Below are positions 1 through 42,415 of a stretch of DNA of 42,415 nucleotides, in pieces. The notes beneath the pieces were generated by a model. That model was not told where the DNA came from. It searched no databases and saw only the letters and a program-made list of their open reading frames with translations. The first letter of the stretch is position 1, and every line of letters begins with the position of its first letter. A program made the position numbers and the translations under genes. Origin of the DNA: Candidatus Alcyoniella australis (lineage in GTDB: Bacteria > Lernaellota > Lernaellaia > JAVCCG01 > Alcyoniellaceae); the NCBI GenBank assembly GCA_030765605.1, contig JAVCCG010000061.1, positions 1 through 42,415 on the forward strand, in the 5' to 3' direction.

Positions 1-502
1 ATCCGTCGGCGGCCAGCACGCGATGGCAAGGCACGAGCACCGGCAGCGGGTTGCGCCCCAGTGCGCCGCCCACCGCCCTGGCCGCTTGGGGCCTGCCCAG
101 GTCGCGGGCGATGTCGCCGTAGGTAGTTGTTGCGCCGTAGGGGATCCGCCGCGTGCGTTGCAACACGGCCGCACTGAACTCTCCGAGGCGATTAAGGTCG
201 ACCCGATAGTGCGACAGCTCGGGATTGCTCCCGCAAAAATAGGCGACCAAGTCCTCCACGAGCGGATGCCCGTGCTGGTCAAGTTCTACTTTTGGCAGGG
301 CCACCTCCAGCGCGATACGCGCCGCGCGCCTGGTGCGGCAGGGCAGGACGATCCGGATTATCAGTTCGCCGCGCCACGCTGCTGCGGCGAAGCCCAGGGC
401 CGTGGGAAAAACAACGGCCCGGGCGGGTGCGCGATCAATCGGCGTCGTCGTCGTCGAAATCGGCGTCGCTGGCCGAATCCGCAGCGTCGCTATCGTCGTC
501 AT
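1..502 (-). CDS. ogt: methylated-DNA--[protein]-cysteine S-methyltransferase, 3' end cut by window edge
   Basis: Suicide repair enzyme that moves the alkyl group from O6-alkylguanine to its own Cys. The complement reads through a typical MGMT DNA-binding domain: an R-IPYG-TTTYGDIA stretch, RAVGGALGRNP, and the PCHRV active-site motif near position 20, with the acceptor Cys intact. The last 15-30 residues lie outside the window. The start is uncertain. The first in-frame ATG is at 502, inside the acidic tail of the upstream FYDLN gene and out of frame with it, and no clear Shine-Dalgarno (SD) sequence precedes it. Between 435 and 502 I see no other ATG in frame. The N-terminal part (residues ~25-75) is divergent, as is usual for Ogt/MGMT. 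The overlap suggests translational coupling with the FYDLN gene. Family call is firm; ogt rather than ada is chosen because no AdaA domain is visible. Confidence 0.8.
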   Translation of the reverse strand, partial: MTTIATLRIRPATPISTTTTPIDRAPARAVVFPTALGFAAAAWRGELIIRIVLPCRTRRAARIALEVALPKVELDQHGHPLVEDLVAYFCGSNPELSHYRVDLNRLGEFSAAVLQRTRRIPYGATTTYGDIARDLGRPQAARAVGGALGRNPLPVLVPCHRVLAADG

Positions 503-719
503 CGGAATCGTCGCTCTCGACTTCCGGCAGCGGCTCCTCGGTGAACCTGACTTCCCTGATGCGCGAGGCGAACAATCTCTCTTCGGGGCTCGGCGCTTCG
601 ACCTGGTCCGCGACGCACTTCGGGCAGACCTTGTCTGGTCGGCCCAGGTCGTAGAACTTGCAGCCACACTTGTAGCATTCGTGGCGCTCGCCGTACTCGG
701 GATGGACCGGGTGAATCAT
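435..719 (-). CDS. FYDLN-acid (TIGR02300-like) zinc-ribbon protein
   Basis: Protein of 94 residues. The N-terminal half is a small zinc ribbon: HECYKCGCKFYDLG followed by CPKC gives a CxxC...CxxC metal site and the FYDL signature of the TIGR02300 'FYDLN acid' family. The C-terminal half is low complexity and strongly acidic (Asp/Ser/Ala). The start at 719 is set by a strong SD (GGAGG, 5 nt before ATG); an in-frame extension to 767 has no such support. Molecular function is not known for the family; a nucleic-acid or protein-binding role is only a guess from the ribbon. It is followed by the MGMT gene, whose reading frame appears to start inside this gene's acidic tail. Confidence 0.75.
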   Translation of the reverse strand: MIHPVHPEYGERHECYKCGCKFYDLGRPDKVCPKCVADQVEAPSPEERLFASRIREVRFTEEPLPEVESDDSDDDDSDAADSASDADFDDDDAD

Positions 720-802
720 GCTTTCCTCCAAGATTCCTCTCCTCATAGAGGAGCGGGAAACTACCAAAAAGCGGATCGGCTGTCTATAAGTTACTCAGCC
801 GG

Positions 803-1687
803 TCAGTTCTTTTCCAGGTTGGCCAGATCAAAACGGTAGTAAAGCCCGGCCTGGGCAAACCAGTTGGCCGCACGATCTCCCTTATGAATCCGGCGGTTGT
901 GCTTATCATAGATGTCGAACTCGTTAAAGACGATCGCCCCGGCCTCGATGCCGAAAAACAGGTCGGCAACAATCCGCACGTCGAGAATCGGTCCCAGGCG
1001 CAGCTCGCGGCGATGGATGCGCGAGCCATCGAACGGCTGATCCTCGCTGAGCCGAAACGAGTAGCCGCGCAAGCAGCCGCGAATGCCGGGCCAGAAACGG
1101 TCGTTGATCGCAAAGCGGAAGTGGAAGCGATCGGGGATCATCAGGCTGAGCTGGACGTCCTTTGTCGGACGCCAATCGAAGCCCAGGATCGGCACCGGGC
1201 TGGGCGCCTCGTACTGGTCGGTGTACCCGCCGCCGAACATCAGGCTCAGTTCCTTGCTGTAGCTAAACAGGGCCACGCCGTAGCCGCGGAAGTAGAAGTC
1301 CTCGATCGAGATGTCGCGAAAGTCGCTGGCGATCCCCGGGTCGAAGCGCACCAGCAGCTTCCAGCGCTGGTTCAGATCAAGCAGCGTGCCCACCGAGAAC
1401 ATGGTCATCTGCAGCTGGTCCGGAAGCTGATTTCGAGAGATACGCTGGGACTGGTTGTGCCAATCGTAGTCGCGCAGCTCGTAGACCGCGCCCAGTGTGA
1501 TGAACTTGATCGGCAGGAACAGGAACGCGTCGAGCCCCTGGCTGTGGGCCTCGAGGTCGGTGTCGTAAAACGTGTCGCGGCCCAGCGTGAAGTAGTCGAC
1601 GTAGACGATGTCCAGCGCCACGGCCGGCATTGCGATCGAAATTAAAAGCGCGGCCGCGATTGCCGCGAACAGCATCTTGTGGTGCAC
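803..1687 (-). CDS. putative outer-membrane beta-barrel protein
   Basis: About 294 residues. A GTG start at 1687 is preferred because GGGAGG lies 6 nt upstream; ATG at 1675 is the alternative. The N-terminus is a classic signal peptide (VHHKMLFAAIAAALLISIA... with an AVA cleavage-type end). The mature part has alternating polar/aromatic stretches, short turns and many Tyr/Phe/Arg residues, as expected of a transmembrane beta-barrel. Examples are the segments around LFLPIKFITLGAVYELRDYDW and GYGVALFSYSKELSLMFGGGY. It resembles DUF6268-type outer-membrane proteins in style, but I cannot confirm the family from sequence alone. The last strand ends LYYRFDLANLEKN, so the C-terminal residue is not Phe. 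No enzymatic motif is visible. It lies upstream of the FYDLN gene on the same strand, with 83 bp between them. Confidence 0.6.
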   Translation of the reverse strand: MHHKMLFAAIAAALLISIAMPAVALDIVYVDYFTLGRDTFYDTDLEAHSQGLDAFLFLPIKFITLGAVYELRDYDWHNQSQRISRNQLPDQLQMTMFSVGTLLDLNQRWKLLVRFDPGIASDFRDISIEDFYFRGYGVALFSYSKELSLMFGGGYTDQYEAPSPVPILGFDWRPTKDVQLSLMIPDRFHFRFAINDRFWPGIRGCLRGYSFRLSEDQPFDGSRIHRRELRLGPILDVRIVADLFFGIEAGAIVFNEFDIYDKHNRRIHKGDRAANWFAQAGLYYRFDLANLEKN

Positions 1688-1762
1688 TGCGCCCCTCCCG
1701 AATGCTTTTCTACGATGCTGGGGGCGTATTCTACACGGGGCGGCTATCAGCGCCAACCACCG

Positions 1763-2887
1763 TCAATTTTCAGCGACAGCGGCGTTGATCCGCGGCGAAA
1801 CAGCGGCCGCCAACTGCTGGGCGACCAGGATATTTCCCATGCGCGAAAGATGGCCGTTTTTCGGGAACAGGTAGGTCTGGTCCATCTCAAAACGGCTAAA
1901 CTCATCAAAGGTATCGACTAGCTCCACGCCCTGCTCCGCGCACAGTCGCGCGAAATATTCGCGTACCCCGGGCATGTTGGTCTTGCCCGGCAGTAGCACC
2001 AGCAACGCAATCTGCTGCTCGCGGCACAGCGCCACCGTGGCCGCGAAGATCTCGGCGTAGCGCTGCTCGTGCTGCTCGCGCTGGGCCAGCTCAAAGTTGA
2101 AGTAGCGCGTCATGTGATCATCGCCGCGCTGTTGCTGCGCCTGGCGCGCCTGGCGTACGCGCAGCTCGCGCACCCGGACCCGCACCAGGTCGAGCAGCTC
2201 GCGCACGCCGCGATAGAGCGCGGAGCGCGCCAGCAACGCACGGTGCACGCAGCGCGGGCCCAGCGAGCGACCGTCGGGCAAGGGCTTGGCGCAGTACTGG
2301 CCGCCGCGGCAAAACCCCTGACGCATGAAGTCGTACATCCCGTATAGATCGTTGGCCAACACCTGGAGCACGACCAGGTCGGGCTTTGACGCGCTGCCGC
2401 GCTGGGCGATCAACGAGAACTCGTCGCAGATCGTGTAGCCGGACACCCCGGCGTTGAGCGCCTCGACGATAAGGCGGCCCTCGAGCTGTTTATTGAGCCG
2501 GGTCTCGAGCTGTCCGGGAAAGGTGTCGTCGTTGCCCACGTACGGTCCGTAGGTGAACGAGTCGCCCACGCACAGCACGCGGTACACGCCCGTGGGCTTG
2601 GGCAGCTCCACATCGGTTGCGCGCCGCAATCCCTGGGAGTTGGTCTGCTCGCGAAACGGGAAGTTGCGGTCCATCAGCGAGATCTCGTCCACGTTGAGCC
2701 GCAGGTCGCCCAGCAACGTCACATCGGCCGCGGATCGCTCGGGGCACGGCTCGTAGGGCGAGCTGTAGAGCAACGTGCGGCAGACGATCTCACCCGCGAA
2801 CACAAACAGCAGCAGCGCGACCAGGGCAAAGGCCAAGCGCCTGGTCAGTGAGATCTTCAATGTTCGTTCGTTATCTTCGGGCGACAC
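1763..2887 (-). CDS. membrane-anchored SGNH/GDSL-family hydrolase
   Basis: 374 residues, GTG start at 2887 with GGAG 5 nt upstream. One N-terminal transmembrane helix (about residues 16-36) probably anchors the enzyme with its catalytic domain in the periplasm. SGNH blocks are readable: block I CVGDSFTYG (nucleophile Ser), block II NAGVSGYT (Gly), block III VLANDLYG (Asn), and a C-terminal block V around FPKNGHLSRMGN that holds the catalytic His. The Asp usually found two or three residues before that His is Asn/Lys here, so the triad may be a dyad. Proteins of this kind often act as esterases or O-acetyltransferase partners on surface polysaccharides; the substrate cannot be told. The start region abuts the palindrome at 2904-2931. 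Confidence 0.75.
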   Translation of the reverse strand: MSPEDNERTLKISLTRRLAFALVALLLFVFAGEIVCRTLLYSSPYEPCPERSAADVTLLGDLRLNVDEISLMDRNFPFREQTNSQGLRRATDVELPKPTGVYRVLCVGDSFTYGPYVGNDDTFPGQLETRLNKQLEGRLIVEALNAGVSGYTICDEFSLIAQRGSASKPDLVVLQVLANDLYGMYDFMRQGFCRGGQYCAKPLPDGRSLGPRCVHRALLARSALYRGVRELLDLVRVRVRELRVRQARQAQQQRGDDHMTRYFNFELAQREQHEQRYAEIFAATVALCREQQIALLVLLPGKTNMPGVREYFARLCAEQGVELVDTFDEFSRFEMDQTYLFPKNGHLSRMGNILVAQQLAAAVSPRINAAVAEN

Positions 2888-2903
2888 CCTCGCTCCGCAA
2901 CGC

Positions 2904-2931
2904 TAGCCTGGATCATGAATGATCCAGGCTA
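2904..2931. repeat. MITE-family palindrome, minimal copy (two ends back to back)
   Basis: Perfect inverted repeat: 13-nt arm TAGCCTGGATCAT, 2-nt spacer GA, then its exact complement. The arm matches the terminal inverted repeats of the 181-bp element at 4677-4857 and the solo ends at 4097-4140, 23961-23990 and 35425-35461. On the minus strand the first TAG of the repeat is the stop codon of the SPFH gene. There is no T-run, so it is a poor intrinsic terminator, though the stem could fold in RNA. Confidence 0.8.
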
Positions 2932-4077
2932 AAACTTATGGCCGCAGTTGAAGCAGAACTTGGACCCCTTGTCCAACGGCGCGTTGCAGCTCGGGCAGTT
3001 CTCCGGCGGCGCGGTCTCGGCCGGGTCCTGCCCGCTCAAGGGCTTGCCGCAGTTGGGGCAGAACTTGGATCCGCCGGGCACCGGCTGCGAGCACGATGGG
3101 CAATTTTCAGTAAGCGGCTTGCCGCAACTGGGGCAGAACTTGGAGTTGGCCGGGGCCTGGCCCTTGCAGTGCGGGCAGATCACCAGCGGTGCGGCCTGAC
3201 CCTGCGCGCCCTGCTGCATCGCGCCCATCACCATTCCGGGAATCATCATTCCCATTCCAGCTCCCACGCCCAGGCCCATGCCCGCGCCCGCGGTTCCGCC
3301 TTCGCCACCCGCGCCGCCGCCCGTACCCTCGGCAGCCTTCTCCATGGCCTTGGCGGCCTTGAACTGCATGAAGCGGCCCATGTCGCCCACCGCGCCCATG
3401 CCCGCTCGCTCGTCGATCATCTTTTGCACTTCGGCCGGCGGAGTGATCGCGTTGATGAAGAAGTCGAGCAGCTCCAGTCCGTACTTGCTGAAGTCGTCGC
3501 GCAGGCGCGATTTGGAGGCCACGCCCAGCTCGTCGTAGAGCGCGGCGAGGTTGAAGATCGTGTCCACGTTCTCGCCCAAAATATCGTTGAGGCGCGAGAC
3601 GATCACGTCCTTAAGGTAGTTGTCCACATCCAGGCTCGAGTACGCGCCGCGGGTGCCCACCAGATCGTTGATCAGCAGCAGCGGATCAGCGACGCGCATG
3701 GTGTAGGCGCCGAAAGCGCGCAAGCGCACCATGCCCAACTCCGAGTCGCGGAACGGCACCGGCTCCTTGGTGCCCCACTTGAGGTTGGTGTAGACCTTCA
3801 TGTTGATGAAGTAGATTTCGATGCGGAACGGCGACTTGTTGTCGAACGGCACGCCGATCAGCTTGGCCAGCAGCGGCACGTTGAGCGTGCTCAGGGTGTG
3901 GCGTCCCGCTCCCAAGATGTCGAGGGCCTTGCCGTCGCGGAAGAACACAGCGGCCTGATTCTCGCGCACCACCAACTGGCTGCCCACGCGGGTCTCGGCG
4001 CTGCCCGACTCGGGAATGCGGTGGACAATTTCCTCTCCGCTCTCGTCGAAGTACTCGATAACGTCAAGCATCTTCAT
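2929..4077 (-). CDS. SPFH-domain protein with three C-terminal double-Cys zinc ribbons (YdjI/virion-core-like)
   Basis: 382 residues. Residues ~30-235 form an SPFH (prohibitin/flotillin-like) domain of the cytosolic YdjI type, with VRENQAAVFFRDGKALD, FGAYTMRVADPLLLI and a DDFSKYGLELLDFFINAITPP segment typical of that fold. A Gly/Met-rich linker (about 255-295) leads to three zinc-ribbon units from about residue 301 to the end: CPHC/CPSC, CPSC/CPNC and CPSC/CFNC, each with a 'SKFC..CG' second knuckle. YdjI-type proteins are thought to work at the membrane in stress responses, recruited by partners; that is family knowledge. AAGGAGA lies about 9 nt before the ATG. It is downstream of the 174-residue helical protein (stop at 4137), and a solo MITE end sits between the two genes. 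Its TAG stop is part of the palindrome at 2904-2931. Confidence 0.85.
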   Translation of the reverse strand: MKMLDVIEYFDESGEEIVHRIPESGSAETRVGSQLVVRENQAAVFFRDGKALDILGAGRHTLSTLNVPLLAKLIGVPFDNKSPFRIEIYFINMKVYTNLKWGTKEPVPFRDSELGMVRLRAFGAYTMRVADPLLLINDLVGTRGAYSSLDVDNYLKDVIVSRLNDILGENVDTIFNLAALYDELGVASKSRLRDDFSKYGLELLDFFINAITPPAEVQKMIDERAGMGAVGDMGRFMQFKAAKAMEKAAEGTGGGAGGEGGTAGAGMGLGVGAGMGMMIPGMVMGAMQQGAQGQAAPLVICPHCKGQAPANSKFCPSCGKPLTENCPSCSQPVPGGSKFCPNCGKPLSGQDPAETAPPENCPSCNAPLDKGSKFCFNCGHKF

Positions 4078-4096
4078 CAGTCAACGTCTCCTTGGA

Positions 4097-4140
4097 AGAG
4101 TGTGCATCGCAGTAGAACCCTCATGAATCATCCAGGCTAG
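4097..4140 (-). repeat. MITE-family solo left end
   Basis: Read on the minus strand, CTAGCCTGGATGATTCATGA, then GGGTTCTACTGCG and a GCACA..TCT stretch. It matches the first ~43 nt of the element at 4677-4857, differing at several scattered positions. No matching right end is nearby, so it is a truncated or recombined copy. The TA at its outer edge, plus the next G, forms the TAG stop of the gene ending at 4137. The copy occupies most of the gap before the SPFH gene's SD. Confidence 0.75.
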
Positions 4141-4661
4141 ATCTGGTTGAACGAGTCTTTGCGCAAACCCGCGAACTGTTCGAGCCTGTCGATCGATCCG
4201 TCGAACTCATGGATCCGATTCTTGATCTCCGGGTCGGGCAGATCGGCCTTGGCCCAGGCGTCGGCCTCGAGCACGAGCTGCTCGACCAAGTCGAGGATCT
4301 TGCGGTCGTAATCGTAGAGCGCGGCAAGCTGGGGCTCCTTGATCTTCTGCGGATCAAAGTAGCCCGAATAGCCGTAGGCCGCGAAACGGTGCGTGTCGCG
4401 TACGCGATCGAGCTTGCGCGTCAGCTTGTCCAGCAGGTCGAGCATGCTCAGCTTGCCCGACTCGACACGCTCGGATTTGATGCGCTCCAGCGCGTTCTTG
4501 ACCGCGTTGATGCGGCCCACAGTGTGCTCGCGCAGCAGCTTGTCCGCGTCGCGGAACTTCTCCTTGGCGCGATATCCGCGCAGCACGGGGATCGAGTCGG
4601 CCAACTCCTCGAATTTCTCGGCCCAACCCGTGGCCTGCACCGGACCGCTCGCATCGCTCAT
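4137..4661 (-). CDS. helical protein of unknown function, partner of SPFH protein
   Basis: 174 residues, almost entirely alpha-helical with heptad-like charged stretches (EKFEELADSIPVLRGYRAKEKFRDADKLLREH; ALERIKSERVESGKLSMLDLLDKLTRKLDRV). There is no signal peptide, membrane segment or Cys. ATG at 4661 is chosen because GGAGG lies 5 nt upstream; the ATG at 4685 falls inside the MITE end and has no SD. I recognise no named domain. Being directly upstream of the SPFH/zinc-ribbon gene on the same strand suggests that the two proteins act together, perhaps as a membrane-stress or scaffold pair; this is inferred from context only. The upstream MITE abuts its SD, so the promoter must lie in or beyond the element. 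Confidence 0.65.
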   Translation of the reverse strand: MSDASGPVQATGWAEKFEELADSIPVLRGYRAKEKFRDADKLLREHTVGRINAVKNALERIKSERVESGKLSMLDLLDKLTRKLDRVRDTHRFAAYGYSGYFDPQKIKEPQLAALYDYDRKILDLVEQLVLEADAWAKADLPDPEIKNRIHEFDGSIDRLEQFAGLRKDSFNQI

Positions 4662-4676
4662 CGCCGCCTCCAGACT

Positions 4677-4857
4677 AGCCCGCATTATTCATGAGGCTTC
4701 TACTGCGGCGCACAATCTGCTCTCAACAACAGCGTCATCCTCGCCGATCCGTGCTCGACGTACTGCAGGGAGTACGCCTGCGCAGTATCGGCTCGTCTTC
4801 CTTGTTCTTGCGGCATCTTGCACGCCTCGCTACGAACCCTCATGAATAATGCGGGCT
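4677..4857. mobile_element. 181-bp MITE-like element with 20-bp perfect terminal inverted repeats
   Basis: The left end AGCCCGCATTATTCATGAGG (4677-4696) is the exact complement of 4838-4857; allowing one mismatch the repeat extends to 24 bp. The outer flank is TA on the left and TG on the right. No coding capacity. The interior holds nested inverted repeats: CGTACT...AGTACG around 4759-4776, bracketed by GCCGAT...ATCGGC (about 4743-4791), so single-stranded DNA or RNA could form a long branched hairpin. This is the structure of a miniature inverted-repeat transposable element mobilised in trans; the parent transposase is not in the window. Related ends lie at 2904, 4097, 23961 and 35425. Confidence 0.8.
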
Positions 4858-4953
4858 GATTGTGTATATTCGCCAAGCTACCTGCCCCGCCCCACGTTGG
4901 TCAAGGTTCGCGGCGCATAGCCCCTTATCGACAATATGTCCGTGGAGATTAGT

Positions 4954-6483
4954 TTATTCAACCAATGACAATAATTCTTCACGTGCTTGCGATTGATCGA
5001 TACGCCACAGCTCGATTGCCAGGCCCGCGTCCTGAAAAACCAGCCGCTGTTCAAAGCGCAGATCGCCCACTGGCAGTCGCTGCTGATACGCGCGAAAGGC
5101 CGCGTGGTCCGTGGTGTCAAAGGCCGAGCCGGGCCGCACCTCAATACGGATCACGCTCTTGGCCTCAATGCGGGACGCTGCCGCGGCCAGGGTCGTGTCG
5201 CCCTGGAAAAACGCGTCGTCAACAACAATCAATCCTGGATCCAGATCTTGACGCAGGGCGTAAATCCGCAACAGGTCGGGCGACAGCTCGCTGAACGTGC
5301 CCGCCGCCAGCACGGGCTGTGGCCCGTCGATCCAGCCCACGGCCTGCTGAGCCGCCACGCGCACGACCTGCCGCGGGCTGTCAAGCTGATGCTCGGCCAT
5401 CGCCTGGATATAGGTTGTGAAATGCCGCATTGGCGCAACAATCGAGAGCACCAGCAGCAGGGCTATCGTGCATTGCACAACGCGCGCCCTGGAAAGCGAG
5501 AACAGCGCAGCCCAGCCCATTGCGGCCAGGGCCGGAACCAGCATCAGGAACGGAAAGGCGAAACGCGGATGATGATAAGGGTGCAGCGTACAGGCGATCA
5601 GCCCCACTGCCGCAAAGATTGTTAATTGTCGCGCGCGTCTGTTCCACACGGCCCACACCGCGCCCACCAGCGCCAGCAGGCCGGGCACTATCGAGAACGT
5701 ATAGAACGAACGCCAGGCGCGGGCGTAGAACAGCAGTCCGCTGCCATCGGCCTCCGACGTGCGGTTGCGCAGAAACTGCGCCGCGCTGATCAGCTTTTCC
5801 GGGAACGGATAGGCGAACCAGACGATCGATGCCAGTACGCTTGGCAGCGCCAAAATCAACAGTCCGCGCAATCGACGCTGTCGCAATCGGCCGTCGCACA
5901 GCACGCACAACGCTGCGCTGCAAAGGGCGATCAGACCGTAGTTGTACTTGAGCATCAACAGCGCGGCACAGGCCAGGCCCGCGGCCCACAGGTGCGGCTC
6001 GCTTTGCCGATCATCAGCATCACCGCTGAGCAACAGCACGATCAGGCATGTCAGCGCCCACGACGGAACCTCGAGCATGGCCCGCAGGCTGTAATCCACG
6101 AAGTACGGGCTGCAACAGGCGATCACCACGGCCCAGGCCCCCAGGGCCGCGCTGTTCTTGATACCGCTACGCAGCACGATCATGTAGCTCAGCGCCAGTC
6201 CCAGAAGCGCCATGGCGAACGCGCAGAGCCGCGCGCCGCAAATCGGATCGGAGCTAAAAGCGCCGGGCAGCAACAGCAGCGTGGAGAGCGGCGGCCAGGT
6301 TTGATAATTCCAGACCACGTCCAGGGCGTGGCCGCATGCGCCGCGTTCGAGCGCATCGCCGATTTCCAACGCCCGATAGATCAGCGTGGCCTCGTCCCAG
6401 TCCGGCGCAGGCAACAGATCGAGCAGGGTCAGCGGCGCCAGAGCCGTGGGGATCAGCAGTAAGATAAGGGCTGCAAATCGCAA
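4954..6483 (-). CDS. GT-C fold membrane glycosyltransferase (PMT/ArnT-like)
   Basis: 509 residues, TTG start at 6483 with AGGAT 8 nt upstream. About ten hydrophobic helices span residues 1-360, followed by a soluble C-terminal domain of ~150 residues. After the first helix comes LLPAPDWDEATLIYRALE, matching the D-E motif in the first periplasmic loop of GT39/GT83-type enzymes, where the acidic residue binds polyprenyl-phosphate sugar or metal. Such enzymes transfer a sugar from a lipid-linked donor to lipid A, protein or a surface polymer; the acceptor is unknown. It stands alone, divergent from the poly-Asp glycoside hydrolase gene at 6658. A second GT-C-like protein lies at 18216-19868. Confidence 0.7.
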   Translation of the reverse strand: MRFAALILLLIPTALAPLTLLDLLPAPDWDEATLIYRALEIGDALERGACGHALDVVWNYQTWPPLSTLLLLPGAFSSDPICGARLCAFAMALLGLALSYMIVLRSGIKNSAALGAWAVVIACCSPYFVDYSLRAMLEVPSWALTCLIVLLLSGDADDRQSEPHLWAAGLACAALLMLKYNYGLIALCSAALCVLCDGRLRQRRLRGLLILALPSVLASIVWFAYPFPEKLISAAQFLRNRTSEADGSGLLFYARAWRSFYTFSIVPGLLALVGAVWAVWNRRARQLTIFAAVGLIACTLHPYHHPRFAFPFLMLVPALAAMGWAALFSLSRARVVQCTIALLLVLSIVAPMRHFTTYIQAMAEHQLDSPRQVVRVAAQQAVGWIDGPQPVLAAGTFSELSPDLLRIYALRQDLDPGLIVVDDAFFQGDTTLAAAASRIEAKSVIRIEVRPGSAFDTTDHAAFRAYQQRLPVGDLRFEQRLVFQDAGLAIELWRIDQSQAREELLSLVE

Positions 6484-6556
6484 TTGTGCGATCCTATTGA
6501 GTGTGAATCAACGTCGAATACACCTGAATGCAGCATATATACGGGACGCGATCCTG

Positions 6557-6602
6557 ACAAGCCGACTGAGGTTGCCGCTGCCGGGGTCGATGACAATCGA
6601 TC
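6557..6602 (+). repeat. upstream block shared by the two poly-Asp glycoside hydrolase genes, copy 1
   Basis: ACAAGCCGACTGAGGTTGC... to ...TGACAATCGATC. It matches 8192-8234 at roughly 36 of 43 aligned positions with two short gaps, while sequences on both sides do not align. It ends 55 nt before the ATG at 6658. Possible roles are a shared operator, a leader RNA element or a dispersed repeat. Confidence 0.5.
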
Positions 6603-6657
6603 AAGAGAATTGGTAGATTATGATGATCGATCATTCTTCGTTCGCCCCGGAGGTCCG

Positions 6658-8172
6658 ATGTCCAAAGCGTTGCGCCTGTTAACGGTCCTGTTGTGCTTGC
6701 TGATCCCGCTGGCGTTGGTCGCCTGCGATCAGGGCGCCGATGACGACGACGACGACCAGACCGCGGATGACGACGACCTTGACGACGACGATTTGGACGA
6801 CGACGCGGACGACGACGACGATACGCAGGACCCCGACTGGGATTTCATTGTCGACGAACAGGGGCGCGCGCTGATCTTGCACGGCTGCAACTTCGACGGC
6901 GGGGCCAAGTGGAACGCGGGCCTGCCGCCCCAAGGGGTCGAGCAGACGCAGAGCCTGTTTGGCGATTGGGGCTTCAACTTCGCGCGCTACTTAATTTTCC
7001 GGGCCGAGATCGACCCCGAGCCCGGCGTCTACAACGAGGACTATCTGGGCCAGGTCGAGACGCGGCTGGACTGGCTGGAGCAGGCCGGCATCCGCGTGGT
7101 GCTCGACATGCACCAGGACGTCTGGGGACCGGAGTTCCACAGCGGCGGCTCCGACGGCGCGCCGCCCTGGGCCACGATCACCGACGGAGTGCCGCACATC
7201 CCCTTTGCCCAGCTCCTCGGCGCCTGGGCCCTGGACTACCTCTCGCCCGCGGTGATGCGCGCCTTTGACAACTTCTGGGACTACGAGCTGCACCCCGAGC
7301 TGCAGGACCTCTACGCCGCAATGTGGGTCCACGTGGTGCAGCGCTTCAAGGATCACCCCAGCGTACTGGGCTACGACCTGATCAACGAGCCGTGGGAAGG
7401 GACCGGGATCTACAACCAGGGGCGCTTTGACCGCACCAAGTATTTCGAGTTCAACCAGCGGATGATCGACGCGATCCGCAGCGCGGACCAGGAGGGCTGG
7501 ATCTTCTACGAGCCGCGCGCCTTTGGCCCCAACCAGGGACTGCCATCGCATTTGCCCGCACTGGACGATCCGCGTCCCGGCGCGCAACGCCTGGCCTACT
7601 TCCCGCACATGTACTCGATCCTGGTCGAGCTTGAAGGCGGCTACGACCCGCTGCGCGATCCGATCCTCGAGGACTGGCCGCGCAACCGCACGATCGAGAG
7701 CGAGCTGCAGCGTGCGCCGCTGCTGGCCGGCGAATGGTCGTTGCTCACCTGGCCCGACCTGGAAAACCGCCTGCTGTTCAACGATGCGGCCCTGCGGATG
7801 TTCGAAAGCGCGACCTCGGGCTGGGCCTATTGGGATTGCGGCTCGTTCGAGCGCTCGCCGCTTGAGCTGCAAGAGCTGATCGCCTCGCCCTTTCCTCGCG
7901 CCGTGGCCGGTTGGCCCCTGGAGTACGGCTACGACCAAAGCGCGCGCGAGCTGAGCTTGACCTTTGAGGCGCGCGACAATGTCGAGGGACCGACCGAGAT
8001 CTATCTGCCGCTAAGCCGCTGCTGCCCTGACGGCTACGCAATCGAGGTCAGCGGCGTGGCGGAAGATGGCTGGCACAGCGAGTTTAACGACGATTCCCAA
8101 CTGCTCAGCATCTGGATCGATGAGACTTTTACCGAGGCCACAATCAGTATTTTTGCCGCACAGCCGCAGTAG
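6658..8172 (+). CDS. poly-Asp lipoprotein, GH5 endoglycoceramidase-like glycoside hydrolase
   Basis: 504 residues; ATG at 6658 with GGAGG 4 nt upstream. Lipobox LVAC puts the lipidated Cys at 23. Residues 28-55 are almost all Asp (runs of 3-6 broken by L, A, QT). The catalytic (beta/alpha)8 domain follows from about 60. Diagnostic of endoglycoceramidase-type GH5 are DMHQDVW, GAPPWA, a DNFWDY segment and RFKDHPSVLGYDLINEPWEG, with acid/base Glu at 244. The predicted nucleophile is Glu359 in LAGEWS. A beta-sandwich-like tail (about 425-504) resembles the C-terminal domain of these enzymes. The family cleaves the oligosaccharide-ceramide link of glycosphingolipids or related glycolipids. The product is predicted to be a membrane-anchored, possibly surface-exposed enzyme. 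The next gene is another Asp-tract hydrolase sharing an upstream block. Confidence 0.85.
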   Translation: MSKALRLLTVLLCLLIPLALVACDQGADDDDDDQTADDDDLDDDDLDDDADDDDDTQDPDWDFIVDEQGRALILHGCNFDGGAKWNAGLPPQGVEQTQSLFGDWGFNFARYLIFRAEIDPEPGVYNEDYLGQVETRLDWLEQAGIRVVLDMHQDVWGPEFHSGGSDGAPPWATITDGVPHIPFAQLLGAWALDYLSPAVMRAFDNFWDYELHPELQDLYAAMWVHVVQRFKDHPSVLGYDLINEPWEGTGIYNQGRFDRTKYFEFNQRMIDAIRSADQEGWIFYEPRAFGPNQGLPSHLPALDDPRPGAQRLAYFPHMYSILVELEGGYDPLRDPILEDWPRNRTIESELQRAPLLAGEWSLLTWPDLENRLLFNDAALRMFESATSGWAYWDCGSFERSPLELQELIASPFPRAVAGWPLEYGYDQSARELSLTFEARDNVEGPTEIYLPLSRCCPDGYAIEVSGVAEDGWHSEFNDDSQLLSIWIDETFTEATISIFAAQPQ

Positions 8173-8191
8173 CCGCCAGCCCAGGGTTACA

Positions 8192-8234
8192 ACAAGCCGG
8201 CTGGTGTTGCCCGCTGCCAGGGTGACAATCGATC
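8192..8234 (+). repeat. upstream block shared by the two poly-Asp glycoside hydrolase genes, copy 2
   Basis: ACAAGCCGGCTGGTGTTGC... to ...TGACAATCGATC, the counterpart of 6557-6602, ending 101 nt before the GTG at 8336. The two downstream genes are not close paralogues at the sequence level, so this non-coding similarity is not simply explained by recent gene duplication. Confidence 0.5.
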
Positions 8235-8335
8235 GGCAAATCGGGCACACGGTTGAAGCTCGCTTGGGAAAATTGCCTTTTGATTGGCGCAGGCGTAGCC
8301 TCAGTTGTATACATATTTCATCAGAGGTGCACGCC

Positions 8336-10018
8336 GTGAGAAAACGCTTTTTCACGTTTACCGCCCTGGCCTTCTCAGTTATCTGTGTCATCGGCATCGT
8401 GGCGTTCTGCTCTTGCGGGACTGATGATGACGACGACGCGGACGACGATGACGACGATCTTGACGACGACGCGGACGACGATGACGACGACGGTTTCCCC
8501 TGCGTCTGGGACCAGGTACGAGCAGGACATTGGGTGCATGCGGTGAACTTGCCGTGGGACAACTATGGCACCGACTTCGGAGAAAGCGCCTGGGGCTATC
8601 GCGGATTGGCAAACCAGGGGCCTGCCGGATGGCGCTGCAAACACGACGACGACAGCCAAGGGTGTGCGAGTTTGGATTGGAACGACGGGAAGCTCGTGGT
8701 GAACTTGAGCTTGAATGCCTCAGATCAGCTCAGATCGAATGCAATAACTTACTATTGTTTTGAGGAATCGGCGGCTTTGCCCTCGGAGGGGACGATCGAC
8801 CTTCGCGGAAAAACAGTTGCCGCCCAGGCAAGCTTTCCTGCCGGAAGCCAGGGGCCCTCATCCGCTCCCAACGAAGTAGTCCTCTTTCTCCAGGACATCA
8901 ACTGGAATTGGGGACAGAGCGCGCCGCAGAACATCGTGCCGGGCGACATGACGTTGAGCGTCGTGCCCGACACCCTGCCGGATTTCGATGAGACGCAGGT
9001 CCGCTGCATCGGCATCAGCATGACTACCAACGACGAGGCGCCGGATGATTACACTTATGACGGCTCCTTCACCGTCGATTACGTGCAGTCGCCGCCCGAG
9101 ATAAACTTCCCCTACGACACCGCCCATACGCGCACAGAAGATGAACTGCTGGACATCGCGGGCCTCGGGGCCACGGCGACCCGCGTATGGCTTTTCGCCG
9201 ACGGCCGATCAGGACTGGCATTCGATCCGGCCAGCGGAGAGGTCAGCGGCCTTAATCAGTTTTTTAAAGATGATTTCGACGAACTGATACGTCTGGCTGA
9301 TTCAAGCCGGCTATATCTGATCGTCGTGCTGTTTGACTTCCTGATGGGCGGCTCGTCCCCGGTGGAGGAGCCGGGAATCTTCGGCCACGCGGACCTGATC
9401 ACCGACCCGGCCAAGCGCGATTCCCTGATCGGGAATGCGCTGATCCCGCTCTTTGAGGAGTACGGCGATCGGTGCGAAATATTGTCGTGGGAACTGATGA
9501 ATGAGCCCGAATGGCTGTTGATCAACGATCCCGACCACGTGACGATCCTCGCGGGAAAGAGGCCGTCCGAGATCGCCACCGGCGGCGCGGCCACCTTCGA
9601 CCAGATGACCGAGTTTTTCAACGCTGTTCTTGAGGCATACCAGACCGCCGTGCCCGGCGGGCAACAGCTTTTCACCGTGGGAAGCGCCAGCGAACAATGG
9701 GCCGATCAGTGGTACGAGGCGCTGAACATGGATCTCGGTCAATTCCATTTCTGGAACGGTCCCGCACAGATCGACGAAGGTCTGAGCTTCGATTTCACGC
9801 CGCCGATCGCCGGCGTGCCCAACATCATGGGCGAGTTCAGCTCAGAGGCCGATTGCTGCGAAATACTGGAATCCGCCCTTGAGCTGGATTACTCGGGAGC
9901 CTGGCCCTGGGCCTATCGATCCAAGGACGAATCGAGCTTCCGCATGCTGGGCGACGATTGCCGCGAGTGCATGCAGCAGTTTGCAGAGGAACATCCCGAA
10001 ACGGTTCGCTTCGAATAG
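8336..10018 (+). CDS. poly-Asp lipoprotein, CBM-like plus GH5-type cellulase/mannanase-like protein
   Basis: 560 residues, GTG start at 8336 with AGAGG about 8 nt upstream; no ATG begins near the signal sequence. KR-rich N-terminus, hydrophobic core, then FCSC, with the lipidated Cys most likely at 27. Residues ~30-52 are Asp runs. A beta-sandwich region (about 60-250; WDNYGTDFG..., LVVNLSLNAS, KTVAAQASFPAG, EVVLFLQDINWNWG) looks like a carbohydrate-binding domain of the CBM11/CIA30 sort. The barrel follows (about 255-555), with ELMNEPEW (acid/base Glu390) and IMGEFSS (nucleophile Glu500), the clan GH-A pattern. The exact GH family is uncertain; GH5 is the best guess. The substrate is probably a beta-linked polysaccharide. 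It is probably expressed with or alongside the preceding gene. Confidence 0.7.
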   Translation: MRKRFFTFTALAFSVICVIGIVAFCSCGTDDDDDADDDDDDLDDDADDDDDDGFPCVWDQVRAGHWVHAVNLPWDNYGTDFGESAWGYRGLANQGPAGWRCKHDDDSQGCASLDWNDGKLVVNLSLNASDQLRSNAITYYCFEESAALPSEGTIDLRGKTVAAQASFPAGSQGPSSAPNEVVLFLQDINWNWGQSAPQNIVPGDMTLSVVPDTLPDFDETQVRCIGISMTTNDEAPDDYTYDGSFTVDYVQSPPEINFPYDTAHTRTEDELLDIAGLGATATRVWLFADGRSGLAFDPASGEVSGLNQFFKDDFDELIRLADSSRLYLIVVLFDFLMGGSSPVEEPGIFGHADLITDPAKRDSLIGNALIPLFEEYGDRCEILSWELMNEPEWLLINDPDHVTILAGKRPSEIATGGAATFDQMTEFFNAVLEAYQTAVPGGQQLFTVGSASEQWADQWYEALNMDLGQFHFWNGPAQIDEGLSFDFTPPIAGVPNIMGEFSSEADCCEILESALELDYSGAWPWAYRSKDESSFRMLGDDCRECMQQFAEEHPETVRFE

Positions 10019-10042
10019 CAACTCGTCGCGGACCCTCTGCCG

Positions 10043-10834
10043 CTACCCCAGGGTCACGTCCAGCACCATCATCACGATGAAGCCGATCATCACGCCGAAG
10101 GTCGCCTCTTTCTCAAACCCTTTGCGGTGCGACTCGGGGATAATCTCGTCCGAGACCACGAAGAGCATGGCGCCCGCTGCGAACGCCAGTCCCCAGGGCA
10201 AAATCGGCTGAGCCACGCTGACCAGGCCCGCGCCGAACAGTCCACCCACCGGCTCCACCAGCCCGGTGAGCAGCGCGATCCCCAACGCCTGAGCCTTGGT
10301 ATAGCGCTCGGTGAGCAGCGCCAGGGCCACCACCAAACCCTCGGGCATGTTCTGCAATCCAATGCCGATGGCCAGGCTGGTGCCGTTTTGCACATCGCCC
10401 CCGCCAAAGCCCACGCCCACGGCCAGTCCCTCGGGAAAGTTGTGCAGGGTGATGGCGATGATGAACAGCCAGACGCGGCGCAGGTTGCTGCGGTCCGCGC
10501 CCTCGGGCCCTTTGATGAAATGTTCGTGGGGTAAAAAGCGGTCGGCCAACCAGAGAAACACCGCGCCCAGGCCCATGCCGCAGGCCACGATCATCGCGCC
10601 GGACACGCCCGCGCCGCCGGCCTCGATGGCAGGGATGATCAGCGAGAATGAGGTAGCCGCGAGCATTACGCCCGCGCCGAATCCGAGCATCACGTCCTGG
10701 GTTCGCTGGGAAATCCCGCGGGTGAACAGCACGGGCAACGCACCCACGCCCGTGGCCAGACCCGCCAGCAGGCTCGCCATTGCGCCCAAAACCACGATCG
10801 GCATGTCGGATAGGCCCGCGATCATCTCCTGCAT
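10043..10834 (-). CDS. zupT: ZIP-family divalent metal transporter
   Basis: 263 residues with eight predicted membrane helices and a short cytosolic loop containing HEHF between helices 3 and 4. The two signature helices are visible: ITLHNFPEGLAVG (helix 4) and GLQNMPEGLVVA (helix 5), which supply the metal-site residues. In helix 5 the usual His is Asn, as in several ZIP subfamilies (GufA-type). EPVGG in helix 6 also fits. It imports Zn2+ or other divalent metals across the inner membrane. SD GAGGGG lies 5 nt before the ATG. It stands alone between the hydrolase gene (convergent) and the CPBP protease (same strand, 93 bp upstream). Whether it is closer to ZupT or GufA cannot be settled by eye. 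Confidence 0.85.
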   Translation of the reverse strand: MQEMIAGLSDMPIVVLGAMASLLAGLATGVGALPVLFTRGISQRTQDVMLGFGAGVMLAATSFSLIIPAIEAGGAGVSGAMIVACGMGLGAVFLWLADRFLPHEHFIKGPEGADRSNLRRVWLFIIAITLHNFPEGLAVGVGFGGGDVQNGTSLAIGIGLQNMPEGLVVALALLTERYTKAQALGIALLTGLVEPVGGLFGAGLVSVAQPILPWGLAFAAGAMLFVVSDEIIPESHRKGFEKEATFGVMIGFIVMMVLDVTLG

Positions 10835-10927
10835 AATTTCCCCTCTGCAAACCTGTCTATCGTATTAGGCCAATCGATGAAAGACGCGTCCCCGGTTCGA
10901 CTGAAGAATCCCTATTAATGATCCGCT

Positions 10928-11632
10928 TCAGCCGCCGAGGATTTGCGGGTTGAACGCCAGCACCACGCTGTTGCACAGCCCGTGGTAGAGGCCCGCGCCG
11001 AATACGCTGCCCGTGCGCTTGCGCATCCAGGCGAAGGCCAGTCCGGGCACAAAGGTGGCGACCGTGGCCGGGTTGAACGTGATCGCCAAATGCGCCAGGG
11101 CGAACAGCGCGGCGCTGAGCCAGACGTCCGGCCCGATCCGAACCCCGAGCAGCGTCGGCCCGCGATGGCCCCAACGCCGGGTCAGCGGGCTCTGAATCCA
11201 GCCGCGAAAAAAAATCTCCTCGGGCACGCCGATCACCAGGATCATCAGCGTCACACCTCGCACGTAACTCCAATCGAGACGCGCGGTCACGTGGTGATCC
11301 ATGATCAACCCGAACCAGACCACGTAGAGCACAACGAACAGCGGCAGCGTGGCCAGGGCGAACAGCAGCGAGACTTTCAGATCGTCGCGCCAACGATCGA
11401 GGCGCAGGCCGAAATCCTCCGGCCGTTGGCGGCAGAGGCGTATCAGCAGCAGCGGCAGATAGATCAGCAGCACGACCTTGCCCACCGCCGCCAAATCCGC
11501 GGTGATGCCCGGCAGGCGACGTGCCGCGTTGAGCGCTAAGAAGGCCACAATCAGCGCCGCCAGGCTGGCCAGTAGTTGCCGAATGGACGGCCGTAACGCG
11601 GCCTGTTGTTCGATGGAATGCTGTCGGGACAT
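10928..11632 (-). CDS. CPBP-family intramembrane glutamic protease
   Basis: 234 residues with about seven hydrophobic segments. The three conserved motifs of the CAAX-protease/bacteriocin-processing (CPBP, Abi) family are complete: VPEEIFFRGW (EExxxR), FALAHL (FxxxH) and YHGLCNS (HxxxN/D). The pair of Glu plus His is the proposed catalytic site inside the membrane. In bacteria such proteins cleave membrane-bound peptides; in myxobacteria some act as sorting proteases on C-terminal anchors. No substrate is encoded next to it. The start at 11632 has no obvious SD. It is divergent from the TPR/peptide/radical SAM cassette, with 94 bp between them, so the two may share a control region. Confidence 0.85.
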   Translation of the reverse strand: MSRQHSIEQQAALRPSIRQLLASLAALIVAFLALNAARRLPGITADLAAVGKVVLLIYLPLLLIRLCRQRPEDFGLRLDRWRDDLKVSLLFALATLPLFVVLYVVWFGLIMDHHVTARLDWSYVRGVTLMILVIGVPEEIFFRGWIQSPLTRRWGHRGPTLLGVRIGPDVWLSAALFALAHLAITFNPATVATFVPGLAFAWMRKRTGSVFGAGLYHGLCNSVVLAFNPQILGG

Positions 11633-11726
11633 TGGATCGAGTCTAGCTGCTCAAATCGCGGCCAACAAGCGCTGCGTTTGCCGATGCTTGACTATCCCCC
11701 GAGCGTCTGACAGCCTCGATCGCGTT

Positions 11727-12902
11727 GTGAAATCGCTTAAGCCGATCCTAGTCCTGGCCTTGATTGCGACGCTTGTCAGCGTTGCGGCGGCGGCCGATCA
11801 GACCGCCGCGGAGCTGCAGCGCGAGGGCGTACGCGCGGCGCGGCAGGGCGATCCGCAGCTCGGCGCACAGCTGCTCGAGCGTTGCGTCGAACTCTACCCG
11901 GACTACCGCAACCTGGACTACGTGCTCTACAACCTGGGCGACGTCTACGAGAACGAACTGTTCGATTTCGTGCGCGCATGCGACATCTATAAAGAACTGA
12001 TCGAGCGCTTCCCCTCCAGCCGTTGGGCGCTGCGCGGCCGCAACCGCCTTGAGCAACTCGAGGAGAACGACCTGTACAGCGATTCCGAGCCGCTGGCCCT
12101 GCTCAAATCGATCCGCCGCGACTACCGCGACCTGGGACGCGATCGCGTGGTCGAGCAGTACCTGACCCTGCTGCACGATTTCCCGCTGTTCAGCAAGCGC
12201 GACGAGGCGCTGTTCGGCTTGGCCCAGGAATACGAGCTGCGCGCATTGCCCGAGGACGACGAGCGCGAGTACCTCAAGGCCCTCGAGATGTACCGCCGGC
12301 TGGTGGAGGAGAAGCCGGGCAGCGATTTGGCGTTTGTCGCGCTCAAGCAATCGGGCGACATCCTGCTCGAGCTCAACCGCTTTGACGAGGCGCGGCAGGA
12401 GTATGCGCGGATGGCGTCCTATCGCGGCGAGGACGGCGCGAACGCGGCGCGGTTCCTCTCGCTGGAGGTCGACAAGTACATACGATTGCGCAACCTGTAC
12501 TTGGTCTGCCTGGGATTAATCGCCGCCCTAAGCGCACTGCTGATCAAGCGCGTGCGTTGGTCGTCCCTTGGCCGCGACCGGGTGCTGCGCGCACTGATCG
12601 AGCCGGGCCTGCTGCTGCTGGCTTCCATCGGCGGGGCCTGGTACTTGCTCTATCACGACCGCCCCGTACGCTACCTGTTTTGCATGCTGTTGCTGATGCT
12701 CGGCTTCGCTGTCACACTATTTTGTAACGCGCTGTACATCGGCACACGCCGCCTGAGTGCTATGCAGATACTGTTTCAGGCAGTGGTGGTGATGTTACTT
12801 GTAACGGCAGTGATCTACGCGGTCTTTTATGGACTGGGACTGATGTCGATTACGATTCAGACTTTGCAGTCGCACTACTACATCATCAGCAGGGGAGGCT
12901 GA
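11727..12902 (+). CDS. TPR membrane protein, first gene of radical SAM cassette
   Basis: 391 residues, GTG start at 11727 (weak SD). A signal peptide (VKSLKPILVLALIATLVSVAAA) is followed by helical repeats from ~25 to ~250 that look like TPRs: a QLGAQLLERCVELYPDY...YNLGDVYENELFDFVRACDIYKELIERFPSSRWA block and ALEMYRRLVEEKPGSDLAFVALKQSGDILLELNRFDEARQEY. Residues ~260-385 contain four hydrophobic helices. Expected topology: periplasmic TPR platform tied to the inner membrane by a C-terminal helix bundle. No enzyme motif is visible. The stop is 2 nt before the GTG of the 77-residue peptide gene, and the strong SD of that gene (GGGGAGG) lies within the last codons here, so the two are co-translated. 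Confidence 0.65.
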   Translation: MKSLKPILVLALIATLVSVAAAADQTAAELQREGVRAARQGDPQLGAQLLERCVELYPDYRNLDYVLYNLGDVYENELFDFVRACDIYKELIERFPSSRWALRGRNRLEQLEENDLYSDSEPLALLKSIRRDYRDLGRDRVVEQYLTLLHDFPLFSKRDEALFGLAQEYELRALPEDDEREYLKALEMYRRLVEEKPGSDLAFVALKQSGDILLELNRFDEARQEYARMASYRGEDGANAARFLSLEVDKYIRLRNLYLVCLGLIAALSALLIKRVRWSSLGRDRVLRALIEPGLLLLASIGGAWYLLYHDRPVRYLFCMLLLMLGFAVTLFCNALYIGTRRLSAMQILFQAVVVMLLVTAVIYAVFYGLGLMSITIQTLQSHYYIISRGG

Positions 12903-12904
12903 AA

Positions 12905-13138
12905 GTGAGCAGCGCCGATCCCTTCCAGATTCCGACTCCCGAGCCGGGCATGCGTGGTCGAATACTCAAAGTCAAGATCGGGGTCAATCCCAACTCGAGT
13001 TCCCTGGGAACCGATTTGCAGGTGATCCTCTTCGGCGCTACGGCCCTGGGCCTTCTGACCACCTTCCTCTCTACGGCAATCAGAATCTGGCGCAAGCCCA
13101 AAGTGCAGCCGGAAACGGGGAAGCAAGATGGAAAATGA
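12905..13138 (+). CDS. 77-residue single-span peptide between TPR protein and radical SAM enzyme
   Basis: GTG start at 12905 with GGGGAGG 6 nt upstream. No Cys. Order: a Pro-rich N-terminus (DPFQIPTPEPGMRG), a short basic beta-like stretch (RILKVKIGV), an NPNSSSLGTD motif at about residues 28-37, one hydrophobic helix (VILFGATALGLLTTFLSTAI), then a basic tail (RIWRKPK...). The positive-inside rule predicts N-terminus out and C-terminus in. I do not recognise a family. The last 11 nt overlap the radical SAM gene. Small size, strong RBS and coupling to a SPASM enzyme make it a candidate modified peptide, but a structural membrane subunit is equally possible, and most known precursors lack a C-terminal span. 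Confidence 0.6.
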   Translation: MSSADPFQIPTPEPGMRGRILKVKIGVNPNSSSLGTDLQVILFGATALGLLTTFLSTAIRIWRKPKVQPETGKQDGK

Positions 13139-14309
13139 GCGCAAGATCATCCCCTACCGCTTCGAGCACTTCGGCGGCATTTTGCACCTGGAGCATCCCA
13201 GCTCGCTGATCTGGGTCGACAAGGACTACATGCGTTCGCTGGGTTTCGAACACTCGCCGCTGTGGGACATCGACCGGCCCTATCTCTGCGCTCCGACCGA
13301 GGTTCACCTGAGCGTCACCGGCCGCTGCTCAGCCGGCTGCGTGGGCTGCTACATGGACGCGCGGCCCGACTTCGAGGGCGATCTGGACCTCGAGCAAATG
13401 CGCAAGGTGATCGACACCCTGGCCGACATGCGCGTGTTCCATCTGGCAATGGGCGGCGGCGAGAGTTTCGAGTGCGAACACTTCATCGAGCTGGCACGCC
13501 ACGCGCGCCAACGCGGCATGGTGCCCAACGTCACCACCAACGGCATGCTGATCGACGAACACAACGCCGAACTCTCGCGGGTCTTCGGCCAGATCAACGT
13601 CAGCGTCGACGGCGTGGAGCAGGTCTTCACCAGCTGCCGCGGACACGATGGATTCGCCCGCGCCGACCGCGCCATCAACGCGCTGCGCCGCGCCGGCTGC
13701 AGGGTGGGCATCAACACCGTGGTCTCGCGCCGCAACTTCGACCACCTGGAACAACTGATCCGCTATGCCCACGACCAGCAGGTGCTCGAGGTCGAGCTGC
13801 TGCGCTTCAAGCCCGCGGGCCGCGGCTGCGACGTGTTCAACGACTTCGACCTCACGCCGCAACAGGCGCGGGATTTCTACCCGCTGATCACCTCCCTGGC
13901 CCGGCGCCACAACGTCTGGATCAAACTCGACTGCTCGTTCACGCCGCTGGTCTGCTATCACCAGCCCGATCCGGAACGGATGGACTTCTTTGCGGTCAAC
14001 GGCTGCGAGGCGGGCAACATGCTGATGGGCGTGCGCTCCGACGGCCAGGTCTCGGCTTGCAGCTTCTCCCAAAGCGAGCCGCACGATGTGCTCAAGATGA
14101 GCAGCTGGTGGAAAGACGCCGCCTCGTTCAGCGACTTCCGCCTATGGGACAAGGCCGCGGTGCCCGAGCCCTGCGCGAGCTGCCGCTATCTGCGAATCTG
14201 CCGCGGCGGTTGCCACCCGGTGGCCCAATTCGTCTACGGCGATTTTTCCATGCCCGACCCGGGATGCCCCACGGTTCAAGAGTATATGGGCAGCCCGATC
14301 ATCCACTAA
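13128..14309 (+). CDS. radical SAM/SPASM-domain protein
   Basis: 393 residues; ATG at 13128 overlaps the preceding gene by 11 nt, with GGGGA about 6 nt upstream. A ~50-residue N-terminal region precedes the core. The radical SAM 4Fe-4S motif CSAGCVGC (Cys67, 71, 74) is followed by Tyr, and MGGGESFE is the SAM-contacting GGE motif. The C-terminal part has a SPASM-type Cys set: CEAG...VSACSFS, then CASCRYLRICRGGC and a final GCP. SPASM enzymes commonly modify ribosomal peptides or proteins or act in cofactor assembly. The short overlapping upstream gene is the obvious candidate partner. The cassette order TPR/TM - small span - rSAM ends here; a perfect 7-bp hairpin follows the stop. The reaction cannot be predicted. 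Confidence 0.8.
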   Translation: MENERKIIPYRFEHFGGILHLEHPSSLIWVDKDYMRSLGFEHSPLWDIDRPYLCAPTEVHLSVTGRCSAGCVGCYMDARPDFEGDLDLEQMRKVIDTLADMRVFHLAMGGGESFECEHFIELARHARQRGMVPNVTTNGMLIDEHNAELSRVFGQINVSVDGVEQVFTSCRGHDGFARADRAINALRRAGCRVGINTVVSRRNFDHLEQLIRYAHDQQVLEVELLRFKPAGRGCDVFNDFDLTPQQARDFYPLITSLARRHNVWIKLDCSFTPLVCYHQPDPERMDFFAVNGCEAGNMLMGVRSDGQVSACSFSQSEPHDVLKMSSWWKDAASFSDFRLWDKAAVPEPCASCRYLRICRGGCHPVAQFVYGDFSMPDPGCPTVQEYMGSPIIH

Positions 14310-14313
14310 TTTG

Positions 14314-14330
14314 GGCAGCTTGGAGCTGCC
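14314..14330 (+). terminator. hairpin after radical SAM cassette
   Basis: GGCAGCT-TGG-AGCTGCC, a perfect 7-bp stem starting 4 nt after the stop codon. No T-run follows, so it may stabilise the mRNA end or act with Rho rather than be a classical intrinsic terminator. Confidence 0.35.
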
Positions 14331-14447
14331 ACAAAACACGCGAGCAAACCAAGATCGTAGCTCAACGACCTTCTCCGCGACGGAAGATGCGGGAGGCTGG
14401 TAAAGATCAATATCTTTCTTCTTTACCTCACTATCCCCGCCCATGCC

Positions 14448-14475
14448 TTGACATTCGGCAATAAAGGGTTATTTT
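14448..14475 (+). promoter_or_regulatory. sigma70-type promoter for the zinc-ribbon/gcv genes
   Basis: Perfect -35 TTGACA (14448-14453), 16-nt spacer, -10 TATTTT (14470-14475). A start near 14482 would give a ~20-nt leader to the ATG at 14502, which has its own SD (GAGAGGG). Confidence 0.5.
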
Positions 14476-14501
14476 TTCCCCGGTAAGTTTGAGAGGGAAC
14501 A

Positions 14502-14861
14502 ATGCCGATATACGAATACGAATGCCAACAATGCGGAAAGCTCAGCGAGCACTGGCAGAAGACCACTGACGGCCCGCCGGAAAATTGCCCCCATTGCCAG
14601 GGTGGACCTTTGCGTAAAATAGTCAGTCTCTCGACCTTCCATCTCAAGGGAACCGGCTGGTACGTGACCGACTACGCCCGGAAAAACGGTGATGCCAAGA
14701 ACGACGCGCCTTCGCCCAAGCCAAACGGCGAGCAGTCCTCGAGCGCGGCATCATCGTCCGATGAGAGCAAACCGGCCGAGTCCAAATCCGAGAGCAAGTC
14801 CGAGAGCAAGGCTGAGACCAAAGCCGAGTCCAAGCCCAACACGTCGACCACGGACGCTTAA
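14502..14861 (+). CDS. FmdB-family zinc-ribbon protein with low-complexity tail
   Basis: 119 residues. It begins MPIYEYECQQCG, the hallmark of FmdB-type regulatory-protein zinc ribbons, with CQQC and CPHC as the metal ligands and a GPLRKIVS turn after them. A conserved FHLKGTGWYVTDY segment follows (about 46-58), the usual second half of this family. The last ~55 residues are a Ser/Glu/Lys/Pro-rich repeat (SKSESKSESKAETKAE) with no fold. Function is unknown beyond metal binding; family members are often named 'putative regulatory protein'. SD GAGAGGG lies before the ATG. It is 106 bp upstream of gcvH and could be in the same transcript; no glycine riboswitch is recognisable in that gap. Confidence 0.85.
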   Translation: MPIYEYECQQCGKLSEHWQKTTDGPPENCPHCQGGPLRKIVSLSTFHLKGTGWYVTDYARKNGDAKNDAPSPKPNGEQSSSAASSSDESKPAESKSESKSESKAETKAESKPNTSTTDA

Positions 14862-14967
14862 CGCTCCCAACACGCTTTACACAAACCCATCCATTCGCTA
14901 ATTTGTTGCCGCCACCGGCATCCTTCTTATGCGTGGCGACCCAGGTAACTTATCAAGGAGTAATCCA

Positions 14968-15357
14968 ATGGAAGTGCGCGAGGGTCTCAAGTACACCAAA
15001 GAGCACGAGTGGACCAATTACGAGGACGGCTCGGTCAGTGTCGGGATCACCGATTTCGCCCAGGATCAATTGGGCGACGTGGTGTTCGTCGAGCTGCCCA
15101 AGGTCGGCGACAAGTTCGCGGCCAATGAGGCCTTCGGCGTGGTCGAAAGCGTCAAGGCCGTGTCCGACGTCTACCCGCCGATCGCCGGAGAGATCGTTGA
15201 GGTCAACGAGGCGTTGGCCGATGCTCCGGAGACCGTCAACTCCGATCCCTACGGCGAAGGCTGGATGGTCAAGATCAAGCCCGACGACCCGGCCGAGCTC
15301 GACGCGCTGATGGACGCTGCGGCCTACGCCAGCTTCTGCGCCGAGGAACAGGGTTGA
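14968..15357 (+). CDS. gcvH: glycine cleavage system H protein
   Basis: 129 residues. Lipoyl-domain protein that carries the aminomethyl group between the P, T and L proteins. LKYTKEHEW opens the fold, and [21 protein letters not shown] is the lipoylation hairpin with acceptor Lys63. ATG at 14968 follows a strong AAGGAG SD (7 nt); an upstream in-frame ATG at 14929 lacks one and would add 13 unlike residues. First of the gcvH-gcvPA-gcvPB set. lipA, needed to make its cofactor, is at 25752-26606 on the other strand. gcvT and the L protein are not in the window. Confidence 0.95.
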
Positions 15358-15389
15358 TCCAAGTCATCTAAATTCGAGAGCTGCCCACG

Positions 15390-16733
15390 ATGCGCTACAT
15401 ACCCCATACCGAGCAAGACGTACGGTCGATGCTCGACGCCATCGGCGTCGACGGGATCGAACGACTTTTCGAGGCGATCCCCAAACAGGTCCGCCAGAGC
15501 GCCGGGCTGAACCTGCCCGAGCCGCTGGACGAACAGCAACTGGTCGGACTGCTCACCGAGCTGGCCGATCGCAACAGCTCGATGGACGAGCTGAGCTGCT
15601 TTTTGGGCGCGGGGGTCTACGACCACCACGTGCCCACGGCCATCGATCAACTGCTGCTGCGCGGGGAGTTCTTCACCGCCTACACGCCCTACCAGCCCGA
15701 GGCGGCCCAGGGCACGTTGCAGGCGATCTACGAGTATCAGACCATGGTCTGCGAGCTGACCGGCATGGACGTGGCCAACGCCTCGCTCTACGACGGGGCC
15801 AGCGCACTGGCCGAGGGCGTGCTGATGGCGGCGCGCCGCAACCGCAAGACCAAGCGTACGATCATCTCGCGCGCGGTCCATCCGGAATATCGCCAGACGG
15901 TTCAGACCTACGCCCAACATCAGGATATCGAGTTTGCGAGCCTACCCTTTGGTCCCGACGGCCGCGCCGACCTGGCGCAGCTCGAGCAGCTGCTCGAGGA
16001 TCCGGCGGCCGGCGTGGTGATCCAGCAGCCCAACGCCCTGGGCGTAATCGAGCCGCTGGACCGCATCGCGGCGTTGATCAACGGCCGGGCGCGGCTGATC
16101 GTCTGCGTGGTCGAACCGCTGAGCCTGGGTCTGCTCGAGGCGCCGGGCAAGCTGGGCGCGGACATCGTGCTCGGCGAAGGCGCGAGCTTCGGCCTCGCCC
16201 CTGGGTTCGGCGGACCGCATCTGGGATTCTTCGCCGTGCGCCAATCCGACGTGCGCGCGATGCCCGGTCGGCTGTGCGGCGCCACGTTCGACAGCGAGGG
16301 CAACCGTGGCTACGTGCTGACCTTGGCCACGCGCGAGCAGCACATCCGCCGCGAGAAAGCCACGAGCAACATCTGCACCAACCAGGCGCTGTGCGCGCTG
16401 GCAATGACGATCTACCTCACGCTGCTGGGGCCCGCTGGCCTGCAGTGCCTGGCGCAGATCAACTACTCCAAAGCCGAGCACGCCAAGTCCGCGCTCTCCG
16501 CGGTCAAGGGCTGCTCGCTGCCGTTCGCCGCGCCGACGTTCAACGAGTTCGTGCTGCGCACGCCGCATCCCGCCCAGCGGGTCGAAGCTGCCCTGCGGCA
16601 GGAGGGAATTCTCGGAGGGCTGCCGCTCGAGCGCTGGTACCCCGAATTTGAGAACTGCCTGCTGGTGGCCGCAACGGAAAAAGTCAGCGCCGAGGAGATC
16701 AGCCGCTATGTCCAAGTCCTCAACCAGTTGTGA
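15390..16733 (+). CDS. gcvPA: glycine dehydrogenase (decarboxylating) subunit 1
   Basis: 447 residues, the N-terminal half of P protein in organisms where gcvP is split. It opens MRYIPHTEQDVRSMLDAIGV. The body shows the fold type I PLP-enzyme layout and conserved GvPA stretches: FLGAGVYDHHVPTAID, FFTAYTPYQPEAAQGTLQAIYEYQTM, NASLYDGASALAEG, and a GPHLGFFAV segment. The PLP Lys lies on the partner subunit. Together the subunits decarboxylate glycine and load the aminomethyl group onto lipoyl-GcvH, in the cytoplasm. It begins 32 nt after gcvH and overlaps gcvPB by 26 nt. Confidence 0.95.
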   Translation: MRYIPHTEQDVRSMLDAIGVDGIERLFEAIPKQVRQSAGLNLPEPLDEQQLVGLLTELADRNSSMDELSCFLGAGVYDHHVPTAIDQLLLRGEFFTAYTPYQPEAAQGTLQAIYEYQTMVCELTGMDVANASLYDGASALAEGVLMAARRNRKTKRTIISRAVHPEYRQTVQTYAQHQDIEFASLPFGPDGRADLAQLEQLLEDPAAGVVIQQPNALGVIEPLDRIAALINGRARLIVCVVEPLSLGLLEAPGKLGADIVLGEGASFGLAPGFGGPHLGFFAVRQSDVRAMPGRLCGATFDSEGNRGYVLTLATREQHIRREKATSNICTNQALCALAMTIYLTLLGPAGLQCLAQINYSKAEHAKSALSAVKGCSLPFAAPTFNEFVLRTPHPAQRVEAALRQEGILGGLPLERWYPEFENCLLVAATEKVSAEEISRYVQVLNQL

Positions 16734-18231
16734 GCTTCCGGCCGGGTTTCCCGGCACGGTCGGTCTAAAATTTAACGAGCCGCTGATCTTCGAGCGCTCG
16801 GTCCCCGGACGTATCGGCCACAGCCTGCCGGCCCTCGACGTTCCGACCGCCAACCCGGCGCTGTACGTCGAGCCCGAGCTGCTGCGCGGCGAGGCTCCGG
16901 CCCTGCCCGAGGTCAGCGAGATTGACGCGGTGCGTCACTTCCACCGCCTCTCGGGCTGGAACTACGCGGTGGACAGCGGGATGTACCCGCTGGGCTCGTG
17001 CACGATGAAGTACAACCCGCGCGTCAACGAGGCGACCTCGCGTCTGCCGGGCCTGGCCCGGCTCCACCCGCTGCAACCGGTCCAGACCGCGCAGGGCGCG
17101 CTATCGCTGATGCACGAACTTTCGTCGATGTTGGCCGAGATCAGCGGCATGCACGCGGTGACGCTGCAGCCCGCGGCCGGAGCCCACGGCGAATTCAGCG
17201 GCCTGTTGATGATCCGCGCCTATCACACCAGCCGCGGCAACCCGCGCAGCAAGGTGTTGATTCCCGATTCGGCCCACGGCACCAATCCGGCCAGCGCCGC
17301 GCTGTGCAACTACAAACCGATCGAGCTCAAGTCCGGCCCCGATGGACTGCTCGACCCGTATACCGTGGCCGCTGCGATGGACGAAGAGGTCGCCGCGCTG
17401 ATGATCACCAACCCCAACACCCTGGGGCTGTTCGAGCGCAACATCCTCGAGATCGCCAAGATCGTCCACGACAAGGGCGGGCTGATCTACTGCGACGGCG
17501 CCAACCTCAACGCCTTGATGGGCGCGGCCAAGCCCGCGCACTTCGGCGCGGATGTGCTGCACTTCAACCTGCACAAGACCTTCAGCACGCCCCACGGCGG
17601 CGGCGGACCGGGTTCGGGCCCGGTGGGCGTGGTCGAGGCGCTCGAGCCGTTCCTGCCCTCGCCCGTGGTCGTCAAGTCCCAGCGCGACGGTGCGGATTAT
17701 TACGAGCTGGATTACGACCGGCCGCAGAGCGTCGGACGGGTCAAAGCGTTTTACGGCAACTTCCTGGTGATGGTCCGCGCCTACACTTACATCCGCGAGC
17801 TCGGCGGCGAGGGCCTGACCCGCTCGACGCAGATGGCGGTGCTCAACGCCAACTACGTCAAGGAACGGCTCAAGGAAGTTTTTAGCGTGGCGCACGACGC
17901 GACCTGCATGCACGAGTGCGTGTTCTCCGAGCAAAGCCTGGTCGAGCACGGCTGCCACACCATGGACCTGGCCAAACGCCTGATCGATTACGGCTATCAT
18001 CCGCCCACGGTCTATTTCCCCTTGATCGTCAAAGGCGCGATCATGATCGAGCCCACCGAGAGCGAGAGCGTCGAGTCGCTGGAGCAGTTCATCGAGGCGA
18101 TGCTGGCGATCCAACGCGAGGCGCAGACCGACCCCGAGTTGCTGCACAGTGCACCGCACTGCACGCGACTGGGTCGCCTCGATGAGGTGCGCGCGGTCAA
18201 GGATCTCGACGTGCGTTGGACCAAACGCTGA
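16708..18231 (+). CDS. gcvPB: glycine dehydrogenase (decarboxylating) subunit 2
   Basis: 507 residues, the catalytic C-terminal half of P protein. SCTMKYNPRVNE, LQPAAGAHGEFSGLL, DSAHGTNPASAALC and YCDGANLNALMG are conserved family stretches. The PLP-binding Lys is Lys290 in FNLHKTFSTPHGGGGPG. ATG at 16708 lies inside gcvPA (26-nt overlap), with GAGGAGAT about 8-10 nt upstream, so translation is probably coupled. The 3' end overlaps the TTG start proposed for the next membrane-protein gene by 16 nt. Confidence 0.95.
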   Translation: MSKSSTSCELPAGFPGTVGLKFNEPLIFERSVPGRIGHSLPALDVPTANPALYVEPELLRGEAPALPEVSEIDAVRHFHRLSGWNYAVDSGMYPLGSCTMKYNPRVNEATSRLPGLARLHPLQPVQTAQGALSLMHELSSMLAEISGMHAVTLQPAAGAHGEFSGLLMIRAYHTSRGNPRSKVLIPDSAHGTNPASAALCNYKPIELKSGPDGLLDPYTVAAAMDEEVAALMITNPNTLGLFERNILEIAKIVHDKGGLIYCDGANLNALMGAAKPAHFGADVLHFNLHKTFSTPHGGGGPGSGPVGVVEALEPFLPSPVVVKSQRDGADYYELDYDRPQSVGRVKAFYGNFLVMVRAYTYIRELGGEGLTRSTQMAVLNANYVKERLKEVFSVAHDATCMHECVFSEQSLVEHGCHTMDLAKRLIDYGYHPPTVYFPLIVKGAIMIEPTESESVESLEQFIEAMLAIQREAQTDPELLHSAPHCTRLGRLDEVRAVKDLDVRWTKR

Positions 18232-19868
18232 CCGGTTTCGTTTTCACGGCCGAGCACTGGGCCTGCGCCTTGAGCGCATTTATCTGGATCAGCGGCACGA
18301 CCGCGCTGCTCATCACACTGCTTAACAGGACCGACGCGCGCGAACGGCGCTCGGCGTTCTTCGGGCTGCTGCTGATCTGCGCGGCGGCCTACGTCCTGCG
18401 CCTGGCCGTGATCCCGCCCTGGATCTACGAGCCCTCCGGCGACGAGGAGCGGATGATCTTCGGCCCGTTCCTCGGCCAATGGCAGGTGTCCGCGCTGCCG
18501 CAGTCCAGCGGCCTGGCCGCCGACGTCTGGGCCTGGGCCTTTGGCGCGCCGCTACGGATGATGGGGATCGCTGCCGGCCCGCGCACCCTGCCCTGGATCA
18601 ACCAGGTCGCCACCCTGCCCGCCCTGCTGCTGCTGGGCCTGGCCTGCCACCTGATGACCGACCGCCGCTCCATGGCCTGGATCTGCACCGCGGCCGCCGC
18701 CATCAGCCCGCAGCTGATGTTCTGGTCGACCAGCGCCTACGACCTGGCCCCGGCGATCCCGGCCCTGGCGGCCTGGCTGCTGTGCCTGACCGTGCTGCTC
18801 GATCAACGCCGCACCCGGCGGTCGGCGATTCTGGCCGCAATCAGCGCCGCGGGCTGCTGCGTGTGGCTGGTGCTGTGCCGCGTGGAGCTGTGGCTGCCGG
18901 TCTGCGCGCTCCCCGCGACCCTGATCCTCGCCGCATTATTCATCCGCGAACAGCGGGCCCGCCGTTTGGCCGCGGCCGCGCTGTGCATCGTCTGTCTGGC
19001 GCTGGCCGTGCTGCTGCTCTCCTCAGCCACCGAGGCACGCACCGGGACCAAGGTCTTTGCCCTGGATCAGCTGCTGCTCAATTTCGACGCCAGCCGCTGG
19101 CTCAACTCGCCCTTTGGCGGCCTGGTCCCGCTGTTCCTGTCGGCCGCGGGCTATTTGGGCATCCGCAAGCTCGGGCCGTTCCCGGTCCGTTCGGCGCTGA
19201 TCGCCTCCTCGGTCGCGGGGTTGGCCCTGTGGGCGGTCTGCCTGGCGTACGACGGCTTTGCCTCCAAGTACGCGGTCTGGACCGTGCTGCTGCTCGCGCC
19301 GCTGTGGTCCGTGGCCATGTCCTGGCCCGCGCAGATCGCGCAACGCAAGGTCCCGGCCGTCGCGCTGACGCTGCTGATCGTCACCCTTGTGGCCCTGCCG
19401 CCGCTGTTGCGCTGGGGTAGCGACGTGCGCGTCACGGCCGACTCGTTCCACGGCCATGTGCATACCAGCGACATGCTCGAAATCCCGCAGGAAGTGTTGC
19501 TCAAGCAGCTCGAGGGACAGTTGGTCTTTGCCTCGCCCGGGCTGCACGACCCCCTGCGCGAGGCCGGACTGCTTGCTGACGGGATGCTGTTCGAGGCGAT
19601 GCAGCTGGTGGGGCCGCGCCGCCTGGAGCCCGAGCGCTTGCTGCGCATCGGCGAAGAGGGGAACGCCCTGCGGCTGGTCGCGCCCTACGATCACAAGCTG
19701 ACCGCCATCGGCTGGTACGACCGGCTCTACCGCGAGCGCGCACTGTTTAACATGCGGCCCGTGGCCCGCGGCGAGCTGCTGGGGCAGCCGGTGCTGCTCT
19801 ATCGACTGGAGCTGCGCCCCGGCGCGCGCCGGGCCCTGAGCTACTCGCGGTTTAAAATCGAGATCTAG
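18216..19868 (+). CDS. polytopic membrane protein, GT-C glycosyltransferase-like
   Basis: About 550 residues if the TTG at 18216 is used, which overlaps gcvPB by 16 nt; no good SD or ATG is seen near this end, so the start is provisional. Ten or more hydrophobic helices fill residues ~10-415, followed by a soluble tail of ~130 residues. After the second helix, the EPSGDEERMIFGPF segment places an acidic pair in the first outer loop, as in GT-C enzymes that use polyprenyl-phosphate sugars. The general plan resembles the protein at 4954-6483, but I see no stretch of close identity. It has no obvious tie to glycine metabolism despite the operon position. A small hairpin follows the stop. Confidence 0.6.
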   Translation: MDQTLTGFVFTAEHWACALSAFIWISGTTALLITLLNRTDARERRSAFFGLLLICAAAYVLRLAVIPPWIYEPSGDEERMIFGPFLGQWQVSALPQSSGLAADVWAWAFGAPLRMMGIAAGPRTLPWINQVATLPALLLLGLACHLMTDRRSMAWICTAAAAISPQLMFWSTSAYDLAPAIPALAAWLLCLTVLLDQRRTRRSAILAAISAAGCCVWLVLCRVELWLPVCALPATLILAALFIREQRARRLAAAALCIVCLALAVLLLSSATEARTGTKVFALDQLLLNFDASRWLNSPFGGLVPLFLSAAGYLGIRKLGPFPVRSALIASSVAGLALWAVCLAYDGFASKYAVWTVLLLAPLWSVAMSWPAQIAQRKVPAVALTLLIVTLVALPPLLRWGSDVRVTADSFHGHVHTSDMLEIPQEVLLKQLEGQLVFASPGLHDPLREAGLLADGMLFEAMQLVGPRRLEPERLLRIGEEGNALRLVAPYDHKLTAIGWYDRLYRERALFNMRPVARGELLGQPVLLYRLELRPGARRALSYSRFKIEI

Positions 19869-19869
19869 C

Positions 19870-19884
19870 CCGGCTTAGAGCCGG
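19870..19884. terminator. hairpin between convergent genes
   Basis: CCGGCT-TAG-AGCCGG, a perfect 6-bp stem between the GT-C-like gene (plus) and the pseudoprotease gene (minus). There is no T-run on either strand; a weak bidirectional terminator at best. Confidence 0.3.
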
Positions 19885-19941
19885 CACAAGGCTCGCGCAG
19901 AACGATCATCATTGAACAACAATCCACCCCGCGACCCAAAC

Positions 19942-22900
19942 CTAGCCGCAACAACCTGAGTCGTCGTCATCGTCGCCGTCCGAGGCGTCGTCGTCGTCAT
20001 CGTCGCCGGGTAAATCCGATACCGCGTTGGAGATGCGGCTTAAGTTCCCCTCATCGTCAGCGACACGCAGTGCCACGTGCAGCACGCCGGGGTCGGGCAC
20101 GATAAAGCTCTCGATTGATCCCGGCGGCTGAGGCGCTGCTCCGAACTCAAAGGCCTCTGCCGCGGCAAACTGTTCGACCTGCTCCAGATCGGCCGCGGGA
20201 TCGCGCGAGATGCGCACGTCATAGGACTGTGCCTGACCGCAGGTCCAATCATCTCCCGGCGCGGTGAAGGTCAGCTTGAGCCGCCTATCGCCGAGCCGTT
20301 CGAGCTGCAAGTCGGTGACGCGCGCGGGCGGCAGCGCGTCCAGGCCGTAGTATCCGCTGTTGTGCGGATCGTGGTGAAAGCGCGGCCAGTCGGCGTTCTG
20401 CTCGCCGTCAATGCAGGACGCGGCCCCGGTCTCCCAGGCGTAGAGCCAGCCCTCGTAGGTCGGCAGCAGCACCTCGAGCAGGCCATCGGCGTCGATGTCC
20501 GCGATCGCAGCGCTGCCCGTGATCCATTTCTGCGTGTACTTGGGCCAGCCCGGCGGCTGGATGCCGTCCACCGAGAACGCGTGCGCCAGGTAGCCGCTGG
20601 TCCCCAGCACCAGCTCGCGCGTGCCGTCCGCGTTGAGGTCGGCCGCGGCCGGGCTGTTGAACATCGGAAGGTCCTCCAGCTCCTCGATCAGCAGCCGCTC
20701 GTGGGGCGGGTCAACGTCGTTGGCCGCCAGCTTGGAGTTGATCAGGTTGAACCCCTCCTCGCCGATCTGCAGCACGGACAGCAGCGGGATCGAGTATTGC
20801 AGCCAGCCGTCGTTGTACAGCGAGGTGAACGCGCCGTGGGCGATGGAGGTCAGGCTGAGGCCGGTGGGCATGTACATCTCGTGGATCTTTTCGCCCGAGT
20901 AGTGCATCACCGCCGGGAACCAGCCCGGCGTGCCCAGGCCGATCCAGGCCTCGCCGTTGCCCAAGGCGATCACCGGCGAGGAGACGCCGCCCGCTGCGAA
21001 CGGCAGCGGGATCGCATCGCCCAGGGGCGCTGCGGGCGCGGCCGGCCAGTCGGGCAGAAACGTTCCCGCGGGATTGGCCCAGCCGTCGTGGTAGATCGCG
21101 TAGGCGCGGGTGGTGGCCAGCAGCCCCTCCTCGCAAATCTCGGTGGTCGCCACCACCACGGACGGATATTCGGACACGTCCGGATTCGCGTTCAGCGGAT
21201 CGAGCACACCCGCCGCCGGCGTGCTGCAAATCTGAGACGGCAGGCCGCTCCCCTCGCAGATCCGCTCGTCGCGCACGATCCCCTCGTCGCTGCGGCAGAG
21301 CACGGGCCAGCCGTAGAGCGGGTCGACCTGGCCGTTACCGTCCTGGTCCAGCGGCTTCCAAGCGTAGGCCTTCTGGTCGTTGGACGCGACCACGATCTCG
21401 AGCACGCCGTCGAGGTCGAGGTCAACGAGCACCGGCGAGCCGTAGACGCCGTTACCATGGCCAAAGGCGAGCGAGCTGGAGTTGTCCGGCGCATCGGTCT
21501 GCACCGGAAACCCGGGCAGGATCGGCGAGGGCTGGTGCAGGTTGCCGTCAGCGTGAATTGCAAACACCCGGCCCAGGGCCGTGGCGGCCACGATCTCGGG
21601 CTCGCCGTCGCCGAACAGATCGCCGATGGCCACCGAGCCGATGATCCCGTCGCTGCGCCATTGGTCGTAGCTCGAGAGGTCCACGGGGAAGCCCGCAAGC
21701 TCGGACCAGCCGGAGCCGTCAACGTCGCGGGTCAGAACGTGGACCAGGCCGTCGCCCGTGCCCATCACGATCTCGGGCAGGCCGTCGGCCGCGCCGTCGA
21801 GGTCGTAGACAATGGGCGAGAACCCGGGGGAGGCGCCGAAGTAGTACGGGAAGCCGGCGGCCAGGCCGTTCACCGGATCGTCGTCCACGTGGACCGAGAT
21901 CGACTTGCGCGCCTCGCCGCGCACCTGTTCGTCGATCCCGGCCTCGTACCACGCGCGCACGCGCAGCGAGACCTCGAAATCGTAGCGCGACTGGGGCACT
22001 CCGCGCATCTGGTCGGGCGGAAAGAGTTGGGCGATGGGCACCTGGGCAATCAGGCCCTCGATCCGCTCGTCGGACGTGCCCTGGAACACGGTCTGGTACT
22101 CATTGTCCAGCGGCTGCTTGCCGCGGGCCAGCTGCACCTCGTAGGAGAACGGATAGACCCGGGCGTCGATCTCGCCCTCGAGCTCGAAGGTCGCGCTCGC
22201 CGCGGTATCGAAGGTCTCCCACCAGCGCGGATAGGTGATGCGCACCTCGGGCGGAATGCGCGGCTCGATCCCGCGTTGCTCGTCGCCGAGCATCAGCAGC
22301 GCACGCTCGAGGTCCGGCCGGCCGTAGCCGAAGTGCTCGTCCCAGCCGGGCTGGCAGACGTTGAGCAGCGAGGCCACGGATGCGCAGTGGCTCTCGATAT
22401 CGTCCGCCGACTGGATCAGCAGCTGGAACAGCTCACCCGCGCTGAGCTCGATCCCCTGCTCCAACGCGTAGCTCTTGATCAGGGCCATGGCGCCGGTGGT
22501 GGTGCCCGTAGCGTCGGAGGTGCAGGCGGTGTCGGCGGGCACTGCCACGTGGGCGTGGGTGCCGAAGTTGGTGCAATAGGTCTCGACAAAGCCGAACGAT
22601 CCGAGGTTGAAGATCCCCACCAGGTCCACCGGGATGATCGGGAACAGCGCAGTGACCGCCACCACGTCCTCCATCGCGGCCGGAGCCCAATGGTGCATGC
22701 TCATCTCGTCGCCCTGGGGTGCGGCGATCAGCACCCCGGCGTCGTAGGCCTCCATCACCGCCCGATGCGCTTGGTCCGAATAGTTCAGGGCCACGCCGGA
22801 ATGGTTGATCACGTCCGCGCCCATCGACACCGCGTAACGCACGCCCGCGGCGAACAGGTCGTAGTTGTAGATCACCGCGTCGCCAACCCGCACCTGCATC

Positions 22901-23910
22901 ACGCGGCAGTCGGGGCAGACTCCGGGCCGATTGCCGATGCCGTTGTTGCCGCGCGCCGCGGCCAGCTCGCACATCCCGTGGCCGTGGGCCCCCTCGGGGA
23001 AGTCGTCGACCCCGAGCACCTCGTTGGTGTTGCGGAAGAAGTCCCAGCCGCTGATGTCGTCGACCAAGCCGTTTTTATCGTCGTCAACGCCGTCGGAGAA
23101 CTCGGCCAGTAGATCGCCGACGTTGATCGCGCGGTCCAGCGGCTCCACGCGCGGATCGTCGGCATAGTCGTCCACGTCAAAGCGGCCGTCGCCGTTGCAG
23201 TCGTAGTCCGCGCAGACGCCCGACGCGGTCTGCGGCAGGGGCAGCTCGCCGGAGTTGATGAACAGCGCGATGCGCAGGTCCTCGTCCTCGTAATGCTTAA
23301 GTCCGTCGTCGACCACCGCCACCAGCACATCGGGGCTGCCGGTGCTGTACTTCCAGGCGCCGGTGACGTTGATCCCCGGAATCATCCACGGCCCCTCGAC
23401 AGCAGACTCGGGCTCGATCGGGTTGAAGCCCATCAGCACGCTGGTCTCGGTGAACATTGCGAACGGATCGCCCGGATCGTAGATCGGGATCTCGAAGTCG
23501 TTGGGGATGTTGCACACGAACAATGCGCCGAAGGGGTACGCGCCGTCGAATGGATCGCCGGACGCGGAGTGCAGAGCGTTGCCCACGTGCAGCTCGATCC
23601 GCTCGCCCCAGGGCCAGGCCGCACTCGGCGTGAAGACCACTGTGTCGTTGGCGTGCACAATGCTGCTTAGTACCAGCGAGCCGGCCAGGTGCGCATCATC
23701 GCCACCCAGCGCAACGAAGAACGTCGAATCGCCCAGCGTGGCCCCTTCCAGGGAGTCGGAGAAGCGTACTGACAGCGGCGTGTCGCCCTGAACCAGCTTG
23801 CTCTGGAAGGTCGGAAACTGATCGACAATCGACAGCGCCGCGGCGCCCGAGGCGGCCAGCGCGATCGAACACAGCGCGACGAAAAGAACGGCAATCGTAC
23901 GTGACGTCAT
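19942..23910 (-). CDS. secreted subtilisin-fold (S8) protein with FG-GAP-like propeller and poly-Asp/SGCCG tail; probable pseudoprotease
   Basis: 1322 residues, ATG at 23910 (GGAG 8 nt upstream); an extension to 23952 has no SD. Signal peptide MTSRTIAVLFVALCSIALAASGAAA. An Ig-like N-terminal domain (about 30-130) precedes an S8 domain (about 180-545). Catalytic Asp201 (VAVVDDG) and His309 (GAHGHGM) are present, but the usual GTS serine is Thr471 (TGTTTGAMA), and the oxyanion-hole Asn segment reads AAPQGDE. Ca-binding Asp-rich loops (DCNGDGRFDVDDY, DGVDDDKNGLVDD) are typical of secreted S8 relatives. Residues ~620-1190 hold repeated DLDxDGxxEIVV/G.G.V.A blades, an FG-GAP/VCBS-like propeller. 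A fibronectin-like domain follows, then two Asp runs and the terminal SGCCG. Likely a surface or secreted binding protein rather than a protease. Confidence 0.8.
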   Translation of the reverse strand: MTSRTIAVLFVALCSIALAASGAAALSIVDQFPTFQSKLVQGDTPLSVRFSDSLEGATLGDSTFFVALGGDDAHLAGSLVLSSIVHANDTVVFTPSAAWPWGERIELHVGNALHSASGDPFDGAYPFGALFVCNIPNDFEIPIYDPGDPFAMFTETSVLMGFNPIEPESAVEGPWMIPGINVTGAWKYSTGSPDVLVAVVDDGLKHYEDEDLRIALFINSGELPLPQTASGVCADYDCNGDGRFDVDDYADDPRVEPLDRAINVGDLLAEFSDGVDDDKNGLVDDISGWDFFRNTNEVLGVDDFPEGAHGHGMCELAAARGNNGIGNRPGVCPDCRVMQVRVGDAVIYNYDLFAAGVRYAVSMGADVINHSGVALNYSDQAHRAVMEAYDAGVLIAAPQGDEMSMHHWAPAAMEDVVAVTALFPIIPVDLVGIFNLGSFGFVETYCTNFGTHAHVAVPADTACTSDATGTTTGAMALIKSYALEQGIELSAGELFQLLIQSADDIESHCASVASLLNVCQPGWDEHFGYGRPDLERALLMLGDEQRGIEPRIPPEVRITYPRWWETFDTAASATFELEGEIDARVYPFSYEVQLARGKQPLDNEYQTVFQGTSDERIEGLIAQVPIAQLFPPDQMRGVPQSRYDFEVSLRVRAWYEAGIDEQVRGEARKSISVHVDDDPVNGLAAGFPYYFGASPGFSPIVYDLDGAADGLPEIVMGTGDGLVHVLTRDVDGSGWSELAGFPVDLSSYDQWRSDGIIGSVAIGDLFGDGEPEIVAATALGRVFAIHADGNLHQPSPILPGFPVQTDAPDNSSSLAFGHGNGVYGSPVLVDLDLDGVLEIVVASNDQKAYAWKPLDQDGNGQVDPLYGWPVLCRSDEGIVRDERICEGSGLPSQICSTPAAGVLDPLNANPDVSEYPSVVVATTEICEEGLLATTRAYAIYHDGWANPAGTFLPDWPAAPAAPLGDAIPLPFAAGGVSSPVIALGNGEAWIGLGTPGWFPAVMHYSGEKIHEMYMPTGLSLTSIAHGAFTSLYNDGWLQYSIPLLSVLQIGEEGFNLINSKLAANDVDPPHERLLIEELEDLPMFNSPAAADLNADGTRELVLGTSGYLAHAFSVDGIQPPGWPKYTQKWITGSAAIADIDADGLLEVLLPTYEGWLYAWETGAASCIDGEQNADWPRFHHDPHNSGYYGLDALPPARVTDLQLERLGDRRLKLTFTAPGDDWTCGQAQSYDVRISRDPAADLEQVEQFAAAEAFEFGAAPQPPGSIESFIVPDPGVLHVALRVADDEGNLSRISNAVSDLPGDDDDDDASDGDDDDDSGCCG

Positions 23911-23960
23911 CGTGAGCACTCCGGTCGTAATGTGGCAGGCGAGCCTATCCAAGCGGCATT

Positions 23961-23990
23961 TAGCCTGGATTATTTATCAAGTTTCGTCAA
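23961..23990. repeat. decayed MITE-family end
   Basis: TAGCCTGGATTATTTATCAA followed by GTTTCGTCAA. It matches the terminal repeat of the element at 4677-4857 with a few substitutions. It lies in the control region between the divergent genes starting at 23910 and 24053. No partner end is seen. Confidence 0.5.
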
Positions 23991-24038
23991 ATATTGCGGT
24001 AGCTGAATTTGACCGCTGAACAAATCGGGAATCCACGA

Positions 24039-24044
24039 TATGAT
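24039..24044 (+). promoter_or_regulatory. candidate -10 box very close to the start codon
   Basis: TATGAT ends 8 nt before the ATG at 24053, so transcription would start at about the A of the start codon (leaderless mRNA). No SD precedes this ATG. A matching -35 is poor (CTGAAC at 24016), so this is tentative. Confidence 0.3.
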
Positions 24045-24052
24045 TTAAGATC

Positions 24053-25714
24053 ATGAGCCCCAAACTATCACCACGCGAGGAGCTGATTCGGATTCAGCGC
24101 ATGCTGGTCGAGCGCTACCGCGACGACATCGAGCGCACCCTCGAGGACAGCTCGGGCCTGCTCAAGGTCTATCAGCAGGAGCACGACGCCGAGGTCGAGA
24201 GCTACGAGCGGATCTCGGGCAAGGCCGAGCTGATCTCCGAGGTGATCAACGCCGGATTGGTCTACGTCGGCGACTTTCACAGCCTGCGCGCCAGCCAAAC
24301 CACGTTCCTCAAGTTGATCCGGGAAACCGTGCGCATCCGGCCGAAAATCTGCCTGGCGCTCGAGGCGTTCAACGCCTCGGACCAGCACCACCTCGACGCC
24401 TATCTCAAACGCCGGATCAAATTTACGACACTGTTGCGGCGCGTGGACTTCGACCGCACCTGGGGCTTCGGCGCGGACGTCTACGAGTCGATCCTCGGCC
24501 TGGCGCGCGAACGCGGACTGCCCGTGGTCGGCATCAACCACAAGGTCGGCGGCAGGCACGCGCTGGTTAAACGCGACGAGGGCGCGGCGCGAATAATCGC
24601 ACGGCTGAGCAGTGAGCATCCGGAGCACATCGTCTTCGTGCTCGACGGCGAACTGCACGTGGCCGACTGCCATTTGCCCTCCAGGGTGCGCGCGCTGCTC
24701 GCGTCCCAGGGGATCGAACGCCGACGGCTGATCCTCTATCAGAACCCGGAGCAGATCTACTGGCTGATCGCCGAGCGCAAACTCGAACAGGTTGCCGACG
24801 TGGTGCGGCTCGCTGATTACCGCTACGCGCTTTTAAGCTCCACGCCGCTGGTGATGTACCAAAGCTACCTCAACTGGCTCTACGACCAACAGGAGCTGGT
24901 GCAAGGCACGCATCCGGGCTGGACCGACGGAGACAGCGTGGACTACAACTCGCAGGTTCACGATCTGGTGCAGATCATCGCCGAGTTCCTGGGAATCACC
25001 GAGGTCGCGTTGGACAACTTCAGCGTCTACTGCGTTTCGGACCTCGACTTCCTTGAGAGCATGATCAGCGAGGGATTCAACCGTGAGCAGATCGCGCAGA
25101 TCAAGCAACAGATCCTCAAACGCGAGAGCTATTTCATCGTCGGCCGCAACATCATCTACCTCGCCTCGCTGAGCGTTGACCACGCGGCCGAGGAGTCCAC
25201 GCACTACATCAACGCGCGTTGCGCCGGGCTCGATCAACGCGAACACAGCGCGCGCGAGGACTTCTACCAGCGCGTGATGCGCGAGGCCCTGGGATTTTTC
25301 GGCAGCATGGTGATCAATCCCAAACGCCAGTTTTACGACATCGACGACTTCACCGAGATGCTCAGCACGCGCGCCGAACCGACCGAGGAGCGCAACCGCG
25401 AGCTGTACCGCATCAGCCGCTACGTGCTGTTGCACAAGGAGTACGAGCGCGAATATTTGGCGGGCAGACGCCGTGCCACCAAGCGCTACAGCGCAATCTG
25501 GTCCCAGCCGTTCGACATCCACCTGGGCACGGCCCACGGCCTGGGCTACATGCTCGGGGAGCGAATGTTCCAATCCGTGGGCTGGGGGATCATCGAGCGT
25601 TCCGAGGTCAAGCGACTGTTCTTTGACGATTTCAAACGCCGCGGCAGCGCCCAACGCGCGTACATGGACCTGGTGGCGCGCCTGATCGACGCACCCTCCG
25701 CCCGCACGTTTTAA
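24053..25714 (+). CDS. ChaN/Tiki-superfamily (haem-binding uptake-like) protein
   Basis: 553 residues, no signal peptide. Residues ~55-260 carry the ChaN-like fold signature: VYVGDFHSLRASQTTFLKLI, KICLALEAFNASDQHHLDAYL, GFGADVYESILGLARERGLPVVGIN and VFVLDGELHVA. This is the PF04187 region, related to TraB/Tiki proteins, where the D-x-H/E-A/H residues form a metal or haem site. The remaining ~290 residues are helical and have no domain I recognise. In ChaN itself the domain binds haem; Tiki proteins are metalloproteases. Which applies here is unknown. The start codon has no SD but a -10-like box right upstream. It is convergent with lipA. Confidence 0.7.
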   Translation: MSPKLSPREELIRIQRMLVERYRDDIERTLEDSSGLLKVYQQEHDAEVESYERISGKAELISEVINAGLVYVGDFHSLRASQTTFLKLIRETVRIRPKICLALEAFNASDQHHLDAYLKRRIKFTTLLRRVDFDRTWGFGADVYESILGLARERGLPVVGINHKVGGRHALVKRDEGAARIIARLSSEHPEHIVFVLDGELHVADCHLPSRVRALLASQGIERRRLILYQNPEQIYWLIAERKLEQVADVVRLADYRYALLSSTPLVMYQSYLNWLYDQQELVQGTHPGWTDGDSVDYNSQVHDLVQIIAEFLGITEVALDNFSVYCVSDLDFLESMISEGFNREQIAQIKQQILKRESYFIVGRNIIYLASLSVDHAAEESTHYINARCAGLDQREHSAREDFYQRVMREALGFFGSMVINPKRQFYDIDDFTEMLSTRAEPTEERNRELYRISRYVLLHKEYEREYLAGRRRATKRYSAIWSQPFDIHLGTAHGLGYMLGERMFQSVGWGIIERSEVKRLFFDDFKRRGSAQRAYMDLVARLIDAPSARTF

Positions 25715-25751
25715 AGCGTCGGGATGTGAGCCGGTCGGGCAGGTCTCACCT

Positions 25752-26606
25752 TCAGTCGCTCAGCGGGCGGGCGTGATAAGAGCTTCTGACCAGCGGCGCG
25801 CAGAACGCTTGTTTGAACCCCTTGGACAGGGCGAGCTGTTGCAATTCGTCGAACTCCGCGGGCTCCCAATAGCGCTCCACCGCCAGGTTGCCCAAGCGCG
25901 GCCGCAAATACTGCCCCACGGTGATCATGTCGCAATCCACGTTACGTAGATCGTCGAGCACTGCCTCAATTTCCTCGCGCGTCTCGCCCAGCCCGACCAT
26001 CAGCCCGCTTTTAGTCGCCAGCTCCGGCCGCGCCTGTTTGGCCAGCCGCAGCACTTGCAGCGAACGCGCGTAGTCGGCCTGGGGGCGCACCCGGCCATAG
26101 AGCCGCGGCAAGGTCTCCAGGTTGTGGTTGAAGACCTCGATCGGTCCGTTGGCCACCAGCGCCACCGCCTCCTCATTACCAAGCATGTCCGGCACCAGCA
26201 CCTCGATCGTGGCCTGCGGCAGCCGCCCGCGGATCGCGCGGCACACGGCCAGGAAATGCGCGGCGCCGCCGTCGTGCAAATCGTCGCGAGTAACAGAAGT
26301 CACCACTACGTGCGTCAGCCCCATCTCAGCCGCCACCAGTGCCAGCTGCTCGGGCTCGTGTTGATCCAGGGGCAGCGGAGCGCCGTGTTCGATTGCGCAA
26401 AAGGCGCAGTTGCGCGTACAGCGATCGCCCATAATTAAAAAGGTGGCCGTGGGCTGAGCAAAGCACTCGCTGATGTTCGGACAACGCGCAGACTCGCAGA
26501 CCGTGTGCAGACCGTGACTACGTAGGATCGAGCGCAGCCGATGGACCTGCGCGCCGCGGGCCGGCGGCCGTCTGAGCCATTGCGGTTTGCGTTGCTGATC
26601 GCTCAT
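25752..26606 (-). CDS. lipA: lipoyl synthase
   Basis: 284 residues, full length. Radical SAM enzyme that inserts two sulfurs into protein-bound octanoyl chains. The auxiliary-cluster motif CESARCPNISEC (Cys37, 42, 48), the SAM-cluster motif CTRNCAFC (Cys63, 67, 70) and the terminal RSSYHA with the Ser ligand are all present. The start codon overlaps the recG stop (ATGA), so it is the last gene of the pyrR-pyrB-pyrC-...-recG run. Its likely client in this window is GcvH. No lipB or lplA is visible nearby. Confidence 0.97.
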   Translation of the reverse strand: MSDQQRKPQWLRRPPARGAQVHRLRSILRSHGLHTVCESARCPNISECFAQPTATFLIMGDRCTRNCAFCAIEHGAPLPLDQHEPEQLALVAAEMGLTHVVVTSVTRDDLHDGGAAHFLAVCRAIRGRLPQATIEVLVPDMLGNEEAVALVANGPIEVFNHNLETLPRLYGRVRPQADYARSLQVLRLAKQARPELATKSGLMVGLGETREEIEAVLDDLRNVDCDMITVGQYLRPRLGNLAVERYWEPAEFDELQQLALSKGFKQAFCAPLVRSSYHARPLSD

Positions 26607-29044
26607 CCGATGCTCCCCAGGCCCAGCCCCTCGCCCCAGCGTTGTTTAACCAATCGCGCCAGGGGCCGGTTCTCCGCAGCCGCGAGTTGCGGGTCCTCGC
26701 GCACCAGGCGCAGCGCCTCGTCGCGTGCCAAAGAGAGCAGCTTCACGTCGCGGGCCAGGTTGGCCACACGCAGGTCGGGCAGCCCGGATTGGCGCGTGCC
26801 CAGGAACTGTCCCGGACCGCGCAACGCCAGGTCCTCCTCACTGATGCGGAAGCCGTCGGTTGTCTCGACCATCACCCGCAATCGTTGTTCCGCGTTCTCC
26901 CCCGGAGCGCCCCCCACAACCAGCAGGCAGCTCGAGGGCTGTTCGCCGCGCCCCACCCTGCCCCGCAGTTGGTGCAGTTGGGTCAGGCCGAAGCGCTCGG
27001 CGTGCTCGATCACGATCAGCGTGGCATTGGGCACGTCGATGCCGACCTCGATCACCGTGGTGCTGACCAGCACGTCGACTTTGCCCGCGACAAAGGAGCG
27101 CATCACCGACTCTTTTTTCGCGGGCTTCATCCGGCCGTGGAGCAGGCCCAGGCGCAAGCCTTTAAGCTCTTTGCGCTCCAACTGCTCGCAGGAGGCCGTG
27201 GCGTCGGCCAGGTCGGAGTCCTCGGCCGCCTCGACCAGCGGGTAGACCAAGTAGACCTGGTGACCGGCCTTAACCTCGGCGCGGATCCGGCGGTAGAGCT
27301 TGGCGCGGCCACGCTTCGTCACCAGCTCGGTCTTGATCGGCGTGCGCCCCGGCGGCATCTCGTCGAGCAGCGAGATGTCCAGGTCGCCGTAGAGCGTCAG
27401 CGCCAGGGTGCGCGGGATCGGCGTGGCGGTCATGATCAGCACGTCGGGCAGCGTCCCCTTGCCCGAGAGCGCCGCGCGCTGGCCCACGCCGAAGCGGTGC
27501 TGCTCGTCGACGATCACCAGGCCCAGCCGTTTGAACTCCACGCCCTGGCTGATCAGCGCGTGGGTGCCGATCAACAGGTGGATCAGTCCGCCGCGCAGCT
27601 CGGAGAGGATCCGCTTGCGTTCGGGTCCGCGCACCGACCCGGTGAGCAGGGCCGCGCGCAGGCCGAGTTGGGCCAGTTGGGCGCTCAGTCGCTTGGCGTG
27701 CTGCTCGGCCAGCAGCTCGGTGGGGGCCATCAGCGCGGCCTGATACCCGTTGTCGATCACGCTTAGGGCCGCAAGCGCGGCGAGGATCGTCTTGCCGCTG
27801 CCCACGTCGCCCTGGATCAGTCGATTCATCGGCACGGGCTTGCGTAGGTCACCTTGGATCTCCTCGAGTACCCGGCGTTGGGCCGCGGTAAGCACAAAGG
27901 GCTGCTGCTCGAGCAGCCTGGACGGGCTCGGGGTTTTAATTTTGAACGCGATACCCGGCCGACGCTGCAGATCGCGCTTAGACAAGGCCAGGCCCAGTCC
28001 CAGCGAGAACAGCTCATCGAAGATCAGCCGACGGTAGGCTGCGGTGGCCATGCGCCGCAGTTTCTCCGGGTCCTCGTCCTCGGGCGGAAAGTGCGCCTGC
28101 TCGATGGCCAATCCCAGATCGAGCAGCCCCAGCCGCTCGCGCAGGCGCAACGGCAGCGGGTCGGGGACCTTGCCGCGGACCTTATCCAGGGCGCTGTCGA
28201 GGATCCGGCGCAGCCGTTTCTTGGACAGGCCCTCGATCTCGGAGTAGATCGGCACGATCCGCCCATAATGCAGGCTCGGGCCAACCTCGGTCTGCTCGTC
28301 GATGGGCTCGATGTCCGGATGGTGTATCTCCAGGCCGCCGCGGAACTGCGTGGCCTCGCCGGTGACCACCAGCCGGATGCCTGGCCGCACCACCTGCGGA
28401 ATATAGGCCGGCACGTTGAACCAGGCCAGGGTCAGCTCGCCGCTGTCATCACCGGCGCGCACCTTGTACATCGGCCGGCCGCGGGCGCGCATCTTGGGCA
28501 TCGCCTCGAGCACGTTAAGCACCAGAGTCGCGCGTTCGCCGGGCTCGAGCTGCTCCACCGCGGTGATCAATCGACGGTCGTCAAATGCGCGCGGCAGCAG
28601 CATCAGCATTTGGCCCACGGTCTCGATCCCGCGTCGCGCGAGCAGCTGCGCCACCTTGGGCCCGACTCCCTTGACGAACTGGATCGACTCGTCCAGCGCA
28701 GCGGCGGATTGCGGCGCAGGTTTGGGCTGCGGCTTGACCAACACCGGCTCGGGCGCGGCCTGTATCGCCGGTGCCGATGGAGAGAGCCGATCGAGAATCC
28801 GTAGCGCCCGGCGCAGGCGCAGCATCCGCTCGTCCTGATCGAGTTTCTCCAATCCGACCAGCGACGAGGTCAGCTCGTTAAGCGCCAGTTGCACTTCGGG
28901 GTCGACCCCGCGCCTACGCAGCTCGCGCGCCTGGCGGGCGATCAGCACGTCGAGGTTGCGCACGCGCTGCGCTGCCTGGGGCGAGCTTGCCGCGTACTCC
29001 AGCGGTCGGCGGATCGCCTCGAGTGCCTTGCTAATATCGCTCAT
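26603..29044 (-). CDS. recG: ATP-dependent DNA helicase RecG
   Basis: 813 residues. Superfamily 2 helicase that remodels stalled forks and branched DNA. Order: an N-terminal extension of ~110 residues with a helical part and a Pro/Ala-rich linker, the wedge OB domain (about 120-260; VKGVGPKVAQLLARRGI at its start), then helicase motifs GDVGSGKT (Walker A), DEQHRFG (motif II), TATPIPRTL (III), VSTTVIEVGIDVPNAT and QLRGRVGRG (V/VI), and a C-terminal FLGTRQSGLPDLRVANL element. The extension makes it longer than the E. coli protein; such forms are common in deltaproteobacteria-like lineages. It overlaps the PflX-like gene upstream by 14 nt and lipA downstream by 4 nt. Confidence 0.97.
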   Translation of the reverse strand: MSDISKALEAIRRPLEYAASSPQAAQRVRNLDVLIARQARELRRRGVDPEVQLALNELTSSLVGLEKLDQDERMLRLRRALRILDRLSPSAPAIQAAPEPVLVKPQPKPAPQSAAALDESIQFVKGVGPKVAQLLARRGIETVGQMLMLLPRAFDDRRLITAVEQLEPGERATLVLNVLEAMPKMRARGRPMYKVRAGDDSGELTLAWFNVPAYIPQVVRPGIRLVVTGEATQFRGGLEIHHPDIEPIDEQTEVGPSLHYGRIVPIYSEIEGLSKKRLRRILDSALDKVRGKVPDPLPLRLRERLGLLDLGLAIEQAHFPPEDEDPEKLRRMATAAYRRLIFDELFSLGLGLALSKRDLQRRPGIAFKIKTPSPSRLLEQQPFVLTAAQRRVLEEIQGDLRKPVPMNRLIQGDVGSGKTILAALAALSVIDNGYQAALMAPTELLAEQHAKRLSAQLAQLGLRAALLTGSVRGPERKRILSELRGGLIHLLIGTHALISQGVEFKRLGLVIVDEQHRFGVGQRAALSGKGTLPDVLIMTATPIPRTLALTLYGDLDISLLDEMPPGRTPIKTELVTKRGRAKLYRRIRAEVKAGHQVYLVYPLVEAAEDSDLADATASCEQLERKELKGLRLGLLHGRMKPAKKESVMRSFVAGKVDVLVSTTVIEVGIDVPNATLIVIEHAERFGLTQLHQLRGRVGRGEQPSSCLLVVGGAPGENAEQRLRVMVETTDGFRISEEDLALRGPGQFLGTRQSGLPDLRVANLARDVKLLSLARDEALRLVREDPQLAAAENRPLARLVKQRWGEGLGLGSIG

Positions 29045-29942
29045 CGTCCTGAATCCAGCCGTTGCTCAGACCCGCGGCGAAGAATTCCTCGCGAGCGTGC
29101 GCCAGCTCCTGGCGCGTGCACGGCCTGTCGACCCCCAGTGTACGCAGGGCGAGGTGCGCTGGAAAGTATTGGCTCATCAGCGAAACATAGATCGCCGGAT
29201 CGAGCTGCGCCAGGAACTCGAAGCAGCCGCGCTCGCCGCTAAGTCCGCCCGGCAGTACCAGATGGCGCACCAGCAGGCCACGTTGCGCAATGCCCTGCCG
29301 ATCGATCTCGAGCCGCCCTACCTGTTGCTGCATCAGTTCCAGGGCGCGGCGGTTGACCTGCACGTAGTCGACCGCGCCGCTGAGACGCAGCGCCGTTTGC
29401 GCATCGTCGTACTTGATGTCCGGCATGTAGATATCGACAATCCCGTCGAGCAGCTCCAGGGCCAACGGCGAATCAAAGCCCGAGGTGTTATAGACCAGCG
29501 GCAAGCCGAGACCCTGCTCAGCCGCAATACTCAGCGCCTCGAGGATCGCCGCAAGCTGGTGCGTCGGAGTCACCAGGTTGATGTTGTGACAGCCCTTGGA
29601 TTGCAGCCCGAGCATCTTTTGCGCGAGCTGATCCGCGCTTTGCGCGTTGCCCGTGGCGTTGTGGCTGATCGGCCAGTTCTGGCAGAACACGCAGCCCAGC
29701 GAGCAGCCGCTGAAAAAGATCGTGCCCGAGCCGTGGATCCCGCTGATCGGCGGCTCCTCGCCGCTGTGCGGCATGGCGCTGGCGATTTTCGCATCCGGTC
29801 CCGTGGCGCAACGTCCCAGCTCACCGGCCAGGCGGTCGACCCCGCAGTTATGGCCGCACAGCCCGCAGGCGCTCAACGCCTGCCGCGCCCGTTGGGCCCT
29901 GCGCTCCAGCTCTGCGGCGGGCAGCGTCAGGTAGCTGGGCAC
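29031..29942 (-). CDS. PflX-like radical SAM protein (COG1313 type)
   Basis: About 303 residues. N-terminal Cys cluster CGLCGHNCGVDRLAGELGRC (about 27-46), then ISGIHGSGTIFFSGCSLGCVFCQN with the CxxxCxxC radical SAM motif. Both are typical of the pyruvate-formate-lyase-activase-like PflX group. The later VDIYMPDIKYDD and LVLPGG stretches fit as well. The target is unknown; no glycyl-radical enzyme lies nearby. The start is uncertain: GTG at 29942 is 4 nt after the upstream stop and matches where family similarity begins, whereas ATG codons at 29969 and 30011 overlap the upstream gene and lack an SD. It sits inside the pyr-recG-lipA run. Confidence 0.8.
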   Translation of the reverse strand: MPSYLTLPAAELERRAQRARQALSACGLCGHNCGVDRLAGELGRCATGPDAKIASAMPHSGEEPPISGIHGSGTIFFSGCSLGCVFCQNWPISHNATGNAQSADQLAQKMLGLQSKGCHNINLVTPTHQLAAILEALSIAAEQGLGLPLVYNTSGFDSPLALELLDGIVDIYMPDIKYDDAQTALRLSGAVDYVQVNRRALELMQQQVGRLEIDRQGIAQRGLLVRHLVLPGGLSGERGCFEFLAQLDPAIYVSLMSQYFPAHLALRTLGVDRPCTRQELAHAREEFFAAGLSNGWIQDDERY

Positions 29943-29946
29943 TCGT

Positions 29947-30564
29947 CTATTTGTAGAAGTAGAGCACATCCACGTGCTTGTAGCGGTCGCTCTGCAACCG
30001 CTTCTGGGCAAGTTCGGACAGCAGGTTCTCTTTGGCCTGACGTTCGAGCTTGCGATGGGCTCTGGCCCGGTTGCGGATATATCGGTTGGCGCGCATCGGG
30101 TGGAAGATCAACGCCTCGGACAAATAGTAGCACTCGCCCACCGGAATCACGCGGCCCTGGAAGATCTCCTTGCGCGCGAACCCGCGCGGCTTGGGATCGA
30201 TCACGCAGAGCTTGATGCGCTCCAGCAGGTCGCACAGCGCCACGCCCTCCGCGCCGGACTTTAGCACCTGGAACAGGCTGCGCCGCGTCTTGGTGAAACC
30301 CTCGAGCACCAATCGCTGTTCCTCGTCCTCGCCGGATCCGTACTGCTCAAAGAACAGCTCGGCCGGAGTCCGGCCGCTGTCGTTAAGCTTGCGTTCGAAA
30401 ACGTACCAGTCCAGGAAGTTGGTCAGGTGTTGCTCAAACCCGGTCTCGGATTCGGAGACTCGTCCGATCGTTGCAAAATAGCGGATGCGGGCCTCGATGA
30501 TCTCGGTTCCGAACTGCTCGCTGGAGAACTGCAACAGTCGCTCGTAATACGGGGCGATCTCCAC
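29947..30564 (-). CDS. conserved hypothetical protein
   Basis: 205 residues, GTG start at 30564, 10 nt after the pyrC stop; the SD is weak. It is a soluble protein rich in Glu, Arg and Phe with no signal peptide, no membrane span and no metal motif. Helical N-terminal half (YYERLLQFSSEQF..., FEQHLTNFLDWYVFERKL), then a small beta-rich region (KLCVIDPKPRGF...FQGRVIPVGECYYLSEALIFHP) and a basic helix (RNRARAHRKLERQAKENLLSELAQKRLQ). Similar proteins occur in deltaproteobacteria to my knowledge, without assigned role. The tight operon position between pyrC and the PflX-like gene suggests housekeeping expression. Confidence 0.65.
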   Translation of the reverse strand: MEIAPYYERLLQFSSEQFGTEIIEARIRYFATIGRVSESETGFEQHLTNFLDWYVFERKLNDSGRTPAELFFEQYGSGEDEEQRLVLEGFTKTRRSLFQVLKSGAEGVALCDLLERIKLCVIDPKPRGFARKEIFQGRVIPVGECYYLSEALIFHPMRANRYIRNRARAHRKLERQAKENLLSELAQKRLQSDRYKHVDVLYFYK

Positions 30565-30574
30565 GGTCGGCGTG

Positions 30575-31861
30575 TTATCCCGAATGTACGATCCGGCCGT
30601 TGACGATCGTGGCCTTGATTACGCCGGGCAGGCTCCAGCCGTCGAACGGCGTGTTGTGGCTGCGCGAGCGCAGGCACATCGCGTCGACGGTCCACTCCTG
30701 TTCCGGGTCAAAAACCACCACGTCGGCCGGTTGATCCACGGCGAGCGATCCGCCGGGCAGGCCCATAATGCGGGCCGGGGCGGTGGACATGCGCTGGATC
30801 AGTGTGGGCAGATCCAGCTGCCCCTGCCTCACCAGGCGCAGCATTAAGCCCAGTGCGGTCTCCAGGCCGATTACGCCGTTGGCCGCCTTGTCGAACTCGA
30901 CGATCTTCAGCCGGTCGTCGTGGGGCGCGTGGTCGGTGGCCACCGCGTCGATCGTGCCGTCGGCCAGGCCGGTGAGCACGGCGATGCGATCCTGCTCCGA
31001 GCGCAGCGGCGGCGACATCTTGCACTGGGTGTTGTAGCCGCGCACCGCCTTTTCGGTCAGCGTCAGGTGGTGCGGCGTGGCCTCGGCCGTGACCCTGACA
31101 TCGCGCGCCTTGGCCCAGCGGATCAGGTCGACCGAGCCCGCGGTGCTCACGTGGGCGATGTGGATCGGCGCGCCGGTCATCTCGGCGAGGATCAGGTTGC
31201 GCGCGACCATCGACTCCTCGGCCGCGTTGGGGATTCCGGGCAGACCCAGCTCGGTGCTGACGAACCCCTCGTTGACCTGCCCGCCCTGGCTCAGATACAT
31301 GTCCTCGCAGTGTAAGATCACCGGCATATCGAACATCGAGGCGTACTCGAGCACCAGCCGCGCGACCTGGGAATTCCTGATCTCGTTGCCGTCGTCGGAG
31401 AGCGCTACGGCACCGGCAGTCTTGAGCTCGCCGATCTCGGTCGCCGCCTCTCCGTTCTGTCCGACAGTGGCCGCGGCGATCGGGTAAACGCGCACGCCGT
31501 TGGCCTTCTGCGCCTGGGCGATGATCATCAGCGTGATCGCCTGGTTGTCGTTGACCGGATTGGTGTTGGCCATACAGCACACCGAGGTAAAGCCGCCGGC
31601 CGCCGCAGCGGCGCAGCCGGACTCGATGGTTTCCTTGTGCTCGAAACCCGGCTCGCGGAAGTGCACGTGCATATCGATCAGGCCCGGCGCGACGATGCAA
31701 CCCGTAGCGTCGATTGTCTTAACCTTGTCCATCGCGGGACGCACGCGGCTCGCCGGTTGAATCAGCGAGGCGATCCGGCCCTTCTCGATCAAGACGTCCA
31801 GCGGTTTGTCGATCCCCTGTGCGGGGTCGATTACGCGTCCGCCCTTAATCAGCAGTTTCAT
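30575..31861 (-). CDS. pyrC: dihydroorotase
   Basis: 428 residues, class I (long) dihydroorotase of the amidohydrolase superfamily, cyclising carbamoyl-aspartate in UMP synthesis. Metal ligands in [11 protein letters not shown] (about 61-71), later His residues in [10 protein letters not shown] and [13 protein letters not shown], and the catalytic Asp in ATDHAPHD. N- and C-terminal beta strands ([11 protein letters not shown]...; [11 protein letters not shown]) form the usual sandwich. The start overlaps the pyrB end by 17 nt, and the class I form often associates with PyrB. Confidence 0.95.
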
Positions 31862-32780
31862 CGCCCGCGCCTCCGGTCAGCAGGTAGAGCAGCGCCATGC
31901 GTACCGCCACGCCGTTGGTCACCTGGTTGAGAATCATCGATCGCTGGCAGTCGGCGACCTCGGAGCTGATCTCGACCCCGCGGTTGATCGGCCCGGGGTG
32001 CAAAATCGTGGCGTCGGGTTTGGCGGCCTTGATTATTTCGGGGGTCAGGCCGAAGTGCCGCGCGTACTCGCGCAGGCTGGGCAACAACGCCCCGGCCTGA
32101 CGCTCAAGCTGAATGCGCAGCATCATGATTACGTCCACGCCGCTGATCGCCTTACGCACGTCGTGGAAGACCTCGACTCCCATGCGCTCGATCTGGGCCG
32201 GGATCATCGTCTTGGGCCCGCAGACCCTCACCCGCGCGCCCATCCGGGTCAGGCCGTAGATGTTCGAGCGCGCCACCCGGCTGTGGCTGATGTCGCCGAT
32301 GATCGCCACGGTCAGGCCGTTGATCCGGCCCTTGACGTCGCGAATCATCAGCATGTCCAGCAGCGCCTGGGACGGGTGCTCGTGCGCCCCGTCGCCGGCG
32401 TTGATCACGCCGCATTCGACCATCCGCGCCAGCATGTGCGGCGCGCCGGCCGAACCGTGGCGCACCACGATCAGGTCCGGCTGCATCGCCTCGATGTTCT
32501 TCATCGTGTCGATCAAGGTCTCGCCCTTGCCCACCGAACTCTGGCTGGCCGAGAAGTTGACCACGTCGGCGCTCAGTCGCTTGCCCGCGATCTCGAAGCT
32601 GGTGCGCGTGCGCGTGCTGGGCTCGTAGAACAGGTTGACCACGGTCTTACCGCGCAGGGCCGGGACCTTTTTAATTATCCGCGAGCCGAACTCCTTGAAC
32701 GAATCGGCCGTGTCGAGGATCAGCTTGATCTCATCGACGGCGATGTCCTCGAGGCCGAGCAAGTCCTTGCGGTTCAGTCG
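31845..32780 (-). CDS. pyrB: aspartate carbamoyltransferase catalytic subunit
   Basis: 311 residues from GTG at 32780, chosen because GGGAGG lies 5 nt upstream and family similarity starts with [13 protein letters not shown]; a longer frame reaching 32861 overlaps pyrR deeply. The carbamoyl-phosphate loop [13 protein letters not shown] (Ser56-Arg60), HPSQALLDM and HPGPINRG are complete. It joins carbamoyl phosphate and aspartate. No pyrI regulatory subunit is in the window, so it is likely a PyrB trimer or a PyrB/PyrC complex. It overlaps pyrR by 7 nt and pyrC by 17 nt. Confidence 0.96.
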
Positions 32781-33346
32781 CACTTGGGCCTCCCGCCGAC
32801 GTTCAGGGCATGGGGAACGAGCAGCGCGCAGTCCGGCTCTCCGGGGCAGCCGATCTTGCAAAGCACTTTATCGTCGTAATCGGTCTCAAACGCGCGGCCC
32901 ACGTAGTCCGCGTGGATCGGCAGTTCGCGGTGTCCGCGGTCGATCAGCACCGCAAGCTGAATCGCGGCCGGACGCCCCAGGTCCATCAGCGCGTCCATTG
33001 CCGAGCGCACGGTGCGGCCGGTGAACAACACGTCGTCGACCAGCACCGCAATGCGGCCATCGAGGTTGAAGCCGATCTCCGTGCGAAACAGTTGCGGACG
33101 GTCGTGGCGGTCCAGGTCGTCGCGGTACAGTCCGATGTCCAGGGTGCCGAAGGGAATTTCGACTCCCTCGATCGCCCGCAGCTTGGTCGAGAGCAGGCGC
33201 ATTACCGGCTCGCCGCCGCGCAGCACGCCGACCAGCGCCAGGCGGCCGGAGCCGCGGTTGCGCTCGAGGATCTCGTGGGCGATGCGCGTGACGATGCGGT
33301 CGATCCGCTCCGCGTCCAGCAGTTGACGCTGATCTGCTTTATCCAT
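32774..33346 (-). CDS. pyrR: bifunctional pyr operon regulator / uracil phosphoribosyltransferase
   Basis: 190 residues, ATG at 33346 with GGGGA upstream; an in-frame ATG at 33403 would add 19 unlike residues and would cover the promoter. The type I PRTase PRPP loop [17 protein letters not shown] is intact, and [13 protein letters not shown] and [10 protein letters not shown] fit PyrR. First gene of the pyr run. In Firmicutes PyrR binds leader RNA; here the predicted leader (~20 nt) is too short for a PyrR attenuator and no binding loop is seen, so regulation must differ or the protein acts mainly as an enzyme. The last residues include a basic, Cys-containing tail (GRPKCD). Confidence 0.93.
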
Positions 33347-33373
33347 CAATTTCCCCAAGCCTGAGTCGGGCGT

Positions 33374-33403
33374 AGGATATCCTTGCCCGTCAACGGCCGT
33401 CAA
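33374..33403 (-). promoter_or_regulatory. candidate promoter of the pyrR-to-lipA run
   Basis: On the minus strand, -35 TTGACG (33403-33398), 18-nt spacer, -10 TATCCT (33379-33374). Transcription would start near 33367 and give a leader of about 20 nt before the pyrR ATG. The -10 is weak. Confidence 0.35.
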
Positions 33404-33434
33404 GCTTTCGCGCTCTGGCCTATTGTAGATCGTC

Positions 33435-33443
33435 TGCTATGAT
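33435..33443 (+). promoter_or_regulatory. extended -10 promoter for the transglutaminase-like lipoprotein
   Basis: TGC-TATGAT, an extended -10 (TGn plus a 5/6 box) with no good -35. It lies 51 nt before the ATG at 33495, which has a strong SD (AAGGAG, 6 nt). Confidence 0.4.
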
Positions 33444-33494
33444 ATCCCCACATCGATATCAGCGGATAAACGTGTAGATGCAAAGGAGCTTCCG

Positions 33495-35399
33495 ATGTTG
33501 GCGTTTCGCGAAAAGCACCTGTGGCTGCTGCTGCTGGCGGCGTTGTCGTTATTGGCCCTGGTCGCGGCCGGCTGTTCGGTCGGCGACGACGACGACGACG
33601 ATGACGACGATGACGACGATGATTTCGAGCTTGACGGCAATATCGTCGCGCCGCAGATCGACCCCACGGACTGCCTGACCGACGACGCCAAAGAGGCGGT
33701 CGAACTGGCGCCGGCCTGGCTGCGCACCGAGATGATCCTCAACCTGTGCGCTTTAGCGGACGATAAGCAGGACCTGGCCGCCGAGCTGGTGCTGGGCTAT
33801 ACCGACCCCAAATACATCGACGAGCTGGCGTTTTTAGCGGCCCACGTGGGCAAGACCGACTGGAACTACCCTTCCCTGGACATCGACCTGTTCTACGACA
33901 ACGTCGTGTCGGTCTACGCCGCGGACGAGCAGCTGGACTACGTGACCCTGATCGACGAGGGCGATCCGCTGACCGACGACGACTTCTTCACCACGGCCGA
34001 ATACAGTTCCTTTGACAGCTCGGGCAAGGCCCAGACCGTGCGCGTGGATCCCTATTACTACTACTGGTTCGTGGTCCATCCGCGGCTGGAGGACGAGGGC
34101 CCGCGCTACATCGACCCCGAAACCGGCGGCAGCGCCGATCCGCCCGACGGCGTGTTCTGGCGCGACTACCTGCTCAACCACTCCGACGATCTGTGCCCGG
34201 GCACAATCGACAATCAGACCGATTTCGAGGATCCGGAAAAGACTACCTGGGTGAGCTGCTCGGTGCTCGCCGATCTGCTCGCGGGCGTGGACACGGTCTG
34301 GGAGGGAACTGACGAAACAATCGACAATGGTGCCATTGGCTTAATCAGCTACTGGATCGACGAGGCGATGTGGTTCTTCAGCTATACTCGCCGGCCGGTG
34401 CAGCCCGTGGCGATCTACTCGGGCCATGTGGGGCGTTGCGGCGAGCACGCCGACCTGACCTCCGCCGCCACGCGCGCGGCGCTGATCCCCGCGGCCAACA
34501 TCGCCTCCTATGCCAACGACCACACCTGGAACGAGTTCTACGACTTCCTCTGGGTGCAGTACGAGCCGGTCAACGACATGGTTAACGCACCCAACGCCTA
34601 CGACACCTGGGGCAACGGCACCAAGGGCGCGTACCGCACGCGCGGCGACGGCTTCGCCGAGAACGCCACGTCGCTGTACACCACAACCGGCACCCTCGAG
34701 ATCACCGTGGTCGACTCCGCAGGCAACCCGGTGGACGAAGCGGTGGTGATCGCCAGCGGCAAATATGGCGGAAGGCAGATGGACCACACCATGAGCGTCA
34801 CCGACCAGAGCGGCTTCACCAGCTTCGAGGTCGGCGACGAGAACTACGTCTACCTCGAGGTCCGCTCGCCGCTGGCCAATTTCCCCGCCGAGCAGGTGAT
34901 CAAGAAGCGCATCAATGCCGGCCAAACCTATGAGGGCCAAATCGAGCTTGATGCCGAGCTTAAGACCCTGGACATCGCGCAGCCCGAGGACTACCAGGGC
35001 GCGGGCGTGGTCACGCTCGAGGTCGGCCTGATCGACGCGGTGCGTTACGTGCGCAACCAGGGGATCGTCGGCACCAATATCTTCACTCAGTCCTACGACG
35101 ACGTGCTGCTGCCGCTGTACATGGTCGACGCGCAGAACTACGCCCTCTACCAGGACGGCGAGCAGTTCGTTGCCCACGCCCTGACCTTTGATGCCAACGG
35201 CGAGGCGCAGTTCGACCTGCCCCACGGCGGCGACTGGATGCTGTTCGTGAGCAACTACTCGGGCGTGAGCAACTACATCACCGGCGCGTTGGCAGTGCAG
35301 ATCGTCAACGCCGCCACCGACGAGGTATTCGACTCGGCGCAGGTCGAGCTGTTCCTCGAGCCGGGCGATCTGGCGCTGTTTGAATTAAACGGATTGTAG
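33495..35399 (+). CDS. poly-Asp lipoprotein with transglutaminase-like domain
   Basis: 634 residues. Signal peptide with AAGC lipobox (Cys27), then SVG and 13 consecutive Asp (31-43). A helical region (50-150) precedes a transglutaminase/protease-like core: YSGHVGRCGEHADLTSAATRAALIP with Cys315, then NDHTWNEFY with His343, and WVQYEPVN, where the family normally has Asp-Pro, so the third residue may be Glu. The C-terminal ~230 residues start with an Ig-like TGTLEITVVDSAGNPVDEAVV repeat of the carboxypeptidase-regulatory type, and continue as beta-sandwich. Likely a surface-anchored peptidase or crosslinking-like enzyme; the substrate is unknown. It is monocistronic by spacing and divergent from pyrR. 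Confidence 0.75.
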   Translation: MLAFREKHLWLLLLAALSLLALVAAGCSVGDDDDDDDDDDDDDFELDGNIVAPQIDPTDCLTDDAKEAVELAPAWLRTEMILNLCALADDKQDLAAELVLGYTDPKYIDELAFLAAHVGKTDWNYPSLDIDLFYDNVVSVYAADEQLDYVTLIDEGDPLTDDDFFTTAEYSSFDSSGKAQTVRVDPYYYYWFVVHPRLEDEGPRYIDPETGGSADPPDGVFWRDYLLNHSDDLCPGTIDNQTDFEDPEKTTWVSCSVLADLLAGVDTVWEGTDETIDNGAIGLISYWIDEAMWFFSYTRRPVQPVAIYSGHVGRCGEHADLTSAATRAALIPAANIASYANDHTWNEFYDFLWVQYEPVNDMVNAPNAYDTWGNGTKGAYRTRGDGFAENATSLYTTTGTLEITVVDSAGNPVDEAVVIASGKYGGRQMDHTMSVTDQSGFTSFEVGDENYVYLEVRSPLANFPAEQVIKKRINAGQTYEGQIELDAELKTLDIAQPEDYQGAGVVTLEVGLIDAVRYVRNQGIVGTNIFTQSYDDVLLPLYMVDAQNYALYQDGEQFVAHALTFDANGEAQFDLPHGGDWMLFVSNYSGVSNYITGALAVQIVNAATDEVFDSAQVELFLEPGDLALFELNGL

Positions 35400-35424
35400 C
35401 GCCAAGGTTATCCTCTTTCTTGAG

Positions 35425-35461
35425 CGCCTCGCTGACGAACCCTCATGATTAATCCAGGCTA
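35425..35461. repeat. MITE-family solo right end
   Basis: CGCCTCGCTGACGAACC, then CTCATGATTAATCCAGGCTA. It matches the right end of the element at 4677-4857 (CGCCTCGCTACGAACCCTCATGAATAATGC...), differing at a few positions. It stops 4 nt before the ATG at 35466 and so forms that gene's ribosome-binding region. Confidence 0.75.
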
Positions 35462-35465
35462 GTCG

Positions 35466-38345
35466 ATGCATCGTATCGCCTGCTCCTTGTTACTGATCGT
35501 GCTGCTCGTGCTCGGGCTGTGCCTGCCCTCTCTGGCCTACGACTCGCGCCTTGTTTGGCGCACGTTGGAGACCGAACACTTCTACGTACACTTCCACGAT
35601 GGCGAGCGCGAGCTGGCGCTGCGTGCCGCAATCCTCGCCGAACAGGTCTTCGACATGCTCTCCGAGCAGCTTGATTGGCAGCCTTGGGGCAAGGTCCAGC
35701 TGGTAATCGCCGACGACTCGGACCGCGCCAACGGCTGGGCGAGCACCATTCCCTACAACACCGTGCGGCTCTATGCCACGGCCCCGACCTCGGATCAGCG
35801 CATCGACGAATACGGGGATTGGTTCCACGGCCTGCTGATGCACGAGATGACCCACGTGCTGCACATCGACCAGGCGCGCGGATTCAACCGGCTGTTCCGC
35901 GCGATCTTCGGCCGGGTCTACGCGGTCAACGGCATCCACCCGATTTTGCAGATCGAGGGGCTGGCCGTGCTCAAGGAGACCAGCAACACCGAGCACGGCC
36001 GCGGTCGCTCGAGCCTGACCCAGATGTATCTGCGCGCAGCGATTCTCGAGGACCGCTTCCCGAGCATCGATCAGTCCACCACGTTCTTTCTGCGCTGGCC
36101 GGGCTCGGCCGTGCCCTACCTGTTCGGCGGCGCGTTCCACGTCTACGTGGCGGACAACTACGGTGAGAATTGCTGGACGCAGATCTCGAAACGCCACTCG
36201 CGCCAAGTCTGGCCGTTTCTCTACAACAGCAACGCCGAGCGCGTAATCGGCAAGAGCCTGGTCACCCTTTGGCGCGAATGGCAGACCGTGCTGCGCTCGC
36301 GCTTTGAGCGCCAGGCCGCACAGATTCGCTCCCAGGGCCTGTACCGGGGCGAGCGCGTGACGTTCAGCGGCTACCAGACGCGCAAACCGACATTCGCCGG
36401 GCCGCGCAGCCTCTACTTTCAGCAGCGCACACCGCGCCGTAAGAACCGGATCATGCTGCTCGACCTTCAGACCAGTCGTACGAGCAAGGTGGCCCTGATC
36501 GATGGCCCGGGGGGCATGGACGCCCTGGGCAACGATCTGCTGGTCTATTCCGACGACCGCGTGTATCAGATCGACTACCTGTTCAAGGACCTGTTCCTGA
36601 TCGACCGACGGCCGCGTAGCGAACGGATCACCAGCGGCAAACGCCAACGGCTGACGCGCGGCGCGCGCCTGCTCGACCCGGCGTTCTTCAGCGACGGCAA
36701 ACGCGTGCTGGCCGTGCAGAACCGCCTGCAGTCCAAAGACCTGGTGATCTACGACCTGGAGACGCGGAGCATCGAACGCGTTAGCGACCTAAGCCCCGAG
36801 CTGGTGCAGTTCGATCGGCCCGACGTGCACACCGATGGCCGCCGCGCGGCAGTGGCCGCGTGGCACGAGCGCGGCGAACGCGACATCTATCTCTACGACT
36901 TAGAGGACCACGTTTTCACGCGACTGACATCGCATCCGGCTAAGGAGATCGACCCGCAGTTCACGCCCGACGGCGAGTTGCTGTTGTTCAGCTCGGACCG
37001 CAGCGGCGTGTACAACATCTACGCCCTGGACCTGCCTAAGCAACGGCTGTTTCAATTGACCAACGTGCTCGGCGGCGCGTTCTGGCCCAGCGTCAGCTCG
37101 GATGGCGAGCTGCTGGCCTACACCGGCTACACTGCCGACGGGTTCGACGTGTTCGTGCTCGAGCTCGACAAAGCCTGGTGGCGCGAGGTGCCCTACGAGC
37201 CGCCCGCGCCCAGCGGGCCGCCGCGCAACGGCAACCCTATCGATCTCCAGGCCGCGGCCGAGCAGTTCCCCGAGCATAAATACAGCCCGTGGCGCACGAT
37301 CTGGCCGCGCTATTGGCTGCCCGAGCTTGGCACCACGGCCGATGAAACACTGTTCGGCATCACCACCTCGGGCCGCGACGTGCTGCAGTACCACTCCTAT
37401 TCGGCCACCGCGCTCTACGGGCCGCAGAGCGAATTCCTCAGCTACTGGCTGAGCTACGCCAACCGCCAGCTGTGGCCGACGATCAGGCTCAACCAGGCGG
37501 CCTTCGCCGACTCCTACGGCAAGCTGATCCGGCTGCCCGACGGGCGCCGCCGCCAGTACTTCGAGCGCCGGATAACCGGCAGCGTAGGGGCCTACGCGCC
37601 GATCGTCGAGCACCTCGTGGCGGGCGCGAGCTATCGCATTCAACAGCGCGACAACATCACACGCATCCCCTCCGACGCGATCAACCCACCCAATACCGGG
37701 CTGTTCTCCGGCCTGGCGCTGAGCCTGAGTTTCAACAACACGCAGAGCTACGGCCGCTCGATCAGCCCCGAGCGCGGCGTGGATTTGGGACTGGGCTTCA
37801 ACTGGTGGGCCGATTGGCTGGGCTCGGATTACGACCTGCGAATCATCAGCGCCTCGGCCCGCGCCTACCAGGGGCTGTGGCTCAATCACGCCTTGGCCCT
37901 GCGATTGGTCGGCGGACTGGCCCAAGGCGACGTGCTGCGCCAACGCACTTTCCGCCTCGGCGGGTTCGGCGGCAGCGGCGCATTTGCCGTGCCTTCCGAG
38001 GGCAGCTACTTTATGCGCGGGTTCGGCGCATCGCAGTTCAAGGGTCAGCGCATCGTCGCGGGTTCGGTTGAATACCGGCTGCCGATCTGGTGGATCGACC
38101 GCGGCATCAGCACCTGGCCGATCTACTTCAAGGTCTTGCACGCCAACCTGTTCTACGACACCGGCCAAAGCTTTGATCGCCTGGACTTCAAGCCGCGCGA
38201 CCTGCACCAAGGCCTGGGCGCGGAAATCAAGCTCGATACGCGCTTGGCCTACGGCATGGCGGTCAACTTCCGTTTCGCCCTGGCACAGGGATTGGGCGAT
38301 GAGGGCGACCTGCGCTACATGTACTACCTGGGCGGCCTTTTCTAG
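35466..38345 (+). CDS. metallopeptidase / TolB-like propeller / outer-membrane beta-barrel fusion
   Basis: 959 residues. Signal peptide (MHRIACSLLLIVLLVLGLCLPSLA). Residues ~30-280 are a peptidase of the MA clan: HEMTH at 126-130, and Glu164 in LQIEGLAV, 34 residues later, as in gluzincins. Residues ~330-570 show PD40/TolB-like blades (VLAVQNRLQSKDLVIYDLETRSIERV; IDPQFTPDGELLLFSSDRSGVYNIYALDL). The last ~300 residues form an Omp85/surface-antigen-like barrel with alternating strands, a GGFGGSGAFAVP...YFMRGF turn and the terminal strand MYYLGGLF ending in Phe. The layout implies a cell-surface or periplasm-facing protease held by its own barrel. The SD is weak and lies in a MITE end, so expression could depend on that insertion. 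Confidence 0.75.
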   Translation: MHRIACSLLLIVLLVLGLCLPSLAYDSRLVWRTLETEHFYVHFHDGERELALRAAILAEQVFDMLSEQLDWQPWGKVQLVIADDSDRANGWASTIPYNTVRLYATAPTSDQRIDEYGDWFHGLLMHEMTHVLHIDQARGFNRLFRAIFGRVYAVNGIHPILQIEGLAVLKETSNTEHGRGRSSLTQMYLRAAILEDRFPSIDQSTTFFLRWPGSAVPYLFGGAFHVYVADNYGENCWTQISKRHSRQVWPFLYNSNAERVIGKSLVTLWREWQTVLRSRFERQAAQIRSQGLYRGERVTFSGYQTRKPTFAGPRSLYFQQRTPRRKNRIMLLDLQTSRTSKVALIDGPGGMDALGNDLLVYSDDRVYQIDYLFKDLFLIDRRPRSERITSGKRQRLTRGARLLDPAFFSDGKRVLAVQNRLQSKDLVIYDLETRSIERVSDLSPELVQFDRPDVHTDGRRAAVAAWHERGERDIYLYDLEDHVFTRLTSHPAKEIDPQFTPDGELLLFSSDRSGVYNIYALDLPKQRLFQLTNVLGGAFWPSVSSDGELLAYTGYTADGFDVFVLELDKAWWREVPYEPPAPSGPPRNGNPIDLQAAAEQFPEHKYSPWRTIWPRYWLPELGTTADETLFGITTSGRDVLQYHSYSATALYGPQSEFLSYWLSYANRQLWPTIRLNQAAFADSYGKLIRLPDGRRRQYFERRITGSVGAYAPIVEHLVAGASYRIQQRDNITRIPSDAINPPNTGLFSGLALSLSFNNTQSYGRSISPERGVDLGLGFNWWADWLGSDYDLRIISASARAYQGLWLNHALALRLVGGLAQGDVLRQRTFRLGGFGGSGAFAVPSEGSYFMRGFGASQFKGQRIVAGSVEYRLPIWWIDRGISTWPIYFKVLHANLFYDTGQSFDRLDFKPRDLHQGLGAEIKLDTRLAYGMAVNFRFALAQGLGDEGDLRYMYYLGGLF

Positions 38346-38389
38346 GGTCGATTGGCGCCGGATGATGTTGGAGACTAAAGATGATTGGA

Positions 38390-38464
38390 TGGTGCCCCAG
38401 GGAGGGATCGAACCTCCGCACCCGGCTCCGGAGGCCGATGCTCTATCCACTGAGCTACTGGGGC
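38390..38464 (-). tRNA. tRNA-Arg (anticodon CCG)
   Basis: On the minus strand, GCCCCAG...CTGGGGC acceptor with discriminator A and encoded CCA. TAGCTCAGTGGATAGAGCA forms the D arm, anticodon loop CTCCGGA gives CCG (reads CGG), and GGTTCGATCC is the T arm. 75 nt with CCA. It lies 4 nt downstream of tRNA-Ala. Confidence 0.93.
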
Positions 38465-38468
38465 ATGA

Positions 38469-38544
38469 TGGTGGACGGTAGCGGACTCGAACCGCCGGCC
38501 TCTGCCTTGCGAAAGCAGCGCTCTTCCAACTGAGCTAACCGCCC
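38469..38544 (-). tRNA. tRNA-Ala (anticodon CGC)
   Basis: GGGCGGT pairs with ACCGTCC, including the G3-U70 wobble that identifies alanine tRNAs. D arm TAGCTCAGTTGGAAGAGC, anticodon loop TTCGCAA gives CGC (reads GCG), T arm GGTTCGAGTCC, encoded CCA. 76 nt. A TTGACC box about 65 nt upstream (near 38610) may be the -35 of a shared tRNA promoter. Confidence 0.93.
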
Positions 38545-38681
38545 ACTTCCGTTTCCGAGCGACCTTCCGGCCGCACGGAGGCATCTGACTAACATTTTTA
38601 CCCGGTGCGGTCAATTGGAATAGACCGTGATAAACAGAGTATCATCTTGCTCGCACTGTCCTGCGCAGACGGAGGAGCCCG

Positions 38682-39467
38682 ATGCGACGACCGGTGATCG
38701 TTTTAGCTTGCCTATTGCTGCTGCCGCTGATTCTCGGGGCCAGGCCGCTGCCCGACGCGGGCGGCGTCGAATTCTGGGCGTTTGAAACCGGGGACAAGAC
38801 CGTGGCGCTGATCGGCTGCCGCGTGCCGGGCAAGGGCCTGCTCGAATCCCAGGACTGCTCCGCACTGATTAAACCCGGCAGCGTGGTCAAGCTGCATCTG
38901 CCGGACTTCATCTGGCGCGACTTCCGCATCGAACGGCTGGTCGAGCACGAGCAGAGTTCGGGCAACAGTTTCTTCAGCGGAACCTACGTGGGAGAGGCGC
39001 GTCCGGCCGGTAATTTCAAGGTGTTGCAACCGCACAACCCGACCTACGAGAAGATCGCCTTGGAATGGGCGCGCAATCAGGGAGGCGTGGCCGACACGGT
39101 TAAAATCACGCGATTGCTGCGCTTGGACCTGGACTCCGACGGCACGGATGAAGTGCTGCTCGCCTTTGACGGCCCACAGTTCGATTACTTTTCAGAAACG
39201 CCGCAACAGTTCAGCGCGATCTTGTTGCGCAAGATCGTCGGCCCGGGCGTGCAGCAGATTGCGCTGGTGCAAAGATTCCGCGCGGCTATTCAACGCGGCG
39301 ATCTGATGTACCGCTTCGAGCTGCTCAACCTGATCGACGTGGACGGCGACGGAGTGCTCGATCCGCTGATCAGCCTAAACTACTATGAGGGACGCTCGCT
39401 GTACTTCCTGCCCGTGGCCGGTCCCAACGAGGGCAAACGCGTGTGCGGATTCTTCGAGGGAGCATAG
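38682..39467 (+). CDS. exported protein with FG-GAP-like repeats
   Basis: 261 residues; ATG with GGAGG 6 nt upstream. Signal peptide MRRPVIVLACLLLLPLILGA. The body is beta-rich. Two FG-GAP/VCBS-like calcium-loop segments are visible: LLRLDLDSDGTDEVLLAF (about 147-164) and LLNLIDVDGDGVLDPLISLNYYEG (about 215-238). They recall the propeller blades of the large protein at 19942-23910, though here only two are clear. Two Cys (GCRVPG, QDCSAL) near the N-terminus could pair. There is no lipobox. Probably periplasmic or secreted. A TATCAT box at 38640 may be its -10. Function unknown. Confidence 0.7.
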   Translation: MRRPVIVLACLLLLPLILGARPLPDAGGVEFWAFETGDKTVALIGCRVPGKGLLESQDCSALIKPGSVVKLHLPDFIWRDFRIERLVEHEQSSGNSFFSGTYVGEARPAGNFKVLQPHNPTYEKIALEWARNQGGVADTVKITRLLRLDLDSDGTDEVLLAFDGPQFDYFSETPQQFSAILLRKIVGPGVQQIALVQRFRAAIQRGDLMYRFELLNLIDVDGDGVLDPLISLNYYEGRSLYFLPVAGPNEGKRVCGFFEGA

Positions 39468-39511
39468 CCTTAATTGCCTAATCCCGGCCGACCCTGAAAG
39501 AGCAACTGCGA

Positions 39512-40540
39512 ATGAACGACGTAGAAATAAAAGTAGAGTTCCCGCGCCGCGACCTGGCGCTGATCAAGGTGCCGACCCCCTTTGGCGTGGGGCGCGCCAA
39601 CTGCATTTTGATCAAGCGCGATCCGCTGACCGTGGTCGACTGCGGCACCAACACCGATCGCAGTTACTCGGCGCTGGTCCGCGGCCTGGCCCAGGCCGGT
39701 GTCGAGCCGCGCGACTTGCAACGGATCGTGATCACCCATCTGCACCTGGACCACAGCGGATTGGTGCAACGCCTGGTCGACGCCTCGGGCGCGCAGGTGC
39801 TGTGCCATCCGCGACTGATCGATCAATTCGCCGAGCTGTATGAGCACTGGAAGATCGACAACAGCCATATCGAGGCGCTTTCGCCCTACTTGGGATTGTC
39901 GCCGGAACCGGCGCGGATGCAGCGGCGGATCGCCGAAATGATCCGCAATCTGGGCTGCGAGTACGCCGACGCCCTGCCGTTGAATCCCGGGGAGTCGCTC
40001 GAGTTCGACGGCGCAAGCTGGCAGGTGCTGCACACGCCGGGCCACACCCCTTACTGTCTGAGCCTCTATGACCGCGCGGGCCGCACACTGATCAGCGGCG
40101 ATTTTTTACTGGAAAAGATCACGCCCAATCCGCTGCTGCACCGTCCGTCGGAACCCGGCGCGCTGGGATTGGACGCCCTGGTGATGATGCTCGACTCGCT
40201 GGCGAAGATCCGATCGTTGAAGATCGACAGCGTGCTGCCCGGACACGGCTCGGCCTTCGGCGATCCGCGATTGCTGATCCAAAGCCAGTTGCAACACCGT
40301 CGTCAACGCCACGGGCAACTGCTCGACGCCCTCGAGCCCGGGCCGTTGAACGCCCACGAGTTGATCGCCTGCCTGTTTCCCAATCTGCCGCCCACGGAAA
40401 TCTTCCTCGGACTCTCCGAGGTGATGGCCCACGTGGGCCTGGCCCTGCATAACAACGAGCTTTGTTGCGAGGTACGCGACGGATTGATGCTCTTCAGCCG
40501 CTCAAAGGTTGCGCCCGGGTCGTCGTTGGTTTTTCAGTAG
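39512..40540 (+). CDS. metallo-beta-lactamase-fold hydrolase (LACTB2-like)
   Basis: 342 residues, cytoplasmic. All metal motifs are present: THLHLDHSG (about 75-83), a His in LHTPGHTP (about 175), Asp in LISGDFLL, and LPGHGSAF. The C-terminal ~70 residues (QHRRQRHGQLLDALEPGPLNAHELIACLF) look like the winged-helix tail of LACTB2/glyoxalase II-like proteins, which act on nucleic acids or thioesters. The substrate is not known. It starts 44 nt after the preceding gene with a weak SD (AAAGAG). Its 3' end overlaps the convergent epimerase gene by 7 nt. Confidence 0.85.
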   Translation: MNDVEIKVEFPRRDLALIKVPTPFGVGRANCILIKRDPLTVVDCGTNTDRSYSALVRGLAQAGVEPRDLQRIVITHLHLDHSGLVQRLVDASGAQVLCHPRLIDQFAELYEHWKIDNSHIEALSPYLGLSPEPARMQRRIAEMIRNLGCEYADALPLNPGESLEFDGASWQVLHTPGHTPYCLSLYDRAGRTLISGDFLLEKITPNPLLHRPSEPGALGLDALVMMLDSLAKIRSLKIDSVLPGHGSAFGDPRLLIQSQLQHRRQRHGQLLDALEPGPLNAHELIACLFPNLPPTEIFLGLSEVMAHVGLALHNNELCCEVRDGLMLFSRSKVAPGSSLVFQ

Positions 40541-41502
40541 ATCTTGTTCTCGCGGTACCACTGGTCCGCCCGTGCCACGCTTTGCTCGAACGGACGGCAG
40601 TCATAGCCCAGCTCCTCGCGAGCCTTGTCGCAGCAGTAATACATCTCATGGGCCACGATCCGCATCTCGTCGATGCTTAAAACCGGCGAGCGGCCCAGCA
40701 GCGAAAGCACGCGCGATCCGGTAAGCAGGGCGCGGGCCGAAATCATCTTCTCGGGTGCCGTGCCGCCCACGGTGTCGGCGATGCGTCGCATAGCGTCGAT
40801 AAAGCCGATGTTCTCGCCGCCGAGAATGTAGCTCTCGCCCTTACGCCCGCTTTGCATGGCCGAGACGATCCCGGCCGCGACGTCGGCCACGTCGGCGAAG
40901 CACGATCCGCCCGGCACCCCGTAGGTCAGTTTGCTGTTGCGGATCTCGCTGATCAGGCGGCCGGTGGTCAGCTTGCTGTCGTAAGGGCCGATCATCGCCG
41001 CCGGGTTGACGATCACCGCATCGAGCCCCGCCTCCATTGCCCCGCGCACCTCGAGCTCGGCCATGTGCTTGGTGCGGAAGTAGACGATCGAGTCCAGCCA
41101 CTTTGGCCGCGGTGTGCCCTCGCAGGCCGGATGGTCGATCGTGCCCGGCCCGATGGTGCAGATCGTGCTCACGTGCACCATCCGCTGAACCCGGGCGCGA
41201 CGGCAGGCCTGAAGCACGTTGTACGTGCCGTCGCGAGCCACGCTCATCACCCTGCTCGTGTGATGGCCGCTTCGCGGCACCTCGGCCGCGGCGTGGATCA
41301 CTGCCTGCGCGCCCTCAAACGCCCGCTGCAGCGAATCAACGTCGAATAGATCAATGGTGCGCAATTCGATCGGCAGGCCGTAGATGAATTGATTGTCCGA
41401 TGTTTCGCGTTGCAGCGCGCGGACCTCGTGGCCGCGCTCCAACAATTCTCGTACAAGGCTGGCGCCGAGAAAGCCGGTTGCTCCAGTGAGTGCAACGATC
41501 AT
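40534..41502 (-). CDS. NAD(P)-dependent epimerase/dehydratase (extended SDR)
   Basis: 322 residues. GATGFLGASLV at the N-terminus is the Rossmann GxxGxxG loop. HAAAEVPRSG, VHVSTICTIG (Ser) and YFRTKHMAE (YxxxK) complete the SDR active site, and NPAAMIGPYD fits dihydroflavonol-reductase/sugar-epimerase relatives. It probably acts on a sterol-, sugar- or polyketide-like ketone/alcohol; the substrate is unknown. The start at 41502 lacks a clear SD (upstream is A/T-rich). It is divergent from the methyltransferase-like gene. Confidence 0.85.
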   Translation of the reverse strand: MIVALTGATGFLGASLVRELLERGHEVRALQRETSDNQFIYGLPIELRTIDLFDVDSLQRAFEGAQAVIHAAAEVPRSGHHTSRVMSVARDGTYNVLQACRRARVQRMVHVSTICTIGPGTIDHPACEGTPRPKWLDSIVYFRTKHMAELEVRGAMEAGLDAVIVNPAAMIGPYDSKLTTGRLISEIRNSKLTYGVPGGSCFADVADVAAGIVSAMQSGRKGESYILGGENIGFIDAMRRIADTVGGTAPEKMISARALLTGSRVLSLLGRSPVLSIDEMRIVAHEMYYCCDKAREELGYDCRPFEQSVARADQWYRENKIY

Positions 41503-41584
41503 CTTTATTATTTTTTCACGAATCGGCTGCGATGCAAAATGGAAAAACAGTTGACAGCCGGTCGGTCCGGCCCAGGATAGGCTA

Positions 41585-42214
41585 ATGGATGAGCAGTTTC
41601 CCTACAGCAGGCTCCGGCAAGGGACTGAGGAGAGCAGCGATCCGCAAAGCCGATCAATGCGTGAACGCCTGCATCGAAAGCGCCGTAGCGGGCTTTACGA
41701 GCGCTACGGATTGATCTTCGAGCATTGCGGCGAGTTGCACGGCCGTAGCGTGTTGATCTGCGGCCGCGCCCTCGAGGGCTATCTGCCCGCGTTGCTCAAA
41801 TCCGGCGTGCAAAGCGTGTGCGCAATGGTCGACGACCCGGGCGAGGCCCAGCGGCTGCGCTCGACATTTGGGGGGTCGGACTGCGAGGTGCTGCTGGGCA
41901 ACGTGCTCGAGCATGGGTTCGGCACGCGGCGCTTCGACGTGGTGTTGGCCGTGGGCGCGTTCTACGAGCTGCACGATCCGCGAATGCAGTTGGCGCGGCT
42001 GTTCTCGCTGTGCTCGGGCCGAATGCTGGCCGACTTCGCCCTGCGCACGATCTGGGGCTCACCGCTGATCAAGCGGCGGCTGGACCTGCGCGGCCGCGAC
42101 CCGCTGCTGATCGACAAACGCGAGTTGGGGCTAATCGCCTGCTCATTGGAGCCGCGCCGCCTGCGCCTGATCCAGGGGCGATCGGGCCTACTGCTGCTGA
42201 TTGCGGATAAGTAG
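41585..42214 (+). CDS. class I SAM-methyltransferase-like protein
   Basis: 209 residues. A basic N-terminal helix region (about 15-40) precedes a Rossmann-like core: SVLICGRALEGYLPALLKSG in the place of motif I (the usual DxGxGxG is CGRALEG here), QSVCAMVDDPGEAQRLR for the acidic loop, and RFDVVLAVGAFYELHDPRMQLARLFSLCSGRMLADF for motifs IV-V. The Mg-protoporphyrin methyltransferase-like group looks similar. Motif I is degenerate, so it may not bind SAM. AGG lies about 8 nt before the ATG. The downstream 201 bp to the window end hold hairpins and no convincing gene. Confidence 0.55.
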   Translation: MDEQFPYSRLRQGTEESSDPQSRSMRERLHRKRRSGLYERYGLIFEHCGELHGRSVLICGRALEGYLPALLKSGVQSVCAMVDDPGEAQRLRSTFGGSDCEVLLGNVLEHGFGTRRFDVVLAVGAFYELHDPRMQLARLFSLCSGRMLADFALRTIWGSPLIKRRLDLRGRDPLLIDKRELGLIACSLEPRRLRLIQGRSGLLLLIADK

Positions 42215-42227
42215 TAGAAACAACGAC

Positions 42228-42255
42228 CCACCCCGCATCGGAAAATGGGGGGTGG
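42228..42255 (+). terminator. hairpin downstream of the methyltransferase-like gene
   Basis: CCACCCC pairs with GGGGTGG across a 14-nt loop, 14 nt after the stop codon. The following sequence is A/T-rich but not a T-run. Confidence 0.4.
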
Positions 42256-42257
42256 AT

Positions 42258-42279
42258 AATAATGTTGAATAACATTATT
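42258..42279. repeat. perfect 9-bp inverted repeat
   Basis: AATAATGTT-GAAT-AACATTATT. A short AT-rich palindrome right after the previous hairpin in otherwise GC-rich DNA. It could be an operator for a gene beyond the window or part of a terminator. Confidence 0.5.
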
Positions 42280-42415
42280 GGGTAGGCGCTCGGCAGAAAT
42301 CAGGTTGAGATTTTTTCGGATTGCCGGTCCGAAATACGCTGAGGTAGTTGTCTGGTTCGCACGGGGGCTTGCTCAGCGGGTTCTCAAAGGCGCCCAGTTA
42401 ATCGAGACAGGTTAA

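Follow-up and report, generated by a model that had tools for sequence, protein, structure and literature searches.

The redox cofactors PQQ and mycofactocin are derived from invariant small peptides, each with its own dedicated radical SAM (rSAM) enzyme. SuiB, SkfB/CteB and EpeE make cross-links or D-residues in their peptides, and in the borosins the precursor is fused to its own methyltransferase. The cassette described here was found on a contig of Candidatus Alcyoniella australis, of which the whole stretch analysed (42,415 nucleotides) is termed the window. It encodes a TPR-membrane protein, a 77-residue peptide and an rSAM/SPASM enzyme.

The enzyme resembles SuiB (streptide synthase), SkfB and CteB in having a SPASM domain, a small peptide partner and a predicted fold that is similar over nearly its full length, and with SuiB and SkfB the likeness extends to the N-terminal domain. 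It differs from all three in that this domain is shorter, and in that its partner is a conserved single-span membrane protein that can be fused to the enzyme, rather than a variable secreted core. The mycofactocin maturase MftC (TIGR03962) provides the best NCBIfam model, and MftA is likewise a conserved small partner with an invariant core suggesting a fixed product. However, the window enzyme scores 153 bits against a cut-off of 265, and the window peptide lacks the MftA C-terminus, spans the membrane and is accompanied by other accessory genes. Similarly, the GeoRSP system of Geobacter combines an rSAM/SPASM enzyme with a small partner, and the present family also occurs in Geobacteraceae, but the enzyme reaches only 128 bits against a cut-off of 400 and the peptide matches no NCBIfam family. 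The score with PqqE of the PqqA/PqqE system is 79 bits, below the cut-off of 381.

The sulfatase-maturing anSME is also a SPASM enzyme of similar fold and accepts Ser or Cys, but its [SC]-x-[PA]-x-R context is absent here, where the motif is N-[SC]-S-[SA], and the partner is a short membrane peptide instead of a sulfatase. The window peptide lacks the Cys-containing core of sactipeptides and SCIFF, nor does its sequence contain the repeated His-x-Ser of the His-Xaa-Ser systems. As in the borosins, the peptide and its presumed modifying enzyme can form one protein; the chemistry and the enzyme family are different, and fused and separate forms coexist in one family. The first-pass annotation had recognized no named RiPP system in this cassette, and all NCBIfam scores do lie far under their cut-offs, including those of eight enzyme relatives. 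In the open-licence PubMed Central literature, nothing relevant was found for the motifs NPNSSS, PNCSS and ANCSS, and no relevant description of rSAM clusters with TPR or phosphoesterase genes. Thus, no named family fits either the peptide family or the enzyme subfamily, and both are undescribed in the open-licence literature searched.

Layout of the cassette and its enzyme

The positions of the features are collected in Table 1. The TPR and peptide genes are separated by two bases (AA), the peptide and enzyme genes overlap, and the Shine-Dalgarno sequence AGGGGAGG ends six bases 5' of the peptide GTG. Every part of the three-gene cassette read by the first-pass annotation is in place. The strength of this Shine-Dalgarno sequence favours GTG 12905 as the start of the peptide. 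Since relatives begin near MxRGRIL, ATG 12950 is a possible alternative.

Table 1. Features of the cassette and its divergent neighbour in the window.
Feature	Position	Strand	Basis and details
Rce1-like (CPBP) membrane protease, divergent neighbour	10928..11632	-	Similarity; presence beside related cassettes
TPR-membrane protein gene	11727..12902	+	GTG 11727, stop TGA 12900-12902; ORF, TPR_6 match, hydrophobicity
Shine-Dalgarno sequence of peptide gene	12891..12898	+	Sequence
77-aa peptide gene, new family	12905..13138	+	GTG 12905, stop 13136-13138; relatives across phyla
Conserved peptide segment GVNPNSSSLG	12980..13009	+	Peptide comparisons
Single hydrophobic span of peptide, residues 41-59, Arg/Lys after	13025..13081	+	Hydrophobicity, charge count
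11-base overlap of peptide stop and enzyme start	13128..13138	+	Sequence
Radical SAM/SPASM enzyme gene, discrete unnamed subfamily	13128..14309	+	ATG 13128; motifs, profiles, tree, model
Enzyme N-terminal beta-beta-beta-alpha part, residues about 8-50	13149..13277	+	Conservation; fold alignment with SuiB and SkfB
CxxxCxxC radical SAM motif	13326..13349	+	Sequence; alignment of relatives
SPASM cysteine set, C293 to C380	14004..14267	+	Sequence; alignment of relatives

The enzyme contains the radical SAM motif C67xxxC71xxC74 and a full SPASM set, C293-x12-G-x4-C311, C349xxC352x5C358x3C362 and C380, which together correspond to the maturase hallmark CxxxCxxC plus CX9-15GX4C..CX2CX5CX3C..C. These cysteines, already noted in the first pass, are all invariant or at least 90% conserved among 33 relatives. 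An AlphaFold2 model of the enzyme (pLDDT 94, pTM 0.91) has SuiB as its nearest solved fold (Z 30.8, rmsd 3.3, 366 residues aligned, model residues 4-382), followed by SkfB and then by CteB, anSME, ChlB and PqqE. Z values were 25-31 for SuiB, SkfB and CteB, at 15-19% sequence identity, and 25 for anSME. Sequence profiles concur, pointing to PqqE, SkfB, SuiB and anSME. The enzyme N-terminus is modelled as three strands and a helix that align with the N-terminal parts of SuiB and SkfB and are shorter than a classical RRE; it may be a shortened RiPP-recognition-like element.

A conserved peptide family and its enzyme partner

The family motif, G-x-x-[PA]-N-[SC]-S-[SA]-x-G directly before one membrane helix, occurs once in the window when all six frames are considered. 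Neither the 77-residue peptide nor any of ten diverse relatives gave a match above cut-off in Pfam or NCBIfam. In the phylum of the window, six other genomes were available, and three of them contain four peptide relatives (E 1e-11 to 1e-13), with the same enzyme nearby each time. The gene order TPR-peptide-enzyme is kept in two of these three. The third carries a peptide-enzyme pair together with a second TPR-peptide pair (L010, 4301-10668), whose peptide follows the TPR protein and is followed in turn by a redoxin and a phosphoesterase, and thus connects the short operon type with the long one described below.

A scan for the pattern G[VYI]NPNSSS[LI] over 84,980 species, confirmed by tblastn, yielded 49 peptide loci outside the phylum of the window. 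These belong to Myxococcota, Geobacteraceae (including the cultured Geomesophilobacter sediminis), Desulfobacteraceae, Planctomycetota, Kiritimatiellota, Fibrobacterota, Raymondbacteria, Spirochaetes, Elusimicrobia, Bacteroidales and Clostridia bins, and the family ranges over about a dozen phyla. Nearly all of the scan peptides read G-[KR]-[IV]-L-x-[VI]-K-x-G-Y-N-P-N-S-S-S-[IL]-G ahead of a single hydrophobic helix, a uniformity that owes something to the search pattern itself. Peptides found without the pattern, by profile or beside the enzyme, retain G-x-x-[PA]-N-[SC]-S-[SA]-x-G, the invariant residues that an alignment of the family was expected to bring out. The NPNSSS segment singled out by the first-pass annotation is therefore conserved across the family, with the correction that Cys can replace the opening Ser of SSS; Ser and Cys interchange at exactly this one core position. 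Compared with the cores of most RiPPs, this one varies much less, and at several loci a single enzyme accompanies two peptides. By these comparisons, the small ORF belongs to a real conserved family, beyond chance.

The enzyme is indeed encoded next door in the window and in several genomes, but often it is encoded apart from the peptide. Adjacency was insufficient as a criterion because many Myxococcota peptides stand apart from the enzyme, and genome-wide co-occurrence was used in its place. The first sample comprised 237 genomes drawn evenly from one phylum around a Myxococcales bin. Before correction, the enzyme was counted in 42 genomes, the peptide in 43 and both in 34. This tally of 34/51 was too low because the peptide profile missed some NCSS peptides and the enzyme threshold missed fused forms. 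Almost all discordances disappeared when the loci were read individually, leaving 50 genomes with both partners, one with the enzyme alone, none with the peptide alone and 186 with neither, so that 50 of the 51 genomes with either partner carry both (Fisher p 7e-51, a value that ignores kinship and is illustrative since the genomes are related). In the sole enzyme-alone genome (G239), the rSAM gene lies 0.85 kb from a contig start. In a second, Planctomycetota-centred draw of 294 genomes, enzyme and peptide occur in the very same three.

Among 14 genomes without a family enzyme at the peptide locus, 13 hold one elsewhere (474-588 bits, other rSAM proteins there scoring at most 143 bits), the one without it being a bin of 2.7 Mb. 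The family enzyme is also present in 29 of 32 additional genomes with the peptide; of the three others, two have an enzyme truncated at a contig end and one is a bin of 1.5 Mb. A peptide widespread without its enzyme, the finding that would have spoken against the pairing, had no clear case in the two phylum samples. The reverse was seen in G003, a 99% complete genome of the window phylum, which has the enzyme at C117:7390-8556 and no peptide by profile or DNA pattern. It is the only clear orphan-enzyme genome seen (L090, L095). At one locus (L046, 5635-12686), peptide, redoxin and phosphoesterase genes are flanked by four rSAM proteins of other subfamilies; the family enzyme of that genome is found elsewhere, beside a second peptide pair (L096).

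In one Myxococcota-side class of the first sampled phylum, the peptide motif, the hydrophobic segment and the rSAM enzyme are in one frame, at 30 of the 30 enzyme loci read. The peptide part forms the enzyme N-terminus, its motif takes the form G[HR][ASP][PAS]NCS[SA], and 69-185 residues separate it from CxxxCxxC. In one such gene (L127), an ATG at MIRRIRLG is the sole start codon close by, and it is preceded by GAGGAG. The TPR gene lies just upstream of many fused genes, and the window order therefore persists as TPR-[peptide-enzyme]. A model of a fused protein (pLDDT 95.3) has a strand at residues 4-7 just ahead of the motif, and its alignment with SuiB and SkfB begins near residue 37-41.

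In a maximum-likelihood tree of the enzymes, unrooted and without outgroup rSAMs, those with Ser-type and Cys-type peptides are separated by one change (support 100/98), and fusion requires two changes. Enzyme lineage thus predicts the key residue of the peptide. The exchanging residue is the leading candidate for the modification site, although its exchange is one event on the tree. The near-perfect co-occurrence, the fusions and the matched enzyme and peptide subtypes support the peptide as the dedicated partner of one SPASM subfamily, and bear out the link that had first been drawn from the window alone.

Proposed modification of the peptide and alternatives

With family conservation, co-occurrence, fusions, a linked subtype change and the predicted enzyme fold all established computationally, the cassette probably represents a widespread and undescribed class of rSAM/SPASM peptide-modification systems, in which the peptide would be the substrate, would be retained in the membrane and would be used in the periplasm. 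The enzyme is postulated to recognize the peptide at its basic, hydrophobic N-terminal end (GRILxVK...), probably via the shortened recognition-like domain, and to act by SAM radical chemistry, with the SPASM Fe-S clusters, on the N-[S/C]-S segment next to it, the Ser/Cys being the most likely site. The strict invariance of the core is unlike the cores of antimicrobial RiPPs and, by analogy, closer to what is seen in PQQ and mycofactocin precursors. It is about an even question whether the product is a fixed, cofactor-like group at N-[S/C]-S of a one-helix protein, never released and serving an envelope redox or phosphoryl machine, with substrate and maturase merged in the one Myxococcota-side class. 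The family would then have the hallmark of PQQ and mycofactocin, yet be membrane-retained, spread over about a dozen phyla and fused to its enzyme in one lineage. If true, an operon of generically named envelope proteins would gain a function, and a maturase working on its own N-terminus would be shown.

Several points count against modification of the peptide. With a fused substrate, the enzyme would have to modify its own N-terminal end, an uncommon arrangement. The recognition-like domain is short and is assigned from a fold alignment. The change from Ser to Cys is a single event on the tree, and the core invariance, the lack of a conserved peptidase or exporter in the cassette clusters and the orphan enzyme in G003 point the same way.

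Two sub-cases of peptide modification differ in the product expected. A cross-link or D-residue within the motif (thioether, ether, C-C or epimer) can be proposed tentatively. The fold is nearest to SuiB, SkfB and CteB, and the flanking glycines and Pro-Asn suggest a turn, but the window peptide offers no Cys for a thioether, a single Cys being present only in the derived NCSS subtype, and across the family the core has no invariant aromatic, Lys or Trp of the kind used by known cross-linkers. Conversion of the first Ser/Cys to formylglycine or a similar oxidised group, which would give a membrane-anchored aldehyde, is rather unlikely. The swap of Ser and Cys at exactly one core position is that seen between Ser-type and Cys-type sulfatases, and anSME is among the nearest solved folds; against this, SuiB and SkfB are closer folds, the sulfatase context is missing and the Ser/Cys switch happened only once on the enzyme tree.

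The chief rival to a substrate role is that the peptide brings the rSAM enzyme to the membrane, as an anchor or small subunit, and that another target (for example a lipid, a small molecule or the TPR protein) is modified. The in-frame fusions, which place peptide and helix at the enzyme N-terminus, fit a plain anchor equally well, and near-perfect co-occurrence suits a subunit as well as a substrate. However, an invariant N-[S/C]-S between two glycines is needless for anchoring, and peptide and enzyme genes are far apart in several genomes. In addition, one enzyme is accompanied by two different peptides at many loci, which suits substrates better than anchors, and the anchor role is accordingly judged improbable. 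Finally, that the neighbours are unrelated and the small ORF spurious or incidental, as its size and GTG start might suggest, is ruled out for practical purposes by cross-phylum conservation, the Shine-Dalgarno sequence, fusion and co-occurrence.

Neighbouring genes and membrane topology

Under the preferred reading of a modified peptide, the product would not be released as a natural product but held in the inner membrane by its one helix. The membrane tethering proposed by the first-pass annotation is supported by the one hydrophobic span. Among 59 separate peptides, Lys and Arg within 15 residues average 3.9 after the helix vs 0.9 before it, and the C-side is the richer in 49; in fused forms the bias is weaker, and in some it is reversed. 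An N-out/C-in orientation with a periplasmic motif is suggested by this charge bias and by the C-terminal position, in the fusions, of the rSAM domain, which must be cytoplasmic. Modification would then precede membrane insertion, and the modified segment would sit at the periplasmic surface.

The TPR protein has a signal-peptide-like start, a TPR_6 match (E 8e-12) and four further hydrophobic spans towards the C-terminus, and its relatives are found directly upstream of the peptide gene or the fused gene in many genomes. Because it has a signal peptide and appears mostly periplasmic, it is more likely to encounter the completed peptide on the outer side than to scaffold a cytoplasmic reaction. 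It may use or hold the modified segment, as may a redoxin, a phosphoesterase-glutaredoxin-like membrane protein and lipoproteins in other lineages, and the displayed group would be cofactor-like or structural, for envelope partners.

These other partners are encoded in long operons in Planctomycetota, Spirochaetota, Bacteroidales, Desulfobacteraceae and others. Such operons start with a TPR protein (weak match to a purple-acid-phosphatase N-domain), often a lipoprotein of ~270 aa, and peptide A. A ResA/TlpA-like redoxin, a calcineurin-type phosphoesterase and peptide B follow, and then a second TPR membrane protein, the rSAM enzyme and a DUF2950-like protein. The phosphoesterase has C-terminal glutaredoxin-like and membrane parts, a region with weak NCBIfam matches to glutaredoxin and an ArsG-type transporter and no Pfam call. 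The DUF2950-like membrane protein is the conserved last gene, downstream of the enzyme, at eight loci (L030, L040, L043-L045, L048, L055 and L056). Most of these partners seem to be exported or to lie in the membrane, in keeping with a role of the peptide at the periplasmic face. Some short ORFs in the long clusters, first grouped as rSAM, were rejected as such and are the ~270-aa lipoproteins.

The Rce1-like protease that diverges from the cassette in the window also adjoins it at L009 and L011, which represent two of the phylum's three other genomes with the peptide; at the remaining loci it was not found by similarity. It is possibly a lineage-specific accessory or processing enzyme outside the core. 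Farther upstream (8066-10018, + strand), the window contains a large ORF in which a lipoprotein-like signal is followed by an Asp-rich (D)n stretch and whose C-terminal part resembles a glycosidase, and a similar Asp-rich protein is encoded near the cassette in L009 (11987-13666).
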